A stretch of 64,000 nucleotides of DNA from Loigolactobacillus iwatensis. GTDB taxonomy: Bacteria; Bacillota; Bacilli; Lactobacillales; Lactobacillaceae. The position numbers and the translations under genes were made by a program. Positions 1-64,000 of this stretch are shown piece by piece. Each line of letters opens with the position of its first letter. The stretch's first letter is position 1. The DNA lies in NCBI RefSeq assembly GCF_003950295.1, contig NZ_RHNP01000001.1, positions 62,001 to 126,000 of the forward strand. Direction: 5' to 3'. The notes under the pieces were generated by a model, which saw nothing but the letters and a program-made list of their open reading frames with translations, ran no database searches and was not told the origin of the DNA.

Positions 1-651
1 GACCAGGCAAATGTTTGGACGAACACAGCAGGTTTTTCGCTAATCGCAATTAATAGTTCAGAACCGTTGCTGGCAGTAAAGCCCGGTGGCCCACGGTTCA
101 CATTTATCGGTGATTCTATTACTGCTGGTTGCTGGGTTGCCGGCAAAACACCTGCAATTGACTATCGTGCTGAAACTAGCTACGCCGCTTTAACCGCCGA
201 ATATTTCGGCGCGCTTGATCAGCGAATTGCTTATAGTGCCGCTGGAATTTGTCGGCCTGGTCAAGGCCACGTTCCAAGCGCGCTTGACTTTTATAACAAA
301 ATTAATTCGACAACGATGTGCCCAGTTCCCGCAAGCGATCTAATCATCATTAACCTTGGCACTAACGATTGGCGACTTGAGCAAGTACAAGTTAAACGGG
401 CCTTTGCTAAACTTTTAGATAACCTATGCCACCAATTTTCCCGGTCGCGCTTAGTCATTTTAATTTCCTTTAGCCAACGCTGTGCACCAACTATCCGGCA
501 AGTTGGGCGTCACTACCAGGTGCAAATCATTGAAACTTCAGCTTGGAATTTGACCTATACGGATCAAGTTCACCTTGATCAAAATGGCTCACAAATGGCT
601 GCACAATGTTTAGTAGCAGCACTTCAACATAAATTTAAGTTTTTACAGTAA
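1..651 (+). CDS. SGNH/GDSL-family esterase, 5'-truncated by the window edge
   Basis: The reading frame is open from base 1, so the true N-terminus lies outside the window; the TTG at 67 is internal and not the start. Visible SGNH blocks are FIGDSITAG (nucleophile Ser in block I), GTND (block III) and a C-terminal DQVHLD with the Asp-x-x-His pair (block V), so a complete catalytic triad is present. The family hydrolyses ester bonds in lipids, acylated sugars or cell-wall acetyl groups; the substrate cannot be told here. The sequence upstream of block I (residues reading NTAGFSLIAI) suggests an N-terminal beta-sandwich domain as in two-domain bacterial acylhydrolases, an inference. The stop codon overlaps the ribosome binding site of the glycerate kinase gene 13 bp downstream, so the two are probably cotranscribed. 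Confidence 0.85.
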   Translation, partial: DQANVWTNTAGFSLIAINSSEPLLAVKPGGPRFTFIGDSITAGCWVAGKTPAIDYRAETSYAALTAEYFGALDQRIAYSAAGICRPGQGHVPSALDFYNKINSTTMCPVPASDLIIINLGTNDWRLEQVQVKRAFAKLLDNLCHQFSRSRLVILISFSQRCAPTIRQVGRHYQVQIIETSAWNLTYTDQVHLDQNGSQMAAQCLVAALQHKFKFLQ

Positions 652-664
652 GGAGTATTTCTAG

Positions 665-1783
665 ATGACAAATATTTTAATTGCGGCTGACTCGTTTAAA
701 GGCAGTGCGACTTCTCAAGAAATTGGTAATTACATCCAAACTGGCATCCAACGTTTGGCCCCCAATGTTTCTACCACCATTTTACCAGTTGCTGATGGCG
801 GTGAAGGCACCTTGGCAAGCCTTTTAAAGCAAGGTGGTACTTTAGAAACAGCGACGGTTACTGGTCCGTTGGGAAAATCCGTAACTGCAAACTACGGCCG
901 CTTAGATAATAAGACGGCCATTATTGAAGTCGCGCAAGTCCTAGGCCTTCCACTAGTTGGTCCAATTAAAAAACCATTTCAGGCAACCAGCTTTGGTCTC
1001 GGTGAATTAATCAAACTCGTTTTGAAACAGGATGTTCAACGCATTTACATTGCACTAGGGGGTAGCGCAATCAATGATGCTGGTCTTGGAATGTTGCAAG
1101 CACTTGGTGGTCATTTCACTGACAAATACGGACAAGAAGTTGGCCCGGGACTGACTGGCCTACAACAATTAGCCCAAATTGATTTAAGCCAACTTGATCC
1201 GCGCCTTCAACAAATCACAATTACCGGCCTCAGTGATGTGACAAATCCCCTCACCGGTAAAAATGGTGCTACTTTTGTTTATGGCCGCCAAAAAGGCCTG
1301 ACGCGGGAACAACTACCACAATGTGATCAACTAGTGGCCAACTTTGCTAAACTTGCAAGCCGCGCGACAAACACACAAAAACAGGCCATCCCTGGAGCTG
1401 GGGCCGCTGGTGGCCTTGGTTTTGCTCTACTTACGTTCACTCACGCTACCTTAAGATCAGGGGCACAGGAAATTCTCCGCTTACTTGATTTTAAAACGGC
1501 AGCCAGTACCGCCGATCTGGTAATCACCGGTGAAGGCCGGATGGATGGCCAATCACAAAATGGTAAGTTACCACTAATTGTTAGTCAAATCGCTAAAGAG
1601 TTCCAAAAGCCAGTCATCGCAATTGTCGGTAGTCGTGCGTTCGACCTCAAACAACCAACAACCATTGATTTGATCATTAGCACTGTTATTGAACCACAAA
1701 GCTTAGAAAAAACGATTGCGCAAACAAAGTCGCTTGTGACTTTGGCCGGTGAAAACGCCTGGCGTGCTTTTAATCTTAAGTAA
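665..1783 (+). CDS. glxK: Glycerate kinase (GarK/GlxK type I)
   Basis: A 372-residue protein of the usual length for type I glycerate kinases, which phosphorylate D-glycerate with ATP and feed it into lower glycolysis. Family motifs visible: ADSFKGSATSQE near residue 8, ADGGEGT near 43, GGSAINDAG near 136 and VITGEGRMDGQS near 286. The ATG at 665 follows an AAGGAG at 650-655 that overlaps the stop codon of the upstream esterase, pointing to translational coupling. Type I enzymes make 2- or 3-phosphoglycerate depending on subgroup, which cannot be decided by eye. Confidence 0.93.
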   Translation: MTNILIAADSFKGSATSQEIGNYIQTGIQRLAPNVSTTILPVADGGEGTLASLLKQGGTLETATVTGPLGKSVTANYGRLDNKTAIIEVAQVLGLPLVGPIKKPFQATSFGLGELIKLVLKQDVQRIYIALGGSAINDAGLGMLQALGGHFTDKYGQEVGPGLTGLQQLAQIDLSQLDPRLQQITITGLSDVTNPLTGKNGATFVYGRQKGLTREQLPQCDQLVANFAKLASRATNTQKQAIPGAGAAGGLGFALLTFTHATLRSGAQEILRLLDFKTAASTADLVITGEGRMDGQSQNGKLPLIVSQIAKEFQKPVIAIVGSRAFDLKQPTTIDLIISTVIEPQSLEKTIAQTKSLVTLAGENAWRAFNLK

Positions 1784-1802
1784 CATCTTTAGGTTAATTT
1801 AC

Positions 1803-1830
1803 TTGAACTCACAATTAAATTGTGTAAAAT
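1803..1830 (+). promoter_or_regulatory. OhrR autoregulatory promoter with palindromic operator
   Basis: A -35 TTGAAC (1803-1808) and a -10 TAAAAT (1825-1830) are 16 bp apart. The spacer holds a perfect 15-nt palindrome, CACAATTAAATTGTG (1810-1824). It differs only at its two end bases from the known B. subtilis ohrA operator core TACAATTAAATTGTA. This places the OhrR site where bound repressor would block RNA polymerase and rules out a start codon at 1820. Confidence 0.8.
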
Positions 1831-1870
1831 TGACTTTAAGTATAATTTATTTAAAAAGGAGCTTCGGCTA

Positions 1871-2329
1871 ATGACTGAACCAATCTTGCTTGATGAACAA
1901 CTGTGCTTTGCTGTTTACCGAGCCCAAAAACAATTCAATAAATATTACACGTTCGCGTTGGCTCCATTTCAGTTAACTTACCCCCAGTACATTGTGCTAC
2001 TAACACTTTGGGAGCATAAAACGTTAACGGTTAACGATCTTGGCCACTACCTTCATCTTGATAGTGGTACACTAACGCCACTTCTAAAACGTTTAGAAAA
2101 GGATGGTTGGGTCAACCGCAAACGTGATAAAGTTGATGAACGGCGGGTTATTATCACGTTAACTGCTAAGGCGCAACAACAACGTAATGTTATTTTTGAC
2201 CGTGTTAATAGCTGCCAAGAAAAATTAGGCTTTAGTTACGATGAATATAAACAACTCATGACTGCTGCTAACCAAATTACCGAGCACTTGACTAACTTCA
2301 CTAATAAGGCGACAACTTTACAGCATTAA
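1871..2329 (+). CDS. ohrR: OhrR-type MarR regulator, organic hydroperoxide sensor
   Basis: A 152-residue winged-helix repressor. The start is ATG 1871, seven bases after AAAAGGAGC; earlier in-frame codons fall in the promoter. The N-terminus reads LDEQLCFAVYRAQ followed by LTYPQYIVLL, the signature of OhrR proteins of the single-cysteine class; Cys12 is the predicted sensor that is oxidised by organic hydroperoxides. The DNA-binding region DSGTLTPLLKRLEKDGW plus the wing KVDERRVIIT follows. An OhrR-like operator lies in its own promoter, supporting autoregulation. The usual partner ohr (an OsmC-fold peroxidase) is not in this window, so the rest of the regulon is elsewhere. The gene is isolated by a strong terminator at 2338-2382. 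Confidence 0.88.
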   Translation: MTEPILLDEQLCFAVYRAQKQFNKYYTFALAPFQLTYPQYIVLLTLWEHKTLTVNDLGHYLHLDSGTLTPLLKRLEKDGWVNRKRDKVDERRVIITLTAKAQQQRNVIFDRVNSCQEKLGFSYDEYKQLMTAANQITEHLTNFTNKATTLQH

Positions 2330-2337
2330 ATTTAATC

Positions 2338-2382
2338 AAATACGGGATAGCCAATGGAACAAGCCATTGCTGTCCCGTATTT
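2338..2382 (+). terminator. Terminator of ohrR
   Basis: A long hairpin: AAATACGGGATAG...CAATGG pairs with CCATTG..CTGTCCCGTATTT around a short AACAAG loop, nine bases after the ohrR stop. It separates ohrR from the hydrolase gene and overlaps the first in-frame ATG of that gene, so that codon is not its start. Confidence 0.75.
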
Positions 2383-2443
2383 GAATTACTTGCCGTGTTA
2401 CATTTTAAGATGCTTATATTCGTTTCACCAAAGAAGGCCGATT

Positions 2444-3289
2444 ATGTTCAAAAAAATTTTTGCCGGGCTGTTTATTGTTTGCTTATTAACCTTGACGGGC
2501 TACTCACTTTACGTTGATCATACAGCGACCAACCAACCGCAAACACCAACCACGATTAATAAGGACTTCCAAGCATCCGCAACCCCCACGCTTTTCGTTC
2601 ACGGCTGGTTAGGTGGTGGCTTCACCTTTAATCCAATGATCAACCAATTGGCCGCCAAGCATGCTGGTGGTAAAGTCATGACTGTAACTGTTAGTACAAC
2701 CGGCCCAATTAATTATTACGGTCATTTAAATAAAAAAATGGCTAACCCAATTATTCAGATCGTTTTTAAGCGCAATTCCAGCTTCTACCGTCAAGAAGCA
2801 CATTGGCTGCAGCAAATCCTTGTGACGTTACACAAACGCTATGGTGTCACTAGCTATAATGCTGTTGGCCATTCTTGGGGTGGCAACGCACTTGTCAACC
2901 AGCTTTTATTGGATTCCAACGCAAGTACACCAAAATTGCACACCTTAGTTTTACTTGGTGCACCAATTGATGGCGCCATGCACGAAGGGACTCCTTTCGC
3001 AACCAATAATCGGCCAACGCGCCAATCCAAAAACTACCGCCGTTTAGTGGCTCGCAAATCCGTGTTGAAACGTAATCGAGCAATTCGGATTTTCAACGTT
3101 TACAGTACTTTAGACGGTAAATTAACAGATGGTGCCGGTGCCAATACTCAAGCTCAAGCAATGCGCTATCTCGTGCAAGGCCAGGTTGAACACTATCAAG
3201 AACAAAAGTTAGCCGATCTAACCCACAGTCAGTTGCACTCAAAAGGTACCGTGACCAATCTTATTGCTCACGACTTGTGGCAGCATTGA
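2444..3289 (+). CDS. Membrane-anchored alpha/beta hydrolase, DUF915 family (paralogue 1)
   Basis: A 281-residue protein from ATG 2444 (weak AAGAAGG at 2431); the earlier ATG at 2354 sits in the ohrR terminator. Residues 1-25 form one hydrophobic segment after MFKK, giving an N-terminal membrane anchor with the catalytic domain outside. The hydrolase features are FVHGWLGGG (oxyanion region), VGHSWGGN with the nucleophile Ser, an Asp in STLDGKLTDGAG, and His in the C-terminal SQLHSKGT region. DUF915 proteins are lactobacillar/listerial surface hydrolases of unknown substrate. Two further paralogues occur at 7512 and 11274. It appears monocistronic, between terminators at 2338-2382 and 3338-3376. 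Confidence 0.87.
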   Translation: MFKKIFAGLFIVCLLTLTGYSLYVDHTATNQPQTPTTINKDFQASATPTLFVHGWLGGGFTFNPMINQLAAKHAGGKVMTVTVSTTGPINYYGHLNKKMANPIIQIVFKRNSSFYRQEAHWLQQILVTLHKRYGVTSYNAVGHSWGGNALVNQLLLDSNASTPKLHTLVLLGAPIDGAMHEGTPFATNNRPTRQSKNYRRLVARKSVLKRNRAIRIFNVYSTLDGKLTDGAGANTQAQAMRYLVQGQVEHYQEQKLADLTHSQLHSKGTVTNLIAHDLWQH

Positions 3290-3337
3290 TCAACGTCGTA
3301 AAAATTAATTAACTTGTAAAATCTAAATAACTACATT

Positions 3338-3376
3338 AAGTGTGCCTGCAGCTGTAAAATCTGGGCACTTTATTTT
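3338..3376 (+). terminator. Terminator of the DUF915 hydrolase
   Basis: AAGTGTGCC (3338-3346) pairs with GGGCACTT (3363-3370), followed by TATTTT, about 50 bp after the stop codon. Confidence 0.65.
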
Positions 3377-3448
3377 GGTACGCGCTAGTCTACTGCTGTA
3401 ATATTCGGCCGCCAATTCGTAAAGTAGGCCGTTATTTTTCGCATTAAT

Positions 3449-3477
3449 TTAACAATTAATCCAAAATCAGGTAAACT
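3449..3477 (+). promoter_or_regulatory. Predicted promoter
   Basis: TTAACA (3449-3454) and TAAACT (3472-3477) separated by exactly 17 bp, about 57 bp before the following start codon. Confidence 0.5.
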
Positions 3478-3533
3478 ATTAGAAAAGCCGAACTTAAAAG
3501 GCTAAAAATAAACATAAAAATGAGGTGGCAAAG

Positions 3534-4025
3534 GTGGCAGAATTAACGATCAGCCAACTAGCAGATTATTTAGAAGAAAACAGTGACGCAATCAAGGCCG
3601 GTGATGAGTCATTTAACGCCGCACAAATTTATCAAGCAATTGATAGTCTTGCTATTTTACAAAAACCCATTCAAGATTATTTTGCAATGAGCGAAGATAG
3701 TTATTACGACAGTGAATCCGACCACTTATTAACCTTACAAAATGGGCAACAACCATTAGGTGACTTAAGTGATCGCGTTATCGTAACCCATACAGATGGC
3801 GCAGTAACAGACGGTGAATTGAACTATACGTACGCACACGAAAATGTGGTTGCAACTGACTACGATGTTCAAACCGACTTGCACATTTTAACTTACGGCT
3901 TTGAAGTTGTTGGTGCAACTGATCAGTTAGATCATAAGTTAGTTCAAAAAACTTTGGCTAAAGATGCTGTTTTAAGTTTTGGTCTTGCTGCTCACGCCAT
4001 TGAAAAATGGGCGGCTACTAAATAA
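3534..4025 (+). CDS. Unrecognised cytoplasmic protein, 163 aa
   Basis: Acidic, soluble-looking protein without a signal peptide or membrane segment and without a motif I recognise. I start it at GTG 3534, which has GAGGTGG (3522-3528) at good spacing; the upstream GTG at 3525 is part of that ribosome binding site. It opens with a helical region (ELTISQLADYLEENSDAIKAG) and is followed by a beta-rich middle with repeated Asp/Thr. It is monocistronic: a promoter lies at 3449-3477 and a very strong terminator at 4049-4101. No function is proposed. Confidence 0.75.
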   Translation: MAELTISQLADYLEENSDAIKAGDESFNAAQIYQAIDSLAILQKPIQDYFAMSEDSYYDSESDHLLTLQNGQQPLGDLSDRVIVTHTDGAVTDGELNYTYAHENVVATDYDVQTDLHILTYGFEVVGATDQLDHKLVQKTLAKDAVLSFGLAAHAIEKWAATK

Positions 4026-4048
4026 GTGTTCATTTCTAGTGAAAATAA

Positions 4049-4101
4049 AAAATGAGGGGTTACCGACAAGTTGATTGTCCGTGGCCCCTCATTTTAATTT
4101 T
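4049..4101 (+). terminator. Strong terminator
   Basis: AAAATGAGGGG (4049-4059) pairs perfectly with CCCCTCATTTT (4085-4095), with an inner GACAA/TTGTC stem, then TAATTTT. Confidence 0.85.
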
Positions 4102-4146
4102 ACGGATACTAAAAAATCTAAGCCGACTTGAACCAAACTGCTCTAA

Positions 4147-4316
4147 TGGGAGTAGGGCCAAAGTCGGTTTTAAGTTTACTGCGTAACGTAAGCTAATTTA
4201 ATAACTGTACTATAAATTAGCTGTAGTTAGGCACGTGAACCCAGACTTTTGGCCCATGTTCTAGAGTAATGATCAAAAATAATAAGAGACCAGGATTTTT
4301 ATCCCGGCCTCTATTC
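4147..4316. repeat. Intergenic repeat family 1, copy a (full length, uninterrupted)
   Basis: Read on the minus strand it begins with a GGCCGGGAT...ATCCTGGTC stem, then CTCTAGAACATGGGCC, AAAAGTCTGGGTTCACGTG, CCTAACTACAGC, a second stem (CTAATTTA...TTAAATTAG) and TTACGTTACGCAGTAAAC, ending in a CCGACTTTGGCCC arm. The same blocks recur at 16895, 24185-24545, 33245 and 51948. It also supplies a terminator-like hairpin downstream of the minus-strand cupin gene. Confidence 0.75.
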
Positions 4317-4607
4317 TGCCAATTTATAATGAATCATGATTACATCACTATCTTCTAAAGCCTCTAAGCGGTGGGCCTCATTAGGTAACATGACAACAAC
4401 TTTTCCAGGGTAAATTTCAGTTTTATCGTTGGCCGTCGCAAAGACCACCCGCCCGTGAACAGGAACAACCGTCACAGTCATAGCCGATTTTTGCATTGGG
4501 ATAACTGTTTGCCCTGCCAAGTGTAAGTGAGTAATCACCTGCTTTTTCTCTTTTAATAAAGGTTCTGCTTGCGTGTCTAACTGGTCATTTGCCAGTAAGA
4601 TTTTCAT
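4311..4607 (-). CDS. Small cupin-fold protein
   Basis: A 98-residue single-domain protein whose sequence fits a cupin barrel: LHLAGQTVIPMQKSAMTVTVVPVHGRVVFA (motif-1-like, given here only as a description of the first sheet) and later PGKVVVMLPNEAHRLEALEDSDVI (motif-2-like with a His). The start is ATG 4607, nine bases after GAGGAG; the longer frame to 4649 has no ribosome binding site. Such small cupins often bind a metal or small ligand, but only some metal-ligand positions look conserved here, so enzymatic activity is uncertain. Confidence 0.68.
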   Translation of the reverse strand: MKILLANDQLDTQAEPLLKEKKQVITHLHLAGQTVIPMQKSAMTVTVVPVHGRVVFATANDKTEIYPGKVVVMLPNEAHRLEALEDSDVIMIHYKLAE

Positions 4608-4649
4608 GATGCTAGGCTCCTCGTTAATTGATTTAAAAGCTATCTTCAT

Positions 4650-5004
4650 TTATTTAGAATGAAATCACCCTTATCATACGCTTTCAAAACATAATTTTCA
4701 CCTTTAGTTTTAAAAGCACGGGCCAAAAATTATTGTTGCAAATACCTTCATACAACTGCAAAATATTAATCAACTAGAAAGTTATCCGTAAATTAACTTT
4801 TACTAATATTTTCTGATTACTTTGGCCTAAATGTGCTTGAAAAAGCAATCTTTCAACCATTCTCTAGCCTTACTTAAGCTTACTTTATTGAAGAACGGCA
4901 TAAACTTATTTTTCTGGTAAACCTTTGGTAACCTATAAGCACCCTTATAAAATAGAATTAGAACACTTTTTCGAACCGTACCCGGTCACTTTTTTGGTAT
5001 TAAA
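4650..5004. other. Intergenic region with a family-2-like repeat remnant
   Basis: No gene is visible. The stretch from about 4778 to 4870 contains TATTTTCTGATTACTTTGG, AATGTGCTTGAAAAAGC and TTTCAACCATTCTCTAG. It resembles the middle of intergenic repeat family 2 seen also at 13064 and 42170. Confidence 0.45.
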
Positions 5005-5229
5005 TTAAGAAACGCCTACACGCTCTAATAAATGTTTGGTTTTCAAAAATAAGCGTTTAATTCGAATCGCTATCTGCAGTAGAAGAGTCAGAAAATTACC
5101 AATAAATGTGATTATGATCCCACCTAAAAAAATAATAGCAGAAATAAACCATTCAAATAAAATACCCGCCGAAACGTAAACTACTCCGGCTGCTATAAGA
5201 ATCAATAGTACAAGTGCAATCGTATCCAT
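5005..5229 (-). CDS. Small membrane protein, two predicted helices
   Basis: A 74-residue protein started at ATG 5229, which follows AGGGGGT with nine bases between; the upstream ATG at 5259 lacks a ribosome binding site. Two long hydrophobic segments (about residues 3-25 and 27-52) precede a basic, amphipathic tail (IRIKRLFLKTKHLLERV), so the C-terminus is probably cytoplasmic. No family is recognised and its flanking genes give no hint. Confidence 0.65.
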   Translation of the reverse strand: MDTIALVLLILIAAGVVYVSAGILFEWFISAIIFLGGIIITFIGNFLTLLLQIAIRIKRLFLKTKHLLERVGVS

Positions 5230-5405
5230 TTTAAGTTGACCCCCTATCTGCATTAACAAATTCAGTATAACGCGAAATTAACTAATAGTAACATAAAGCG
5301 CTTATTCTGACTACTACCTCTAATCTAAAACTAATCAGAATAACGTGTGATCAGTAAGAATTTTTAATTGTAAAGTAGCATTTAACCACTTTTTTCAAAC
5401 GTACA

Positions 5406-5750
5406 TTAACTACTTTTAACTGGCTTTTTAACTAGCGGTCGTAAGTTTAAAACGACAACACCTGCAATCACTAACAAAAAGCCAGCCAACTTAATTAAGG
5501 TCACTGATTCATGAAGAAACACAACGCCAATAATGGCAGTTAAGGCCGTCCCGCCGCCGGACCAAATTGCATAACCAGTGCTTAAGGCAATTTTTTCCAA
5601 GGCTAGCGATAAACTATAAAGTGAAATAAAATAAGCTACGATGCCAAGGACAGAAGGCACCAATACTGTAAATCCCTGTGCATATTTCATCATGGCCGTT
5701 CCAAAGATTTCGCCAAAAATAGAAACAACTAAAGCCAAATAAGAGCGCAC
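5406..5750 (-). CDS. SMR-family efflux subunit (second of a pair)
   Basis: A 114-residue four-helix protein of the small multidrug resistance family. The essential membrane-embedded Glu is at position 14 (VSIFGEIFGTAMMK), and the TM3 loop motif appears as GYAIWSGGGTA. It starts with GTG 5750 behind GGGGTGA and lies 15 bp after the stop of the partner SMR gene. Paired SMR genes generally encode heterodimers (EbrAB, YkkCD types) that export cationic compounds by proton exchange. I found no guanidine riboswitch upstream, so a guanidinium exporter role is not supported. The C-terminus is slightly longer and basic (RPLVKKPVKSS). Confidence 0.88.
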   Translation of the reverse strand: MRSYLALVVSIFGEIFGTAMMKYAQGFTVLVPSVLGIVAYFISLYSLSLALEKIALSTGYAIWSGGGTALTAIIGVVFLHESVTLIKLAGFLLVIAGVVVLNLRPLVKKPVKSS

Positions 5751-5765
5751 TTAAATCACCCCTTT

Positions 5766-6080
5766 TTATAAATTAAGAAGTATGGCACCAGCAATAATTA
5801 AAAGAACACCGATAATTTTATTGCGTGTTACTGCTTCTTTGTAAAGAACAACGCCTAATACTGAAGTAAACAGTGTGCCAATGCCGGCCCATAACGCGTA
5901 AGCCACACCCAATTGCAATTGCTCTAGCGCAACTGATAACAAGAAAAAGGTTATCCCGTAACCAACAATAACTATTAGAGTTGGCCCTAACCGTTTAAAA
6001 CCATCCGTCATTTTCAAAAGTGAGCTACTCACAATCTCAGCCAAAATGGCAACGGCCAAATAACCGTATGCTAAAAGCAT
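5766..6080 (-). CDS. SMR-family efflux subunit (first of a pair)
   Basis: A 104-residue protein, the canonical SMR length, from ATG 6080 preceded by GGGAGGTGGC. The conserved Glu is at position 15 (AVAILAEIVSSSLLK) and the TM3 motif is AYALWAGIGT. With the gene immediately downstream it would form a heterodimeric exporter. A plausible promoter is at 6145-6174. Substrate is unknown; quaternary ammonium or dye export is the family norm. Confidence 0.88.
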   Translation of the reverse strand: MLLAYGYLAVAILAEIVSSSLLKMTDGFKRLGPTLIVIVGYGITFFLLSVALEQLQLGVAYALWAGIGTLFTSVLGVVLYKEAVTRNKIIGVLLIIAGAILLNL

Positions 6081-6144
6081 TAAGCCACCTCCCAACATAA
6101 ATTTGGCTCACTCATCGTTTGGTCAATAAATTTACCCAATGTCT

Positions 6145-6174
6145 GGTATACCACAAAATAATCCCAATACTCAA
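6145..6174 (-). promoter_or_regulatory. Predicted promoter of the SMR pair
   Basis: On the minus strand TTGAGT, 18 bp, TATACC. Moderate match only. Confidence 0.35.
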
Positions 6175-6239
6175 GCTTGTCACCACTAAACTTAATGATC
6201 ATAATAGTGATACAAAACAAAAAGGAATGACACAATATA

Positions 6240-6734
6240 ATGCAAATTAATTTTCGAATTGCCCAACAAAAAGATCTCCCTTTTATTGTACAAACTTACA
6301 ATCAAACAATTCCTGGACGCCAGGCCACCGCAGATGTTGAACCCGTTACCGTGGAAGAACGGCAAACTTGGTTTGATAGCTACAATGAGCGGCGACCAAT
6401 TTGGCTAATAGAAAGTAATTCTCAACCTGCTGGCTGGATTGCACTTGAGGATTTTTATGGTCGTCCGGCTTACCGACACACAGTTGAACTAAGCCTTTAC
6501 ATTGCCGATGGGTTTCGCGGCCAGCACTTAGGCCAAAAATCCCTAGAATTTGTGGAAGGCCAATGTCCCGCATTAAAGATTAACACGATTGTTACTTTCA
6601 TTTTTGGGCACAACAAACCAAGTTTGAGCCTTTTTAAGAAAAACGGTTTCGTTACTTGGGGGCACTTACCGCGCGTTGCTGAGATGGATAAGATTGAGCG
6701 CGATTTGGATATTCTTGGCAAACGAATTTACTAG
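6240..6734 (+). CDS. GNAT acetyltransferase, phosphinothricin-acetyltransferase-like
   Basis: A 164-residue single GNAT domain. The N-terminus (FRIAQQKDLPFIVQTYNQTIPGRQATAD) resembles Pat/YncA-type acetyltransferases, and the acetyl-CoA pyrophosphate loop region reads DGFRGQHLGQKSLEFV. It is followed by the FGHNKPSLSLFKKNGF motif common to the family. ATG 6240 follows AAAGGAA. The family acetylates small amines or amino acids such as methionine sulfoximine; the real substrate is unknown. It is divergent from the SMR pair and may share its control region. Confidence 0.82.
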   Translation: MQINFRIAQQKDLPFIVQTYNQTIPGRQATADVEPVTVEERQTWFDSYNERRPIWLIESNSQPAGWIALEDFYGRPAYRHTVELSLYIADGFRGQHLGQKSLEFVEGQCPALKINTIVTFIFGHNKPSLSLFKKNGFVTWGHLPRVAEMDKIERDLDILGKRIY

Positions 6735-6850
6735 TCACTAAAATGGCGACCTAAAAACTATTCATTGTACGCATTCTGTAACAAAATTAGTTTTAAACGT
6801 GCTACAAATTACACATCTTCATAGATAATCGCGGACTACTAATCATTAAA

Positions 6851-6880
6851 TTGAATTATTTTAAAGAAATAAGTTATAAT
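6851..6880 (+). promoter_or_regulatory. Predicted promoter of the UspA gene
   Basis: TTGAAT (6851-6856) and a consensus TATAAT (6875-6880), 18 bp apart, 45 bp before the start codon. Confidence 0.55.
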
Positions 6881-6924
6881 TAGATCGTAAGTTAGATGAA
6901 TTCGATCCAGAAAGTGAGGTTTTC

Positions 6925-7404
6925 ATGATGCTACAAGAATATCAAAATATCTTGGTTCCAGTCGATGGTTCAACTGAGGCCGAGTTGGCCCTCGACAAGG
7001 CAGTCGCCGTTGCTCAACGAAATAACGCACACTTGGATCTTTTAAATGTGCTTGATACTAAACAGTACAGCTATAACTACGCTGGGCTTGTTGACGGTGA
7101 TGTTATTTACAGAATGTCAGAGGACGCACAAAATTATTTAAAGAAATTAACTGACAAGATTAGCACCGACCAGCACTTTGATGACATTGATATTCACGTT
7201 CGTTTTGGTAATCCTAAAAATGTTATTTCAAAGGATTTTCCGGAAGAACACCATAATGATCTCATTATGATTGGTGCTACAGGCCTCAATGCAGTCGAAC
7301 GAATGCTGGTGGGCTCAGTAACTGAATACGTTAATCGCAATGCACTGACTGACGTTTTAGTCGTTAAAACGAAGCTAGATAATGTCACTGCACTCGAAAA
7401 GTAA
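6925..7404 (+). CDS. Universal stress protein UspA family
   Basis: A 159-residue single Usp domain. It opens with YQNILVPVDGSTEAELALDKA and carries the ATP-binding signature G-x2-G-x9-G-S at its C-terminal side (GATGLNAVERMLVGSVTE), so it belongs to the nucleotide-binding class. ATG 6925 follows GTGAGG; an adjacent ATG at 6928 is an alternative. The gene stands alone between its own promoter and a strong terminator. Usp proteins of this class are stress- and stationary-phase factors; no specific partner is indicated. Confidence 0.9.
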   Translation: MMLQEYQNILVPVDGSTEAELALDKAVAVAQRNNAHLDLLNVLDTKQYSYNYAGLVDGDVIYRMSEDAQNYLKKLTDKISTDQHFDDIDIHVRFGNPKNVISKDFPEEHHNDLIMIGATGLNAVERMLVGSVTEYVNRNALTDVLVVKTKLDNVTALEK

Positions 7405-7410
7405 TAAATA

Positions 7411-7458
7411 AAGGCGGCTGAAATCTGAAAGTAATACTCAGATTCCAGACGCCTTTTT
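7411..7458 (+). terminator. Terminator of the UspA gene
   Basis: AAGGCGGCTGAAATCTGA pairs with TCAGATTCCAGACGCCTT, then a T run; located seven bases after the stop codon. Confidence 0.8.
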
Positions 7459-7511
7459 GCCGCACATTAATTAATGCGACCTAATCACCGTTGAACTAGT
7501 TAATTATTTTA

Positions 7512-8402
7512 TCAATTGGATTTACCCCACAAAAATTTTAATAGTGCTTGATCAACTACCGGATTATCTTCGTGTAATCGACTGTGTTCCGCCTGTGGCC
7601 CCGTAACTCGTTTTGTTTGGTAGCTGGCCGCACGTGCTTTAATGAGGTGTGCTAGCGACGTTGCAGAGACCACGGTCACTACTTTGTCCGAGTGACTACC
7701 ATCTTTTAGATCGCCATAGATATTAAGTACTTTGGTTTGTTTAGGAAAATGATTAGCCAAGCGCTCTAAACGTAGGTACTCCGGGTGGATAATTAATGGC
7801 TGGCCACCTTCTAGAAAATGATTAACGTTTGGGCGATCAGTCCAAGTCGTGCCATCACGTGGGTGAAATTTTTCAGTATGCCCAACAATCCCATCGAAGG
7901 GTCCAGCAATCGTCACCAACTTTTTTAACCGCGGCACATCCGCCTGATTACCATGATTCATGGCGTAATAAGTTGCGGCGTAAGCGCCCATCGAATGCCC
8001 AACAATATTAACCGTCTTAATCCCGTAACGTTTTTTTAGTTGCTGCATTAAAATGGTCAACCATTTTTCGTATTGTACTTCCCCAGCACGATTCCCCGTA
8101 AAAATAACCTGAATCAGAGGATTTTTCCGCCGATTTGACCAATAGCCACTGTAGCTAAACTGCCCACTAGGACTTACCGTAACGGTCAGACGCTTACGAC
8201 CGACGTGGGCGCTTTCAATCGCGGCAATCATTTGGTTACTGGAATAGGCACTACCACGCCAACCGTGAACAAAAACGGTTGGTGTCGTTGTGTAATTATA
8301 AATAGAACGTGTTTGTTGGCGCTGCTGTACGTAGCCGAAAACCCCTAAAATAACCAATAAACTCCCAATTAACGAAATACCCCAAAGCCATTTTTGTTTC
8401 AT
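7512..8402 (-). CDS. Membrane-anchored alpha/beta hydrolase, DUF915 family (paralogue 2)
   Basis: A 296-residue protein with an N-terminal hydrophobic anchor (about residues 5-25) and an extracytoplasmic hydrolase domain. Catalytic features are FVHGWRGSAYSSNQM, VGHSMGAY with the nucleophile Ser, an Asp in the GDLKDGSHSDKVV region and the terminal block HSRLHEDNPVVD with the His. The ATG at 8402 follows TGGAGGATA. It lies 17 bp after an acyltransferase gene on the same strand, so the two likely form an operon that adds and removes acyl groups on an envelope polymer, an inference. Confidence 0.87.
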   Translation of the reverse strand: MKQKWLWGISLIGSLLVILGVFGYVQQRQQTRSIYNYTTTPTVFVHGWRGSAYSSNQMIAAIESAHVGRKRLTVTVSPSGQFSYSGYWSNRRKNPLIQVIFTGNRAGEVQYEKWLTILMQQLKKRYGIKTVNIVGHSMGAYAATYYAMNHGNQADVPRLKKLVTIAGPFDGIVGHTEKFHPRDGTTWTDRPNVNHFLEGGQPLIIHPEYLRLERLANHFPKQTKVLNIYGDLKDGSHSDKVVTVVSATSLAHLIKARAASYQTKRVTGPQAEHSRLHEDNPVVDQALLKFLWGKSN

Positions 8403-8419
8403 TATCCTCCATCAATTCC

Positions 8420-9409
8420 TTAAATAGAATGTGGCACCAAAAATAACCGTCGTCCAAGTGCCTTAACTCTTCGACCAACAAACATCAAAGCAATTGGTAT
8501 TATGATACCAGCAAAACTTAGGATCAACCACCCATTAATATGAATTTGTTCTAAAATTGCGAAAACCAATTTGTGGGCGTACATAATAGTTAGCGTATGG
8601 CGGCCAATTAAAAGAAACAGATGCAATGCTGGTGTATATTGCAGCCAGTAAGCAAACATGAAGATCAATAAACAAAAGACTAACGGCACAGCAATCGTTA
8701 ACCATTTTTCAGTAATTGTGTGTGACTTTAAATAGAATTTAAAATCAAAAATTCCTTGTTGCTGGGCAATGATAAGCCCGCTGGCAAGAGTTGCAACCCC
8801 AATTAACAAGGGCCGATTGCTAATCCTTCGCTTAAGCAGTCGAAAACCACGATAACCAACGTAAGTGTAAAGCAAGGCGCATAACGCAACGTCGGCATCA
8901 CCTGGTAAAGGAAAGCCAAAAACTGCCTGCGCATTTTTATAGGTTACACCAATTACAAAAATGATTATTACAAGCAACCATTGCTGCCAACCAGTTTTAA
9001 TAAACGAAATAATCGCCACCGCGGCTGCAACTGCTAGTAAGTAAACTGTCATGTACCAAAAAGCACTCAGCGTCCCATTCAGTAACGTACCACCATAAAA
9101 TAGATCACCAATTGCTTGTAAGAAATTATTGACTGACATTTGTTCCATTACAGCATTAATAAGTGTTAATACAAAACCCACGAATAGGTATTGCAGGTAT
9201 AAGGGCAATAACTTCTCTTTCAAGAAGTTTAAATAATCTTTTTTAGCAACTGGTTTTAAAAAGAAGCCAGCCATAACGAAAAATAACGGCATGTGCCACC
9301 AGTACAAAACCTTAAAGAAAGTACCGTGAACTGGCGCAGCGTGACCGATGACTACTGCGATGATTCCTAATGCCTTTGCGATATCAATCCAATCAATCCT
9401 TCGCCGCAT
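8420..9409 (-). CDS. Acyltransferase family 3 integral membrane protein
   Basis: A 329-residue polytopic protein with about ten hydrophobic segments. The N-terminus reads RIDWIDIAKALGIIAVVIGHA, the hallmark of Acyltransferase_3 proteins with the catalytic His after TM1, followed by WWHMPLFFVMAGFF. ATG 9409 follows AAGGAGAT. Members O-acylate sugars or cell-envelope polymers using cytoplasmic acyl-CoA; the shorter length without an SGNH domain is like WecH/YiaH-type fucose or enterobacterial-antigen acetyltransferases. The DUF915 hydrolase follows in the same operon. Confidence 0.88.
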   Translation of the reverse strand: MRRRIDWIDIAKALGIIAVVIGHAAPVHGTFFKVLYWWHMPLFFVMAGFFLKPVAKKDYLNFLKEKLLPLYLQYLFVGFVLTLINAVMEQMSVNNFLQAIGDLFYGGTLLNGTLSAFWYMTVYLLAVAAAVAIISFIKTGWQQWLLVIIIFVIGVTYKNAQAVFGFPLPGDADVALCALLYTYVGYRGFRLLKRRISNRPLLIGVATLASGLIIAQQQGIFDFKFYLKSHTITEKWLTIAVPLVFCLLIFMFAYWLQYTPALHLFLLIGRHTLTIMYAHKLVFAILEQIHINGWLILSFAGIIIPIALMFVGRRVKALGRRLFLVPHSI

Positions 9410-9822
9410 AATCCATCTCCTTCACCGTTTGACTTCTACTTTTAAGCCTAAACGGGAAATGTGAAGATAAAGTGGTTAAACTTTTGGTGTTTTCCGAAAA
9501 TGTTGCTGTAAAATGCGACAGTTTCATTTCAAGCGCGCCAAATAACGCGCTTAATTTAATTTTACGTCACATTTAATCGTCTATTTTAAACAAATACTAA
9601 CTTGTCTTTCGTTATCAATTGAGCAACTAAAACGCCATACACTACAGATTAGATTTCATTTTGTGCACGTTCCGCCAGCGCCGGAATGGAACCTAACTAA
9701 GTCTGTTCACGTGTCATTCAGTGGCCCAGCAGCATAAGCATTATTTTTTATGGTGCTATAATTTAACTACTAACGCTACACTTCACCAGCTAGAACTTGA
9801 TTAAATTATTTCAGAAAAGGTA
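9410..9822. other. Long non-coding stretch upstream of the T-box leader
   Basis: No convincing ORF. It contains a GC-rich hairpin AAGCGCG/CGCGCTT (9531-9552) followed by TTAATTTAATTTT, and a second small hairpin GTTCC...GGAAC near 9668-9692. Nothing else is recognised. Confidence 0.4.
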
Positions 9823-9851
9823 TTGACGTTGTCTAAATTTACGTGTAAAGT
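9823..9851 (+). promoter_or_regulatory. Promoter of the T-box leader
   Basis: TTGACG (9823-9828), a 17-bp spacer and TAAAGT (9846-9851), directly upstream of the structured leader. Confidence 0.65.
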
Positions 9852-9857
9852 GAGAAA

Positions 9858-10160
9858 CATTAAATATAAATGATAAAAGCACATAACAATTTAATCGGAA
9901 TTAGCAAGCGTGTTTATCAACAGAAAATACCACCGCTGAGAAGGTATTAGGCCACTTGCAAAAAGGATAGATTGGTGTTACTTCTTGGCTTTAAGAAGTA
10001 GGTGTGGTCCGCCTTAACGGCTACGTTTATTGGTGTAGCATCTGCTGCGTCCGGAATCAATAAACGAACTGAGGCTATTGTTGTGAAACAGTAGCGAAAT
10101 TTAGGTGGTAACACGTGAAAACGTCCTACAGAGTATTTGCTCTGCAGGGCGTTTTTTATT
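9858..10160 (+). promoter_or_regulatory. T-box riboswitch leader for the ketopantoate-reductase-like gene
   Basis: The leader has T-box parts in order. A Stem I distal loop ACCGCTGAGAAGGT is closed by AATACC/GGTATT, and a lower helix is formed by GCAAG...CTTGC. An ACTTCTT/AAGAAGT hairpin and a CGTTTATTG/CAATAAACG stem follow. Then comes the T-box itself, TTAGGTGGTAACACG (10101-10115), and an intrinsic terminator ending in TTTTTTA. The UGGU bulge favours a tRNA with discriminator A. The specifier codon is ambiguous: the loop strand reads AAAAAGGATAG, so AAG and GAT are both possible. Confidence 0.8.
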
Positions 10161-10162
10161 TT
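10118..10162 (+). terminator. T-box-controlled intrinsic terminator
   Basis: AAAACGTCCT-ACAGAG pairs with CTCTGC-AGGGCGTTTT around TATTTG, then TTATTTTT. It partly overlaps the T-box antiterminator, as expected for alternative folding. Confidence 0.8.
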
Positions 10163-10213
10163 TATCATTAATATCACATTTATTTTTAATTAAAACTGAA
10201 AGGATGATTTTTT

Positions 10214-11209
10214 ATGAAATATACAATTATTGGTGCAGGCGCTATGGGGTATCGTTATGGTGTTTTATTACAAGAAAACGCTGGGGTTGATGTTGATTTT
10301 ATCGATACTTGGCAACCGAATGTTGAAAAAGTTCGCCAGCAAGGCGGCGTAACAGTTTCCCGGAATCATCAAAATCGACACATTGTCCCAATTAACATTT
10401 ATTACCCTGAAGAATATCAAGGCAAGCCTGATGTTTGGATTGTTTTCATGAAACAAATGCAGCTTGCTGACATGTTAAAACGTTGCGCGCCGTTATTTAA
10501 TGACCAGCAAATGGTCTTTTCCGCGATGAACGGCATGGGCCATATCGATAAATTGCGTAACTACTTTAATGATGACCAAATCATTGGTGGTACCGCCATG
10601 ATTGCGACTGTCCTTAACGGGCCGGCTGATGTTGATTTCATGGGTGAGTCCGGCGCCGGTGAAATGCATATGGCTAACTACACTGAAGAAATCAACAATA
10701 ACATTAAGGCCGTCGAAAAGGATTTTAAAGCGGCCAATCTAAATCCAATCATTACAACAAACTTTATGGGAACATTAATGTCGAAAGTGGTTTTCAACGC
10801 TGTCGTCAACACACTTTGCACGATGTTTGAACTTACAATGGGACAATTCATCGAATATCCCGGTGCTAAAGAAATGTCCACCCAGTTGATGAACGAATCT
10901 TATGATGCTTGTGAGCGCGCTGGAATTCAAATGATTGAAACCCGCCAACAAGAAATTGAATCCGTAGATTACGTTAGTCGGGTTAGTAACCCACTGCATT
11001 ACCCGTCTATGTACCAGGACTTTTCTAAAGGACGGCCAACAGAAGTTGATTACATCAATGGCTATATTGCCAAAATAGGCCGTGAGCATGATTATATCTG
11101 CCGAACACACGAATTTATCACCCACGAAGTACATTTGGCCGAAATGATGCGCAAGTATAAACAGGCACCAGCTAAACAGGCAGCCACCACGGAAAATAGT
11201 ATCGCTTAA
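10214..11209 (+). CDS. Ketopantoate reductase family protein (PanE/ApbA-like)
   Basis: A 331-residue protein: an N-terminal Rossmann domain with IIGAGAMGYRYG (NADP-binding GxGxMG) and a helical C-terminal domain with SKVVFNAVVNTLCTMFE, where the conserved Lys of the family is present. ATG 10214 follows GAAAGGATG. The family reduces 2-dehydropantoate to pantoate for coenzyme A, but many lactic-acid bacterial members reduce branched-chain or other 2-keto acids instead. Control by an amino-acid-sensing T-box favours a role in amino-acid-derived keto acid metabolism rather than plain vitamin synthesis, an inference. No panB or panC neighbour is present. Confidence 0.85.
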   Translation: MKYTIIGAGAMGYRYGVLLQENAGVDVDFIDTWQPNVEKVRQQGGVTVSRNHQNRHIVPINIYYPEEYQGKPDVWIVFMKQMQLADMLKRCAPLFNDQQMVFSAMNGMGHIDKLRNYFNDDQIIGGTAMIATVLNGPADVDFMGESGAGEMHMANYTEEINNNIKAVEKDFKAANLNPIITTNFMGTLMSKVVFNAVVNTLCTMFELTMGQFIEYPGAKEMSTQLMNESYDACERAGIQMIETRQQEIESVDYVSRVSNPLHYPSMYQDFSKGRPTEVDYINGYIAKIGREHDYICRTHEFITHEVHLAEMMRKYKQAPAKQAATTENSIA

Positions 11210-11216
11210 AACAACT

Positions 11217-11275
11217 AAAAAAGCGCAATCTAAAAGGCTAGGACTTTTATCCTAGCCTTTTAAATTGCGCTTTTT
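11217..11275. terminator. Bidirectional terminator containing the family-1 core stem
   Basis: A nearly perfect 25-bp stem: AAAAAGCGCAAT, TAAAAGGCTAGGA, a short loop, TCCTAGCCTTTTA, ATTGCGCTTTTT. It serves both the panE-like gene and the convergent hydrolase. Its central GGCTAGGAC...TCCTAGCC is the core motif of intergenic repeat family 1. Confidence 0.88.
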
Positions 11276-12041
11276 ATTGGTACAAATAGTTTGCAATTAA
11301 CTTATCAACATCGGGATTTTCGTGCAACATACTATGAAAAGTATGTAAAATATTACCGTGAATAGTTCGTGCTTGATAGCTCGCCACATACGGCTCAACT
11401 AATTTGCCCATTGCTAAATCATCGGCCACCGAAATGGCACCATCTGAGTGGTAATGATCAATTTCACCAGCAATATTCAAAATCTTTAAATTAGCAGGTA
11501 ACTGTTTAGCCTGTTGTTTTCGATTAGGATAGGTTGTCGCGATACTAACAAATTTTTCCGGTGTTGGTAAGTCTGGCCGCCCATTGGTAGCGGTTAGATA
11601 ATCAAAAATAATATTACCACCACTAGAATGACCAACTAAGTTAATGTTCTGAATATGGTAATCACGTTTTAGCGTTCGCATAACAGCCACTAACTGTTTG
11701 GACTCCTTTTTGGGCTCGGCGTCAGCGCTAAAGAGAATTTTAATCGTTGGATTATTCTTTAGTGGTGCCAACTTATGAACCTTGATCTGCCCCTTTTTGC
11801 TAACATTTACCGTTAGTGCATGCTGTGCAATATCGTAATGATTTAAGCGGTGAATCATCCCCGTAAAAGAATAACGCCCGTGTAAACCTGGTACAAAAAT
11901 AGTGGCAGTTTGTTCTTGTTTAACCGAGACATCTTTTAAGACCTGTGCACGTTGGTTGAAATAAACGTTCCAGCTTAACACACCAACAAAAATAACCGCC
12001 AAAACGCTGACAATAGCCTTACTAATCTTACGCATTTTCAC
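11274..12041 (-). CDS. Membrane-anchored alpha/beta hydrolase, DUF915 family (paralogue 3)
   Basis: A 255-residue, slightly shorter paralogue of the hydrolases at 2444 and 7512. Start chosen: GTG 12041, nine bases after AAGGAGAT; ATG 12035 is a close alternative. An N-terminal hydrophobic anchor is followed by VPGLHGRYSFTG in place of the HGW oxyanion motif of the other two. VGHSSGGN carries the nucleophile Ser, an Asp lies in the GEIDHYHSDGAIS region, and the terminal HSMLHENPDVD carries the His. Cotranscribed with the membrane protein gene upstream. Confidence 0.85.
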   Translation of the reverse strand: MKMRKISKAIVSVLAVIFVGVLSWNVYFNQRAQVLKDVSVKQEQTATIFVPGLHGRYSFTGMIHRLNHYDIAQHALTVNVSKKGQIKVHKLAPLKNNPTIKILFSADAEPKKESKQLVAVMRTLKRDYHIQNINLVGHSSGGNIIFDYLTATNGRPDLPTPEKFVSIATTYPNRKQQAKQLPANLKILNIAGEIDHYHSDGAISVADDLAMGKLVEPYVASYQARTIHGNILHTFHSMLHENPDVDKLIANYLYQ

Positions 12042-12070
12042 CCACCAGATCTCCTTTAAGCACAACTACC

Positions 12071-12664
12071 TCAACGTTTTTTATTAGTCGAATTACTACG
12101 CAATGCCACCCAAGCATTCGTTGCCAATCCCATTGCAAAGCCCAGTATCAATCCAAGCAGTAGCATAATCCAAAAAATCATCCCCACTACTTGATCCTCA
12201 TACCAAATTTCACCAAAGATTCCTAAGATTCCACCAATCACAAGACCAAACAACATTCGGCTTAAATAAAGCAACCAGATTGCTTGCTTGGTCTGATTAT
12301 CAATTTCGCGGTAATAAGCCTGCCACTGATTATATCGTTCGTCAACAACTAATGGATTATCCGGACTGTGACGAGTGAAAACTTTTTTTGCTTGCTCTAG
12401 GGCGGCCTGTTCGGTCATCTGTTTCTTTTCCACACAATCTTGAACGTAATCGGTCATGTACCCGGCCAGCTCCTCCGCCTCTTCCAAATGTGCCTGGGGA
12501 GCAATCCGTAAACCGCCTATTTGGTGATGGTGTCGGTTAATTTCAACATTAGCCCGCTCACCCATTCGTTCAAAATAGGTGGGTTCATCAGCGGTTAATG
12601 GCAATTTGGTGCACACCTTCGCGTATTTTTGAATCTGCGTTTGAATTTGTTTACTGACAGTCAA
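12071..12664 (-). CDS. Unrecognised membrane protein with a cytoplasmic helical domain
   Basis: A 197-residue protein. Residues 1-125 are soluble, charged and helical; about residues 128-150 and 158-185 are strongly hydrophobic, giving two membrane helices near the C-terminus and a basic tail (SNSTNKKR). An in-frame TGA lies three codons upstream, so TTG 12664 is the only early start, although its ribosome binding site (GGGATG) is weak. It stands 29 bp upstream of the DUF915 hydrolase on the same strand. No family assigned. Confidence 0.68.
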   Translation of the reverse strand: MTVSKQIQTQIQKYAKVCTKLPLTADEPTYFERMGERANVEINRHHHQIGGLRIAPQAHLEEAEELAGYMTDYVQDCVEKKQMTEQAALEQAKKVFTRHSPDNPLVVDERYNQWQAYYREIDNQTKQAIWLLYLSRMLFGLVIGGILGIFGEIWYEDQVVGMIFWIMLLLGLILGFAMGLATNAWVALRSNSTNKKR

Positions 12665-13228
12665 TTTAGTTCACATCCCACTAAACGTTTTAAAATTTTT
12701 ATAATTAACTTAACTTTAACATGGCAGAAATTGTTAATTGGACTAGAATCCAAAACTTGATAACTTCGTAATATCCTTACCTTAAAAATAACTTTAAGAG
12801 AATTTCTTACTATAGAGTCACGGACAGTTTGGTAGCTGAGCATCCTTGAGGCACACCTGTATTAGCACCCTTTAATTCAAAAATATCGTATCAAGTAACC
12901 AATTTTCAGAAATTTTCTTGACAAAATAAAATACACCGGTAAACTGGTGAAGTGGTCTAAATAGTAATAGTTACTTTTTAGAATACACTGACGACAGCTA
13001 ACTTTAGTATAACAATCTTAGTGTACACTTGAAATAATTTTGAGTGAAGCTACAACGTTACTAAATTGTGTTTGAAAATTAGTTTTATAAGTATTTTCTG
13101 ACTAATCCAGCGAATATTTAAAAAAGTAAGTTACTAGGTTTACCTCAGTGTGGTCAGTAATGTTTAGACTTCAAGTTTTTTAACACTTCCTAATACTAAC
13201 ACTTGATTTTTCGGAGGCTCTTATTCAA
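12665..13228. other. Control region and repeat remnant upstream of the metal transporter
   Basis: Contains the promoter/operator at 12918-12950. About 130 bp further on is a family-2-like repeat (13064-13190: TGTGTTTGAAAATTAG, TATTTTCTGACTAATCCAG, TTTAAAAAAG), which lies between the promoter and the first gene. No small gene is convincing. Confidence 0.5.
12918..12950 (+). promoter_or_regulatory. Promoter with metal-regulator-like palindrome
   Basis: TTGACA (12918-12923), 16 bp, TAAACT (12940-12945). An inverted repeat CACCGGT-AA-ACTGGTG (12934-12949) covers the -10 box. The segment TAAACTGGTGAA matches the AdcR zinc-box consensus TTAACYRGTTAA at ten of twelve bases, suggesting zinc-type repression. 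The distance to the first gene is unusually long (about 280 bp). Confidence 0.5.
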
Positions 13229-14146
13229 ATGAAGAAACGAAATTTAGGCTTATTATTTTTAATAATCGCACTTTTCTTAACCGGCTGTCAGGCAACTCAG
13301 CCAGTTAAACAAAAGGGGATCACTGTGATTAGTTCACTTGATTTTTATGGCGAAATTGCAAAGGCAGTCCTCGGTAATCATGGTCACGTACAATCAATTA
13401 TTACAAATCCAGCGATTGATCCTCATGACTTTGAACCGACAACACAAACAGCTAAAGACGTTGCTAAGGGCCAAATCATTCTATCAAATGGACTTGGCTA
13501 TGACAGTTGGATGCAAAAACTTGTTGAGGCCAACAACCAAAAAGGAGTAACCGATCTCCGTGTTGGCGAGGATATCATGAAAAAACAGGACGGCGATAAT
13601 GAACATCTCTGGTATAATAAAAAAACGGTACCCAAATTGGCCAATCGTTTAGCCGATTTATACGCAAAACGAGATCCAAAGCATAAAGCGGCTTACCATA
13701 AAAACGCTAAACAGTACATAAAATCATTGGCAACCCTTGATCGTAAAATTACGACAATTCGCCAACACAGTAACGGTGAAAAAGTAGATGTTAGCGAGCC
13801 AGTGTTTGACTACGCATTAGCCGAAACGGGCTACAAAATTAATAATACTCATTTCGCCAAATCAGTAGAGGATGGCACTGATCCTTCGCCGGCGGATATA
13901 AAGGCCATGCAAGCAGATATTAAGGGCCATAAAATCGCTTTTTTTGTTGAAAATACACAAGCAAATGACAAAATTATTAATAACCTTGTTAAGTTAGCTA
14001 AGGACAATAACGTCCCTGTTTTAAAAGTCACTGAAACTTTGCCTAAGGGACTGACTTATAAAGAATGGATGCTAAAGCAGTACAACCAACTTGAAACTAT
14101 TCAAAAGGGGCTAAACAATGACCGATCCAATTCTACGCGTAAATAA
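13229..14146 (+). CDS. Mn/Zn ABC transporter substrate-binding lipoprotein
   Basis: A 305-residue cluster-9 (TroA-like) binding protein. The signal peptide ends in the lipobox LTGC (Cys20), so it is lipid-anchored outside the membrane. Metal-ligand candidates are His in NPAIDPHDFEPT, His in NEHLWY, Glu in VSEPVFDYALAETGY and an acidic residue near FVENTQAND. Glu rather than His at the third site resembles manganese-binding members, while the promoter element looks zinc-type, so the metal is unresolved. There is no His-rich loop typical of ZnuA/AdcA. Start ATG 13229 follows CGGAGGC; the end overlaps the ATPase gene by 29 bases. Confidence 0.88.
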   Translation: MKKRNLGLLFLIIALFLTGCQATQPVKQKGITVISSLDFYGEIAKAVLGNHGHVQSIITNPAIDPHDFEPTTQTAKDVAKGQIILSNGLGYDSWMQKLVEANNQKGVTDLRVGEDIMKKQDGDNEHLWYNKKTVPKLANRLADLYAKRDPKHKAAYHKNAKQYIKSLATLDRKITTIRQHSNGEKVDVSEPVFDYALAETGYKINNTHFAKSVEDGTDPSPADIKAMQADIKGHKIAFFVENTQANDKIINNLVKLAKDNNVPVLKVTETLPKGLTYKEWMLKQYNQLETIQKGLNNDRSNSTRK

Positions 14147-14813
14147 CTTAAAAGTAACTTTTCCCAATCACCGTGTCTTTGAAAATTTAAACTTTAGTCT
14201 TCATAAAGGTGAATTTTTAAGTGTTGTTGGTGAAAATGGTGTTGGTAAAACGACTTTAATTCGAACAATCTTGCAACAGCTAAAACCTGCTGCCGGTAAC
14301 GTGCAGTTCTTTCCTAATCGCAAAGCAGTCACGTTTGGTTACGTTCCGCAGTTTCGCAACATTGATGAGGAATACCCCTTATCAATTCGCGATTTCATCA
14401 GCCTTAACTTAAGTGGTATTAAGTTGCCGTGGTTATCCCGTAAGGAACGGCAGCAAGTTGACCAGATTATTGCACAAACTAATCTCCAAAAAATCCAGAA
14501 TCGGCCATTAGGAATGGCTTCTGGCGGTGAAAAGCAAAAGGCCTATCTTGCTCAGGCCTTAGTTGAACAACCTAATCTGTTAATCTTGGATGAATCAACG
14601 GCTAGTTTAGATAACGTTATGAAATATGAATTGTTGGACCTGGTTAAACATTTCAACCAAGTAACGCAACTAAGTGTTATCTTTGTTACCCATGATTTAC
14701 CATTAGCACAAAAATACGCGGATAATTTTTTACTTTTACGGCCAACTAGTTTTAAGTACGGTCCGATTAGCGAATTAAGTGAGGCTGATGTCAAGGAGGT
14801 CAGTGATGTTTAG
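14118..14813 (+). CDS. Mn/Zn ABC transporter ATP-binding protein
   Basis: A 231-residue ABC ATPase: Walker A GENGVGKTT, Q-loop in GYVPQF, signature ASGGEKQK (degenerate LSGGQ), Walker B LLILDES, and H-loop VTHD. It begins inside the 3' end of the binding-protein gene and overlaps the permease gene by 8 bases, so the three products are made from one message. The complex imports divalent manganese or zinc. Confidence 0.92.
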   Translation: MTDPILRVNNLKVTFPNHRVFENLNFSLHKGEFLSVVGENGVGKTTLIRTILQQLKPAAGNVQFFPNRKAVTFGYVPQFRNIDEEYPLSIRDFISLNLSGIKLPWLSRKERQQVDQIIAQTNLQKIQNRPLGMASGGEKQKAYLAQALVEQPNLLILDESTASLDNVMKYELLDLVKHFNQVTQLSVIFVTHDLPLAQKYADNFLLLRPTSFKYGPISELSEADVKEVSDV

Positions 14814-15597
14814 TTTAGAATTTATGCGTAATGCCTTTGTTGCCAGTACTTTTATCGCGATCATTAGTGGCATTATTGGCGTCTTCGTCAGCGCACGAAA
14901 TATGTCTTTTTTAACCCATACTTTATCCGAAATTGGTTTTTCCGGTGCAGCATTTGGTGTCTTCATGAGCTGGCCACCGCTAAATGGTATGCTTTTATTT
15001 ACCATGGTTAGTTCGGTCATTGTAGGCCAACTAAGTGTTAAACAGGCCCGCCGTGAAGCATCAATTAGCGCGATTTCAAGCCTTTTCTTAGGCCTTGGTA
15101 TTTTATTTCTTTCCTTATCCAATAAAAATGCTAGCTATGCCACCAATATTTTATTCGGCAGTATCATTGGTATTAATCACACAAACGTGATTCAAGTAAT
15201 CGAGTTATCAGCCCTAGTCTTAATTATTATTGCCTTTGTTTACCGCGATTTAAAGTTTGATTCTTTTGACGCAATTGGCGCTCAGGTTAAGGGACTTTGG
15301 ACCAACGCTTTATCAATTATTTTTCTAGTCCTACTAGCACTTTCTGTCAGTGTTGCTGCCCAAATCGTCGGCTCACTTCTAATCTTTGTTTTATTAACCT
15401 TACCAGCCGCCAGTGCAAAATACTTTGTGCACACGGTTAGCGGAATGATGGTTGTCGCTATCCTAATGGCTCTAGTCGGCGTTTGGGGCGGCCTTTGCCT
15501 CGGTTACATTACTAACTGGCCAGTAAGTTTCTTCATTGCTTCGATTGAATGCTTGTTTTATTTTGCGGCTCTGGGTTATAATCGTTTGCGCCAGTAA
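14806..15597 (+). CDS. Mn/Zn ABC transporter permease (ZnuB/MntB type)
   Basis: A 263-residue polytopic protein with about eight hydrophobic segments, from ATG 14806 preceded by AAGGAGGT; the track-length start at 14779 has no ribosome binding site. The ABC-3 family pattern is visible as THTLSEIGFSGAAFG near the N-terminus and the conserved VGSLLIFVLLTLPAASAKY loop near residue 190. It forms the membrane pore of the cluster-9 importer with the two upstream proteins. Confidence 0.92.
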   Translation: MFSLEFMRNAFVASTFIAIISGIIGVFVSARNMSFLTHTLSEIGFSGAAFGVFMSWPPLNGMLLFTMVSSVIVGQLSVKQARREASISAISSLFLGLGILFLSLSNKNASYATNILFGSIIGINHTNVIQVIELSALVLIIIAFVYRDLKFDSFDAIGAQVKGLWTNALSIIFLVLLALSVSVAAQIVGSLLIFVLLTLPAASAKYFVHTVSGMMVVAILMALVGVWGGLCLGYITNWPVSFFIASIECLFYFAALGYNRLRQ

Positions 15598-15675
15598 ATA
15601 TTGGCCAAGCTAGAGTGTGTGCTTAGCCTCAAAATTTAAGCGCTGGTCAGTCTGCTTCAACTTGGAGGCAATAAA

Positions 15676-16866
15676 ATGTCGAAACGTCGGGAAATTTGGT
15701 TAATCGTTTTATTGGGAACTTTGAGCGCTTTTGGACCCTTGTCCATGGATATGTACTTACCATCGTTACCCGAATTACAGCAACAATTACACACTACCAC
15801 GTCATTAACCCAGTTATCAATCACTACTTGTTTAATCGGTTTAGCCATTGGGCAGATTTTTATCGGCCCTTACAGTGACAAGGTTGGCCGTAAAAAACCA
15901 ACTTTAATGGGCCTCATTTTTTTCACGTTGGCCTCACTCTTGGCCAGTCTTGCAACTAATATTTGGTGGCTAATCATTCTGCGTTTTATTCAAGGTTTGG
16001 CCGGCTCTGCGGGTTTAGTCACCTCCCGGGCAATTGCCAGCGATCTTTTTTCCGGAAAGAAACTGACTAAATTTTACGCACTGCTTATGGCAGTTAACGG
16101 TATTTTCCCGGTGATTGCCCCGATTATTGGCGGTTTTGTTTTAACGTTCACCAATTGGCGGGGTATTTTTTACATCTTAACGGCCATTGGGATTGGACTT
16201 TTTTTTCTCGTATTATTTGGCCTGCAAGAAACATTACCCGCACCAACTGCTAACGAACAAACTAAAACTGGTCTCGTCTTAAAACAACTTCTGCACGATA
16301 AAATATTCATGGGTTACACGTTAGTTAATGGACTCGTTTCTGGCGGCCTATTTGCTTATATATCCGGTTCTAGTTTTATGCTCCAAAATATTTTTGGACT
16401 TTCATCACAAGGCTTTAGCCTACTTTACGCGCTAAATGGCCTCGGTATCGTCGTAATGTCCCAGCTTGCTGGTAGTTTAGCAACTCGTTATGATGAACGT
16501 CACGTACTAAAAGGTGGCGTTTTGGTCGCATTATTAGGCGCCATTTTATTATTTATAACGCTATTTTTGCCCCACCACTTAAGTTATGTCGTTGCACCAT
16601 TATTCTTGATCGTCTCAATGGTTGGTATTGTCAGCACAGTTGCCTCATCACTAGCAATGCAACATGAGAAAAAGAATTCCGGTAGCGCCTCGGCCGTATT
16701 AGGGCTTAGTCAGAATTTAATTGGCGGCCTACTATCCCCCTTTGTCGGTATCATGGGAAGAGATACTTATTTACCAATGGCGGCCTTAATTTTAATGTGT
16801 GAAGTTGCAGCCCTCATGACTTATCAGCTAACTATCGGAAAAACGGACCACCCAACTACTAAATAA
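15676..16866 (+). CDS. MFS multidrug exporter, Bcr/CflA family
   Basis: A 396-residue, 12-helix major facilitator. The start MSKRREIWLIVLLGTL leads into SMDMYLPSLPEL, a Bcr/CflA signature in TM1, and motif A is GPYSDKVGRKKP. TM5 carries the drug-proton antiporter pattern around AVNGIFPVIAPIIGGF. ATG 15676 follows GGAGG. Family members export sulfonamides, bicyclomycin or other small compounds by proton antiport; the substrate is unknown. It lies 78 bp after the metal transporter and may be partly cotranscribed with it. Confidence 0.9.
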   Translation: MSKRREIWLIVLLGTLSAFGPLSMDMYLPSLPELQQQLHTTTSLTQLSITTCLIGLAIGQIFIGPYSDKVGRKKPTLMGLIFFTLASLLASLATNIWWLIILRFIQGLAGSAGLVTSRAIASDLFSGKKLTKFYALLMAVNGIFPVIAPIIGGFVLTFTNWRGIFYILTAIGIGLFFLVLFGLQETLPAPTANEQTKTGLVLKQLLHDKIFMGYTLVNGLVSGGLFAYISGSSFMLQNIFGLSSQGFSLLYALNGLGIVVMSQLAGSLATRYDERHVLKGGVLVALLGAILLFITLFLPHHLSYVVAPLFLIVSMVGIVSTVASSLAMQHEKKNSGSASAVLGLSQNLIGGLLSPFVGIMGRDTYLPMAALILMCEVAALMTYQLTIGKTDHPTTK

Positions 16867-16894
16867 TCAGAGATTCAACAATAATTTCAAATAA

Positions 16895-17035
16895 AAACAG
16901 GAGTGTGACAAAAGTCGGTTTTGGGTTCACTGCGTAACGTAAGCCCAGACTTTTGACGCACGTTCTAGATCAATGCTCGGAAACAAACAGGAGGTTAGGA
17001 CTTTTGTCCCAGCCTCCTGTTTTTATTTAAGCATT
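16895..17035. repeat. Intergenic repeat family 1, copy b (internal deletion)
   Basis: Reads GTGTGACAAAAGTCGG, TTCACTGCGTAACGTAAG, CCCAGACTTTTG, CACGTTCTAGA, then the terminal stem. Compared with copy a at 4147, the roughly 47 bases between CGTAACGTAAG and CCCAGACTTTTG are missing. The terminal hairpin AAACAGGAGG...CCTCCTGTTTTTATTT acts as a bidirectional terminator for the convergent MFS and YueI genes. Confidence 0.75.
16985..17028. terminator. Bidirectional terminator within repeat copy b
   Basis: AAACAGGAGGTTAGGAC pairs with GTCCCAGCCTCCTGTTT around TTTT, followed by a T-rich tail. Confidence 0.8.
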
Positions 17036-17057
17036 ACTCTAGAACTCACTCCGCTGA

Positions 17058-17438
17058 CTACAGCACCACTGGCCGCTTAATCTTGCCATCAGGAGAAGCA
17101 ATCACTAGACCAAAATCATGATCCGTTACCTCACGCTGAACGCGAACACCCATTTGTGCTAAGATCGTGAACGGATAATCCAATTCGACTGCTAGCCGCA
17201 TATAGCGGTTAATCAACGTTTTCCCCATTCGTCCGTTGAGATATATTCGGTACTGCGGATAACGCGTGAGTACTGTTTTAATAACGGACTCGGCCTTGGG
17301 CGTGCGCAATTGACCAACTGTCACCGCCATCGCTACTCGTTCACGAAAGTTACCCAGAAAGACTCGCTTTTCATCTGGCTTTAACTGCGGTGTTCCAAAC
17401 AAATGTGTCCTAAGGTATTCTTGCATTTCGTTAGCCAT
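17058..17438 (-). CDS. yueI: YueI family protein (DUF1694)
   Basis: A 126-residue soluble protein matching the YueI family of Firmicutes: FGTPQLKPDEKRVFLGNFRERV at the N-terminus, then YLNGRMGKTLINRYMRLA and a C-terminal VIASPDGKIKRP. ATG 17438 follows AGGTGAATAAAA. Function is unknown in all species; the length is typical. No partner genes are nearby. Confidence 0.87.
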   Translation of the reverse strand: MANEMQEYLRTHLFGTPQLKPDEKRVFLGNFRERVAMAVTVGQLRTPKAESVIKTVLTRYPQYRIYLNGRMGKTLINRYMRLAVELDYPFTILAQMGVRVQREVTDHDFGLVIASPDGKIKRPVVL

Positions 17439-17560
17439 TTTTATTCACCTAACCTGTCTCTTACTACTGTTTAAACTTTCAGGTAATTTTCCAACTAAGC
17501 GTAGCACGAAAACAAACTTTTAGCACTCAATTAATCAACCTAAATTCTACTGAAAAATAC

Positions 17561-17601
17561 AAAAAGGTACTAGACCATGTAAAAATGATCTAGTACCTTT
17601 T
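17561..17601 (-). terminator. Terminator of the MMPL gene
   Basis: AAAAGGTACTAGA pairs with TCTAGTACCTTTT with an inner CAT/ATG extension; in the minus direction it ends in a T run six bases after the stop codon. Confidence 0.82.
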
Positions 17602-17606
17602 CTATA

Positions 17607-20600
17607 CTATTTACGCTTCTTTTCATTTTCATTCAATTTATCCGAAATTGGGTAAGTCAAACGAATTAAACTTGAAATAACGACTGGAATCATGAACACC
17701 AAGATGACGAGTCCAATGATAACGGCCAGCGCAACCTGAATTAAGGTTAGGACACCAGATGGCATTAAGGCCGCAAACGTACCACTCAAGATAATTGCAG
17801 CCGATAAGACAACTGCTCCAATAATCCCGGAGGCCGAAACAATTCGCGTACTTGGTGTACCACCCTCAAGTCCAAATTCACGGTACTTCATCATTAAGAA
17901 GATACTGTAGTCAACACCTAAAGCGATTAACATAACAAAGGAGAAGAATGGTGTGTTCCAAGTCAACATACTCTGACCTAAGAATACCCTGCTAACCCAA
18001 CGTGTGATGCCTAAGGAAGTAACATAGGCTAACAGTAACGTGCCCAAGATGTAGAACGGTTGTAAAACAGAGCGCGTAATGAACATCAAGGCTATCAGAA
18101 TACCGCCTAACATAATCGCCGCCGTCCGAACAAAGTCCTGACTAGCAATCTTATGCGTATCTGAAGTTACGGCAGTTTGCCCGCCAATTGCAACTTTGGC
18201 ATTTGCTAACGGTGTTCCTTTCAATTCATTTTGAACTTCTGTTTGCAAACGATCGATCCGTGCCATTGAAGTTGCTGAGCTTGGATTAGTGTTCAAAACA
18301 ATTGTAAACTTAGTTGCCTTATTATCCTCAGACATATAAGTGTTAATTGATTGCTTAAACGTCTTCCCCTTCAAAGCACTCTTTGGAATGTAGAACGTTT
18401 TAGCAGCTTCTGACTTTTGCAAACCAGTCAAATAACTATCCGCCGAACCGACACCCTTATTAATGGTGTGGATACCATTACCGGCAGTCACTAAGCCATC
18501 ATGTAAGGTTTGCATTTGTCCAACTAAGCCCTGCAACGTCGTATACATCGTCTTTTGTCCATTATTTACTTGGATTAAGCCTGCCGTTAATTGCGGTGCA
18601 TTTTGACCTAATTGATTTGCCCCACTAGCTAACTGACTAGCGCCAGACTGCAGTGTGCTTGAATTACCCGTTAACTGCTGGGCACCGCTATTTAATTGAC
18701 TGATACCATTAGTCAACTGTGGTACTTGACCATTTAATTGTCCTAAACCACCAGCCAACTGATTAGCGCCGCTAGTCAAAGCAGCCGAATTAGCAGTTAA
18801 CTGATTAGCACCTGTTGCTGCCTGGTTGACAGCGCCAGTGTATTGCTGCAAACCAGAAGATAACTGACTAACTTGACTTAACATCGTAGAATTACCAATC
18901 GTTGCCGCGATGGTATTGGCATTAGTTACATTGACACCAGAACCATTAACACCATTGTTAAGCTGATTAGCAATTTGTTGCGAACTCTGGGCCGCTGTTT
19001 CTAATTGGCCAAGTCCATTAGTCAATTCTGTCATTTGACCTGATAAACCTTGTAGGCTTGCTGCCGAAGGAATTTTATTAGTTTCATTTAATAAGTTTTG
19101 CGCATCAGTGGTCATCTTAGTTAACCCTGAAAGTGAGTTATTTAATTGATTTAAAGTATCCGCGTCAGGCATTGATTTGGTCAAATTAGATAACGAATCC
19201 AGACTGGAATTAAGTTGACTTAATGTCGACATTTCTTTACCAACAGATTGAACTGTTGTCACGTTTTTACCGGCTGATGATTCAATTTGGCCTAATTTAG
19301 CCTGGTCATCACTGGACAATTTTGTTTTATCAATTGAACCGGCTAAGCTAGCAATCGTGCCGTCGTTTTGACCAACTGCATTTAACTGGCCACTAACTTG
19401 CGTTTGTAGACTACCTAATTGATTAGCACTTTGTTGCAACGCCGTAATTTGTTGTTGGGCGCTTTGCATTGATTTAATCATTGGCTGTAACTGATTTAGG
19501 GTTCCTTCCAACTGCTTTAACTGATTTAATTCAGTTTGAACAGTGGCCGCTTGACTCTTAATCGTGCCAAGACTGTTGGCAGCCGTTGATAATTGCTGTA
19601 ATTGACCCTGTTGTTGCCCAAGTGTGTCATTGATATCCTTTATACCCGAATAAACACCATTATTGTACGCAGTTAATCCAGCGACAGCTTGTGGTAATTG
19701 CTGTGTTTGATTAACTAATTGCGTAACGCCGGAATTAACCGTACCCGATGAAGAGGATAACTGGTTCAAGCCATTACTTAGTGTTCCAACGCCAGTCGTA
19801 TACTGGCCTAGGCCACCGTCTAGCGTATAAGCACCACTAGTTAATTGACTAACACCACCTGCCAGGGTACCTGTACTGCTATTTAGCTGCGAAATGCCAC
19901 TGCCTAGTGCCGCAACACCAGTTGTATACTGGCCGATACCGCCACTCAAGGTATTGGCCCCTGTAGCAAGTTGACCCGCGCCGCTAGCTAATTGTTGACT
20001 GCCATCGGTTAGCTTACCCGTGCCATCAATTAATTGCTGAACGCTAGATAATCCGCTAGACATGTTGCTAGAGCCGAGTTGATCACTGGCCGAAGTAAGG
20101 CCTTTGTTGATCTTAGTTAGACCCTTACCGGCGGATTTCATACCCTTAGTAACTGTTCCAACCTGATTATCAACGTATAATTCATTAATCGCTGAACCAC
20201 CTGGTTGCGTGACGGAAGCTACGGTTTTAACGCCTTTAGCCTTCTGCAACTTTTTGGTTACTTGATCGATTAATTTAAGTGACTGTTCATTATTTAATTT
20301 TTTGTCTGATTTAATGTACAGTGTTGAAGGCTCCGCGGTTCCCTTTGAAAAATGATCCTGAACAACGTGGAAACCTTCTTTTGCTGGTAAACTATCGCTT
20401 AATTCATCTAAGTTATCGTAATCTAAATGATTATTGTAAGTAAACAAAAACGGTAACGTAATCACTAAAACAATTCCCAAAGCAATAAATGGGTGTAAAA
20501 CGGAACGGCTGGATAAACCGTGCCAAAGCTTACTGGTACTATGACCATCAAAGTTTTTAGTTGGCCAAAACATCCGCTTGCCAAGAACTGACATAAAGAA

Positions 20601-21578
20601 TGGGTTTAACGTCAATAAAACTGCGAGTAAGACTGCAACCCCAATCGCAACACCCACTGCTGACTGATAAATTGAAAATTTAGCTAAGCCTAACGCTGTA
20701 AATCCAATTAAAACGGAAGTTCCACTAAATAAGATTGTCCGTCCAGCCACTTTTCGGGCGGCCATCGTCGCTTTTTCATTGGAAACGCCACGACTGAGTT
20801 CTTCCTTAAACTGATCGAACAGTAGAATGTTATAATCCGTTCCAATTCCGAAAAGTACAACCACCATGAAAACTTCAGTGAAGTTAGATAGCGGAAAGTT
20901 GAAACGAGAAACTAAGTTCATCACAATACTTAAAGACGTAATAAATGACACACAAACCGTTAATAATGAAATCAACGGAACAACTGGTGAGCGGAAAACA
21001 ATGACTAAAACAATGAAAATAAAGATTGCCGCAATCACTTCGGTCTTTTTAAGACCTTCTTCAGTAGCCTGCGTAAAGTCATCATTTAAAATATCACTGC
21101 CCGTAACGTAGCTTTTAACCCCTGGCGTTTTGGCACCTTTAGTGATCTTTGCGTTCATATTACGAACGGTTGCTTTCTTTGAGACCATAAACTGAACTAA
21201 TTCAGTAGATTTATCTTTTGAAATCAACTGTTTTTTTGCTTCGGCATTATCACTTGCGGCAGTTACTGCCTTAATGCCATAGTGTTTTTTATTATCACGG
21301 AAATTCTTAATGGTTTGGTCAATGTTATCTTTCTGATTGGCCGTTAATTTCTTATTACCATTATTAAAAACAACAACTACCTGCCGGGTATTTCCTTGTC
21401 CCCGCCCCCAATGATTCTGAATCACATTGGCAACTTGACTCTGTGCAGAAGCCGGAATTTTAGTTTGACCCTTATCCCGCACTAGCTGTGAAGTGTTCGG
21501 CAAGGCTACAATTGCAATAATGACAATAACTATCCAAGCAATCAGTGCACCAATATGCCGATCAACAAATCGTTTCAT
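17607..21578 (-). CDS. Giant MMPL/RND-family transporter with repetitive extracytoplasmic domain
   Basis: A protein of about 1,323 residues. N-terminal TM1 is followed by an external loop and a block of six helices (MMPL domain 1, including GIGTDYNILLFDQFKEE). A central region of about 650 residues is rich in Gln, Ser, Gly and Asn and carries recurring GxxQLxxGxxxL-type units such as QLASGANQL, as in YhgE/Pip proteins. A second MMPL block with GVDYSIFLMMKYREF follows. Each block contains the membrane Asp expected for proton coupling. ATG 21578 is preferred, 21590 being an alternative. The upstream TetR gene is 28 bp away and regulates it. MMPL members export lipids, siderophores or drugs; the cargo here is unknown. 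Confidence 0.88.
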   Translation of the reverse strand: MKRFVDRHIGALIAWIVIVIIAIVALPNTSQLVRDKGQTKIPASAQSQVANVIQNHWGRGQGNTRQVVVVFNNGNKKLTANQKDNIDQTIKNFRDNKKHYGIKAVTAASDNAEAKKQLISKDKSTELVQFMVSKKATVRNMNAKITKGAKTPGVKSYVTGSDILNDDFTQATEEGLKKTEVIAAIFIFIVLVIVFRSPVVPLISLLTVCVSFITSLSIVMNLVSRFNFPLSNFTEVFMVVVLFGIGTDYNILLFDQFKEELSRGVSNEKATMAARKVAGRTILFSGTSVLIGFTALGLAKFSIYQSAVGVAIGVAVLLAVLLTLNPFFMSVLGKRMFWPTKNFDGHSTSKLWHGLSSRSVLHPFIALGIVLVITLPFLFTYNNHLDYDNLDELSDSLPAKEGFHVVQDHFSKGTAEPSTLYIKSDKKLNNEQSLKLIDQVTKKLQKAKGVKTVASVTQPGGSAINELYVDNQVGTVTKGMKSAGKGLTKINKGLTSASDQLGSSNMSSGLSSVQQLIDGTGKLTDGSQQLASGAGQLATGANTLSGGIGQYTTGVAALGSGISQLNSSTGTLAGGVSQLTSGAYTLDGGLGQYTTGVGTLSNGLNQLSSSSGTVNSGVTQLVNQTQQLPQAVAGLTAYNNGVYSGIKDINDTLGQQQGQLQQLSTAANSLGTIKSQAATVQTELNQLKQLEGTLNQLQPMIKSMQSAQQQITALQQSANQLGSLQTQVSGQLNAVGQNDGTIASLAGSIDKTKLSSDDQAKLGQIESSAGKNVTTVQSVGKEMSTLSQLNSSLDSLSNLTKSMPDADTLNQLNNSLSGLTKMTTDAQNLLNETNKIPSAASLQGLSGQMTELTNGLGQLETAAQSSQQIANQLNNGVNGSGVNVTNANTIAATIGNSTMLSQVSQLSSGLQQYTGAVNQAATGANQLTANSAALTSGANQLAGGLGQLNGQVPQLTNGISQLNSGAQQLTGNSSTLQSGASQLASGANQLGQNAPQLTAGLIQVNNGQKTMYTTLQGLVGQMQTLHDGLVTAGNGIHTINKGVGSADSYLTGLQKSEAAKTFYIPKSALKGKTFKQSINTYMSEDNKATKFTIVLNTNPSSATSMARIDRLQTEVQNELKGTPLANAKVAIGGQTAVTSDTHKIASQDFVRTAAIMLGGILIALMFITRSVLQPFYILGTLLLAYVTSLGITRWVSRVFLGQSMLTWNTPFFSFVMLIALGVDYSIFLMMKYREFGLEGGTPSTRIVSASGIIGAVVLSAAIILSGTFAALMPSGVLTLIQVALAVIIGLVILVFMIPVVISSLIRLTYPISDKLNENEKKRK

Positions 21579-21606
21579 CTTACAAGTCATCTCTTTCTAC
21601 CCAAAT

Positions 21607-22191
21607 TTATTTCTTTGCAAATGCATCCCAGCAGCTTTCCTGCAGTTCAGCAAAGATTTTTTCTAGATCTACATTTTTGAGTTGGCGGGTACTCAACAAA
21701 AACTCAATTGTGAAGATTAGTGAACCATACAAAATTGAAATTAAAACATCAGGATCACTTTTTTTAAATGTACCATCGGCCTGCCCATCTAAAATAAATT
21801 GACGAACAAACTGAGCCAAGTCCTCCCTAGCAGTAACACTCGTTTGATCCAGCGCGTCATTAAAAACGTGGTTGTTAATGAAGTAAACTTCTTGGACATG
21901 GTGGCGAATGAGGCGAATGCCAGTTTTATAAATGGCGTCAAAGCGCATTTTGGTCGTACCAGTAACCGGATAATATTTCCGCAAAGCCAACGTTAAAGTT
22001 GTAATAATGCTTTGGTACAATTCATTAAAAATTGCATTTTTACTTTTGAAGTAACGATAAATCGTCCCAACACCAACATCCGCCGCCGTCGCAATTTCAG
22101 GGACAGTTGTGACTTCATATCCCTTTTTGGCAAATAATGCTAATGCCCTTTTTAAAATCAAACGGCGTTTTTCAAGCGGTTTTGCCGTCAC
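21607..22191 (-). CDS. TetR-family repressor of the MMPL transporter
   Basis: A 194-residue TetR regulator. The helix-turn-helix spans VTTVPEIATAADVGVGTIYRYFKSK; the C-terminal part is helical and ligand-binding. I start it at GTG 22191 (AAGGTGA just upstream); the longer frame to GTG 22224 lacks a separate ribosome binding site. It is the first gene of an operon with the MMPL exporter. A perfect 18-bp palindrome at 22311-22328 lies upstream and is the likely operator, giving autoregulation and ligand-induced export. Confidence 0.88.
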   Translation of the reverse strand: MTAKPLEKRRLILKRALALFAKKGYEVTTVPEIATAADVGVGTIYRYFKSKNAIFNELYQSIITTLTLALRKYYPVTGTTKMRFDAIYKTGIRLIRHHVQEVYFINNHVFNDALDQTSVTAREDLAQFVRQFILDGQADGTFKKSDPDVLISILYGSLIFTIEFLLSTRQLKNVDLEKIFAELQESCWDAFAKK

Positions 22192-22310
22192 AACTTCACC
22201 TTCTTCAGAGTTTTTGTTTTTCACCTAACTGTCTTTCCAACTAAAAACAACGTAAATTGATTAGAAAATCACTTATGTAAGTAACAATTTTAGCAATCGG
22301 AATCCGTTTA

Positions 22311-22328
22311 GGAATGAACGTTCATTCC
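22311..22328. promoter_or_regulatory. TetR operator palindrome
   Basis: GGAATGAACGTTCATTCC is perfectly self-complementary and of the TNAATGAANGTTCATTNA class bound by many TetR efflux repressors. It lies about 120 bp upstream of the TetR start codon. Confidence 0.78.
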
Positions 22329-22495
22329 GTTATTTACAAAAGTATATCCTACTCGCATTTTTTAGAATGTCAAGGATAAAATATGTCCATAATGGCGTTT
22401 TCATTCCGACAATTTTAATTATCACTAATGAAGCGACTTCAAAAGTATGATTTAAGCGCGCTTAATGTTGCGCTTAATCATTGCCAGACGCTTAA

Positions 22496-22524
22496 TTGGC
22501 AAACAATCGGCAACATGGTACAAT
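22496..22524 (+). promoter_or_regulatory. Promoter of the hflX leader
   Basis: TTGGCA (22496-22501), a 17-bp spacer, TACAAT (22519-22524). This places the start of transcription about 350 bp before hflX, implying a long leader RNA. Confidence 0.68.
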
Positions 22525-22545
22525 TCAGTTGTTAGTAAATCGGCT

Positions 22546-22580
22546 AAAAATAACGACAGTAATCGTGCCAGTTATTTTTT
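22546..22580 (+). terminator. Terminator-like hairpin at the start of the hflX leader
   Basis: AAAAATAAC (22546-22554) pairs with GTTATTTTT (22571-22579), ending in a T run just before the ribosome binding site of the leader peptide. It could be an attenuator or could mask that site. Confidence 0.5.
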
Positions 22581-22597
22581 AAAGGAGTATCCCAACC

Positions 22598-22627
22598 ATG
22601 AAATATAGTGCATTTTATATTAAGTAA
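22598..22627 (+). CDS. Nine-codon leader peptide upstream of hflX
   Basis: ATG 22598 follows a strong AAAGGAGT (22581-22588) at nine-base spacing and encodes MKYSAFYIK before TAA. It is too short to be a functional enzyme. It lies between the promoter and hflX and is followed by several hairpins, the arrangement of ribosome-mediated attenuation where antibiotic stalling on a short ORF relieves termination. HflX relatives in Listeria are known to be antibiotic-induced by attenuation; the mechanism here is inferred. Confidence 0.6.
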   Translation: MKYSAFYIK

Positions 22628-22638
22628 CCTCTCTAGTA

Positions 22639-22728
22639 TGTGTTTGAAAACCACCTTCATTAAAGTTGTTCTGCCCATTTTGGCCAAACATGCTCTTAAA
22701 GATGGGATTCTCTGCTTTTTCAAACACT
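22639..22728. repeat. Intergenic repeat family 2, copy a, in the hflX leader
   Basis: Starts GTGTTTGAAAACC and ends GCTTTTTCAAACAC: an 11-bp inverted terminal repeat enclosing about 65 bases. It begins 11 bases after the leader-peptide stop and can fold into one long hairpin in the leader RNA. Confidence 0.65.
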
Positions 22729-22883
22729 CCCTAAACGTAAATTTTGCTTAGACAATTAAGCAGCAAATTACTTATGACTTTTTAATTGAACTTATTATTA
22801 AGTTCGGCCATTTTAAATTAAGTCACGCTTTAATTTGTGGGTAATGAGATTTCGAATAATAAGAAATTTCAGGAAGGAATTTT

Positions 22884-24161
22884 ATGCAAGAAATGAATTT
22901 GACCAAAGTCATTGTTGGCGGTGTTAGCCAACAACAAGATAGTTTTGATTACGACATGACGGAACTCACGGAATTGGCCAAGGCTAACAACATGACCGTT
23001 GTTGCCACGGTTAACCAAAATCTTGATAAACCAATTGCCGCAACGTATTTTGGTATTGGTAAAATTGATGAAATCCGCCAGCTTGCTGAAGAAAATGAGG
23101 CGACTGTTCTCGTACTAAATGATGAGCTAACCCCTTCACAGATCCGTAATTTAGAAAAGGGATTAGGCAAGCTAATTCTCATGGATCGAACGCGGCTAAT
23201 TTTGGCTATTTTCGCCAATCGAGCAAAATCTAAAGAGGCCAAAATGCAGGTTCAAATCGCTCGTCTACGCTACGAGTTACCTCGCTTACGAGCTGGTGAA
23301 CAAGCCAATCTCATGCAGCAAGGCGGTGGCCCAGGCTTTGCTAATCGTGGTAGTGGTGAAACTAAGCTGGAATTAAATCAACGAACAATTAAGAATCAAA
23401 TTACGCACCTCAATCACGAATTAAAAACAATGGAAACCGCGCAACAAACAATGCGCAAACAGCGGGATAAAACAACGATTCCAACGGTGGCACTTGTTGG
23501 CTACACTAACGCTGGTAAGTCAACTACCTTAAATGGATTACTTCGCTTATTTGACGAACAAGAAACCAAACAAGTTTTTGAAAAAGATATGCTTTTTGCT
23601 ACCTTGGACACCAGTGTTCGTGAAATCAATCTGCCAGACAAAAAGAAGTTTCTTTTGAGCGATACAGTTGGTTTCATTAACAAATTACCAACTCAATTAA
23701 TTAAAGCTTTTCGCTCAACGTTGGCTGAGGCTGCCCAGGCTGACTTGCTCATTCAAGTTATCGATTTTTCTGATCCGCACTATGAAGAAATGATCAAAGT
23801 GACTGAAAAGACCTTGAATGAAATGGGGGTCACGGATATTCCAATGATCTACGCCTACAATAAGGCCGATCTACGAAAAGATACGCGCTATCCACTGCAA
23901 AATGGTGAGCATAACCTAGTTTACGCAGCAAATGATCCGGCTTCCTTAAAATTACTGACTAAGATGATTACCGCCACCCTCTTTGCTGATATGCAGCAAG
24001 TCACGTTCTTAATTCCATTTGCTGCTGGTAAATGGGTTGACTACCTTAATGAAAATACTAGTATCGTTGAACAAACCTACACTGAAACGGGTACAAAAAT
24101 TAAGGCCAACGTTCTACCAATTGACCATGAACGTCTATCGCGGTTTGAAATTACCGACTAG
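22884..24161 (+). CDS. hflX: GTPase HflX, ribosome-splitting factor
   Basis: A 425-residue HflX protein. The N-terminal HflX domain contains YFGIGKIDEI and the GPGFANRGSGETKLELNQR linker motif. The GTPase domain follows with P-loop GYTNAGKST near residue 205, DTVGF (G3), and NKAD (G4). A C-terminal domain ends at residue 425. HflX binds the 50S subunit and splits stalled ribosomes after heat or antibiotic stress. ATG 22884 follows AGGAAGGA. A long leader with a short ORF suggests antibiotic-responsive expression. Confidence 0.93.
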   Translation: MQEMNLTKVIVGGVSQQQDSFDYDMTELTELAKANNMTVVATVNQNLDKPIAATYFGIGKIDEIRQLAEENEATVLVLNDELTPSQIRNLEKGLGKLILMDRTRLILAIFANRAKSKEAKMQVQIARLRYELPRLRAGEQANLMQQGGGPGFANRGSGETKLELNQRTIKNQITHLNHELKTMETAQQTMRKQRDKTTIPTVALVGYTNAGKSTTLNGLLRLFDEQETKQVFEKDMLFATLDTSVREINLPDKKKFLLSDTVGFINKLPTQLIKAFRSTLAEAAQADLLIQVIDFSDPHYEEMIKVTEKTLNEMGVTDIPMIYAYNKADLRKDTRYPLQNGEHNLVYAANDPASLKLLTKMITATLFADMQQVTFLIPFAAGKWVDYLNENTSIVEQTYTETGTKIKANVLPIDHERLSRFEITD

Positions 24162-24184
24162 TACTACTATATTTAAAAAATTCA

Positions 24185-24226
24185 AAAAACAAGCGACTAG
24201 GACAAAAATCCTAGCCGCTTGCTTTT
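24185..24226 (+). terminator. Terminator of hflX, family-1 core stem
   Basis: AAACAAGCG-CTAGGA pairs with TCCTAG-CGCTTGCTTTT around CAAAAA, 24 bases after hflX. It is also the left end of an intergenic repeat family 1 copy. Confidence 0.8.
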
Positions 24227-24545
24227 CTCTGGGCGTTATTCTAGAACACGCGCCAAATTCGGCTTTTGTCCTAGCCTCTCATTGTTTCTGAACGTTACTC
24301 TAGAACGTGCGCCAAAAGTCTGGGTTCACGTGCCTAACGGAAGTGTTTGAAAAAACGATTAGATTCTGAGGATTAGCCTAAACAGACGAATTACCTTTGA
24401 AAAAGGTGATTTGGCTGTTGTAGCTAACCGCAGGAATCTGTTTTTTCAAACACGACTACAGCCAATTCAATAACCATAGTACGGTTATTGAATTGGCTTA
24501 CGTTACGCAGTAAACCCAAAAGCGACTTTTGTCCCACTTCCCCTC
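24227..24545. repeat. Intergenic repeat family 1, copy c, split by a family-2 insertion
   Basis: The left part (24227-24338) contains ATTCTAGAACACGCGCC, a second unit ACTCTAGAACGTGCGCC, and AAAAGTCTGGGTTCACGTG then CCTAAC. The right part (24457-24545) resumes with TACAGCC, a TTCAATAACC...GGTTATTGAA stem, TTACGTTACGCAGTAAAC and GACTTTTGTCCCACTTC. In copy a at 4147 CCTAAC and TACAGC are directly joined, so 24339-24456 is an insertion. Confidence 0.8.
24339..24456. mobile_element. MITE-like family-2 element inserted in a family-1 repeat
   Basis: About 116-118 bp bounded by perfect 13-bp inverted repeats GTGTTTGAAAAAA (24343-24355) and TTTTTTCAAACAC (24441-24453), with no ORF. The dinucleotide AC flanks both sides and could be a 2-bp target duplication, though exact ends are uncertain. 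The empty site is known from copy a of family 1. Confidence 0.7.
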
Positions 24546-24570
24546 CTTTTTATGTTACCGATAAAATCAC

Positions 24571-25095
24571 TTATTCCACTGCCGATTTCTGCGCAAGGAA
24601 GGTTTCAATCTTTTCACTAACTTCTTCAGGTGTAAGCTCATCAGTTAGTATTGTTAAATCAGAAACGCTTTCATACAATGGTTCACGTTTTTTCCATAAC
24701 GCGGTCAATCCAGCTGGCCCCAGTTGCCCCACAAGCGGGCGAACGGCTGCATCTTCACCGGTTAGTCGCTCAAGAATTACAGTTGGCAAAGTCTTAAGAA
24801 AAATAATCGGAATCTCAGTTGCTTCCAGAACAGCCCGATTGGTCTCAGATTCAATCACACCGCCTCCAGTTGATAAAACGCCGTTACGTTTAAATGCCGT
24901 TTTTAAGACCGTCGTTTCCAACTGACGAAAAGCAGCTTCACCATCTTCGGCAAAGACTTGCTTAATTGATTTGCCAGCGGTCGAAACAATCTCATCATCT
25001 AAATCAATCTGCCGCTGTTGTGTATTATTTGCTAAAACATTGCCCACCGTTGTTTTCCCCGTACCCATGAAACCAATTAAAATTGCTGTTAACAT
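24571..25095 (-). CDS. aroK: Shikimate kinase
   Basis: A 174-residue enzyme that phosphorylates shikimate at the 3-hydroxyl in the route to chorismate. Walker A is GFMGTGKTT, the substrate-binding DLDDEI follows near residue 33, then a GGGVI loop and RPLVGQ in the lid. ATG 25095 follows AAAGGGGAG. It lies 15 bp after tyrA in an operon controlled by a T-box. Confidence 0.93.
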   Translation of the reverse strand: MLTAILIGFMGTGKTTVGNVLANNTQQRQIDLDDEIVSTAGKSIKQVFAEDGEAAFRQLETTVLKTAFKRNGVLSTGGGVIESETNRAVLEATEIPIIFLKTLPTVILERLTGEDAAVRPLVGQLGPAGLTALWKKREPLYESVSDLTILTDELTPEEVSEKIETFLAQKSAVE

Positions 25096-25110
25096 TGTTG
25101 TCGCTCCCCT

Positions 25111-26208
25111 TTACGCTCGGACTTCCGCAATCGAAATTGCCGCCAAGATTGTTGTCGCTTTTTCTTTTGCCGCTTCACTAGCAAAGGTTAATTGTAAGAT
25201 ACCATTAATCTCTTCACGTGTTTCCAAAATTTGTAAATTAACTAATTGTAGTCCACCTGCCGCTAACTGCCCAGTTACTTGCGCAATGGCACCTGCACGA
25301 TCAGGAATATTAACAAATAAGTCGTAAAAACCTGGAATTGCTCCTGCCCTTTGTGGTGTTATTGAATCACGTGTCACTTTTGCCGTTTGAAAATAGGCCA
25401 ATAGGGCTGCCTTGTCTTGAACTGCGATTGCTTGCTCTAATTGCTTTAGCCGCTTTATGTAATCGGCCAATAAACCACGCACGGTTTGATCGTTTGTCAG
25501 TAAGATATCAGCCCACATCTCAGGATCCGACGAAGCAATTCGCGTCATATCCTTAAAACCACCAGCTGCTAAGCGTAAGGCCGTCGGTGAATCCTTAAAC
25601 TGACTAGTTGTTTCGTTAACCAAAGTTGCCGCCAACATATGCGGTAAATGGCTCAGCACTCCAACAACATGATCGTGTTCAACCGGTGTGATTTGAAGAA
25701 ATTTAGCGTGTGTCGGTGCCAATATTTCCTTTAACTGCTGCAGTGGTGCTTCAAGATTTGCACGCGCTGGAACTAAGAAATAATACGCGCTACGGAATAG
25801 ATCCCGGTCGGCCGCCCTAACACCAGATTTATGTGAACCAGCCATTGGGTGCCCGCCGATCACAGTCACTCCTTGCTCACAAAGGACCTGCGCCGCCAGG
25901 ATAACTTGCCGCTTAGTACTACCTGTATCTGTAATAATGACCCCTGGCTTTAATTGACACTTGGCCAAAGTTTTAAATGCGGCTTCAATTGCGGTTACTG
26001 GAGTGGCCAAAATAATAATATCGGCACGTGGCGCTACTAAGGCTAAATCCGTTCCAATTTCATCAATCACGCCGGTATTTTTTGCGTAGGTTAGGCTTGC
26101 CTGATTTTTATCCAAACCGATCAGATAGGCCCCCGCCACCCCTTCTTTAATGTTTAACGCAAGCGAACCGCCGATAAGTCCTAAACCACTAATAACGATC
26201 GTTACCAC
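25111..26208 (-). CDS. tyrA: Prephenate dehydrogenase with C-terminal ACT domain
   Basis: A 365-residue TyrA making 4-hydroxyphenylpyruvate from prephenate with NAD. The N-terminal Rossmann fold has SGLGLIGGSLAL. The catalytic core includes GGHPMAGSHKSG with the conserved His, and SHLPHM. Residues about 295-365 form an ACT domain (NIPDRAGAIAQVTGQLAAGG), giving feedback control by tyrosine as in Bacillus. GTG 26208 is chosen because AAAGGGGTGA precedes it; TTG 26226 would overlap that site. A Tyr-specific T-box leader precedes the gene. Confidence 0.93.
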   Translation of the reverse strand: MVTIVISGLGLIGGSLALNIKEGVAGAYLIGLDKNQASLTYAKNTGVIDEIGTDLALVAPRADIIILATPVTAIEAAFKTLAKCQLKPGVIITDTGSTKRQVILAAQVLCEQGVTVIGGHPMAGSHKSGVRAADRDLFRSAYYFLVPARANLEAPLQQLKEILAPTHAKFLQITPVEHDHVVGVLSHLPHMLAATLVNETTSQFKDSPTALRLAAGGFKDMTRIASSDPEMWADILLTNDQTVRGLLADYIKRLKQLEQAIAVQDKAALLAYFQTAKVTRDSITPQRAGAIPGFYDLFVNIPDRAGAIAQVTGQLAAGGLQLVNLQILETREEINGILQLTFASEAAKEKATTILAAISIAEVRA

Positions 26209-26291
26209 AATTGTCACCCCTTTCAATAGCCAAATTGCCCACTTGAATAGTTTAAAAAGATCCTAATTAATTACCAAACCACTATTTAAAC

Positions 26292-26528
26292 TAAAAAACG
26301 TCCCCATTATCAATTACGATAACAGGGACGCCTTTGCGTGGTACCACCCAATTTCAACAAAATAACTTGCTGCACTCAAAATATTAATGACTAAAAGCCA
26401 ATTGATTCTGAACGTATAATTCGCAAAGTTATCCTGCTTGACTTGCACCATTCGTCAATTCTCTAAACACCGAGATAAATTGCTACTAACCTAATCACGT
26501 TCACATCAGATATTATTAAATTATGATG
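26292..26528 (-). promoter_or_regulatory. Tyrosine-type T-box riboswitch leader of tyrA-aroK
   Basis: On the minus strand: a lower Stem I helix GAACGT/ACGTTC, a specifier loop reading GCGAATTATACG, and the T-box TTGGGTGGTACCACG, then a terminator. Both readings of the specifier (TAT or TAC) are tyrosine codons, agreeing with the product of the gene. The UGGU bulge fits the A discriminator of tRNA-Tyr. Confidence 0.88.
26295..26332 (-). terminator. T-box-controlled terminator of tyrA-aroK
   Basis: GCGTCCC-TGTTATC pairs with GATAA-TGGGGAC on the minus strand, followed by GTTTTTTAG. Confidence 0.82.
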
Positions 26529-26557
26529 AGAATAGCATAGATTAAGGTAACCGTCAA
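26529..26557 (-). promoter_or_regulatory. Promoter of the tyrA T-box leader
   Basis: Minus strand TTGACG (26557-26552), 17 bp, TATTCT (26534-26529). Confidence 0.65.
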
Positions 26558-26683
26558 TTATTTTCTGTAAGTTAGAACAAAATCGTATCCGTTTAACAAT
26601 TAATTAAAGCAATAGCAATTCATAATTTTAAAATTGACCAAACGTAAAAACTAGGGGTAGCTAAGCCGGTTTGACGTTTTAAA

Positions 26684-29473
26684 TCATGCTCTGGCCTTTC
26701 GGCGGCGTACCACCCATTTACGAATTTCCTCAATCAAGATTAACGGTATTGGAATGATGACCAAGAAAACCCATTCATGTAATTGCAACGGTGCTGTATT
26801 AAAAACACCTTGTAAAAATGGTACGTAAATTAAGCAAGCTAATAGAACAATCTCAAAAACAATCCCAAAAAGTACCCGGTGATTACTAAAGATTCCAACC
26901 TTAAAGACTGATTCATTAATCGTTCGACAATTAATTGCCGCCGCGATTTGGCAGAAAACAATTGCCGCTAACGTCATGGTAGTCGCTTCTTGATAAACAA
27001 CACCGTGAGTTGCTAAATTGGTCAGACCATAGCCATAGGCAAAATTAACGTATAGGTAAGCACCGAAAGAAATAATTGCGGCAACTAAACCATACCAGAA
27101 GAACGCCTTAAAGATAATTCCTTTGTTAAGCAGCTTCTCATTTTGCGAACGGGGCGGCTGATCCATTATACCAGCTTCGGCCTGTTCAGTACCAAGACCT
27201 AGCGCCGGTAACATGTCAGTACCTAAATCGACGGACAAAATCTGCATAACCGTTAATGGTAGTGGAATTGCACCTCGCGAAAATAGAAAAACGGCGGAGG
27301 GTGTTGCTTCTGGCATATTGCTATTTAAAATATACAATAAAAATTTCTTAATATTATTGAAGACTGTCCGTCCTTCTTCAATCGCACGGACAATCGATGC
27401 AAAATTATCATCAGTTAGAATCATATCTGCTGCTTCTTTAGCAACGTCAGTGCCAGTCACACCCATTGCAATCCCGATATCGGCCTTCTTTAGGGCTGGT
27501 GCATCGTTAACACCATCACCAGTTACGGCAACAATTTTCTGCATTGTTTGCAACATTGAAACTACCCGGAACTTTTGTTCAGGTGCCATTCGGGCAAAAA
27601 TAATCTGACCACTTAAAGCTGCTTTTAATTCTTGATCGGTCATCGTCTTTAACTCTTGGCCAGTCACAACGCGGACATCATCCCCTTGGACAATGCCAAT
27701 CTTTTGAGCAATGCTCTTGGCAGTTAATCCATAATCACCTGTAACCATGATAATTTGAATATTTGCCCGGTGACACTCTTCAACGGCCGCCTTAACCTCT
27801 GGTCGTGGTGGATCAAGCATCACGGTCAAGCCAACAAAAGTTAAATCTTTTTCAACAGTTTCAATCGTGGCAGCATCTAAATCTTGATCGGCAGGTAAAT
27901 CACTATAAGCAATTGCTAGAACACGTAAACCTTCTTTAGCATAATTGTCATTTGCCTGCATAATTCTTTCACGATCTTCTGCTGTTAATGGAACAACCTT
28001 TCCGTTAACTTGCATTTTCTTACATAAAGCAACAACCTCGTTAGGTGCCCCCTTTGTGTAAGTCAAATTCTGAGCACCATTACTATGAATGGTCGTCATT
28101 CGTTTTCGAACCGAATCAAACGGTAATTCTTTTATTCGTGGTGTTTTTTTGGCCTCCATCGTCAGGTCCAGTCCCGCTTTTTCAGCAACGACCGTCAAAC
28201 AAGCCTCTGTAGGGTCCCCTAAAACAATATAATTATCGTTTTTTGGTGACGGTGGCACTACACGCGCATTACTTGCTAGAGCCGCACCACGTAAAAGTTG
28301 CTGTGCATCTGGATCTTTTGTCACATCAAATTGTGCATCCGACTTAGAAATAATCTTACCTTTTGGTGCGTACCCAAGTCCGGTAACTTCCAGTTCTTCT
28401 TTAGGCAGCCACAAATGACTAACCGTCATCTGATTTTGCGTTAGCGTACCAGTTTTATCTGAACAAATTACCGATGTCTCACCCAATGTTTCAACACTAG
28501 ACAATTGCTTAACCAACGCGTGCTTTTTGGCCATTCGATTAACCGCCATTGCTAGCGACAGCGTCACAGTAGGCAGCAATCCTTCAGGAATAAACGCAAC
28601 GATCATTCCCAGTGCAAATATAAATGCTTGTGCCCACGGATAATGAACAAAAAAGACGGCCGCGATGAAGAAAAAGACCCCTAATGAAATTGCAATAAGT
28701 GAAATTTGGCGCGTTAAACGGTCTAGTTCTTTTTCCAACGGGCTTTCAACATTACCCACCGACTGAGTTAAGCGGGCAATTTTACCAAAATCAGATTTCA
28801 TCCCAGTGGAAAGAACCACGGCCGTGGCACTTCCGCTAGAGACTGAAGTCCCGGCAAAAATCATATTACTTAATTCTGCGTGACCAACATTTAATTTACT
28901 AACGGAAGCAGCGCGCTTCGAAACGGCCGCCGATTCACCTGTCAAAGTTGATTGGTCAACTTTCATATTAGTTGTTTGAATTAAGCGCGCGTCGGCGGAG
29001 ATATTATCCCCCTCTTCAACGTAGATCGTATCGCCAGGAACCAAATCTTCCGCCAAAATTTCGCTTTGTTTGCCATCACGCAAAACACGAGCGTGCGCTG
29101 GTAGCATTTGGCTTAATGCTTCTGTTGCTTTTCCAGCCTGAAATTCTTGCCAAAAGCTAAAAACGCCATTAATTACATTAACTAACCAAATAGCAATCCC
29201 AAGCTCAAGCATATGGGCAATAATCGCAATTAGGCCGCCTACCCATAACAAGATGGCCATTACACTAGTAAAATTACTTAAAAAAGTTTTTATCAGTGGT
29301 TCTTTCGCGGATTTTTCAATTAGATTTTTACCGTATTTTTGTTGTCGCTTAGCCGCTGCTGCAGTAGTTAAACCGGCCTGATCAACACCAAGTTTTTTAT
29401 AAACAGCACTAGGCTCAACAGCTGCCAATTGATTCATTGTATCTGGCGCTGTCGTTTTAATCTCTTTTGCCAT
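26684..29473 (-). CDS. P-type II cation-transporting ATPase
   Basis: A 929-residue P2-type ATPase. Landmarks: actuator TGES at 178-181, PEGL in TM4 at 296-299, phosphorylated Asp339 in DKTGTLT, nucleotide-binding KGAPNEV near 490, TGD near 595 and GDGVNDAPALKKADIG near 680. A cation_ATPase_N domain opens and a six-helix C-terminal module closes the protein. The TM4 sequence FIPEGLLPTVTL is closer to the Na/K- and SPCA-like bacterial group than to SERCA, so calcium, sodium or another cation could be moved. A promoter is visible at 29675-29702. Confidence 0.92.
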   Translation of the reverse strand: MAKEIKTTAPDTMNQLAAVEPSAVYKKLGVDQAGLTTAAAAKRQQKYGKNLIEKSAKEPLIKTFLSNFTSVMAILLWVGGLIAIIAHMLELGIAIWLVNVINGVFSFWQEFQAGKATEALSQMLPAHARVLRDGKQSEILAEDLVPGDTIYVEEGDNISADARLIQTTNMKVDQSTLTGESAAVSKRAASVSKLNVGHAELSNMIFAGTSVSSGSATAVVLSTGMKSDFGKIARLTQSVGNVESPLEKELDRLTRQISLIAISLGVFFFIAAVFFVHYPWAQAFIFALGMIVAFIPEGLLPTVTLSLAMAVNRMAKKHALVKQLSSVETLGETSVICSDKTGTLTQNQMTVSHLWLPKEELEVTGLGYAPKGKIISKSDAQFDVTKDPDAQQLLRGAALASNARVVPPSPKNDNYIVLGDPTEACLTVVAEKAGLDLTMEAKKTPRIKELPFDSVRKRMTTIHSNGAQNLTYTKGAPNEVVALCKKMQVNGKVVPLTAEDRERIMQANDNYAKEGLRVLAIAYSDLPADQDLDAATIETVEKDLTFVGLTVMLDPPRPEVKAAVEECHRANIQIIMVTGDYGLTAKSIAQKIGIVQGDDVRVVTGQELKTMTDQELKAALSGQIIFARMAPEQKFRVVSMLQTMQKIVAVTGDGVNDAPALKKADIGIAMGVTGTDVAKEAADMILTDDNFASIVRAIEEGRTVFNNIKKFLLYILNSNMPEATPSAVFLFSRGAIPLPLTVMQILSVDLGTDMLPALGLGTEQAEAGIMDQPPRSQNEKLLNKGIIFKAFFWYGLVAAIISFGAYLYVNFAYGYGLTNLATHGVVYQEATTMTLAAIVFCQIAAAINCRTINESVFKVGIFSNHRVLFGIVFEIVLLACLIYVPFLQGVFNTAPLQLHEWVFLVIIPIPLILIEEIRKWVVRRRKARA

Positions 29474-29994
29474 ATTTCCCAGATCCCTCTATTACGAACG
29501 CCTTTAAAAATTTTATTCACACACGCTCTTAATTAAACACCAAAAAAGCCATATCGAAACAGAAAGTATTCTCCAAAACACCAACTACTGAAACACATTT
29601 TTACTAAACTGCTAGAAAAAAGCGGTTCAAAATAGTTTGAAATACAATCTAATCAAAATGAACTATTTGTCATTAATATAGCGCTTTTGTAGAACAAGTC
29701 AATCTCTTCTTAAACGTTCCTGTGAACCCGGTTGAACTGAAAGATTGGATAGTTAAAAAATGCCAATTAGTCAGTTGATTTTAAGCCACCTTAAAGACCG
29801 TTTTAAAGAAGTATTCGAATTTTGAACAATAATTCTGAAAAGGTTCTCAAGTCTCTAGCATCGACCAACTATTTGCATAGCAGAGGATCTTGTGGTCATA
29901 ATCAAACACAAAAATTAGTTTTCCAAGTACAACTTAGTCCACAATTTAAAAATTAATACAGCTAACCACTCACGATTTCTGAGCAAGTGGGTAA
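29474..29994. other. Non-coding region upstream of the P-type ATPase
   Basis: About 520 bp without a supportable gene. It holds the ATPase promoter at 29675-29702, followed by AT-rich sequence with weak matches to family-2 repeats (GAACAATAATTCTGAAAAGG near 29822). Confidence 0.4.
29675..29702 (-). promoter_or_regulatory. Promoter of the P-type ATPase
   Basis: Minus strand TTGACT (29702-29697), 16 bp, TATATT (29680-29675), giving a leader of about 195 bases. Confidence 0.55.
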
Positions 29995-30336
29995 CTATTT
30001 GGTCTTTTTATCCTGCTTATTTGCTTCACTAATCGTCATCGAAATTGTTTTAGCTTTATCGCTAACGATTAAGATCGTTCCCTTGCCCAGAAAATCTTTG
30101 TTACCCGAATAATCTAGCTTGACTTCTTCGGCTAATCCAGCGTTATTTTGTAAGATAAGAATGTAGATAGTTGTCGCATCAAAATCATCACTGAAGGCAA
30201 CGGCCAGAGGAGATTGCACTAACTTCTTTTGTTTACGAAAGTCACTTAACGTATTCCAAATTAAATTGATAACTTCTTTAGGTAATAATTCTTCTACTTC
30301 TTTTGCTGTCCGGTGCTTTTTTGTTGGTTCAAACAT
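29995..30336 (-). CDS. Small cytoplasmic protein, DUF960-like
   Basis: A 113-residue protein. The N-terminal stretch TKKHRTAKEVEELLPKEVINLIW resembles the start of DUF960 proteins of streptococci and lactobacilli (a LPxEVxxxIW pattern), but the rest is divergent, so the assignment is tentative. ATG 30336 follows AAAAGGAG at seven bases. No function is known. It is transcribed divergently from the SHOCT-domain gene across an imperfect palindrome. Confidence 0.65.
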   Translation of the reverse strand: MFEPTKKHRTAKEVEELLPKEVINLIWNTLSDFRKQKKLVQSPLAVAFSDDFDATTIYILILQNNAGLAEEVKLDYSGNKDFLGKGTILIVSDKAKTISMTISEANKQDKKTK

Positions 30337-30410
30337 AGTAATCTCCTTTTTTACTTCATTAATAATATCGTTACCTTAACATAATTTAATGCCGGAACAA
30401 AATTACCGCC

Positions 30411-30455
30411 TAACAAGACTAGATTGAAAAATTTGTTTTTAATCTAATCTTGTTA
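30411..30455. repeat. Long inverted repeat between divergent genes
   Basis: TAACAAGACTAGATT and AATCTAATCTTGTTA form 15-bp arms with one mismatch and a 15-base loop; a TTGACT box follows at 30463. It could be a regulator site or an RNA hairpin. Confidence 0.5.
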
Positions 30456-30558
30456 ATAAAGCTTGACTCTTAAATTAATTCTTAAATTTTAAGTAAAATG
30501 CTCGTCTAAAGTGATTGATAAGGGTTACAATGGTATTAAAGAAAGCGAGGTCTTGATA

Positions 30559-30840
30559 ATGATGACGCAATGTACAAGTTTGGTGACTGGCGGCTTTGGA
30601 CATATGATGGATAATGGTACGGGCGCTTTTGGCTGGCTCACACTTTTGGTAGTGCTAGGCGTCATCATCACTGTCATCGCCTTCAATCGTAGACGTGAAA
30701 CTGTTCGGCAAGAAATTCATCAAGAACGACCAACAACGGCCCGTGAAATCCTTGAGCAGGAATTTGCTGCTGGCCATATTTCGCAGCAAGAATATTTTCA
30801 GCGCTTAGAAGTTTTACAAGAAACGCAAAAGCGCTACTAG
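30559..30840 (+). CDS. Small membrane protein with SHOCT domain
   Basis: A 93-residue protein from ATG 30559, which has GAGGT at correct spacing; the longer frame to 30511 lacks a ribosome binding site. One hydrophobic segment (GAFGWLTLLVVLGVIITVIAF, about residues 22-43) is followed by a charged region and a C-terminal SHOCT motif (LEQEFAAGHISQQEYFQRLEVL). SHOCT proteins are short, widespread and linked to oligomerisation or membrane stress, with no defined activity. Confidence 0.78.
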   Translation: MMTQCTSLVTGGFGHMMDNGTGAFGWLTLLVVLGVIITVIAFNRRRETVRQEIHQERPTTAREILEQEFAAGHISQQEYFQRLEVLQETQKRY

Positions 30841-30971
30841 AATAGCTTAATTATCGATTATTAATAAAACTATTTTTTCAAGTGTTCTGTCACTAAATTG
30901 ACTTGAACGTATTTAAAAAGATAGTTTCTGCGGTACACTCTAGTTTTTTGATCAAAAAAAGATTCAAGCCA

Positions 30972-31883
30972 TTAAGCTGATGGCTTAGAATCTTTTTTTT
31001 GTTGCCTATTTTCAATGAAATCACGTACCTTTCCCTTACTGGGTTTGATTTCACCATAAAAATATTCTTCAGTTAGACGGTTAACAAACGAACTAAGTAG
31101 TAAAATCTGTGCAATAAAATCTAACCAAAACATCAGAATAATAAAGGCCCCAATTGCACCATAACTAGTGACTGAACTGGCAAAGTAACGCACGTAAATA
31201 GCAAAAAATTGCGCCAAAATTAGCCAGCCGGCCGCAGTCAAAATTGCACCTGGCAAAATACAGCGAAAATGTAATTTAGCATTGGGTATCATGTATAAAA
31301 GTAGCATCAATAGAATTAATAACATTATTCCTGCTACTGGCAACCTTAACTGGGCAAAGAGCTGCAGAATCACTGGTGGTAACTGTAGGCGCGGGACTAT
31401 ATAATTTAAAATATCTTGACCAAACCCAAAGGCCAAAACAAGTGCCATCATGACCAAAATAAAAACCAACGTCAACAAAACGGAAATTATTCGACTGATT
31501 AAAGCATTTTGCGGAGTTTTAATTCCGTAAACATCGTTAACGCTTTTTCGTAAATTAACGATTCCTTTACTGGCAGACCAAAGTGTAACCAATGCACCAA
31601 TCGACAGCAGACCACCGTTACCATTTGTCAAAAAGGATTTAATTAGGGGTAATAGATTGTGATAGATGCTAGTGGGCACCAACACCTTGATGTACTTCAA
31701 CACATCATCAACTTTAAGATTAAGTAAAGGTAATAAATTACCTAAAAAAATCATTAGTGGAAAAATAGATAGTAAAGCATAGTAAGCAACAACAACAGCA
31801 TTACGACTGATGTTAGCCGCCTGATATTGCTCAATTACTGGTTGCAACTTAGTTTGCCAACGTTTAATTTTTTTCTTGTTAAT
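30972..31883 (-). CDS. YihY/BrkB family membrane protein, probable AUU start
   Basis: A six-helix YihY (virulence factor BrkB) family protein. It was long believed to be RNase BN, but family members are now regarded as envelope proteins of unknown role. Only TTG 31847 offers a usual start, yet it has no ribosome binding site and would remove the basic N-terminus expected before TM1. The frame continues upstream without stop to ATT 31881-31883, which sits eight bases after GGGAGG and begins (M)NKKKIKRWQTKL. I therefore annotate 303 residues with an AUU initiation codon. The C-terminus is basic (ENRQQKKDSKPSA). Confidence 0.8.
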   Translation of the reverse strand: MNKKKIKRWQTKLQPVIEQYQAANISRNAVVVAYYALLSIFPLMIFLGNLLPLLNLKVDDVLKYIKVLVPTSIYHNLLPLIKSFLTNGNGGLLSIGALVTLWSASKGIVNLRKSVNDVYGIKTPQNALISRIISVLLTLVFILVMMALVLAFGFGQDILNYIVPRLQLPPVILQLFAQLRLPVAGIMLLILLMLLLYMIPNAKLHFRCILPGAILTAAGWLILAQFFAIYVRYFASSVTSYGAIGAFIILMFWLDFIAQILLLSSFVNRLTEEYFYGEIKPSKGKVRDFIENRQQKKDSKPSA

Positions 31884-31978
31884 AGCACTCGCCTCCCGTC
31901 CACTTCAGTATACCAAGTGGCAGTTAACAGCGGTAGCTATAACCTTGGGCTAACCACAGTCGCTGTAGATAAACACAT

Positions 31979-32028
31979 AAAAAAGCAGCCTCAATAAAAA
32001 TTAAGCACACTTTTACTGTTGCTGCTCT
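31979..32028 (-). terminator. Terminator of the SUKH-domain gene
   Basis: Minus strand AGCAGC...CTGCT hairpin followed by TTTTTTAT, ten bases after the stop codon. Confidence 0.5.
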
Positions 32029-32038
32029 TATATTAAAA

Positions 32039-33067
32039 TTATTTACCCAACATTTGCGTTAATAGATCATTGAAATCAATCGCCACTTGCCGCAGTTCCG
32101 GACCAGAACCGGCAACAATAATTGGTTCACCGGCAATCTCTTCACGATAATCATATGCCAGGAACCCTTGTTCACTGGCCGCAAAGACTAATAAGCGTGG
32201 GGCAGTTACCTCGGGTAATAAACTATTTGCCACTGCCTTGTTTAAATAAGCGAGATCGGCCGCTGGATTTGCACTTTTTCCGGCAAAGAAATAGCCGAAC
32301 GCATCAATTGCGCCGAATTTAGTCAAAAATTGCTGGTAGCTTTGCGGTAAGCTATGCGGTAAATTTTGGTTTAGATCCATTAATAAAGCAGCAGTAACTG
32401 GCGACTGAGGTAGTTGTGTGATTTTTCCTTGAGTAAGCCTCTGTTGTATCTGTTGGGCAATTATTTCCCAGGAAATACCTTTTTTATTTTTCCTTTTATC
32501 CATAATTTTGGCACTAGTTTTATTAGGGACCGTTACAGCTGCTGACTCAGATTTAGTGTTTGGTACCTGATTGGCCGGTTTATTTACTGCCCTTTCAGCC
32601 ACTAGATTAGATGTTTTGGGATTTGCGCTGGAAGCCACTTTAGGACTGGTAACTAAATCCGCCGCTTGCCCCGCCGTTTTTAATAACGTTGCTGTAGCAG
32701 TTGGCTTCGCATCGGCAATTGACGTAGTCACTTTTTGTTCTTCTTTTATTACTTTTGGGGCTGTTTTAACTGATTCCGAAACTTCTTTCCCAGATTCTTG
32801 AGTTACTTGGGTGGGGGTTTTTGTATCCGCTATAGGTACCTTTGAATTTACTCTATCGGTAGCTAAACTAGTGTTTGTTGTGTTGTGTGAGTCTACTGGC
32901 TGGCTAGACTCATCCTCATCTGACAGCAACGCAAGATTCTTTGCCATCGCCTGTTGTTGTTCTTCAACCTGTGCTTTAGCTTTGGCCTGTTGCTTGTGTT
33001 CACTAACCTGCTGCAAATGTTTTAATTTATTTTTTAATAATTTTTGTCGATTGGGTCGTTTTGCCAA
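32039..33067 (-). CDS. SMI1/KNR4 (SUKH) domain protein with long disordered N-terminal region
   Basis: About 342 residues from TTG 33067, eight bases after GAAGG; GTG 33076 overlaps that site. Residues 1-50 are basic and Gln/Lys-rich with coiled-coil character. About residues 50-190 are low-complexity Thr/Ser/Ala/Lys/Val with repeated TK, AK and PK units. The C-terminal 140 residues form a SUKH-like domain: LPHSLPQSYQQFLTKFGAIDAFGYFF matches the conserved start of SMI1/KNR4 proteins, and the AYLNKAVANSLLP and LLVFAASEQGFLAYDY segments follow. SUKH domains are best known as immunity proteins of polymorphic toxins, but no toxin gene is nearby and the fusion to a disordered arm is unusual. A palindrome overlaps its promoter. 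Confidence 0.72.
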   Translation of the reverse strand: MAKRPNRQKLLKNKLKHLQQVSEHKQQAKAKAQVEEQQQAMAKNLALLSDEDESSQPVDSHNTTNTSLATDRVNSKVPIADTKTPTQVTQESGKEVSESVKTAPKVIKEEQKVTTSIADAKPTATATLLKTAGQAADLVTSPKVASSANPKTSNLVAERAVNKPANQVPNTKSESAAVTVPNKTSAKIMDKRKNKKGISWEIIAQQIQQRLTQGKITQLPQSPVTAALLMDLNQNLPHSLPQSYQQFLTKFGAIDAFGYFFAGKSANPAADLAYLNKAVANSLLPEVTAPRLLVFAASEQGFLAYDYREEIAGEPIIVAGSGPELRQVAIDFNDLLTQMLGK

Positions 33068-33141
33068 TAGGCTCACCTTCTTCTATTTATTTATTTTTTT
33101 ACATACTTGAAAAACACCCTAGTGCCATTCATTTTTTCTCT

Positions 33142-33190
33142 ATAATAAGAATTGTCATCTAAAGTGTACATTTTTGCTACAAAAATGTAC
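33142..33190 (-). promoter_or_regulatory. Promoter and palindromic operator of the SUKH gene
   Basis: Minus strand TGTACA, 17 bp, TATTAT. The -35 box is part of a perfect 11-bp inverted repeat, GTACATTTTTG-CTA-CAAAAATGTAC (33166-33190 on the plus strand), a likely repressor site. Confidence 0.55.
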
Positions 33191-33244
33191 ATTCCTGATC
33201 AATTATAGTTTTTTCAATCGCTGAATTTCTATACCATTTAATTC

Positions 33245-33320
33245 AAAAAAGGCCGGGACAAAAGTCCTAGCCTCTTACTATTTTCGAATATTATTCTAGA
33301 GTGTGCGTGTCACACTCCCT
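33245..33320. repeat. Intergenic repeat family 1, copy d (short), with guaB terminator
   Basis: AAAAAAGGCCGGGAC-AAAA-GTCCTAGCC followed by CTCTTACTATTTTCGAATATTATTCTAGAGTGTGCG. In the minus direction the stem ends in GGCCTTTTTT and terminates guaB. Confidence 0.75.
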
Positions 33321-33335
33321 TAACTATTATGTCAA

Positions 33336-34847
<1,512 letters not shown>

Positions 34848-34859
34848 TTATTACCGACT

Positions 34860-34888
34860 AACTTAACAGATAAAAGTTGATCCGTCAA
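34860..34888 (-). promoter_or_regulatory. Promoter of guaB
   Basis: Minus strand TTGACG (34888-34883), 17 bp, TAAGTT (34865-34860). Confidence 0.6.
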
Positions 34889-35080
34889 TTGCTTTTTAGC
34901 GAATTTTCATAAACAAAAGTGAATGTTAGTTAATTTAAGTTCGGATTATCTGGATCATTATATTAACCAAGCTTTTAATCGATCGCTTTTTCCTATATTT
35001 TCAAAAATTCACACTTTGCTATTTTGATCAACATAAACGCAGAATTATATCCATCGTCAAAAATTATTGAATTGCAAATT

Positions 35081-35710
35081 TCAATCTACTTTAACCCCAA
35101 TCGCCATTAGCAAATCCACCGCTTGTTCTGGCGCCACAATTAGGCCCACCAACGATTGCGCCGTTACTTTCACGCCATCAATTTGATTTGATTTTAGCTT
35201 TAGCCTAGCAAGCCCTGTTGATAGAAAATTAACTGCCGTTAACTGACAGGCATTAAATTCTAACTGCTGCCAATTTAAGAAACTAAAATCGGCGCTCATT
35301 AAATTACTGTTTTGGAAGTTTATCCGTTTAAATTTTGCACCAGAAAAACTTGTGTAGTCGGCCTTACAATTATCGAAAAGACAGTCTTGCAAGACACTGT
35401 CGGCAAAATTACTACCCGTTAATTTACAATTTTGAAACTCAACCCGCTGCATTCCCGCACCAATCAATTCACTATTCAGCAGTTCACAATGATCAAAGAT
35501 AACATTGTGCAAACTGAGACGAACAAAATTAACTTCGTTAAAAACACAATTTTTGAAAATAACTTCTTTGAAATAACTACCCACGAATTCTTCTTGATCT
35601 ACTTGCTGCGTGTCAAAGCATTGATTTTGACTAAAAGACTCTTCTGATTCTATCTGGTTCAATTGTGCATCCGTTTCATTAACGGTTACTTTTGCTGGCA
35701 TTCGCTTCAT
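35081..35710 (-). CDS. Pentapeptide-repeat protein
   Basis: A 209-residue protein with about 25 consecutive A(D/N)LXX-type units from residue 40 to 175 (for example VIFKNCVFNEVNFVRL), which fold as a right-handed beta-helix. The final 30 residues leave the repeat. Qnr and MfpA gyrase-protecting proteins share this architecture and length, but similarity of repeats alone does not show quinolone resistance. ATG 35710 follows AAAAGGTGA. There is no partner gene. Confidence 0.85.
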   Translation of the reverse strand: MKRMPAKVTVNETDAQLNQIESEESFSQNQCFDTQQVDQEEFVGSYFKEVIFKNCVFNEVNFVRLSLHNVIFDHCELLNSELIGAGMQRVEFQNCKLTGSNFADSVLQDCLFDNCKADYTSFSGAKFKRINFQNSNLMSADFSFLNWQQLEFNACQLTAVNFLSTGLARLKLKSNQIDGVKVTAQSLVGLIVAPEQAVDLLMAIGVKVD

Positions 35711-35807
35711 TTTGTCACCTTTTCAAATTTTTTAGTGACTCCATTATAGTATTTTAAAGGGTAATTACACCAGTAGTTAATCAAGCAACTGATCTTAGTT
35801 AATAAAA

Positions 35808-35836
35808 AAAAGCCCGTTTCCCGTTGGCTTCATGAT
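35808..35836 (-). terminator. Terminator of the Fe-S family gene
   Basis: Minus strand AAGCC...GGCTT hairpin with an inner CG pair, then an eight-base T run. Confidence 0.55.
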
Positions 35837-35883
35837 TAAAGCTTTCAGCGACAAACTGGCTTTCACTGTTTAAATTATAGTAA

Positions 35884-36264
35884 TTAACGTGCTGGATTCT
35901 TTTTCACCCCATCAGCAGTTGTAAAATCAATAAAGCCCATATTATCATCAATTGAACCAATATCACCAGACAATAACATGGTATCCAAAGTTTGGTTCAA
36001 ATGCACCGCCATATTTTCATCCAAACTGTCCATTGAATAGCCTTTAACTAAAATGTCGCCTAAATTGCTACTAATCGTTTGGTCATAACCTTCTGTCGCC
36101 ATATCATCACTAATAACGTTTAACGTGAACTGAACCTGCATATGAATCATCGCGTGCTGTGAATAGGGCCCGACACCATCTTCAAAAGTTAATAATAACT
36201 TCTTCCCCGTTCCCAAATGTGGTTGAAGTTTAGTCAATGAAGCTTCATCAAACTTAATCTGCAT
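35884..36264 (-). CDS. Iron-sulfur cluster biosynthesis family protein (YqkB/HesB-like)
   Basis: A 126-residue protein starting at ATG 36264 behind TGGAGGTG. It matches the short lactobacillar YqkB-like proteins placed in the HesB/IscA fold (MQIKFDEASLTKLQPHL, then ISSNLGDILVKGYSMDSLDENM). The cysteines used by IscA to hold Fe-S clusters are absent, so a scaffold role is doubtful. The ORF extends upstream to 36420 but that part overlaps the glycosyltransferase gene and is not real. Confidence 0.78.
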   Translation of the reverse strand: MQIKFDEASLTKLQPHLGTGKKLLLTFEDGVGPYSQHAMIHMQVQFTLNVISDDMATEGYDQTISSNLGDILVKGYSMDSLDENMAVHLNQTLDTMLLSGDIGSIDDNMGFIDFTTADGVKKNPAR

Positions 36265-36349
36265 AACAAGCACCTCCAGTTGATTGGTTAATCCTAATTT
36301 CACAATTATCATGCTTTCAAAACACGATAATTGCAACAATTTTAACTTA

Positions 36350-37870
36350 TTATTTAAAAATAAATTGCCACTTGGCCATGACGTTAGTTTCAGAATAGTC
36401 AGCCATGCTGGTATAGGCATTATGACTCAGTGTTTGCCACTGTAAATCATCCGTTAATACACGCAGCATTTGCTGGGCCAAACTAGAAATATCATCATTT
36501 TCGATTAAATAACCATTAACATTATTTTGAATTAACGCTGCCGGCCCATAATTAAATCGATAGGCAATTGCTGGTACGCCATGACTCAAAGCTTCGCCTA
36601 ACGCTAAGGGCTGCGAGTCACCACTAGAAGTATTAATATAAAGCCAGGCCTGGTCGTAAACTCGCCGTAAATCTGGTTGATAGCCCTTTAGAAAGACAAC
36701 ATCCTCGAGACCAGCCTGTTTAATCTGTTCAGTTAGTGCATTTTGCTGGTCACCGTAGCCATAAATCAATAATCGTGCGTCAGGTACTAGCTCATAAATT
36801 TGTTGAAACGCTACTATAACCTGATCAGTTTGCCGTTCTTTAGTTAAATGACCAACAACAATAATTTCGTGGTAGTGCCGTTTAGCCAGTGGTACCGGAG
36901 CCGCCTGCACAATCTGATCCGGCACCACAATTTGCGAAATAGCAAACACTGGCACCGGTGAGTGTGTGCCCCCGAACCAACTGAGTAGATCTTGTTTTTG
37001 ATCCTCTGTGGCCACAATTATTCCAGTTAACTGGTTAACCTGTTTAACTAGTGCGTTGGCATAAATCCCGGCTAAATCAGCACTGACTTGGTCCTTTGGA
37101 TTGACCGTGTGGGTGGTTGGAATGCTAACGTACTTGGGTGCCTTAGTTTGCATCGCCAAAACAGCATCGTAAGCAATACCAGGCCGATCCGCAATAAACG
37201 CCGCCTGGTCACCACCTAGACGATTAAGTTCGTCCAAAAAGAAACTAAATAATGAAGTATGGTTAGTAAAATAAAGCGTCTGTTGCCGATAGTTCACTAA
37301 TTGAAGTGAACTTAGATAAAGTTGATCATCTTTATTAAGCGCAAAATACTCTTCAACCACTCGTTTTCCAGCTGGATTATATGTAATCCGGCCAACTAAA
37401 TCACCATTATCACTATAAAATTCTTCTCGTGACTTAAACCCGCGATAATCCCACAACGTCCGCAATACTTTTTTCCCAAATTGATCAAAATGATCCACAC
37501 ACCCCAATTGACCTACCGTTCCGTCCATAAAATGAACATCCATCACCAAGCGATCACCATCGTAAACATGACTCACATTATGACCTGGTAGAACATTGTA
37601 ATCGGCAGCCAAATTCAGCGTCGCAATCGTTGGCTGATTGTTGGCCTTAGGGATTAGATCAACTATTCCTTGAAAATAATCATACATATTAATGACTTGA
37701 TCTTGACTTAGTCCAAAACGCATTTTATTGGCGTACTGCATTGAATTATAACTTTGGGTAACAATTTTAGCCGGGACCCCTTGGTGCTTAAACAATTGAG
37801 CGCGCTTGATTTCTGCGTGCTCAATTCCTGAATTCAAGGCAACAAAGTAATCATTAACAAAATAAAACAC
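36350..37870 (-). CDS. GT4 glycosyltransferase, TagE/TarM/GtfA-like (degenerate catalytic motif)
   Basis: A 506-residue protein with the N-terminal MFYFVND...NSGIEHAEIKRAQLF signature of poly(glycerol-phosphate) glucosyltransferases and accessory-Sec GtfA relatives, an insert domain (residues about 90-250), and a C-terminal GT-B fold. At the EX7E position it reads SSGDSQPLALGEA, Asp instead of the first Glu. The tandem neighbour keeps both Glu residues. It may be a less active subunit of a two-protein transferase. It ends two bases before the upstream partner's stop and is translated from the same message. Confidence 0.82.
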   Translation of the reverse strand: MFYFVNDYFVALNSGIEHAEIKRAQLFKHQGVPAKIVTQSYNSMQYANKMRFGLSQDQVINMYDYFQGIVDLIPKANNQPTIATLNLAADYNVLPGHNVSHVYDGDRLVMDVHFMDGTVGQLGCVDHFDQFGKKVLRTLWDYRGFKSREEFYSDNGDLVGRITYNPAGKRVVEEYFALNKDDQLYLSSLQLVNYRQQTLYFTNHTSLFSFFLDELNRLGGDQAAFIADRPGIAYDAVLAMQTKAPKYVSIPTTHTVNPKDQVSADLAGIYANALVKQVNQLTGIIVATEDQKQDLLSWFGGTHSPVPVFAISQIVVPDQIVQAAPVPLAKRHYHEIIVVGHLTKERQTDQVIVAFQQIYELVPDARLLIYGYGDQQNALTEQIKQAGLEDVVFLKGYQPDLRRVYDQAWLYINTSSGDSQPLALGEALSHGVPAIAYRFNYGPAALIQNNVNGYLIENDDISSLAQQMLRVLTDDLQWQTLSHNAYTSMADYSETNVMAKWQFIFK

Positions 37871-37872
37871 AC

Positions 37873-39411
37873 TTACGCCCCCTTATAGAATTGCCGCGCC
37901 GCTTGAAAAACAACCTGCCATTTTATCCAAACAGTATCTTCAGAGAAACGTTTTGCTGCCAAATAGGCGTTATGACTAAATTGTTGCATTTTGTTATCGT
38001 CATTAAGTAGGCCGGCCACGGCATTAGCCAGCGCGCTGACATCATTAACCGGCACTAAATAGCCGTCAACATCATTACTAATTAAGTCCTGCGGCCCGTA
38101 CTTTGCCGCAAAAGAAACACAAGGTACGCCGTGGGACTGCGCCTCTAATATGGCCAACGAAAAACCTTCCGAGCGAGACGCTAAAACCAAAATTTGTGCT
38201 TGATTATAAACCGCAGCAATATCCCGCGTGTAATCGTGAAAAGTTACTAAATTACGTAGCTTTTTTTCCGTCACTAATTTTCTTAAACGCGTGCCTTCTT
38301 GACCATTAGCGTATCCCCAAAATGCTAAGCGCGCTTGCGGTGCGCGCTGGTGAATTTGTTCAAAGGCCGCAATAACCTTTTCTTGCTGCTTTTCCGGTGA
38401 TAGTCGCGCTACCATAATAATTTGGCCAACGTAACGTGTACGCCAAGACACTGGTGGCGCTGCTAAAGTTTGCGGACTAACAACGCCAACCGGTAAAGTG
38501 TAAATTGGTACTTGGTCACCCCAACGTGTGATGAGATCATCCCGTTGCTGTTGCGTAGGCACAATGATCCCCTGCCAACTATGGCGATTTTTAATCGCGT
38601 ACTCGTAATTATAATTTAGATTAGCGGTCACCGGATTATTAGGGTTATTTAAATGATTGGCGTGTAAGTGTAATAGTTTAAAGGCCTGTGTTTTCATATT
38701 TAGCAGTGACCAAGATAACTCAAAGGCACGGTCGGCCACAAAAACGTTTTTCTGCCCATTAGCCTTATTCAATTCATCTAAGAAAAAACGCATTAATGCT
38801 TGTTCCCCAGTGAAAGAATACTCATGACCGTGCCAATCATTAATTCGGTATAACGAATTTACCAGTTTACCGTGCTGGTCCTTGGTGTGAAATGTTTGGT
38901 AAATCCGCTTACCACTAGGCGCAAACACCTGCTCAACTGTAACTTGACCATCAACGTCATACCATTGTTCTAACGCCATAAAGCCGCGCCAATCCCACCA
39001 CTGTGATTTAACTAATTTGTTATAACGGTCAAAGGTCCAAATTGTTTCAACGTCCGTATACTCTGGTGCCCGCAGCCGAATACGTTGCACAAGCTGGGCA
39101 CCATCTTTGACGAGGTAACTACGACCATCATCGTTAAGGATAACCTGTAAATTGGCATTAAGTGCAAGATCAGCAAGTTTAAACGAACGTTTTTTAAAAG
39201 TTAAGCTATCCTGAAAAAAATCAAATAAGTTAACCATGTCTGCATCTACCAATCCAGCATCTTGCAGTGTCTTATGGAGAGTCAACGAAAAAAAGCGCGT
39301 AACAATTTGTGCGGCAGCACCGTGATTCTTAAATAGGGCCAATCGCTTCATTTGTGCGTGTTCAATTCCTGACTTTTTTTGGTTAAAACTTGTGTTGACA
39401 AAATAATACAT
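37873..39411 (-). CDS. GT4 glycosyltransferase, TagE/TarM/GtfA-like (canonical)
   Basis: A 512-residue homologue of the downstream gene, sharing MYYFVNT...KKSGIEHAQMKRLALF and a DUF1975-like insert. The donor site is canonical: IMVARLSPEKQQEKVI with the phosphate-binding Arg/Lys, and SRSEGFSLAILEAQSHG with an intact EX7E pair. Such enzymes put alpha-glucose or GlcNAc on wall teichoic acid, or start Ser-rich-protein O-glycans. Neither a SecA2 nor an adhesin gene is nearby, which favours teichoic acid. Start ATG 39411; SD AGAAAG is weak. Confidence 0.85.
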   Translation of the reverse strand: MYYFVNTSFNQKKSGIEHAQMKRLALFKNHGAAAQIVTRFFSLTLHKTLQDAGLVDADMVNLFDFFQDSLTFKKRSFKLADLALNANLQVILNDDGRSYLVKDGAQLVQRIRLRAPEYTDVETIWTFDRYNKLVKSQWWDWRGFMALEQWYDVDGQVTVEQVFAPSGKRIYQTFHTKDQHGKLVNSLYRINDWHGHEYSFTGEQALMRFFLDELNKANGQKNVFVADRAFELSWSLLNMKTQAFKLLHLHANHLNNPNNPVTANLNYNYEYAIKNRHSWQGIIVPTQQQRDDLITRWGDQVPIYTLPVGVVSPQTLAAPPVSWRTRYVGQIIMVARLSPEKQQEKVIAAFEQIHQRAPQARLAFWGYANGQEGTRLRKLVTEKKLRNLVTFHDYTRDIAAVYNQAQILVLASRSEGFSLAILEAQSHGVPCVSFAAKYGPQDLISNDVDGYLVPVNDVSALANAVAGLLNDDNKMQQFSHNAYLAAKRFSEDTVWIKWQVVFQAARQFYKGA

Positions 39412-39853
39412 TAACTTTCTCCAGACTAACTCACTTATTTAGATTCATTTTACCCCACTTGGCGGTTAAACAGGAAAAAGCTTTCCGGCAAAATTAAATG
39501 GCATCTGAAAAACGTTTAGATTCTACTCTGCAATTAAGAATTATTACCGATTATTAGGTAATATCAGTCAACCCACGCCGCAACAAAAAAGTTATTTGGC
39601 GACCCCATAAATGCTAATCCAACCTAATAATTCAATTGATAACGGCAGGGTTCACCGTGATCTTGCCAGAAAAAAGTAGTTTACCAACGTACTTAAAACG
39701 ATACCCAAATTCATTTTTTTAACACATTAAAGTTATAGCACCTACAGAAATGAGTACAAACGATGGATCAGATCACTTCACTAATCACGTGACTAGGGAC
39801 CGCCGTATGTGCTATGATTTTAGCAAGTTAGATAATTGGAATAAGGTGAAAAG
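39412..39853. other. Divergent control region with family-2 fragment
   Basis: No ORF. From about 39508 the sequence reads AACGTTTAGATTCTACTCTG, then CAATTAAGAATTATTACCGA, almost the same as the family-2 copy at 41150. A promoter for gatD is likely near 39810 but no box is clear. Confidence 0.4.
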
Positions 39854-40549
39854 ATGACTGAAAATATTAATAAAGAAGCAATTAGAATTGCCTATCTTTA
39901 TGAAGATCTCATGAATACGTATGGTGATTCTGGCGATGTTAAGGTCTTGCGTTACTTACTCAATCAACAAGGTTTTAGTGTCCAAGTGGATAACGTTAGT
40001 ATTGATACCCAAGATTTTGACGCTAAAAATTATGATTTTCTTTTTTTTGGTGGCGGTCAAGACTTTGAACAAACCGTTGTTGCTAAGGATCTTCCCCGTC
40101 ATGGCGAAACAATCCGCGCCTACATTGAAGCTGGTAAACCAATGTTGGCCATTTGTGGCGGCTACCAACTACTCGGTGACTACTATAAAACAAGTGATGG
40201 AACAACCATCAAAGGTTTAGGCATTTTACCGCTGCATACTGTTTTCAAGGCGGATGCACGCATGATTGGTGACACTAAATACGAGACTGAATGGGGAATC
40301 GTTAAGGCCTTTGAAAATCACAGTGGCCGAACCTACTTTGACGATAAAAATAAGTTAAAGCCACTTGGCAAAATGATCGAAGGCTTTGGTAACAATCCAG
40401 AAGATCACGTTGAGGGAATGCGGTATAAAAATACGATTGGTAGCTACTCCCACGGCCCAATTTTAAAAAACATCAATGTTGCCAACGCAATCGCTAAAAT
40501 GATTGTTCAAAACTATCAAGCAAGAACGCAAGTGACGGTAACCGAATAA
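39854..40549 (+). CDS. gatD: Lipid II amidotransferase subunit GatD-like glutamine amidotransferase
   Basis: A 231-residue CobB/CobQ-type class I glutamine amidotransferase. The nucleophile elbow is AICGGYQLLG (Cys near residue 100) and the catalytic His is in SYSHGPIL near residue 195. It starts IRIAYLYEDLMNTYGDSGDV, typical of GatD. GatD supplies ammonia to MurT, which amidates the D-Glu of the peptidoglycan stem; the pair is usually an operon murT-gatD. Here no murT is adjacent on either side. ATG 39854 follows AAGGTG. Confidence 0.87.
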   Translation: MTENINKEAIRIAYLYEDLMNTYGDSGDVKVLRYLLNQQGFSVQVDNVSIDTQDFDAKNYDFLFFGGGQDFEQTVVAKDLPRHGETIRAYIEAGKPMLAICGGYQLLGDYYKTSDGTTIKGLGILPLHTVFKADARMIGDTKYETEWGIVKAFENHSGRTYFDDKNKLKPLGKMIEGFGNNPEDHVEGMRYKNTIGSYSHGPILKNINVANAIAKMIVQNYQARTQVTVTE

Positions 40550-40724
40550 TAGTGTCCAATTAAAAATGAGTTAACGATCAACGATAACGGTACAAAGACT
40601 AAGCACTATCTCATAAAATAGGCACAGTTAATCGTTTCTTGTCACTCTCCTTCTTTCGCCCGATGACTTTTCAATTTTTATTTGGCATAGTGTCATTATT
40701 AAGCAAAAAGGGAGGCCGATTATA

Positions 40725-41141
40725 TTGAAACAACCACCAAAATGGCTTTACAAAGTCGCTCAGTTTATGCGCGGCCGTTACGGTATTATGGATAGTTTGA
40801 ATAAATTTTTAATTGCTTGTGGACTGGTATTGATTCTATTGACCATGTTTGTCCACACAGTTTGGCTGAACTTGCTTGGCCTTTTAGTACTGATCATTGC
40901 TTATTGGCGGATTTTCTCACGTAACATTTATAAGCGCGCTCACGAAAACACTAAATTTCAACAGCGAACAGCTTGGTTGACTAAACCAACTCGCCGGCAC
41001 TACCATGAATGGCAACAACGCAAGCAATACCGCTTTTTTACCTGTAAAAGTTGCCACCAGAGAATTCGCGTTCCGCGGGGTAAAGGTAAAATTCAAATAA
41101 CTTGTCCCAAGTGCCGCAACCAGTTTCGCGCACGAACGTAA
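40725..41141 (+). CDS. Membrane protein with C-terminal zinc ribbon
   Basis: A 138-residue protein from TTG 40725 behind GGGAGG (nine-base spacing). Two close hydrophobic segments (about residues 25-62) form a hairpin; the C-terminus has two CxxC knuckles (FTCKSCHQ and ITCPKCRN) about 22 residues apart, a zinc-ribbon-like fold on the cytoplasmic face. The loop between them is basic. No family name is recognised. The YugP gene follows after 157 bp. Confidence 0.75.
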   Translation: MKQPPKWLYKVAQFMRGRYGIMDSLNKFLIACGLVLILLTMFVHTVWLNLLGLLVLIIAYWRIFSRNIYKRAHENTKFQQRTAWLTKPTRRHYHEWQQRKQYRFFTCKSCHQRIRVPRGKGKIQITCPKCRNQFRART

Positions 41142-41148
41142 ACTAGAG

Positions 41149-41274
41149 AGTGTTTAGATTCTACTTTGCAATTGAGGATTATTACTGACTTCGCTGACGA
41201 TGTCGATCGGACTAGGATGAATCAAAGTCCGAATCGGCGTCTAAACGTTTTTTCTAGACACTTCCTAATGTAAT
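41149..41274. repeat. Intergenic repeat family 2, copy c (diverged)
   Basis: GTGTTTAGATTCTACTTTGC...GGCGTCTAAACGTTTTTTC encloses ATTATTACTGACTTCGCTGACG. Ends GTTTAGA and TCTAAAC are inverted, and the left half matches 39508-39545 closely. Confidence 0.5.
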
Positions 41275-41298
41275 TGATTAACGAATGGAGCTGATTAG

Positions 41299-41997
41299 AT
41301 GTTTCCTTTTTTCTGGGACCCAACCTACTTTTTAGTGATTATTGGCCTTATCATTTCAATGGCCGCTTCGAGCTACGTTAACCGAACTTTTAAGCGCTAT
41401 GATCAATATCGCAGCCAAAGTGGCGTTACTGGTACCGATGCTGCTAACTATATTCTGCAGCAATCAGGCATTAATGACGTCGGTGTTCAAAAGATCAGTG
41501 GTAATTTAACCGATAATTATAATGGTAAAACTAAGGTACTCAGCCTTTCCGAAGCAACCGCTGATTCAACCTCGGTCGCCGCGATTGGCGTTGCGGCCCA
41601 TGAATGTGGTCATGCCGTCCAAGACAAGAAAAATTATTGGCCAATGCGAATTAGAACTGCAATCGTTCCTTTAGCCAATATTGGCTCAACGGCCGCATTC
41701 CCAATTATCCTAATTGGCGTTTTACTAAGTTGGAACCAAACACTGATTAATCTAGGTATTGCAGCTTTTTCTTTAGCGTTACTCTTTCAATTAGTGACGT
41801 TACCAGTTGAATTTAACGCTTCTCATCGCGCTTTGACCATTCTTTCTGAAGGTGGCGTTTTATCCGGTGAGGAAGTTCCAATGGTTCGTAAGGTCCTTAC
41901 AGCTGCGGCATTAACTTATGTGGCGGCAGCACTATCGACCTTCCTTCAATTGTTGCGTTTGGTCCTAATGTTCGGTGGTAACCGCAACGATAATTAA
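41299..41997 (+). CDS. Membrane zinc metallopeptidase, YugP family
   Basis: A 232-residue protein of the Zn_peptidase_2 (YugP) family. N-terminal helix (residues 7-24), then the zinc motif HECGH in VAAHECGHAVQDK near residue 98, two or three further membrane segments, and the family's conserved FNASHRAL motif. Family members are predicted membrane proteases of unknown substrate. ATG 41299 follows GGAG. A terminator follows at 42036-42063. Confidence 0.9.
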   Translation: MFPFFWDPTYFLVIIGLIISMAASSYVNRTFKRYDQYRSQSGVTGTDAANYILQQSGINDVGVQKISGNLTDNYNGKTKVLSLSEATADSTSVAAIGVAAHECGHAVQDKKNYWPMRIRTAIVPLANIGSTAAFPIILIGVLLSWNQTLINLGIAAFSLALLFQLVTLPVEFNASHRALTILSEGGVLSGEEVPMVRKVLTAAALTYVAAALSTFLQLLRLVLMFGGNRNDN

Positions 41998-42035
41998 ACT
42001 ATCTTAAAAAAATAATCATTTTTAACACGTTTAGC

Positions 42036-42063
42036 AAGATTGGATTGATTTCCAATCTTTTTT
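42036..42063 (+). terminator. Terminator of the YugP gene
   Basis: AAGATTGGA pairs with TCCAATCTT around TTGATT, then a T run. Confidence 0.82.
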
Positions 42064-42164
42064 GTTGTGATCTTTTTCAAAACATTGTTAATTCAACTTT
42101 TCATTTACTAACTCGTTCCCTAAAGTTAAAATTCACCGCCAATAAAAAGTGACAAGAAATTTTT

Positions 42165-42290
42165 TATCGTTTTGAAAAGCCGATCAGACTAGTACGTTTT
42201 GGTAAAGGCCCTTATTAATATTTTCCTGACTAATTTAGTGAAGACGTGCTTGAAAAAGTTATTTATCTTCAAAATATCTATCGAATTGAT
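42165..42290. repeat. Intergenic repeat family 2-like copy
   Basis: TATCGTTTTGAAAAGCC, TATTTTCCTGACTAATTTAG and GACGTGCTTGAAAAAG, matching the inner blocks of the copies at 4790, 13064 and 61240. Confidence 0.45.
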
Positions 42291-42337
42291 CAGCACGGTT
42301 ATTCGAAGGGCATTCAAATACCCCGACCTCTTTTAAT

Positions 42338-42754
42338 TTACCCAATGGCCTTAAAGATTTCGCGCACGATTATCGGTAGGAACCAAGTTAGCCACCCGCC
42401 AATCGCAAAAATCACCCACCAGTAACTGGCCATAAACTCCCAAAAATTAGTTGGTCGCCTATGTTTATAGATTCCAGTAGTCGGATTAACAACGTAATCA
42501 TTATTATTGGCTTCAACTTTCTCCGAATTCATGTTCTTTTGATTTTGTTCTTGTCTCAAAATTAATTCATCCAATCCAACCTCTAAGATATCGGCTAGTA
42601 AAACTAAATTGGTTAAATCGGGTGTGGCATCCTTGCTCTCCCATCGTGAAACTGCCTGCCGTGAAATATAAAGTTTCGCCGCAATATTATCTTGTGATAG
42701 TCCCCTTTCTTTCCGTAACTTTCTAAGTTGTTGTGCAAATACGACTGTTGCCAT
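42338..42754 (-). CDS. XRE-family regulator with C-terminal membrane anchor
   Basis: A 138-residue protein. Residues 5-62 form an HTH_3 domain (LRKLRKERGLSQDNIAAKLYISRQAVSRWESKDATPDL...), a linker follows, and about residues 108-130 are a hydrophobic membrane segment (WWVIFAIGGWLTWFLPIIV). Such membrane-tethered XRE proteins are common in lactobacilli and typically sense envelope or nutrient state. The residue set upstream of the segment (PTNFWEFMASY) is family-typical. ATG 42754 follows GGGGAGA. Confidence 0.87.
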   Translation of the reverse strand: MATVVFAQQLRKLRKERGLSQDNIAAKLYISRQAVSRWESKDATPDLTNLVLLADILEVGLDELILRQEQNQKNMNSEKVEANNNDYVVNPTTGIYKHRRPTNFWEFMASYWWVIFAIGGWLTWFLPIIVREIFKAIG

Positions 42755-43128
42755 AAGATTCTCCCCGTCTTTCTTTAAATTACATTCAGTATGCCAACAG
42801 AATTCTCCAATAACAAGAAAATATTCCGTGCTTTAGAGCAACTAGAAACTGGAAATTGCGCAACTATTAGTTGCCTTTCCTGTTATAACAGCGTTCTTAA
42901 CCGATCATTAAATGGACAATTATGTAGGCCATTAAACCAGGCCAACTAAGGTTAGCCCACTTTAAAATACAAAAAACTGGAAACAAAAATTTTGTCTCCA
43001 GTAATTGACCTATTCTAACTAGTTATTTAGCAACAATGAACGGCATGCATAACTAGGTCGCATTTGGAAAACACTCTTAGTAGTATTACTAATTCACCTA
43101 CCACTGCCATTCAATATTAAATTACGCC
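42755..43128. other. Non-coding region with terminator-like hairpin
   Basis: AAACTGGAAACAAAA pairs with TTTTGTCTCCAGT at about 42972-43005, between the XRE and rarA genes. No gene is visible. Confidence 0.4.
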
Positions 43129-44451
43129 TTATTCATCATGTTCAGCGTGCCAGGCCTTAATTTGTTCTAGGCGCTGTTTTACTTTTGCCTCAGAACCCTC
43201 GGTCGTTGGTTGATAGTAATGGCGAGCGCGCAATGAATCAGGCATTGTACGCATAGTAGTTAATTTATCCTTGGTATCATGTGCGTACTGGTAACCGGCG
43301 CCATAATCAAGGTCCTTCATGAGCTTCGTTGGTGCATTCCGGATTTGTAGCGGTACTGGCTCGCTTAAATGATGTAAAGCGTCATCCTTCGCGGCCTCGT
43401 ACGCCGTATACAATGCGTTGGATTTCGGTGCTAACGCTAAATAGGTTACTGCATGGGTTAAATGAACTGTACATTCAGGCATTCCAATAAACTGGCACGC
43501 TTGAAAGGCGGCAACGGTGATCTCTAAGGCTCGACTATCGGCCATCCCTACATCTTCACTAGCAAACCGAACCAGCCGTCTCGCAACGTACAGTGGATCC
43601 TCACCGGCCTCCAACATTCGAGCCAACCAGTAAATTGCCGCATCAACATCACTATTGCGCATCGATTTATGCAAGGCTGAAATTAAATTATAGTGTTCCT
43701 CACCATGTTTATCGTAAAGTAACGATTTTTTGGCAGTAATCTGCACAACGGCCTCCTTAGTCAGCACCGTTTTATCGTCAGTTTGCTCGCCATTTAGAAC
43801 GGCCATTTCCAACGTATTCAGTGCTGTTCGGGCATCTCCGTTAGCAAAGTCCGCAATCATGGTTAGTACTTCATCGCTAAGCTCAATCTGCTGTTTGCCA
43901 AAACCGCGTGGATCATTAATCGCATTTTGCAATAACTGCTTAATATCAGCCGTCGTCAATGCTTTTAGCACAAAAACTTTTGTACGCGACAACAAGGCCG
44001 AATTAATTTCAAATGACGGATTTTCTGTTGTGGCACCAATTAAGGTGATACTTCCCTTTTCAACGTAAGGTAAAAAAGCGTCCTGCTGTGCTTTATTAAA
44101 ACGGTGAATTTCATCTAGGAATAAGATTGTCTTTTCGCCGTACTGCTGGTTTTCGTCTGCTTGTTTCATCACTTTTTTTATATCTTTAATGCCAGTTGTC
44201 ACCGCACTAAAAGTGATGAAAGTAGCCTTGGTCCGGCGAGCAATAATTCGTGCCAGCGTCGTTTTCCCAACACCAGGCGGGCCCCAAAAAATCATTGAGG
44301 TCACTTGATCGTGGTCAATCAACTGACGAAGAACCTTACCTGGGCCAAGCAATTGCTGCTGACCAACAAAGTTATCCAAATTAGTCGGTCGGACACGATT
44401 AGCTAATGGTTGATTTTTCTCATTTTGATTAAATAACGATTCCTGTTCGAT
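43129..44451 (-). CDS. rarA: Replication-associated recombination ATPase RarA (MgsA), probable AUC start
   Basis: An AAA+ clamp-loader-like protein acting at stalled replication forks. Walker A is GPPGVGKTT, Walker B FLDEIHRF, and sensor 1 TTENPSFE; the C-terminal tetramerisation domain is complete. TTG 44379 would cut away the conserved N-terminal motif QPLANRVRPTNLDNFVGQ. The frame is open further up, with no ATG, GTG or TTG before the stop at 44482-44484. ATC 44449-44451 follows AAAGGA at ten bases and would give (M)EQESLF, so I annotate 440 residues with AUC initiation. Confidence 0.87.
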   Translation of the reverse strand: MEQESLFNQNEKNQPLANRVRPTNLDNFVGQQQLLGPGKVLRQLIDHDQVTSMIFWGPPGVGKTTLARIIARRTKATFITFSAVTTGIKDIKKVMKQADENQQYGEKTILFLDEIHRFNKAQQDAFLPYVEKGSITLIGATTENPSFEINSALLSRTKVFVLKALTTADIKQLLQNAINDPRGFGKQQIELSDEVLTMIADFANGDARTALNTLEMAVLNGEQTDDKTVLTKEAVVQITAKKSLLYDKHGEEHYNLISALHKSMRNSDVDAAIYWLARMLEAGEDPLYVARRLVRFASEDVGMADSRALEITVAAFQACQFIGMPECTVHLTHAVTYLALAPKSNALYTAYEAAKDDALHHLSEPVPLQIRNAPTKLMKDLDYGAGYQYAHDTKDKLTTMRTMPDSLRARHYYQPTTEGSEAKVKQRLEQIKAWHAEHDE

Positions 44452-44639
44452 CTTACTCAGATCCTTTCTCGCTGTTACTAGTCAACCTAACTATTAACGG
44501 ACAAATCACAATCACTCTTATCATACCAACTATTGGCCCCAACAGATAGTCATAGGTAACGTAGCTAAAAAATAGTCAGGTAAATACTAATAAGAGGTTG
44601 CAACATAAATTATAAATGTCACAGCCTCAAGCAAGCCTA

Positions 44640-45659
44640 TTAAAATAGTGACTTGCTGACAATAATCATGCATGTTAGTAAAATAACGGAAGTAAACGTA
44701 GCCGAAATTAGTGCGTTTCGACCACGATGCAAGATGACATTGAAATTAACGCTCATTCCCAAGGCGGCCATTGCCATGCCTAAAATCAGATAGGCCAGTT
44801 TAACCAACCAGGCCAATGTAGTTGTGCCAAGTGGTACAAAAGTTCCAATCACACTAGCGATAATAAAACCAAGCATGAACCACGGAACGGGTAATTTCTG
44901 ATGGCCCGAATTTTGTCCGCGATTGACCTTCTTTTGGTACCAGATACCGATAATTAATGCTGCTGGTGCCAACATTAACACTCGTGATAATTTGGTAATG
45001 ATTGCCGTGTCCAAACTAATAGGACCATTAGATCCACCTGCCGCAACTGCATGGGCAATTTCATGTAGTGAACCACCAGTCAACACTCCAAATTGAGTTG
45101 GCGTCATATGGAGCAGTGGCCTAATGCCAATTTCAATCAAAGTGAAGACTGTTCCCAAAATAGCAACGATCGCTACTGCCAAAACTTCATCTTCGCGTTT
45201 TTTTTCTTCTTGACCCGCTGAAACCTGAATTTGTGGTGAGATTCCCATTATTGCGGCCGCCCCACAAATTCCAGTCCCACTAGCGGCCAAAATTGCAAGC
45301 TGAGGTTCAACGCCCATCTTACGGGCAATATTATAACCAATGGTGATGGTGCAAGTCACAATAATGGCTGCTAATAAAATAGTTTTGACTCCTGCATGGG
45401 CCAAATCAATTAAGTTCAATTTGAACCCTAATAAAATAATACCAAGTCGTAAAAATTTATTTGAAATAAAGCTAATTCCAGATCTGGCCCGGATAATGGT
45501 CGGCCGATAAAGTTGCATTAGCATTCCCAAAATTAACGCGATCACTAATGCGCCAATCACATTTAAGTAAGGCAATCCGCCTAATAACGTTCCCAAAATA
45601 GAGCAGATTAGCGTTAATAGTACCGCTAAATAAAAACTGTGCGTTTTTAATGTCGTCAT
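44640..45659 (-). CDS. YeiH/UPF0324 family putative sulfate exporter
   Basis: A 339-residue polytopic protein with about ten helices and the family signature ILAASGTGICGAAAIMG. ATG 45659 follows AGGAGGAAAAAG. It is divergent from a LysR regulator 124 bp away, the arrangement of yeiH and yeiE in many bacteria, where the regulator controls the exporter. The transported compound (sulfate, or other anions) is not settled for the family. Confidence 0.9.
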   Translation of the reverse strand: MTTLKTHSFYLAVLLTLICSILGTLLGGLPYLNVIGALVIALILGMLMQLYRPTIIRARSGISFISNKFLRLGIILLGFKLNLIDLAHAGVKTILLAAIIVTCTITIGYNIARKMGVEPQLAILAASGTGICGAAAIMGISPQIQVSAGQEEKKREDEVLAVAIVAILGTVFTLIEIGIRPLLHMTPTQFGVLTGGSLHEIAHAVAAGGSNGPISLDTAIITKLSRVLMLAPAALIIGIWYQKKVNRGQNSGHQKLPVPWFMLGFIIASVIGTFVPLGTTTLAWLVKLAYLILGMAMAALGMSVNFNVILHRGRNALISATFTSVILLTCMIIVSKSLF

Positions 45660-45783
45660 CTTTTTCCTCCTGCTGTCGTTGTTTATGCGCTATTAGCGTA
45701 TCATGCTAATTAGATAAGCAAAAATTAGTATTTATTAGTATTGAATAAGTTTTACTTATAATAAAGACAGGAGGAACTTCCAT

Positions 45784-46656
45784 ATGCTTGATCACCGTTA
45801 TAAAACGTTAGCTGTTTTGGCCAAAACGCTTTCCTATACTAAAGCTGCACAACACTTATTTATTACCCAACCAGCCGTCTCACAACAAATCAGCAGTTTA
45901 GAACAAGAATTAGAAATTAAACTAGTTGCCAAAAATGGCATCCATATTCATTTAACCAATGCCGGCGAACAATTAGTCCAGTATGTCGATAAAATTTCAC
46001 TGGAAAATGAGCATGTCTTGCGGCAAATAAGGACTAACTCTGAGGAACCAGTAGTCAAAATTGGAGCAACGTATTCTCTCAGCACTTTCTTGTTGCCGCA
46101 ACTGATTAAAAATTTACTGCCCACAACGACAAAAATTCATACACTAATTGATAACACAACTGAAATTCTAACCGCCTTGCGCCAAGGTGAAGTTGAGTTG
46201 GGTCTTGTTGAAGGTAATTTTAATAAAACCGAGTTTGATGCGATAACGATTCAAAACGAAGAATTTATTGGCGCTACCAGTCAAAGAAATCCGCTCTTAG
46301 ACAAAACGACAATCACAATCGCCGACTTATTATCGGAAGTACTTTTAATTAGAGAAAGTGGTTCCGGAACGAGGGCCATTTTTGCTAATTGGCTGGCAAC
46401 CCAAAATTATCAGATTGATGAGTTTAGTCAACGAATTGAGATTGCCAATCCAACAACGATCATTGAGCTGTTAAAAAAGGGCGTGGGGATCAGTTTTATG
46501 TATAAATCGCTTATTAAATCAGAATTAGAGAAAAATACATTGGTACAATTGCCCCTAGACGGATTTAAAATTAATCATCCAATTAATCTGATCTTTTTGA
46601 AAAACAGTTATTTTGCGGAATATTATACGGAAATTGCAAAAAAATTGGGTAACTAA
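45784..46656 (+). CDS. LysR-type regulator, YeiE/CysB-like
   Basis: A 290-residue LTTR: N-terminal winged helix (residues 1-60, SYTKAAQHLFITQPAVSQQISSLEQEL) followed by a periplasmic-binding-like effector domain. Divergent from the YeiH-type exporter, suggesting it regulates that gene through the shared intergenic region (contains AT-rich LysR-like inverted repeats and a TTAGTA-16-TATAAT promoter near 45738-45765). ATG 45784 follows CAGGAGG. Confidence 0.9.
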   Translation: MLDHRYKTLAVLAKTLSYTKAAQHLFITQPAVSQQISSLEQELEIKLVAKNGIHIHLTNAGEQLVQYVDKISLENEHVLRQIRTNSEEPVVKIGATYSLSTFLLPQLIKNLLPTTTKIHTLIDNTTEILTALRQGEVELGLVEGNFNKTEFDAITIQNEEFIGATSQRNPLLDKTTITIADLLSEVLLIRESGSGTRAIFANWLATQNYQIDEFSQRIEIANPTTIIELLKKGVGISFMYKSLIKSELEKNTLVQLPLDGFKINHPINLIFLKNSYFAEYYTEIAKKLGN

Positions 46657-46705
46657 ATTAATTAATATTGCTCTCTAACTCAGCGAGTTTTGACACAATA
46701 TTCTA

Positions 46706-46823
46706 ATAAAAAAAGTGAGCCAAAAGGTAGTCGCTTTATCAGAATCACCTCGCTCACCAGTCAATCAACGATCTGGTCAGTGTGTCATCCATAAAGTCTA
46801 CCTTTTAGCCCACTTTTAGTTTG
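46706..46823. terminator. Large branched hairpin between convergent genes
   Basis: AAAAAGTGAGCCAAAAGGTAG pairs (with few mismatches) with CTACCTTTTAGCCCACTTTT. The 70-base interior holds its own ACCAG/CTGGT hairpin. It lies between the ends of the lysR and spx genes and probably terminates both. Confidence 0.55.
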
Positions 46824-46825
46824 TT

Positions 46826-47227
46826 TTAAATTGCCAAACGTGAACGTACTTTTAACATTTCCATTTTTCGGGTTTCCCGTGGTAAGAACCGACGAATTTC
46901 TTCATCATTATAGCCAACTTGCAATCGTTTCTCATCAAACATAATCGGCCGTTTGAGTAAATCTGGGTGCTGCGAGATGAGCTCAATCAACTTACTAGTT
47001 GAGATCTCATCTAGATCAACGTTAAGTTTCTTGAAGATCTTAGCACGTGTTGATACAATATCTTCCGACCCATTTTCGGTCAGACGCAGCAGACGTTTCA
47101 CTTCATCCTGAGTTAACGGTTGCGCAATAATATTACGTTCCGTAAAAGGAATCTTGTGATCAGTAAACCATGCACGCGCTTTACGGCTGGATGCATTGCT
47201 TGATGACGTATAAAGTTGAACAGTCAT
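46826..47227 (-). CDS. Spx/ArsC-family regulator lacking the CXXC redox switch
   Basis: A 133-residue Spx-type protein (contacts RNA polymerase alpha-CTD to change transcription after thiol stress). Spx proteins normally begin LYTSPSCTSCRKARAW; here the sequence is LYTSSSNASSRKARAWF, with Asn11 and Ser14 in place of the two redox cysteines. The rest (TERNI, KRPIMFDEKRLQVGYN) is intact. The usual oxidative activation is therefore impossible. No Cys occurs anywhere in the protein. ATG 47227 follows AAAGGGGCG. A paired repeat GTAAGT...ACTTAC lies at about 47314-47334 upstream. Confidence 0.88.
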   Translation of the reverse strand: MTVQLYTSSSNASSRKARAWFTDHKIPFTERNIIAQPLTQDEVKRLLRLTENGSEDIVSTRAKIFKKLNVDLDEISTSKLIELISQHPDLLKRPIMFDEKRLQVGYNDEEIRRFLPRETRKMEMLKVRSRLAI

Positions 47228-47668
47228 TTTAAACGCCCCTTTGTCAGTTTAGATTAACAAACTAAAACTACTTTATAAGTTATATAAGGCCAGTTCTCGT
47301 TTGCTTACTATATGTAAGTATAACATTTACTTACTAAAAAGCAATAGATTTCGGCAAGTTTATTTTTAATTTTCCATTAAATAGCCGGTTTTGAAAGTAG
47401 TCATAAATTTCGTGTCGTGTTAACGTTATAATTTCATTGCAACACAAAAAAATAAAATGATATCGGCTTAGTCACACTGCTTGTTTTTCAGCAAATAGCC
47501 GCTATGATTTTAAATAGTTAGTTAGTGCCTCTGGCAACCTGGCCAACTAAACAGGGTCTGTATGAATACCAAAATGAAACAACTCTCATTTTAGTTTGAC
47601 TTAAAAATGTTATCGGCTTACTCTTTTATCAGTTAGGTTCCGAATATAAATAATTACGGGGGAAACAA
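47228..47668. other. Divergent control region
   Basis: Carries the likely spx promoter (inverted GTAAGT...ACTTAC near 47314-47334), a 20-nt near-direct repeat AAAATG(A/T)TATCGGCTTA(G/C)TC (about 47455 and 47605), and a promoter TTGACT-17-TACTCT (47596-47624) for the TetR gene. No ORF is convincing. Confidence 0.45.
47596..47624 (+). promoter_or_regulatory. Promoter of the TetR gene
   Basis: TTGACT (47596-47601), 17 bp, TACTCT (47619-47624), overlapping the second unit of a direct repeat (TATCGGCTTA at 47611), which might be an operator. Confidence 0.5.
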
Positions 47669-48253
47669 ATGGGTTTACGTGAACGAAAAAAGGCAGAAAA
47701 GCGACAAGAAATCGCAGAGAATGGCCTAAAATTATTTAAAGAAAACGGCTTTGCCAACGTCACAGTGGCACAAATTGCTGCAACGGCTAATATTGCACCA
47801 AAAACACTTTTTACCTATTTTAAGACCAAGGACGATATTGTTTTTTATAATGAAGACGAATTACTTTCACTAATTAGACACCTGATTCAACAACAAACTT
47901 CAATTGGTAATATTTGGCCGGCCTACCAAACAACACTAATCCACTTGGCATCCCAGGGTAATCTTTGGCGGGACATGAACCAATTAATTAAATTAGTCGT
48001 AACCGATGAAACCTTACAAGGACGCTTGCTTAAAATGTGGTCAACTTATGAACAAACAATCGCTGATACTATTTTAGCCAAGCACTTAACTGACCACGTT
48101 ACGGCCTACATTTTTGCCAATCAACTCGTTATGCCACTGCGATTTTTATTTACGCAGGACATTCCCACTGCTCAAGAGTGGCAAACATCAACGATTCAAT
48201 TACTGAACAACATTAATCATACTCAATCGTTGTTAGTTAACGAATTTAACTAG
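47669..48253 (+). CDS. TetR-family transcriptional regulator
   Basis: A 194-residue regulator with the N-terminal HTH around VTVAQIAATANIAPKTLFTYFKTKDDI. The C-terminal domain has no recognisable ligand motif. ATG 47669 follows GGGGG. No transport or enzyme gene is adjacent, so the target may be its own promoter or a distant gene. Confidence 0.88.
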   Translation: MGLRERKKAEKRQEIAENGLKLFKENGFANVTVAQIAATANIAPKTLFTYFKTKDDIVFYNEDELLSLIRHLIQQQTSIGNIWPAYQTTLIHLASQGNLWRDMNQLIKLVVTDETLQGRLLKMWSTYEQTIADTILAKHLTDHVTAYIFANQLVMPLRFLFTQDIPTAQEWQTSTIQLLNNINHTQSLLVNEFN

Positions 48254-48276
48254 AATTTATCGGAAAAAGCATAACT

Positions 48277-48320
48277 AAGAGGTCAGGTAGAAATAAATTT
48301 TATCACGGCCTTCTTTTTTA
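48277..48320 (+). terminator. Terminator of the TetR gene
   Basis: AAGAGGTC pairs with GGCCTTCTT with mismatches, then TTTTTTA. Confidence 0.45.
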
Positions 48321-48541
48321 TGGCTAAATATTTTACATCAATACTCACTGTTCTCTCCTTATGTACTTAATTTCATTAAATAATTTAAAGTGATACTCCA
48401 TTGTAAGCCCTTTATTTATTGGATAAATATAAAATAAGAATATATCGGTCCTGTTCGACCACAATATGTAGCCGAACGTACTGTTTGGTGCTAAAATATA
48501 AAATAAAGTAGGTAAGAGTAGACAAGAAGATTGAGGGATTA

Positions 48542-49420
48542 ATGTTGGATTTAAAATTATTACATCAACGTGAGTTAAACTTATTGTGTCAGATTATAAC
48601 TATTTGTGAAGAAGAAAATATAGATTATTGGTTGTGTGGCGGATCACTTCTTGGTGCCATTAAATATCATGGAATAATTCCTTGGGATGACGATGTTGAT
48701 GTTGCAATGAAACGACCAGAGTACGATCGCTTTATTGCCGCCGCAACGAAACGATTTAACGCGGACAAACAATATGGTATTATTAATGACCATTTAGACC
48801 CTGATTATGGTGTCACTTGGAGTAAAGTTATTGATAAAGGAACTGAGATTGAAGAAGACTTTATGTTTAGTAGTCAAACTGTTTTTGTCGATATTATTCC
48901 GTTTGATAAATTGGCCAATAATTCACTATTACGGCTTTGGGATAAGTACGCTTTTCATTTAACTGATCAGATAATTCGTGAGCGTTACTACCACATTTAC
49001 CATTCATGGTTTGGTAAGATTGCCTACGCACCAGTTCACTTTGCAACCCGCTGGTTTTCACTCAAATCATTAAAAAAAATTCGCTATCGTGTAATGACTA
49101 GACGAAAAAATAATCGGGCGGCCACCGTTACTAATTATGCTTCTTGGTATGGGTTTGGCCGCGAATGGGCTTCAGATGCAGAAGTCAGGACAGTAAAGCC
49201 CATAGAATTTAGCGGTCTGCAGGTAAAAATTCCCGTTGGAACTGCAACTATTTTACAACGAATGTATGGGGATATCACCAAAACTCCTGCGGCTTCGGAG
49301 CAATGCCCTAGGCACGTTAAATCTTTTCACATTGTTCCGGCCAATGGTAAGCAAAAGTCCTGTACTTCTGAAAGAACAAAAATGACGCCTGAACAAATTT
49401 CAATTTTAGCTCACGACTAG
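48542..49420 (+). CDS. LicD-family phosphotransferase
   Basis: A 292-residue LicD protein (NTP_transferase-like fold). The hallmark YWLCGGSLLGAIKYHGIIPWDDDVDVAM holds the nucleotide/metal-binding Asp cluster. Relatives add phosphocholine or other phosphoalcohols to teichoic acids or capsule sugars. ATG 48542 follows GAGGGATT. The flippase gene follows 14 bp downstream. The locus holds no glycosyltransferase or polymerase, so the acceptor is uncertain. Confidence 0.88.
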   Translation: MLDLKLLHQRELNLLCQIITICEEENIDYWLCGGSLLGAIKYHGIIPWDDDVDVAMKRPEYDRFIAAATKRFNADKQYGIINDHLDPDYGVTWSKVIDKGTEIEEDFMFSSQTVFVDIIPFDKLANNSLLRLWDKYAFHLTDQIIRERYYHIYHSWFGKIAYAPVHFATRWFSLKSLKKIRYRVMTRRKNNRAATVTNYASWYGFGREWASDAEVRTVKPIEFSGLQVKIPVGTATILQRMYGDITKTPAASEQCPRHVKSFHIVPANGKQKSCTSERTKMTPEQISILAHD

Positions 49421-49434
49421 AAAGGCGCCCGTAA

Positions 49435-50865
49435 ATGAAGGTTATCCGGAATTATTTTTATAATATGTCCTATCAGCTACTAGTGTTGATTGCCCCATTA
49501 ATAACAGTACCGTATGTAGCACGTGTAATTGGTCCAGTTGGTGCTGGGATTAATGCCTACACCAACTCAATAGTAGCTTATTTTTATTTAGTTGGTTCCC
49601 TAGGCATCACTTTATACGGAAATCGAGAAATTGCCTTCCACCGGGATAATCTGGAGGAACGCTCGCGTATTTTTTGGGAAGTTGAACTATTACAAATCAT
49701 CACTATTTTTGCTGCCTACCTAGCATTTCTCGTTTTTTTACACTTTGATCATCACTACCGGCTCTTCTTCTTAATGCAATCTTTAAGCTTAATCGCTGGT
49801 GCTATTGATATCTCTTGGTATTTTATGGGTCTAGAAGACTTTAAAAAAACGACCTTGCGTAATTCGGTCGTTCGTATAATTACGATTATTATGATTTTTA
49901 CTTTTATCCATAAACCTAGTGATTTGTGGCTATATATTATGATTTTATCCGCCAGTTCCTTGGTCGGTAACGCAATGCTCTGGCCCTACCTACCAAAATT
50001 AGTAAAGAAGGTACCACTTTCTTCCTTGCATATTTGGCGCCACGTCGGGCCTTCATTTATTCTGTTTATTCCGACAATTTCAATGCAACTTTATATTATG
50101 GTTAATAAGACCATGCTAAAGGCCATGGTTTCCGTTCAGGCTGCTGGTTACATGGATTATTCTGACAAGTTTATTAATATGGCAATGGTTGCCGTTACCT
50201 CACTAAGTGTTGTTTTGTTACCACATATTGCCAATCTTTTTGCGAATAATAAGCTTGAGGCCGTGCACCGTAGTCTATACCGTTCCTTTCAATTTGTGAC
50301 GGCACTGGCAATTCCATTAATGTTTGGCATGTCGGCCATTGCACCTAAATTCATTGTTTGGTTCTTATCGCCAAAATTTACGACGACCGGTATCCTGTTG
50401 ATTATTCAGACACCAATAATTTTGCTAATAGCTTGGAACAACACAATTGGTCGGCAATACTTACTGCCAGTTAAGCGTGTTCGTGATTATACCTTATCAG
50501 TTTCAATTGGTGCCGGCGTCAACGTTATTGCCAACTACATTTGTATCAAACTTTTTGGTGTTTATGGTGCCGCCATTGCAACGGTGATTACCGAAGTTTT
50601 TGTGACCGGCTACCAAATAATTGTTGTTCGAAAGAATTTAGACCTCAAACAAATGTTTCATGACCTATGGAAATTTTTTGTCGCTGGTGGATTTATGGGT
50701 ATTATTGTTTGGCAAGTTGCGAGCCGTTTACCGAGCCATCTAATTTCATTTCTTGTCGAAATTGCCCTTGGCGCGATTATTTATGTGGTCGTTGCCCTAC
50801 TCCTTAAGGCCGATATTTTCTTAGAGGCCCTAGGTTACCTTAAACATAAACCAAAGAAAAATTAG
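49435..50865 (+). CDS. Polysaccharide flippase (Wzx/MOP superfamily)
   Basis: A 476-residue protein with about 12-14 hydrophobic helices and the typical start YQLLVLIAPLITVPYVARVIG. It would translocate a lipid-linked oligosaccharide across the membrane. Together with the LicD gene it forms a two-gene unit. ATG 49435 follows GAAAGG. Substrate unknown. Confidence 0.88.
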   Translation: MKVIRNYFYNMSYQLLVLIAPLITVPYVARVIGPVGAGINAYTNSIVAYFYLVGSLGITLYGNREIAFHRDNLEERSRIFWEVELLQIITIFAAYLAFLVFLHFDHHYRLFFLMQSLSLIAGAIDISWYFMGLEDFKKTTLRNSVVRIITIIMIFTFIHKPSDLWLYIMILSASSLVGNAMLWPYLPKLVKKVPLSSLHIWRHVGPSFILFIPTISMQLYIMVNKTMLKAMVSVQAAGYMDYSDKFINMAMVAVTSLSVVLLPHIANLFANNKLEAVHRSLYRSFQFVTALAIPLMFGMSAIAPKFIVWFLSPKFTTTGILLIIQTPIILLIAWNNTIGRQYLLPVKRVRDYTLSVSIGAGVNVIANYICIKLFGVYGAAIATVITEVFVTGYQIIVVRKNLDLKQMFHDLWKFFVAGGFMGIIVWQVASRLPSHLISFLVEIALGAIIYVVVALLLKADIFLEALGYLKHKPKKN

Positions 50866-50905
50866 CTTAATACGCGAATATCTAAATAATTCCAAAACAA
50901 ACTGG

Positions 50906-50933
50906 TTGCGTTTACAAAAATATGTGTTACAAT
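50906..50933 (+). promoter_or_regulatory. Promoter of ribU
   Basis: TTGCGT, 16 bp, TACAAT, 28 bp upstream of the FMN riboswitch. Confidence 0.55.
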
Positions 50934-50960
50934 TACCATTGTAAATTGAATATTAGTTAT

Positions 50961-51080
50961 GTGTCTTCAGAGGCAGGGTGTAATTCCCGACCGGTGGTTA
51001 TAGTCCACGACCCATTAGTTGTTAATGGCTGAAGCGGTGAAATCCCGCTACCGATAGTTAAAGTCTAGATAAAAGAAGAT
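50961..51080 (+). promoter_or_regulatory. FMN riboswitch (RFN element)
   Basis: All the conserved RFN blocks are present in order: AGAGGCAGGGTGTAATTCCC, GACCGGTGG, GCGGTGAAATCCCGC, TACCGATAGT and AGTCTAGAT with AAAGAAG at the end. It precedes ribU and a terminator. FMN binding would stop transcription. Confidence 0.93.
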
Positions 51081-51114
51081 TGGGCTTATTTATTTGTGAC
51101 TATAAAATAAAGCG

Positions 51115-51157
51115 CACACTATTCTTGTCTCTGTTTGACATGGGTGGTGTGTTTTTT
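51115..51157 (+). terminator. FMN-riboswitch-controlled terminator
   Basis: CACACTATTC-TTGTC pairs with GACATGGGTGGTGTG (15 positions, one mismatch, several G-T pairs) around a TCTGTTT loop, then six T. Confidence 0.82.
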
Positions 51158-51184
51158 AGTGTTTAAAAAGGAGAGGTTCTCAAT

Positions 51185-51787
51185 ATGGAAAGATCAAACG
51201 TCCGCAAGCTTATCATAATCGCAATGATGTCGGCTATCTCATATGTACTACTTTTAATTGCTTTTCCAATTTTACCCGCTTTTCCGTATTTAAAAGTGGA
51301 TTTTAGTAACTTACCAGTCTTCATCACGATGTTCCTATACGGCCCTGCTGCTGGGATTGCAACGGCCTTCATTAGTGGTGTCTTAGATTTTCTAACTCAC
51401 GGTGGCGTTCCTTACTTAATTGGCGATGTCGCTTACTTCTTTGCGACATTGTGTTTCACTTTACCCGTTTATTATTTCTTCAAACGAGGTCAAAAGCGCA
51501 ATACCTTGGCTAAACCAAGCACCGGAAATATGTTAGCTGGTTTCACTTCTGGAATCTTATTGCTAACTGTCTTCATGTGTTTCGCCAATCTATTCGTCTT
51601 ACTACCAATGTACTTTAAATTCTCAGGTATTAAATTTACTGCCCCGGTCATGCAAATGGTCTTCGCTGGAATTTTACCTTTTAACTTAATTAAGGGTGTT
51701 ATTGTGAGTATTGTCTTCATGATTGCCTACGCTAAATTGTTACCTTGGTTATCGCGTAAAGTAGTGACGCCAGTCGCCAAAAGTTAG
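51185..51787 (+). CDS. ribU: Riboflavin ECF transporter S component RibU
   Basis: A 200-residue six-helix S component that binds riboflavin and works with the shared EcfT/EcfA module. The RibU pattern PAFPYLKVDFSNLPVFI and GPAAGIATAFISGVLDFL is clear. ATG 51185 follows AAAAGGAGAG. The FMN riboswitch immediately upstream confirms the vitamin. Monocistronic. Confidence 0.95.
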   Translation: MERSNVRKLIIIAMMSAISYVLLLIAFPILPAFPYLKVDFSNLPVFITMFLYGPAAGIATAFISGVLDFLTHGGVPYLIGDVAYFFATLCFTLPVYYFFKRGQKRNTLAKPSTGNMLAGFTSGILLLTVFMCFANLFVLLPMYFKFSGIKFTAPVMQMVFAGILPFNLIKGVIVSIVFMIAYAKLLPWLSRKVVTPVAKS

Positions 51788-51798
51788 AGTAATAACTA

Positions 51799-51895
51799 GC
51801 GAGTGTTGGGAAAAACATCTACGCCAAATTAGTCGGGAAAAATACTACTATAATAGAGATACTTTATAGAGATATTTTTCAAACACGACTTGGCT
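51799..51895. repeat. Intergenic repeat family 2, copy d
   Basis: GAGTGTTGGGAAAAACATC...TATTTTTCAAACACGAC. The right end matches the right end of the 24339 insertion for ten bases (CAAACACGAC). Confidence 0.55.
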
Positions 51896-51943
51896 TAAAC
51901 TAAATGCGTTTAAAATTTATTATAAAATAAACAAAGTTAAAAC

Positions 51944-52025
51944 AGGAGAGGCTAGGACAAAAGTCCTAGCCTCTTACTATTTCCGATCATTGCTCTAAAA
52001 TATACGCCGAAGAACTTGGTATAAA
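51944..52025. repeat. Intergenic repeat family 1, copy e (short)
   Basis: GAGGCTAGGAC-AAAA-GTCCTAGCCTC (51948-51973), then TTACTATTTCCGATCATTGCTCTA and a CGCC block. It is between the convergent ribU and ogt genes and may terminate both. Confidence 0.75.
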
Positions 52026-52047
52026 GTGTTTTATTGTTTTAGTACCC

Positions 52048-52542
52048 TTATGCCTCTAATGATAATAATCGCTGTTTCATTGCCAAACCACCACGATAGC
52101 CACCAAGCTTGCCATCCTTACGTACTACTCGATGACAAGGAATCACAACTAATAATGGATTGGCTCCCACTGCACTAGCAACCGCACGAACTGCCGTAGG
52201 ATAACCGCTTGCGGCGGCCAATTCGGTGTAGGTCCATGTCTGGCCGTATGGAATTTTTAATAGCGTTTGCCAAACCTGCTGTTGTAATTTTGTTCCCGTT
52301 CGAACATCAAGCGGAATGCTTAACACTGAGCGTTTACCGGTAAAATAGTCGTTTAGTTGCCGCTCGTAGTTGGCCAATGATTTCTCTTTGGCGTTCGCTA
52401 CTTCAGAACTTGACAAATAGTGTTGGGCCTCATCAATTGAAGCATCTGGACTACCAACAAAAACTAAACCCTGATCAGAGGCAAACAAATAGTAATGTTC
52501 TCCCTGATAATTAAAAATTGCTCGGTATAACTGATTAGCCAT
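52048..52542 (-). CDS. ogt: Methylated-DNA-protein cysteine methyltransferase
   Basis: A 164-residue Ogt. The active-site motif IPCHRVV is intact and followed by GGYRGG; the helix-turn-helix region YGQTWTYTELAAASGYPTAVRAV is typical. It removes O6-alkylguanine by transfer to its own cysteine. ATG 52542 is chosen over GTG 52563, as GTGAG lies upstream. Confidence 0.92.
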   Translation of the reverse strand: MANQLYRAIFNYQGEHYYLFASDQGLVFVGSPDASIDEAQHYLSSSEVANAKEKSLANYERQLNDYFTGKRSVLSIPLDVRTGTKLQQQVWQTLLKIPYGQTWTYTELAAASGYPTAVRAVASAVGANPLLVVIPCHRVVRKDGKLGGYRGGLAMKQRLLSLEA

Positions 52543-52637
52543 AATCCAATCACTCACTTTCACTTAGCTAAATGCTTGACAATTCCCCAATATTAATTGA
52601 TTCTTACAGTGTAGTAAATTATTAAGGAGGCTTTTTT

Positions 52638-53492
52638 ATGACAACAACTGCTGGTACTTTGACACTTGGCGATAAGACGTTTAATCGCCTCGGTTACGGT
52701 ACAATGCAATTACCTGGTTCTGGTGTTTGGGGACCATCTGCAGACCCAGAAAATGCGCGCCGCGTTTTAGCTAAGGCGGTAGACCTAGGAATCAACTTTT
52801 TTGATACCGCTGATGCTTACGGTCCTTTCACCTCTAACTTACTTATGCGTGACACTTTTGCACCTTACCAAGGTAACTACAAGAATATCTTTATTTCAAC
52901 TAAAGTTGGTCAAACTCGGCAAGGACCAAATCTTTGGACTCCTGATGGTCGACCAGATTATTTACGCCAACAAGTCGAGCTTAACTTACGCACTTTAGGC
53001 GTTGATAGTATTGACCTTCTTTTTCTGCACCGAATTGATCCTAAGATTCCTCTAGAAGATCAATTAGGCGAACTGAAAAAAATGCAAGACGAGGGAAAAA
53101 TTAAACACATTGGTTTAAGCCAAGTTAAAATTCCTGAATTGCAAGCCGCAGAAAAGATTGCTCACATTGATGCTGTACAAAACTTATATAACGTTACAGA
53201 TCGCAGCGATGAGGACGTTTTGAATTACGCTGAACAACACAAAATTATTTTTGTACCTTGGTTCCCATTAGCAACTGGTAAGCTAGCTAATGAGGGTAGC
53301 GTGCTTAAAAAGATTGCGGATAAATATCAGGCAAGTCCTGCACAAATCGCCCTTGCTTGGCTATTAAAACGCTCACCAGTAATGTTACCAATTCCAGGAA
53401 CTGCTAGCTTAGATCATCTGGCCCAAAATGTTGCTGCAACTGCAATCAATTTATCTGATGATGACTTTCAAGCAATTGCTAATCTAAAATAA
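52638..53492 (+). CDS. Aldo/keto reductase
   Basis: A 284-residue AKR. The catalytic tetrad is visible: Asp and Tyr in FFDTADAYGP, Lys in ISTKVG, and His in LFLHRID. The C-terminal NADP loop contains IPGTASLDHL. The protein resembles the AKR group that reduces small aldehydes or sugar ketones. ATG 52638 follows TAAGGAGG. It is divergent from ogt. Confidence 0.92.
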   Translation: MTTTAGTLTLGDKTFNRLGYGTMQLPGSGVWGPSADPENARRVLAKAVDLGINFFDTADAYGPFTSNLLMRDTFAPYQGNYKNIFISTKVGQTRQGPNLWTPDGRPDYLRQQVELNLRTLGVDSIDLLFLHRIDPKIPLEDQLGELKKMQDEGKIKHIGLSQVKIPELQAAEKIAHIDAVQNLYNVTDRSDEDVLNYAEQHKIIFVPWFPLATGKLANEGSVLKKIADKYQASPAQIALAWLLKRSPVMLPIPGTASLDHLAQNVAATAINLSDDDFQAIANLK

Positions 53493-53494
53493 TC

Positions 53495-53564
53495 AAAAAA
53501 ATAGTCGCTGGATTAATCGGTAAATAGTCGTATTTACCAAGTAATTCTCAGGCTATTTTTTATT
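53495..53564 (+). terminator. Terminator of the aldo/keto reductase gene
   Basis: AAAAAATAG pairs with CTATTTTTT, and inside it GGTAAATA pairs with TATTTACC. Confidence 0.7.
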
Positions 53565-53577
53565 AAAAAATTTGCAA

Positions 53578-53868
53578 TCAATAAGCTAACCGCCGCTGTT
53601 TATTAGCCAACCGAACATAATTAATTGCTTTAAATGGTAGTTGAATTGGCTTACCTGCCTGTTCGATAATCAAAAATCCTCGTGGATCAAAATCAACTAG
53701 ATAACCCTGACATTTTTTCCCAGACCAGGCGGCCGACAACCACACTGTTACCAAATAGTGTTCCTCCATTGCCTGTTCTAGTACCGCTATTAATTCATTT
53801 GAACTTTGTTTTGGCACAATATTATAAAACCAACTAAAGAAATCCCCTGGTACAATTTTTGCTTGCAT
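53578..53868 (-). CDS. Small protein resembling the C-terminal half of YolD-like proteins
   Basis: A 96-residue protein. The C-terminal half (GYLVDFDPRGFLIIEQAGKP) shows the small beta-domain pattern of YolD-like proteins, as in the 53995 neighbour, but the DRGMxKW start is missing. ATG 53868 follows GGGAGTAGGG. It lies 126 bp after the SOS cassette, separated by repeat-like sequence, and may be a degenerate or free-standing member. Confidence 0.55.
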   Translation of the reverse strand: MQAKIVPGDFFSWFYNIVPKQSSNELIAVLEQAMEEHYLVTVWLSAAWSGKKCQGYLVDFDPRGFLIIEQAGKPIQLPFKAINYVRLANKQRRLAY

Positions 53869-53994
53869 TACCCTACTCCCTTTACCTCATGCTAGACTGT
53901 GGCTGAAAACCGTGGTTGAAAAAGTATCCGAATATACATTTCTAAAAAATTAGCGAATAACGTAGTAAATTTAATTAAAGCAGCACAGAGCTTT

Positions 53995-54375
53995 TTATGG
54001 TTGAAACGACACATTTCTGATATCGGTGAGTGCCACTGTCTTTGTCAACTGACTAATTTTCAGGACAATATTGGCCTCATCATAGCCAACAACAATTCCA
54101 ACTACATCAGGTAGATAGGCTCCATTTTGCACAACTTTTTGTTGAACGTAAACTAAACACTGTTTACGCCAGCCTTTTTCCAGTCGCCTAGTTATTTCAG
54201 CAAATGATTGTTCAGATTTAGGCTGAATTTCTTGTTCGGCAAGAAGCAACTGTTTCAGTGCCCGGGTATGATCCGATAGGAAAAATCCACCCCACTTAAG
54301 CATGCCCCGATCATGGTAGTCGAAATCAAAGAAGTGCTGAACGACCTTATCTGAAAATTGATAACTTGCTTTCAT
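53995..54375 (-). CDS. YolD-like protein of the SOS cassette
   Basis: A 126-residue protein starting MKASYQFSD and carrying the YolD signature DYHDRGMLKWGGFFLSDHTRALK. A C-terminal beta-domain (VVGIVVGYDEANIVLKIS) follows. YolD-like proteins are encoded beside UvrX-type polymerases and are thought to act as their UmuD-like partners. It starts four bases inside the end of the upstream gene, so all are cotranslated. Confidence 0.78.
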   Translation of the reverse strand: MKASYQFSDKVVQHFFDFDYHDRGMLKWGGFFLSDHTRALKQLLLAEQEIQPKSEQSFAEITRRLEKGWRKQCLVYVQQKVVQNGAYLPDVVGIVVGYDEANIVLKISQLTKTVALTDIRNVSFQP

Positions 54376-54707
54376 TCGACCTGATTCCCTCTTTTCTGAA
54401 TTTGCCGTTGTGAGCTAGGCCATAAGAAATGATAAAAACCTTCATATTCAATATTAAATTCCGTTAAACGTTTAATTTCTTGAATCAATAGTTCTAACCG
54501 ATGCAAGTCAAATTCAGTAATCGTTCGTACTGGCACTGATCGTTCAACTTGGTGTAGGCGTTGATAATTAAAGAAAAAATTATACGTCTGATCATAGCGG
54601 TCATTGACAACTTTTATCCAGTAGCGCGTTTGTCGCCTCTGCTTAAATTGATCCTGGCAGCGCTGAACAATTAATTTTGCTTCCCGCTTTAAAATTTGAT
54701 CATTCAA
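54372..54707 (-). CDS. Unrecognised SOS-cassette protein between uvrX and yolD
   Basis: A 111-residue, charged, helical protein. I start it at TTG 54707 because GGAGGT lies six bases upstream within the end of uvrX; longer starts at 54722 and 54839 are less good. Its stop overlaps the YolD-like start by four bases. The context suggests a role with the error-prone polymerase, but no domain is recognised. Motif-like segments: RYWIKVVNDRYDQTYNFFFN. Confidence 0.65.
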   Translation of the reverse strand: MNDQILKREAKLIVQRCQDQFKQRRQTRYWIKVVNDRYDQTYNFFFNYQRLHQVERSVPVRTITEFDLHRLELLIQEIKRLTEFNIEYEGFYHFLWPSSQRQIQKRGNQVE

Positions 54708-55998
54708 AGCTATTACCTCCATTATGGCCGCCAACCAACGCGCTTCGCCGAATAAGCGTTCCACCTCGCAACAGGCTACTGGCCATGACAAGTGATGTTG
54801 TCCCAAACTTAGCTCTAACCTGATCAACGACGTGATCAAATTGCTGTTGTTTAATTTGGCGGTGAAGGGGAGTGAATAAATCTAACTGTTCCCCGGTGTT
54901 AGCACACAATCGTGAGCAATAAACAGCAATATTTCGAATCGCCTCGCCCTGCCAAAACTGGCGAAATAATCGCAGTAGCTGCTCGGTAATTAAACGACTT
55001 TCATCTGTTGGTTCCAACTTACACTCGTGGGAAAACCCACTGCGCTTAGTATCAGTATCTGCGGCATAAGCAAAACCAATACTCAAACTAAGACAACTTG
55101 TTAATTGATGGTGATGTCGAACTCGTGCGGCCACTTGCTGACCAATCTCCTTAATCACCAATTCAATCTCTGTCTGTTGACTATAATCACGCGGCAAAAC
55201 TTGCGAGTTTCCTAGACTCTTATCCTTAGGCTTAATTCGTTGGGAAAGCTTACTCCGATCAATTCCCCAAGCCAGCGCAAATAATTGAGCACCAATAATT
55301 CCCATTTCTTGCACCAACATATACGGATTACTGTGAGCCAGCTCAAATAGATTCGTAATCCCAAGTCGTGTTAGATGTCGAGCCGTTCTTTTACCAATAC
55401 TCCAAACATCGACTAAATTTGAAATTGTCCAAAGCTTCGTTGGTACTGTTGCATAAGTAACTTGACCGATAAAATTCTGATCATGCTTAGCGTAAACATC
55501 TAGTGCAATCTTTGCTTGCAGTGGGTTTTCACCAATTCCAACGGTCAATCGTAAACCCAATTCTTTATGGACGGTGTCTTGAATTAGTTGAGCAACTTGT
55601 TGCGGCGATGAACCAAACAGGCGCCATGAATGTGTTAGATCCAGAATTGATTCATCAATTGAATAGGGATAAAGATCTTCATCCGCAACAAAACGCTGAA
55701 AAATTGTATTAATTTGTAAATTCTTTTTAATGTATAAATTCATCCGTGGAGGCACAATTATTAAGCGGGGATCATCGGGTAAATCACGCCTGCGACTAAC
55801 GTTAGTAATATGAAATAGTTGTTTAGCCATAGGCGATGTTGCCAAAATCAGACCACCATTAGTATTATCCGCCTCTGACATCACAACCAGACAAGTCTTG
55901 AGTGGCTCTAATCCTCGACTAACGCACTCAACACTAGCGTAGAAGGATTTATTATCAATTAAAAAATAAACACCGTGTGGTTCATGTGAATAATCCAC
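54700..55998 (-). CDS. uvrX: Y-family error-prone DNA polymerase (UvrX type)
   Basis: A 432-residue ImpB/MucB/SamB-family polymerase that bypasses DNA damage. Catalytic residues: Asp in FLIDNKSFYASVE (palm, metal-binding) and SIDES with Asp-Glu. The helix-hairpin-helix WSIGKRTARHLTRLG and the little-finger domain follow. GTG 55998 is used; GTG 56010 overlaps the ribosome binding site region (AAGGTGG). A perfect LexA box is 42 bp upstream. Confidence 0.92.
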   Translation of the reverse strand: MDYSHEPHGVYFLIDNKSFYASVECVSRGLEPLKTCLVVMSEADNTNGGLILATSPMAKQLFHITNVSRRRDLPDDPRLIIVPPRMNLYIKKNLQINTIFQRFVADEDLYPYSIDESILDLTHSWRLFGSSPQQVAQLIQDTVHKELGLRLTVGIGENPLQAKIALDVYAKHDQNFIGQVTYATVPTKLWTISNLVDVWSIGKRTARHLTRLGITNLFELAHSNPYMLVQEMGIIGAQLFALAWGIDRSKLSQRIKPKDKSLGNSQVLPRDYSQQTEIELVIKEIGQQVAARVRHHHQLTSCLSLSIGFAYAADTDTKRSGFSHECKLEPTDESRLITEQLLRLFRQFWQGEAIRNIAVYCSRLCANTGEQLDLFTPLHRQIKQQQFDHVVDQVRAKFGTTSLVMASSLLRGGTLIRRSALVGGHNGGNSFE

Positions 55999-56039
55999 TT
56001 TCTCCACCACCTTAAAACTAAAGCACTTAAGCTTTTAGG

Positions 56040-56051
56040 GAACATATGTTC
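56040..56051. promoter_or_regulatory. LexA (DinR) box
   Basis: GAACATATGTTC is a perfect match to the Gram-positive SOS consensus GAACNNNNGTTC. It is just upstream of uvrX and places the whole cassette in the SOS regulon. Confidence 0.92.
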
Positions 56052-56359
56052 TAATTGAATTCATCATACGCCGAATAGGTATTAAGTGCAAGCCAAAATA
56101 AAAAAGAATCAACCGATATGCTAGTAAAATTCACTAAAATATCGTTTGATTCATAATTGACTGAATAGCGTTTCACGTGAAACTAAACAGCATTTAAGTT
56201 TATCCCAACTACATTTTGCTTTAAACTATTAGCAAGTTGCAGTGGGTATTCAATCTACCAACCTTGTTGATAAGGGCTAATCTGTTTGGTTCCCAATTAT
56301 TTCAAAAAGGACACCACTCCGTCAAAATTGATAATTCAGAGCGCTTTTCAAAATACACT

Positions 56360-56899
56360 CTAGCCCAGTGCACTCAATTGCTCAGCCTGCCACTGCTCTT
56401 TAGTTAAATCGTAGGCTTTTACACTAATAATTTCACCAGTCTGGGAACGAAAATCTTGTATTTTTCCGCGATCAATCATACCTAATTTCTCCATCACGCG
56501 TGCTGATTTCTGATTTATCGCTGCATAATGGGCTTCTAAGCGCTGAAAATTCAGTGTTTCAAATCCATAACGCACTAATGCTTGGCCAGCTTCAGGAACG
56601 ATCCCTTTGCCCCAATCGGCCTGTGCCAACGCATAAGTTAGAATTCCGCTATTTCCATTTGGATGAAATTCAAAAAAACCAACTAGTTTTTTGCTGGATT
56701 TTAGCTCAATTCCAAAAACAGTGCTGATGTCACGACCAAAATGGTCCGTAATTTCCTGTTGGATAGCAGCCAAATTAGTTGCCTGTTGATAACGTAAATA
56801 CCTCACAACATCTGCATCCCGCAATACTTGGAATAGATCAACTGCGTCCGTCATAGTAATCGGACGTAACCGCAAACGCGGGGTTTCGATAACTGCCAT
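56360..56899 (-). CDS. RimJ/RimL-type GNAT acetyltransferase
   Basis: A 179-residue GNAT started at ATG 56899 behind GGAGTGA; 21 more residues to 56962 lack a ribosome binding site. It begins ETPRLRLRPITMTDAVDLF, the RimJ/L signature, and has the YALAQADWGKGIVPEAG acetyl-CoA site and YAAINQKSARVMEKLGM. Members acetylate ribosomal proteins or other amines. Target unknown. Confidence 0.88.
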   Translation of the reverse strand: MAVIETPRLRLRPITMTDAVDLFQVLRDADVVRYLRYQQATNLAAIQQEITDHFGRDISTVFGIELKSSKKLVGFFEFHPNGNSGILTYALAQADWGKGIVPEAGQALVRYGFETLNFQRLEAHYAAINQKSARVMEKLGMIDRGKIQDFRSQTGEIISVKAYDLTKEQWQAEQLSALG

Positions 56900-57229
56900 A
56901 GTAAAATCACTCCATTTCAATTCAATAATGACTAGATTAGGCGTCGTTACGTTAGATTGCAAGCGACTTGCTTGTCAGATTTTCAACCAAAAAGTATTTT
57001 AATTGTTATTTACTAATCCAGCAAAAATAGATTATCATCAATTTCTAAAGATTCTCTGAATTTCCTAAATTTAAACTAAGTAAAAAACAAATTTAAAATT
57101 TATTCAATTAAGCATGGTAAACTAAGTGTTTAGAAACAGACTTCACTATTTCGCAAAAAAGTTGTTATTCCAAATATAAACTATCATCGTTATTACAGTA
57201 TTTGATCAAGCAGTAAGGGAGTTTTTGTT

Positions 57230-57823
57230 ATGAAAAATCCAAATGAACCAAATAGTCGAATGGCTCGCCGTCACGCTAACCGCAGTGACCAGCGTAAGCA
57301 AGAAAAAAAGCCGGCTAGACCAAGTAAAAGAGTGCCCCAAAAGCAGCCTGGTGGGCCTTCATTCTTTTCACGAAACAAGTGGTGGTTGGTTGTTATCGTT
57401 ATCTTGATTGTCATTTTTGGTATTTACGCTGAATTTTCTAGTATTACTACTGAAAACAACGCTGACTCCACAACAACCAATACAAGTAGTTCCAGTCAAA
57501 ATACAAGTAGTAGTTCCTCCGAGCCCAAAAAGGCAAACACTAAATCCGAAACAACTGATAATACCAGTGATACAACTAACGACACTACCGCTAATGACGA
57601 CACTGCTGATTCACAGTCAGCTTCAGCGGCTAGTCAAGCAGCCGCTGAAAGTGATTCGGCGGCCGCTAGCAGCAATACTAGCTCAACAGGTACAAGTAGT
57701 GGCCAAACCTTTTCAAACGTTACTGACGCCGTTAATTGGGCACGTCAAAACATGGGCAATTTCAGTAACTTCCACGTATCGTCAGATGGTCAAGGTCAAT
57801 ACGTCGTTGAGTTTACTAAATAA
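57230..57823 (+). CDS. Membrane-anchored Ser/Thr-rich protein
   Basis: A 197-residue protein: basic cytoplasmic N-terminus (about 45 residues), one hydrophobic segment (WWLVVIVILIVIFGIYAEF), then about 90 residues of low-complexity Ser, Thr, Asn, Asp and Ala. A small C-terminal domain starts DAVNWARQNMGNFSNFHVSS. The architecture is that of an envelope protein spanning the wall with a glycosylatable stalk. No activity is recognised. ATG 57230 follows AAGGGAG. Confidence 0.78.
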   Translation: MKNPNEPNSRMARRHANRSDQRKQEKKPARPSKRVPQKQPGGPSFFSRNKWWLVVIVILIVIFGIYAEFSSITTENNADSTTTNTSSSSQNTSSSSSEPKKANTKSETTDNTSDTTNDTTANDDTADSQSASAASQAAAESDSAAASSNTSSTGTSSGQTFSNVTDAVNWARQNMGNFSNFHVSSDGQGQYVVEFTK

Positions 57824-57909
57824 CCCGCCACGTTTAAGTAATATTATTTCCCACATTAACTATTTTCTATTAGTATAAGGATAGACTAAATTTTATGAGG
57901 TGAACTTTA

Positions 57910-58395
57910 ATGGAAATTACACGTCACGGTAACACACTATTAACTAACGGACAGCCACCAAAGATTGGTGATAAGCTGCCAGTATTTGTCGTTCAAGATA
58001 AAAATAATCACGCAGTGACCAATACTGATCTAACTGGCCAGACAACGCTCATTAGTATTGTACCGGATATCAATACTCGCGTTTGTAGTATTCAAACAAA
58101 ACACTTTAACGCCGATGCTGATAAAATTCCTAACATTCGTTTCGTTACGGTTTCAACTAACACACCAGCACAACAGGCTACTTGGTGCGCTGCAGCAGGT
58201 GTTACCCGAATGGAAATGTTGGCTGACGAAAAACACGTTTTGGGGGATGCTTTTGGCATCTATGTCGCTAGCAATAATACCTTAGCGCGCTCAATCTTTA
58301 TTATTGACGCTGCAGGAATTATTCAATACTCCGAAATTGTTACCGAACAGACCAACGAGCCCAATTACCAGGCAGCCTTAGATTTTCTTAATTAA
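57910..58395 (+). CDS. tpx: Thiol peroxidase (Tpx)
   Basis: A 161-residue atypical 2-Cys peroxiredoxin. The peroxidatic Cys is in VPDINTRVCSIQT and the resolving Cys in ATWCAAAG, about 34 residues later. It reduces H2O2 and alkyl hydroperoxides with thioredoxin. ATG 57910 follows ATGAGGTG. The Ile-Arg change in the usual DIDTGVC loop is minor. Confidence 0.93.
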   Translation: MEITRHGNTLLTNGQPPKIGDKLPVFVVQDKNNHAVTNTDLTGQTTLISIVPDINTRVCSIQTKHFNADADKIPNIRFVTVSTNTPAQQATWCAAAGVTRMEMLADEKHVLGDAFGIYVASNNTLARSIFIIDAAGIIQYSEIVTEQTNEPNYQAALDFLN

Positions 58396-58419
58396 CTAGT
58401 TTGTTATTTAATTGCGCGT

Positions 58420-58460
58420 AAAAATGCTCCGCACGACAACCATCGCGCGGAGCATTTTTA
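58420..58460. terminator. Bidirectional terminator between tpx and the LCP gene
   Basis: Perfect 13-bp stem AAAAATGCTCCGC / GCGGAGCATTTTT. Confidence 0.88.
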
Positions 58461-58471
58461 GATACCGAATT

Positions 58472-59542
58472 TTAATAGGTATTATACGTATAGTAGACGG
58501 TATCAAGCCCGAAAGTATTATAGGTTTGATTACTTGTGCCATTAAAGGTTGGATTCAAAGCGTTTAAGCGCGTTTCATCATTATCAAGTTGCTTTTTTGG
58601 TAAAGCCATTTCTGCACGCATTTTGTTCGAAGCCTTGGTTAATTGACTAGTTGACGCAATCTGGTAGGAACTACCATTAATCCACGCAGACTGCCCTTGT
58701 AAATGTTGCGAAGAAATGTGGTCAGCGTTTTTGTGGTACTTGAGCCCCAACCGAATAATATTATTAAATGGTAGATCCGTGCGTACGTTAGGTTGCAGCG
58801 ACTTTAAAAGGGCATCATAATGACTAATTCCCTTAGGTGAAGCCAACTTTTTCATAACTGCCCGGATAACCTCTTGTTGCCGCATTTGGCGGCCATAATC
58901 ACCACGGGGATCCTCATAACGCATTCGTGCATAAGTTAGCGCCTGCTTACCGTTCAAATGCTGTTTACCCTTTGGAATCGTTATGCCGTTAAGGGAAACC
59001 ACCATCGGGCTGTTAACCGTCACGCCACCAACAGCATCCACGACCTTCTGCAAACCACCCATATTAACGGTCACGTAATAATCAATCGGAATCCCTAATA
59101 ACTTGCTAACGGTCTTCTTGGCCATCGTTGAACTCCCAATGTTGTAAGCCGCGTTAATTTTTTGCATATTACGCTTCTTATCACCAGACATTTCAGCAAG
59201 CGTGTCCCGGGGAATACTGTACATCATTGTTTTGTGGGTCTTCGGGTTCAAAGTTGCCACGATCAAAGTATCCGAATTTCCCCGGTCAACCCGCCCATCA
59301 GCACCAGTATCAACCCCTAAAAATAAAATTGAAACCGGCTTGCCTTGTTCAATTACCTGGGGCGCCTTTGTCGTAGCTGGCGAATACATTTTATCAAACG
59401 ATGCTTGTGTTTTGTGTAGGATGCTGTAGGCAAAACCGCCGCCAGCAAGAAGTAAAACTAATAATACTCCCAACAGTGTCCATAAAATCCAATGATGCTT
59501 TTTACGCGCTGGCCTCTGCTGTCGCCGTGATGTCCTATTCAT
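58472..59542 (-). CDS. LytR-CpsA-Psr (LCP) family phosphotransferase
   Basis: A 356-residue membrane protein: N-terminal basic stretch and one TM helix (about residues 18-40), then the external LCP domain with ILFLGVDTGADGR, DTLIVATLN and YSIPRDT. LCP enzymes attach wall teichoic acid or polysaccharide to peptidoglycan. Conserved Arg and Asp residues in those motifs are present. ATG 59542 follows GAGGAG. Confidence 0.93.
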   Translation of the reverse strand: MNRTSRRQQRPARKKHHWILWTLLGVLLVLLLAGGGFAYSILHKTQASFDKMYSPATTKAPQVIEQGKPVSILFLGVDTGADGRVDRGNSDTLIVATLNPKTHKTMMYSIPRDTLAEMSGDKKRNMQKINAAYNIGSSTMAKKTVSKLLGIPIDYYVTVNMGGLQKVVDAVGGVTVNSPMVVSLNGITIPKGKQHLNGKQALTYARMRYEDPRGDYGRQMRQQEVIRAVMKKLASPKGISHYDALLKSLQPNVRTDLPFNNIIRLGLKYHKNADHISSQHLQGQSAWINGSSYQIASTSQLTKASNKMRAEMALPKKQLDNDETRLNALNPTFNGTSNQTYNTFGLDTVYYTYNTY

Positions 59543-59749
59543 AAAAATTGAGCTCCTCCAAAAAATATTTACGTCTCTTAGCGTACCACAAAAATAAATA
59601 TTCTCCCGCTAAATTCAATGAACTTAATGATAAATTTACGACTTAAAAGTTAAATTCACTTTTAAAAAATAGCCTACACCTACTGTTGAATAGCGGGTGT
59701 ACCGCACAAATATTTATAACACGCAAAGAGCTAGCTTTTACCCCACTTC

Positions 59750-59911
59750 TTATTTCTTCCGCCTATTTTGAAAATAGACACCCAGTTGGCGACTAAATAA
59801 CATTAATCCGATACAAATTAACGTCCAAAACCAACCGCCGTAACGAAATAAACTCCCTGCAATAACAAATAAAACCAGTAAATAGAGACCACTCTGAAGA
59901 AGCCGCTTCAT
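59750..59911 (-). CDS. Tiny membrane protein, 53 aa
   Basis: Short ORF with a good ribosome binding site (AGGGGGT) seven bases before ATG 59911. The product begins MKRLLQSGLY, has two hydrophobic segments (YLLVLFVIAGSLF and WFWTLICIGLMLF) and ends in a basic tail QNRRKK. It starts four bases after the stop of the 61-residue gene, so they form an operon. Codon quality and spacing make it real, but no function is known. Confidence 0.65.
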   Translation of the reverse strand: MKRLLQSGLYLLVLFVIAGSLFRYGGWFWTLICIGLMLFSRQLGVYFQNRRKK

Positions 59912-59915
59912 TAAT

Positions 59916-60101
59916 TTACCCCCTTAGCCAAAGGTTGATCGCAATTCCAAGCACTAGGATGGCTAATACAATATATAACCCGCATAGAAAATACCGACTG
60001 ATTCTTAATGCCCGAAGCGCAAATAAAACAAAAACCAACGCCCCAGCTATTCCTAAAGATAATTCTAATGGTTGATGATAAACACTAAAGAAACGCCACA
60101 T
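59916..60101 (-). CDS. Small membrane protein, 61 aa
   Basis: From ATG 60101 (AGGAT ten bases upstream); GTG 60110 is an alternative. Two hydrophobic helices (about residues 13-30 and 38-57) separated by a basic turn RALRISR, and the C-terminus is short. Operon partner of the 53-residue protein at 59750. Confidence 0.65.
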   Translation of the reverse strand: MWRFFSVYHQPLELSLGIAGALVFVLFALRALRISRYFLCGLYIVLAILVLGIAINLWLRG

Positions 60102-60202
60102 ATTAACCACATCCTGCTCTTTTCTTCAGTATAGCAGGAGCTAGGATTAAGAAGACAGCATTAACCATCCCTCTTTTATTCACCAATAATGACTATCAAA
60201 AT

Positions 60203-61072
60203 CTAATTATCCTCTGATTCACCCTTATTCTGAAGATAACCCATTTCTTTCAGTGTTTTACGAATTGATGCCATTGACTCCGGTGAAGGCCGTTGCGATT
60301 TAGCAGCCGATTTAACTGGTTTAGCTGTTTGTTTACCTGACACGTTTTCTTGCCGACCACTTGGATTATCGGCCGACATGGCGTCCATCGTTTGATTGAG
60401 TGCATGATCAACAAAAACGTTCCCATGATTGGTGGCATGACCTTTAGTCCAACGATAACTAATCTGACTAAAGCGTGGTAATAGTAGCACCAAGGCCTGC
60501 CATAATTCTTTATTGGCCAACGGTTTACCCGGCCCCCGCGTCCATCCTTTTCGCTGCCAACCTGCCAGCCAACGTTTAGTAATCGCATTAAGAACGTATT
60601 GTGAGTCAGCTATGACAACAATTGGTATTGTCACTGGCCAAGTTTGCGCAATATACCGCAGCCCTTCTAGCAGTGCCGTAATTTCCATTTTATTATTTGT
60701 CGCTCCAAATTCACCAGCCGAATCGCTCACTTCTTGATCATTATACTGAATCAAGTAGGCCCAGGCCGCCTTGTCTCCAGCCTTAACGTGCTGACCGTTA
60801 ACGTTTCCCGTATTACGTGAACCGCCGTCGGTATATAAATAAATTGTATCCGGTTGGTGTTGGACTGGCGCTATTGGGCTAGTTTTGGCGCCCACTTTTG
60901 GCTTTGTCGTTTGCTGCTCCGCTAACCAAGCCCGGGCCTCCGTCTGACTTTTAAAACCCTTGTAGCGGGCACCATTAAAGCCTTCAACAAGCGTCTTTGC
61001 CTGTGTCCAGGTTGTTTTAAACACGCCTTGTTTACGTCCGCGCGCAATTGCATAAAATTTTTCTGCTGCCAA
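60203..61072 (-). CDS. rnhA: Ribonuclease HI with N-terminal viroplasmin (RNH1-N) domain
   Basis: A 289-residue protein. Residues 4-50 (KFYAIARGRKQGVF...GARYKGFKSQTEARAWL) form the double-stranded RNA/hybrid-binding domain also found in eukaryotic RNase H1. The catalytic domain follows with Asp in YTDGG, Glu in NKMEI, Asp in ADSQYV and Asp in VDHALN, so the active site is complete. A Lys/Ser/Pro-rich tail closes it. TTG 61072 is chosen, eight bases after TGGAG; GTG 61081 is an alternative. Confidence 0.9.
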   Translation of the reverse strand: MAAEKFYAIARGRKQGVFKTTWTQAKTLVEGFNGARYKGFKSQTEARAWLAEQQTTKPKVGAKTSPIAPVQHQPDTIYLYTDGGSRNTGNVNGQHVKAGDKAAWAYLIQYNDQEVSDSAGEFGATNNKMEITALLEGLRYIAQTWPVTIPIVVIADSQYVLNAITKRWLAGWQRKGWTRGPGKPLANKELWQALVLLLPRFSQISYRWTKGHATNHGNVFVDHALNQTMDAMSADNPSGRQENVSGKQTAKPVKSAAKSQRPSPESMASIRKTLKEMGYLQNKGESEDN

Positions 61073-61238
61073 GATCAACACTCCATTCCGTTAAAAAGCT
61101 ATCTACTAATTTTAGCATAGCGCGTGCCTTTTCAAACACATTACAACTTATGACCCAGCCCACCACTTAACAACAAAAAAATGGACCAAAGTACACCTTG
61201 CAAACAGTGTCGCTTTAATCCATTAATTTAAATCAGAT

Positions 61239-61328
61239 TTAGAAAATACTTTTACAATTACTTTCCTGATCAATTTAAGATAAATGTATTTAAAAAAGCA
61301 TATTCCTATATATTTTCAAACACTCTCT
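61239..61328. repeat. Intergenic repeat family 2, copy e
   Basis: TTTACAATTACTTTCCTGATCAATTTAAG, AATGTATTTAAAAAAGC and TATTTTCAAACACTCTCTAAG. It lies just downstream of the CBS-ACT gene; the inner blocks match copies at 4790, 13064 and 42165. Confidence 0.55.
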
Positions 61329-61974
61329 AAGCTTTTTGAGCTGAAGTAACGGCCGTAACATCAAACTTAGCATCCTGCAAAACTTTAGTCACGCTAGCAG
61401 CGTCCTTAGTATCTACGTGTAACTCCACTTCTTTTTCGTTATCTCGCTTCGTCACCATTAACGTAAGAATATTGTAATTCTTAGTGGCCAACGCATTGCC
61501 CACGCGCGCAAGAAAACCAGCTTCATCCTTAGTAACCCGCACCGAAACACTTGTGCCACCTTCGTTATAGCCGGCAACGTTTAAGAAGGCATCAAAAATA
61601 TCGTTATTTGTAATAATGCCCACTAAAGCCCCGTCATCAACAACTGGTAGCACACCGATATTATGTTTACGCATTGTGTAAATTGCGTCTTCTAAAACAA
61701 CATTGGACGGCGTCGTCAACACATCTTTTTCCATGATATCAGCGACAGTTGTTTTAGTCAGTAAATAGTTAACTTCGTAAACTGATAAACTTGTTGCTTT
61801 TGATGGCAATGCCCGCTGAATGATTCCTTCAGTGACAAGCCCAACTAGTTTGCCACCATCAAGTACCGGTAAACGATGAATATCGTGCTCCTTCATTAAA
61901 TCAACGGCATCATTAATTCGCGTCGTTGGTTGTGCCGTAATTAACTTTTTTGTCATAAAATCTGCAACACTCAT
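61327..61974 (-). CDS. CBS-pair and ACT domain protein (AcuB-like) in the liv operon
   Basis: A 215-residue cytoplasmic protein. Two CBS motifs (about residues 8-58 and 74-128: MKEHDIHRLPVLDGGKLVG and MRKHNIGVLPVVDDGALVG) are followed by a C-terminal ACT-like domain (about 140-210). AcuB-type proteins bind adenine nucleotides and regulate partners. ATG 61974 lies only four bases after livF, so it is the last gene of the branched-chain amino-acid transporter operon and may tune transport or metabolism. Confidence 0.85.
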   Translation of the reverse strand: MSVADFMTKKLITAQPTTRINDAVDLMKEHDIHRLPVLDGGKLVGLVTEGIIQRALPSKATSLSVYEVNYLLTKTTVADIMEKDVLTTPSNVVLEDAIYTMRKHNIGVLPVVDDGALVGIITNNDIFDAFLNVAGYNEGGTSVSVRVTKDEAGFLARVGNALATKNYNILTLMVTKRDNEKEVELHVDTKDAASVTKVLQDAKFDVTAVTSAQKA

Positions 61975-61978
61975 ACTT

Positions 61979-62686
61979 TTATCCCCCTAAATATGCTTTC
62001 TGGACTTCATCATTGGCTAACAATTCCTTACCAGTTCCGGACAAGATAATATTACCCGTGGATAAAACGTAGCCACGATCAGCAATGGATAAGGCTTTAG
62101 AAGCATTCTGTTCAATTAATAATACTGTGGTACCTTGTTTTTTGATTGCTTGAATAATATCAAAGATTTCATTGATAAAGATTGGCGCCAGGCCCATTGA
62201 AGGTTCGTCCATCAACAATAACTTCGGCTTAGCCATTAACGCACGGCCCATGGCTAACATCTGCTGTTCACCACCAGATAGCGTTGCGGCGTCCTGATCA
62301 CGCCGTTCCTTTAAAACGGGGAAACGTTCAAAAACCATGGCGTAATCCGCCTTAACTCCGTCTCGATCTTTCCGTAAAAAGGCGCCCATTTGTAAATTTT
62401 CTAAAACGGATAATCCCGGGAAAATATGGCGGCCTTCAGGGACTTGTGAAATTCCATCGGCCACAATTTTTTGTGACTTTTTATTTTGAATTTCTTTACC
62501 TTCATAGATTATTTTACCGCTGGCTGGACGCATTAAACCAGAGATTGTTTTTAAAATCGTTGTTTTACCAGCACCATTGGCACCGATCAGTGAAACGATT
62601 TCACCTTCATTAACGTCAAAGCTGACGCCCTTAACTGCGTGAATAACGCCATAATTAACAGCCAAATCGCTAACTTGTAGCAGCAT
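61979..62686 (-). CDS. livF: Branched-chain amino-acid ABC transporter ATP-binding protein LivF
   Basis: A 235-residue ABC ATPase. Walker A GANGAGKTT, signature LSGGEQQM, Walker B LLLMDEPSMGL. The LivF hallmark VPEGRHIFPGLSV is present. ATG 62686 overlaps the livG stop by one base. Confidence 0.95.
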   Translation of the reverse strand: MLLQVSDLAVNYGVIHAVKGVSFDVNEGEIVSLIGANGAGKTTILKTISGLMRPASGKIIYEGKEIQNKKSQKIVADGISQVPEGRHIFPGLSVLENLQMGAFLRKDRDGVKADYAMVFERFPVLKERRDQDAATLSGGEQQMLAMGRALMAKPKLLLMDEPSMGLAPIFINEIFDIIQAIKKQGTTVLLIEQNASKALSIADRGYVLSTGNIILSGTGKELLANDEVQKAYLGG

Positions 62687-63462
62687 TACGCTTCACCTCC
62701 CAAGTATGCCTTGATAACCTTTGGATCCTTCTGTACCTCTTCTGGTGTCCCTTCAGCGATCAATTGACCGTATTCCAAAACGTAAATTCGTTCGGCAACG
62801 TTCATAACCAATGACATATCGTGTTCAATTAGTAAAATAGTGATGTGGAATTCTTCTTGAATTTGGCGAATTAGCCGCGTTAGGTCCGCAGTTTCCTCAG
62901 GATTCATCCCCGCAGCAGGTTCGTCTAAAAAGAGAATCTTCGGTTTGGTTGCTAGTGCACGCACAATCTCCAAACGCCGTTGGGCACCATAAGGCAAGTT
63001 TTTTGCTAATTTATCAGCGTCATCTTGCATATCAAAAATTTTCAACAAATCTAATACTTGTTGATGCAACTCATCTTCCTTTTTATAAAAAGAAGGCAGG
63101 CGAAAGATACTTTCTAAAAAGCCCTCTTTATTTTTACTTGTCATGGCAATCAACACATTATCCTCAACTGACAGGCCCTTGAATAAACGAATATTTTGGA
63201 AGGTTCGGGCCAATCCTGCTTGCGCGATCGTATAAGGCTTCTTTTTATTCAAAACCTCCAAACCAGCATCGGCCTGTAAGGTTACGGTTCCTTCAGACGG
63301 AACAATAACGCCAGTCAATAAATTAAACAGCGTCGTTTTGCCGGCACCATTTGGTCCAATTAAGGCAACCAGTTCATTATCATCCAAATGCATCGAAACA
63401 TCGGAAACGGCCGTCAAGCCACCAAAATTTTTCGTTAAACCCTTAACATCTAGTAAAGTCAT
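62686..63462 (-). CDS. livG: Branched-chain amino-acid ABC transporter ATP-binding protein LivG
   Basis: A 258-residue ABC ATPase. Walker A GPNGAGKTT, LivG motif LARTFQNIRLF, signature LPYGAQRR, Walker B ILFLDEPAAGMNP and H-loop IEHDMSL. It follows livM directly. Confidence 0.95.
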   Translation of the reverse strand: MTLLDVKGLTKNFGGLTAVSDVSMHLDDNELVALIGPNGAGKTTLFNLLTGVIVPSEGTVTLQADAGLEVLNKKKPYTIAQAGLARTFQNIRLFKGLSVEDNVLIAMTSKNKEGFLESIFRLPSFYKKEDELHQQVLDLLKIFDMQDDADKLAKNLPYGAQRRLEIVRALATKPKILFLDEPAAGMNPEETADLTRLIRQIQEEFHITILLIEHDMSLVMNVAERIYVLEYGQLIAEGTPEEVQKDPKVIKAYLGGEA

Positions 63463-64000
63463 TTAAGCGTCCCCCTTTGCCTTAAACTTCGTAAATATGC
63501 GGCGAACTGAGAACTCCCAAGTACCTAACAATCCAGAAGGCTTAAAGACCATGATTAAGATCAAGGCTAACGAATAAAGTACCATTCTTAAAGTCCCAAA
63601 ATTTTGTAAAACCATGTCCAATAATCCTAGAACGATCGCGGCTACATAGGTTCCGGTAATACTACCAATACCACCCATAACAACGATGATTAAAATGTTA
63701 ATTGACTCCATAATACCGAAATCATTCGGTGCAATTGTTTGGATATAGCTGGCGTGTAACGCACCACCAATCGCGGCAGTTGCTGCACCAAGAACAAAGG
63801 CAATAACCTTCCATTTGGTAATATTAACACCCATGGATTCAGCGGCAATTTCATCTTCACGGACGGACATAACCGCACGACCATCACGACTATGAATAAA
63901 GTTAACAATCAGAATTGTTGTTAAACAAACGAAGAGGTAAACCACCGACCAGTTAGCTAATTGGGGAATGTTGTATAAGCCCGCTGGCCCATTTGTGATC
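63463..64000 (-). CDS. livM: Branched-chain amino-acid ABC transporter permease LivM, 5' part outside window
   Basis: The frame is open to the right edge; the visible 179 residues cover the C-terminal half with about five helices. The LivM/LivH signature SVREDEIAAESMGVNITKWKVIAFVLGAA is present. ATG 63945 is internal. The N-terminus, livH and livJ are expected beyond 64000. Confidence 0.92.
   Translation of the reverse strand, partial: ITNGPAGLYNIPQLANWSVVYLFVCLTTILIVNFIHSRDGRAVMSVREDEIAAESMGVNITKWKVIAFVLGAATAAIGGALHASYIQTIAPNDFGIMESINILIIVVMGGIGSITGTYVAAIVLGLLDMVLQNFGTLRMVLYSLALILIMVFKPSGLLGTWEFSVRRIFTKFKAKGDA

Follow-up and report, generated by a model that had tools for sequence, protein, structure and literature searches.

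A putative drug-sensing uORF leader ahead of an HflXr-type gene in Loigolactobacillus iwatensis

In the window, the whole stretch of 64,000 nucleotides analysed here, an hflX gene of HflXr type is preceded by a leader with its own promoter and a nine-codon upstream open reading frame (uORF), MKYSAFYIK (Table 1). Judged from the sequence, the most likely reading, held with slightly more confidence than doubt, is that this is a drug-sensing uORF leader, the output step of which is not recognisable; its main rival, possible but not favoured, is a decayed leader. The sensor half of the leader looks intact, and the output half looks unrecognisable. In the proposed mechanism, one promoter would give a transcript with a hairpin, a strong ribosome-binding site (RBS) and the nine-codon regulatory uORF, followed by the HflXr-type gene. 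The uORF would sense macrolide- or lincosamide-stalled ribosomes, a role that the RLR uORF has ahead of Listeria hflXr, and a ribosome halted on MKYSAFYIK would raise hflX expression. Stalling on MKYSAFYIK and a drug response in the window species are what we infer.

Table 1. Features of the hflX leader and gene, in positions of the window
Feature	Positions	Strand	Basis
hflX promoter TTGGCA-N17-TACAAT	22496..22524	+	10/12 positions matched; 99/102 block identity with L. backii
5' hairpin just before uORF RBS, not a terminator	22546..22579	+	dG -5.2, z -0.29
uORF Shine-Dalgarno AAAGGAG	22581..22587	+	sequence; invariant in L. backii
uORF MKYSAFYIK, putative drug-sensing leader peptide	22598..22627	+	30/30 nt identical in L. 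backii
Dispersed repeat, inverted ends GTGTTTGAAAA/TTTTCAAACAC, probable bystander insertion	22640..22727	.	end-motif counts, L. backii alignment
Hairpin A of conserved 3' leader	22737..22771	+	z -2.87
Hairpin B of 3' leader, contains GAACTTA/TAAGTTC	22775..22825	+	z -4.35
Hairpin C adjoining hflX RBS	22845..22871	+	z -2.26
hflX Shine-Dalgarno AGGAAGGA	22871..22878	+	read from sequence
hflX (HflXr-type GTPase)	22884..24161	+	TIGR03156 395 bits, tree

The gene and its known counterparts

The hflX product scores well above the TIGR03156 cut-off of 216.75. In the HflX tree (quick search, midpoint root), it groups with Lactobacillaceae and with those Listeria copies that have RLR-peptide leaders, and lies apart from canonical HflX proteins in other Lactobacillales, among them the second copy of one Listeria genome. 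The HflXr clade (47 rows, with Listeria copy 1) is separated from the canonical one (12 rows, with Listeria copy 2) at an SH-aLRT of 100. The tree holds 59 of 60 prepared proteins, 40 from the 110 HflX leader loci and 20 from further stretches, L132 being omitted for an odd N-terminus and a missing motif. By its clade the window gene is HflXr-type, and its product is a putative ribosome-splitting GTPase of that type, a candidate for resistance in Loigolactobacillus. Eight genomes of the genus were compared, the window's own counted in; the nearest named relative is Loigolactobacillus backii JCM 18665, with an HflX identity of 100% to the nearest per cent. A plasmid megablast of the hflX locus gave no match.

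In Listeria monocytogenes, HflXr gives protection from lincomycin and erythromycin under the control of the leader rli80, where a 14-aa RLR uORF and a conditional terminator precede hflXr (lmo0762; PMC6310831); the same paper names translational attenuators of the ermC type. The likeness to the window lies in the HflXr-type gene, its own promoter and a short uORF with a strong RBS upstream. The difference is that the window uORF encodes 9 aa without RLR and has no terminator after it; thus the arrest-motif uORF and the intrinsic terminator of the rli80 type are both absent. Among the open-access papers searched, none deals by title and abstract with hflX leaders of Lactobacillaceae.

hflX leaders across relatives

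The leader survey comprised 110 leaders, 98 of them distinct; the 80 named loci in it are the closest out of 369, and the fractions are not a census. An ATG uORF of 6-20 codons with a good RBS before it occurs in 33/98 leaders within the reach of 320 bases; that of L. backii, which starts 593 bases upstream, is scored there as a miss. The uORF has Arg/Lys-X-Arg/Lys near its N-terminus in 25/98, and RLR or RLK in 19, although several matches share one peptide, such as three Listeria with MRYIRLRFPKNLCN. Dinucleotide shuffles give means of 3.6, 0.47 and 0.03 for these three classes, with maxima of 7, 2 and 1 in 30 sets. The Arg/Lys-X-Arg/Lys class is described as the main stalling site of ketolides, macrolides having a broader specificity (PMC8298421).

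Terminators after the uORF were checked in 24 chosen leaders. Between uORF and hflX, 14 of the 17 non-genus uORF leaders checked carry a terminator (a hairpin of -6.7 kcal/mol or better, then a T-run); of the other three, one lacks it, one has a weak hairpin (-5.0), and the case of Listeria L041 is doubtful. RLR/RLK-like uORFs followed by terminator hairpins, as in rli80, are seen in the following leaders of other Lactobacillaceae: L012, L021, L046, L047, L054, L061, L070, L083, L088, L090 and L091. From these sequences, the transcription-attenuation plan of Listeria seems common to much of the family, for example in Lacticaseibacillus and Lapidilactobacillus. In the Loigolactobacillus leaders with a uORF (n = 7, window and L. 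backii included), no real terminator follows the uORF, the best stem having -1.2 kcal/mol (L. backii). The antibiotic context that an earlier note had given for HflX leaders is supported here: because the window gene is HflXr-type by the tree and hflX in relatives is commonly preceded by a uORF leader with a drug-arrest motif, it is a good guess that the leader senses drugs.

Start-codon masking in sister species

Four sister species have uORFs encoding MIKKKRIFL (G004, zhaoyuanensis), MMSNKKRISQ (G003), MMTNKKRISQ (G005) and MSTKKRISQ (G001). Their leaders share with that of the window the gene, the genus, the promoter, a hairpin adjoining the TAAAGGAG site and a uORF of 9-10 codons; they differ by the peptide (M..KKRISQ with K-K-R), by codons complementary to the hflX start and by the lack of the repeat. 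The codons concerned (CGTATTTCC in three species, CGTATTTTCC in zhaoyuanensis) are complementary to GGAAATATG, which holds the end of the hflX RBS and the start codon. In these four species, the start codon is predicted to be 1-6% unpaired in the full leader vs 50-75% with the uORF masked to mimic a resident ribosome, and the pair count between uORF and Shine-Dalgarno/start is reached by 0, 1, 2 and 2 of 150 shuffles. The pairing is thus found in 4/5 uORF-bearing sister species. The helix shows no covariation in the clade (of 9 pairs, 0 changed in both partners and 5 are constant), because most of it is invariant. Two hairpins before the uORF covary at 4/9 and 4/8 pairs (four sequences, structure from one; G001, with its longer leader, omitted from the alignment). 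The first of the two 5' hairpins has a near-constant loop, GTCACAAATT, in leaders L006, L007, L008 and L011, the covariation being computed without L011.

By folding models, the sister leaders are predicted to be translational attenuators that mask the start codon. The pairing codons would presumably lie under a ribosome that stalls when the second Lys occupies the P site and Arg is the residue to follow. This resembles the ermC type, since all four leaders are predicted to hide the RBS and start of the gene by pairing with the uORF and to open upon ribosome stalling. The difference is that no such pairing is predicted in the window or in L. backii. The window leader does have, as erm-type leaders do, a conserved uORF with its own Shine-Dalgarno, conserved in a single sister species and with translation predicted.

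Promoter, uORF and their conservation

The promoter claimed in the earlier note is real by its match and by the conservation of the block from promoter to uORF (Table 1). TG precedes its -10 box; by number alone, such matches do not stand out from shuffles (1 vs a shuffle mean of 2.4), and a scan found no second promoter between the repeat and hflX. The hairpin that follows had been called terminator-like, which does not stand: it is no more stable than shuffles and precedes the uORF, and no terminator is detected in 22380-22900. Its counterpart in L. backii has a dG of -10.7 (z -3.22).

The strong RBS and nine-codon ORF are present as described. Conservation of MKYSAFYIK in relatives, proposed as a check, is borne out by identity in the sister L. 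backii and by nothing else among 397 family genomes, only 2 of which carry the peptide. Between these two species, 99/102 positions are identical from promoter to uORF, 30/30 in the uORF and 130/142 in the 3' leader, vs 132/178 (74%) at four-fold sites of hflX (Fisher 2e-7, 5e-4 and 6e-5, respectively). Sequence upstream of the promoter is likewise well conserved over 200 bases (177/196), so that general intergenic constraint accounts for part of the leader identity; the promoter-to-uORF block with the uORF (129/132) nevertheless exceeds this upstream identity (p 0.012). As the block is more conserved than both four-fold sites and upstream sequence, the uORF is probably kept for a reason. It has zero synonymous changes between its two carriers, from which a coding constraint is not demonstrable.

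MKYSAFYIK has neither Arg/Lys-X-Arg/Lys nor the RLR arrest motif, which counts against the drug-sensing reading. Its tail AFYI-K is presumably like the macrolide arrest peptides of Erm leaders, a likeness given no weight as evidence. Degenerate patterns for both uORF types retrieved, from the 397 genomes, only the known Loigolactobacillus hflX leaders (3 KKRISQ, 2 MKYSAFYIK); therefore, neither peptide was found ahead of another gene. By eye, the uORF tail GCATTTTATATTAAGTAAC (22610-22628) is like the 3' arm of hairpin B, CCATTTTAAATTAAGTCAC (22808-22826), and competing pairings are conceivable.

Folding and output of the window leader

The further hairpins noted before hflX are real; hairpins A, B and C lie there, with negative z-scores against shuffles (Table 1). 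Hairpin B differs by 13 bases in length in L. backii, and the stem of hairpin C has no change there. The whole leader folds barely better than shuffles (z -1.34), and a permissive Rfam search of it gave one chance-level match.

Transcription attenuation, as the earlier note had suggested, finds no footing here: no intrinsic terminator lies between uORF and hflX, which counts against a drug-sensing role. So does the masking of the uORF, by which predicted access to the hflX start is hardly altered in the window and in L. backii. Duplex energies between uORF and 3' leader are no better than those of shuffles in either species, and the pairing of the window uORF with the Shine-Dalgarno/start amounts to 0.3 pairs, a value reached by 20% of 40 shuffles. 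Sequestration of the RBS by the uORF was a candidate for the window and finds no support in these masked folds, duplex energies and pair counts; erm-type hiding of RBS and start is predicted in the four sister species and is not predicted in the window. With no terminator and no predicted sequestration, the output step may work through the stability of the mRNA or through a fold outside the model, or it may be partly decayed.

The dispersed repeat

The 11-bp-arm hairpin reported in the leader exists, with bounds at 22640-22727 and not 22639-22728. The repeat is 88 bases long, and its inverted ends of 11 bp fold with a dG of -20.9 (z -2.65). The end motif GTGTTTGRAAA occurs 277 times in the window genome, 231 times in L. 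backii and 5-34 times in six other species, and a reversed control pattern 3-9 times per genome (8 as the control for 277). By its inverted ends and high copy number, the repeat is of the dispersed, MITE/REP-like type. Since inverted ends belong to the whole family, the hairpin in the leader is no sign of regulation. The leader copy is identical to that of L. backii at 66/78 positions, plus 28 gap columns. The L. backii leader (L034) has an extra repeat-bearing segment of 320 bp, absent in the window, with the uORF undisturbed; near-direct repeats CAAACAC(T/C)CCCTA flank it, and a recent insertion or a recombinational deletion in the window lineage fits equally. Leaders of the uORF-bearing sister species are without the repeat. 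Most likely, the repeat was inserted between two constrained leader halves and has been tolerated there; possibly, its insertion disrupted an older attenuator.

Among the eight genus genomes, the family is expanded only in the window species and L. backii. In the window, end motifs lie at 13068, 22640-22727, 24343-24453, 51876, 61129 and 61313, many pairs being ~110 bp apart; the copy at 24343-24453 stands downstream of hflX.

Alternative readings and their meaning

The earlier note had the repeat provide the attenuating hairpin. Of the five hairpins folded, that of the repeat is the most stable, and L. backii has a homologous copy in the corresponding position; yet the repeat has neither U-run nor terminator, belongs to a dispersed, lineage-specific family and is lacking in uORF-bearing sisters. 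As it diverges in a relaxed way, or gains 320 bp, without disturbing the uORF, it is probably not the attenuator, and we consider this model very improbable. A leader in decay is a more serious, though still unlikely, account: the output of an ancestral attenuator would have been lost, with the repeat insertion aiding, hflX would be constitutive, and the uORF block would amount to promoter, stabilising hairpin and translated spacer. It would explain why neither terminator nor RBS sequestration is seen in the window, and loss is known elsewhere in the genus, the pairing having gone in L. jiayinensis (uORF MIIKKALPNN, 0.0 pairs) and the uORF being absent from the 44-nt hflX leader of L. bifermentans. 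However, a useless uORF is expected to drift, and this one has kept every nucleotide where four-fold sites have not.

It is improbable that the window leader acts by translational attenuation like its sister leaders, with a fold that escapes the thermodynamic model. For example, ACGUAAAUUUUG in the 3' leader might pair with the hflX start: the 3' leader is well conserved in L. backii and, by eye, CGUAAA-UUUUG pairs with GGAAUUUUAUG with one bulge. Against this, the local hairpin A has ACGUAAAUUUUG as its 5' arm, and folds with the uORF masked do not switch. The preferred reading, a drug-sensing leader, leaves room for a distinctly doubtful further proposal, namely that MKYSAFYIK represents a class of drug-arrest peptides without Arg/Lys-X-Arg/Lys that acts on hflX by neither terminator nor RBS masking, for instance through a stalled ribosome stabilising the mRNA.

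If such a third output were true, one and the same resistance gene would have passed through three kinds of control: a terminator switch (elsewhere in the family), start-codon masking (in the sisters) and this third output. If the preferred reading is right, drug-inducible ribosome splitting of HflXr type would be a trait across lactic acid bacteria, beyond Listeria, with one sensor idea, the short stalling uORF, wired to different outputs per genus. The leaders would form a natural series for how attenuators change mechanism, with a bearing on the intrinsic macrolide and lincosamide tolerance of food bacteria.

Other observations in the window

In the Rfam search of the whole 64-kb window, the only hit is an FMN riboswitch at 50959-51084 (98.1 bits). 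On the minus strand, 17607-22224 encodes a divergent TetR-type regulator together with a large protein resembling transporters, the latter with LxxG heptad repeats and with MMPL/RND matches below curated cut-offs.

Follow-up and report, generated by a model that had tools for sequence, protein, structure and literature searches.

A 118-bp insert at positions 24339-24456 of the window (the whole 64-kb stretch of Loigolactobacillus iwatensis DNA analysed here) belongs to a family of elements that each form a single long hairpin, conserved in shape rather than in sequence. We consider it probable, at roughly 60%, that these elements are an ERIC-like small non-autonomous repeat family, spread throughout the Lactobacillaceae as folded sense-strand RNA at gene ends.

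The insert and its host repeat

The insert is bounded by perfect 13-bp arms complementary to each other (Table 1) and by AC on both sides (24337-24338 and 24455-24456), just as an earlier sequence-only reading of the window had described it. The predicted fold of its sense strand had a z value of -9.9, and a search of the 64-kb window with covariance model R1 gave a single match, covering positions 1-120 of the 120 in the model (116.1 bits, E = 1.8e-30). The ends of this subfamily read GGAAGTG...CACGAC, while the usual ends of the family are AGAGTG...CACGTTT. Its 5′ internal-loop block is, in other copies, the insertion site of a 45-bp module (M1), and at the window locus a 103-bp module (M2) follows position 24426 only in the sister species Loigolactobacillus backii (event 33). 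The copy at 24339 has no adjoining stop codon and lies within the host repeat, about 180 nt beyond an hflX-like gene.

The host repeat occurs at about 40 places in the L. iwatensis genome. The sequence-only reading had recognised the two halves, with CCTAAC joined directly to TACAGC, in an uninterrupted copy of the window. Genomic copies bear out this empty site: among those cleanly readable, the junction was empty in 20 and filled exactly there in 5. The similarity of host copies was 0.843 among insert carriers and 0.839 between carriers and empty copies. Since carriers are thus no more alike than carriers and empty copies, the insert was acquired repeatedly or swapped by conversion. The insert-carrying host copies do not cluster, so an insert that nested once and was then amplified together with its host repeat is not supported. 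The host repeat is a high-copy hairpin family itself, either end of which resembles GGGACAAAAGTC (window 4147-4316, 16900-17000 and 24268-24535; loci L081-L110) and a terminator-like GGCCAGGACTTTTGTCCTGGCC stem.

The proposed search of the whole 2.62-Mb L. iwatensis genome with the 118-mer returned more than 40 matches, complete or partial (E<1e-18). The arm 12-mer GTGTTTGRAAAA occurred 231 times in this genome versus once for the reversed control. In the sampled L. iwatensis sequence, 57 near-full copies with a core of 113 nt were found dispersed in intergenic positions, and near-identical copies (95-97%) were present at unrelated loci of the genome. Five places in the window had been named as relatives. 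Those at 22639 and 51799 have the family's end sequences and TA flanks but no core, and the one at 41149 contains module sequence, whereas 42165 and 61239 were unrecognisable as family members, both when the sequence was read and with the covariance model. At the equivalent of 22639, L. backii has an extra module-bearing unit beside its copy (event 32).

Table 1. Positions of the element, its parts, its host repeat and related sequences (window coordinates unless a locus is named)
Feature	Position	Strand	Basis
Full-length structured hairpin element	24338..24457	+	covariance model R1 and sequence
Basal stem, 5′ arm GTGTTTGAAAAAA	24343..24355	+	sequence; helices 1-2 covary across genera
Internal-loop block, 5′ side, TCTGAGGATTAGCCTA	24365..24380	+	near-invariant alignment columns; M1 junctions
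Variable terminal hairpin	24381..24419	+	helix 5, 16/16 pairs with compensatory changes
Internal-loop block, 3′ side, GTAGCTAACCGCAG	24420..24433	+	conserved; L. backii comparison
Basal stem, 3′ arm TTTTTTCAAACAC	24441..24453	+	sequence; helices 1-2 covary
Host repeat, left half	24268..24338	+	matches uninterrupted copies
Host repeat, right half	24457..24535	+	matches uninterrupted copies
Host repeat, uninterrupted (empty)	4147..4316	-	CCTAAC joined to TACAGC, minus sense
Short relative, ends GGGAGTGTTTGAAAAAGC...GGTTTTCAAACACATA, TA each side, core absent	22639..22732	-	sequence; no model match
Short relative, CTA then GCGAGTGTTGGGAAAAAC...ATTTTTCAAACACGAC, core absent	51799..51888	+	sequence; no model match
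Degenerate relative, module sequence CTACTTTGCAATTGAGG..., GATGTCGATCGGACT...AGTCCGAATCG between shortened ends	41144..41263	+	sequence; module sequences
Third insertion family, sites	L131:15647-15966; L124:4094-4639; L139/L158 (event 23); window 9652-9789		

Conservation of the fold

Covariation was analysed in an alignment (A1) of 55 sequences across genera with 38 base pairs. Double compensatory changes were found at 32 of the 38 pairs. Paired cells amounted to 93.6% versus 69.3% in shuffles and double-change cells to 498 versus 140 (sd 10), and pairing fell to 34-47% when the partner was shifted by 1-3 columns. Between genera, the arms were swapped wholesale with complementarity kept (GTGTTTGAAAAAGCG/CTTTTTCAAACACG, GTGTGAGGACTAGCG/GCTAGTCCGAACACG and GTGCGCAGGCAGTCG/GGCTGCCAAAGCACG), and in one further genus the basal GTG/CAC had become GAG/CTC. 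Fixed were the motifs AGAGTG and CACGTTT and the internal-loop blocks GAG[GC]A(T)TAGCCTA and GTAGCTAA[CG]CG, and the length from AGTG to CACG was mostly 111-115 nt in all genera. Because the arms change completely but compensate, with only AGAGTG, the loop and CACGTTT fixed, the inverted repeats form, as judged from this alignment, the base of a hairpin under selection and not a sequence-specific transposase end.

G-U pairs numbered 178 versus 32 A-C combinations, and the sense strand was the more stable one in 50 of the 55 sequences, so that selection acts on one strand. G-T pairs favour one strand in single-stranded DNA too, so that a role as DNA hairpin is possible. The sequence-only reading had seen a MITE-like element bounded by inverted repeats; that these are terminal repeats of the transposase type is not supported, given arms that are replaced between genera yet remain complementary, fixed loop and end motifs, and selection on one strand. 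On the alignment across genera, this role of the arms was rejected.

Position at stop codons

Among copies with a co-directional upstream gene, well over half start at its stop codon, and copies in the other orientation do not show this placement. Neighbouring genes were mechanically called ORFs of at least 90 aa, and copies of L. iwatensis and L. backii at orthologous loci are not independent. Where the upstream gene ran in the same direction, 49 of 84 elements had their 5′ end between -10 and +10 nt of its stop codon, 34 of them at 0-4 nt, while in the opposite orientation the 3′ end of the element lay at most 20 nt from the stop of the convergent gene in 1 of 65. An independent sample from other genera gave 19 of 29 (0-10 nt) versus 0 of 19 in the opposite orientation. 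Stop codons at the junctions were mostly TAA or TAG. The host repeat, used as control, had no comparable one-sided stop-codon lock.

Some elements form head-to-tail arrays, in which up to 3-4 units of divergent sequence follow one another at intervals of about 122-126 nt (L237 in genome G482, L248 in G010, L254 in G106, L225/L230 in G098), and where tested the first unit alone adjoins the stop codon.

Distribution

With the covariance model from the 55-sequence alignment, matches at E<=1e-5 were obtained in 156 of 301 Lactobacillaceae genomes and 21 of 40 genera. At most the best 12 candidates were scored per genome and most genomes with matches were at or near this number, so that copy numbers are lower bounds. 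In a sample of the order, two other Lactobacillales families had 1-6 matches at E<=1e-8 in a few genomes, and most of these loci carry AGAG(T/C)G...(C/G)CGTTT ends together with a GAGCA/GCGGA-type loop. Lactiplantibacillus modestisalitolerans has numerous occurrences of the pattern TGAGGATTAGCCTA...TAGCTAACCGCAG, and L. garii has one.

Rfam 15 contained no family over the element at gathering score, only weaker matches (psRNA14 and miRNA models). A literature search found no description of the hairpin family in lactobacilli; most subscription journals were outside its scope, so an earlier report is possible. A plasmid or phage carrier was rejected, the element having no phage match and only two plasmid matches of 71-73%, both to records of Latilactobacillus curvatus.

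Gain and loss between sister genomes

L. iwatensis is the sister of L. backii, and syntenic stretches compared with JCM 18665 are mostly 86-100% identical. Some L. iwatensis/L. backii stretches reach 98-100% identity versus about 86-97% elsewhere (L137 at C67:161-16118; L128/L140), which suggests recent exchange between the two species.

The copy at 24339 is occupied in L. backii too and, most simply, entered the host repeat before the split; empty sites therefore lie at other copies. Such sites, which had been sought in syntenic positions, were found in sister genomes. A composite of host repeat plus insert (about 295 bp) is present in L. iwatensis and absent from L. backii, where the site is cleanly empty (event 3). 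A short stand-alone copy reads CAACTA[GGAAGTG...CACGATC]TAGAT in L. iwatensis, the empty site of L. backii being CAACTAGAT (event 10). TA or CTA is repeated at its flanks, and this is the sole clean stand-alone filled/empty pair that bears on target duplication. Both copies lie at unique sites.

Modules within the element are likewise present or absent. M2 is inserted between GTAGCTA and ACCGCAG in L. iwatensis only, with flanks 99-100% identical (event 22), whereas M1 stands between GAGGATTA and GCCTA in L. backii only (event 1), and a 158-bp module is nested within the 103-bp module (event 0). Module boundaries are invariant (TA[CT...GCA]), lengths of 45, 103, 157 and 261 recur, and junctions are exact at three different sites. 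Of two Latilactobacillus sisters that are 93-95% identical, one has an array of three units where the other has one, and a further unit differs cleanly in presence between them. Many copy differences are gains or losses of units within tandem arrays, as ordinary recombination could yield them, and a 223-bp loss spans a 10-bp direct repeat (event 6).

Since sisters differ exactly by whole copies and nested modules, the family moves or recombines. The earlier claim that a non-autonomous element has moved was supported, in a broad sense of mobility, by copies that are dispersed, nested and missing from empty sites in sisters; the family itself reaches far beyond the L. iwatensis genome, to 21 genera of Lactobacillaceae.

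A third insertion family with CCATTCCGGCGCTGGCG...GGAACGCGTGGCG palindromes also differs in presence between L. iwatensis and L. backii (sites in Table 1).

Search for a mover

Among the PF13358 and PF01797 families and the inspected arm pairs, no mover was found. PF13358 (IS630/Tc1) was absent from 8 of 8 Loigolactobacillus genomes, and an IS630/Tc1 mover was rejected on this ground. PF01797 (Y1/HUH), present in 2 of the 8, was absent from L. iwatensis and L. backii, whereby an HUH/RAYT mover was rejected as well. Convergent arm pairs (C4:13.3-14.7 kb, C4:42.0-43.1 kb, C12:67.6-68.1 kb, and pairs on C2, C8 and C14), inspected among the first 100 of the 231 arm positions listed, enclosed ordinary genes and no transposase, so that no autonomous copy was recognised among them. 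The transposase with the same terminal repeats that the MITE interpretation had led one to expect thus did not appear in these searches.

Proposed mechanism and alternative explanations

As we picture the ERIC-like family, the element would be transcribed as the start of the 3′ untranslated region of the upstream gene. The folded RNA, probably bound via its internal loop, may then affect the ending or the lifetime of the mRNA, as its structure, strand bias and position suggest. New positions would arise by insertion at TA-containing sites through an activity not found here, after which recombination and gene conversion between copies would swap modules at the conserved loop sites. A bolder version is tentative and in our judgement rather doubtful: a mobile structured RNA, brought to stop codons in sense orientation or retained there, that would act as a shared 3′ control module for dozens of genes across much of the family, with hairpin modules plugged into its conserved loop.

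Ordered by weight, the competing explanations are a MITE with an unseen mover, recombination, single-stranded DNA recombination and a static RNA. In a classical MITE, the arms would be terminal inverted repeats, insertion would occur at TA, and a full-length element sharing these ends would supply the DDE transposase that binds them. The inverted ends, the stand-alone copy flanked on either side by TA or CTA whose site L. backii has empty, and the near-identity (95-97%) of copies that lie at unrelated loci are all consistent with this, and TA target duplications are known from RUP and Correia elements (PMC2229807). It is nevertheless unlikely, since arms that differ between genera yet remain complementary are unexpected for a sequence-specific transposase site, the 8 Loigolactobacillus genomes have no PF13358 protein, the arm pairs examined hold no transposase, and the structure is strand-biased with orientation-specific placement. 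Current transposition might also be absent altogether, with every change produced among old copies by slippage, gene conversion and homologous recombination. Such processes would fit the 223-bp loss across the direct repeat, the changes in array size and the host-copy similarities (0.843 among carriers versus 0.839 between carrier and empty copies), which point to an insert swapped or repeatedly acquired; the composite with its clean empty site and the TA-flanked stand-alone copy, both at unique sites, argue against it, and we rate this explanation below the MITE.

An HUH transposase or a structure-specific recombinase could also act on single-stranded DNA hairpins, much as at attC sites or in the REP/RAYT system, and modules would be swapped at the loop sites. 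Structure conserved instead of sequence, the GTAG motif at the base of the inner hairpin and the exact module junctions after TA[CT...G]CA at three different sites would agree with such a process. We regard it as very improbable: Y1_Tnp (PF01797) is absent from L. iwatensis and L. backii, the loci that were read showed no enzyme of this kind, and ends of the attC type (RYYYAAC/GTTRRRY) were not recognised by eye, the conserved ends being AGAGTG/CACGTTT. The least probable explanation is an immobile cis-acting RNA, a 3′ untranslated element or unusual terminator passed on by vertical inheritance. Its conserved structure and loop, family-wide distribution, stop-codon adjacency and many copies at the same place in L. 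iwatensis and L. backii would be expected, but 95-97% identical copies at unrelated loci, nesting in another repeat, and presence/absence between sisters with empty sites disfavour it.

Comparison with known repeat families

ERIC, Correia/NEMIS and RUP elements are summarised in PMC2229807. The closest class is ERIC/IRU (RU-1) of enterobacteria, which like the present family comprises dispersed intergenic imperfect palindromes of about 120 nt that form one long hairpin, and has no identified mover; the effects of ERIC RNA vary with orientation (PMC2229807), and those of the present RNA may do so as well. ERIC ends are short terminal inverted repeats with TA, whereas here the arms covary, the 5′ end lies at stop codons and modules nest at fixed loop sites. 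ERIC hosts are different bacteria, and the likeness concerns features of the class. RUP (mobilised by IS630-Spn1) and Correia/NEMIS elements resemble the family in size (107-155 bp), inverted ends, TA targets and hairpin transcripts, target and transcript both being putative in our case (PMC2229807). RUP is accompanied in its genome by an IS630 whose ends match its own, whereas searches of the Loigolactobacillus genomes detected no transposase of this type.

BOX elements of Streptococcus pneumoniae and S. suis also come from the order of lactic acid bacteria and combine optional hairpin modules between fixed ends with predicted RNA folds (PMC3049150). In BOX, boxB units stand in tandem between boxA and boxC, whereas the modules described here sit within both sides of the internal loop and within each other. 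The bcr repeats of the Bacillus cereus group are, in the available part of PMC3446304, interspersed, MITE-like and partly located in mRNA untranslated regions, some being predicted RNA elements. That part of the source does not report the stop-codon-locked orientation seen in our family, and the likeness is one of description.

REP/BIME elements share the property of being high-copy hairpins. REPs situated shortly after stop codons are reported from E. coli (Liang et al. 2015). As far as the available part of PMC3733652 goes, REPs have 20-40 bp and are tagged with GTAG or CGTC at one end. They are tied to Y1 transposases, whereas L. iwatensis and L. backii have no Y1.

Other features of the window

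An FMN riboswitch (50959-51084, 98 bits) precedes a membrane-transporter ORF at 51185. Two T-box-like leaders scored below the gathering score, one (26321-26504, minus strand, 80.8 bits) ahead of a prephenate dehydrogenase-like ORF at 26226 and one (9881-10131, plus strand, 44.1 bits) ahead of an ORF at 10214. Three short alpha/beta-hydrolase-like ORFs with N-terminal hydrophobic segments (2354-3289, 7512-8402 and 11274-12065) form an apparent paralogue group.

Significance for the Lactobacillaceae

A conserved, repeated RNA structure, apparently uncatalogued in Rfam, is present in about half of the sampled Lactobacillaceae genomes, mostly in many copies. The exact gain and loss of nested modules between close sisters makes steps in the evolution of small repeats directly readable. 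Since the carrier bacteria are widely used in food, genetic tools for testing exist. If the placement at stop codons reflects function, the family would be a system for studying how a mobile element becomes a shared signal at mRNA 3′ ends; if it reflects targeting, this would suggest that the way of insertion is coupled to the ends of genes.
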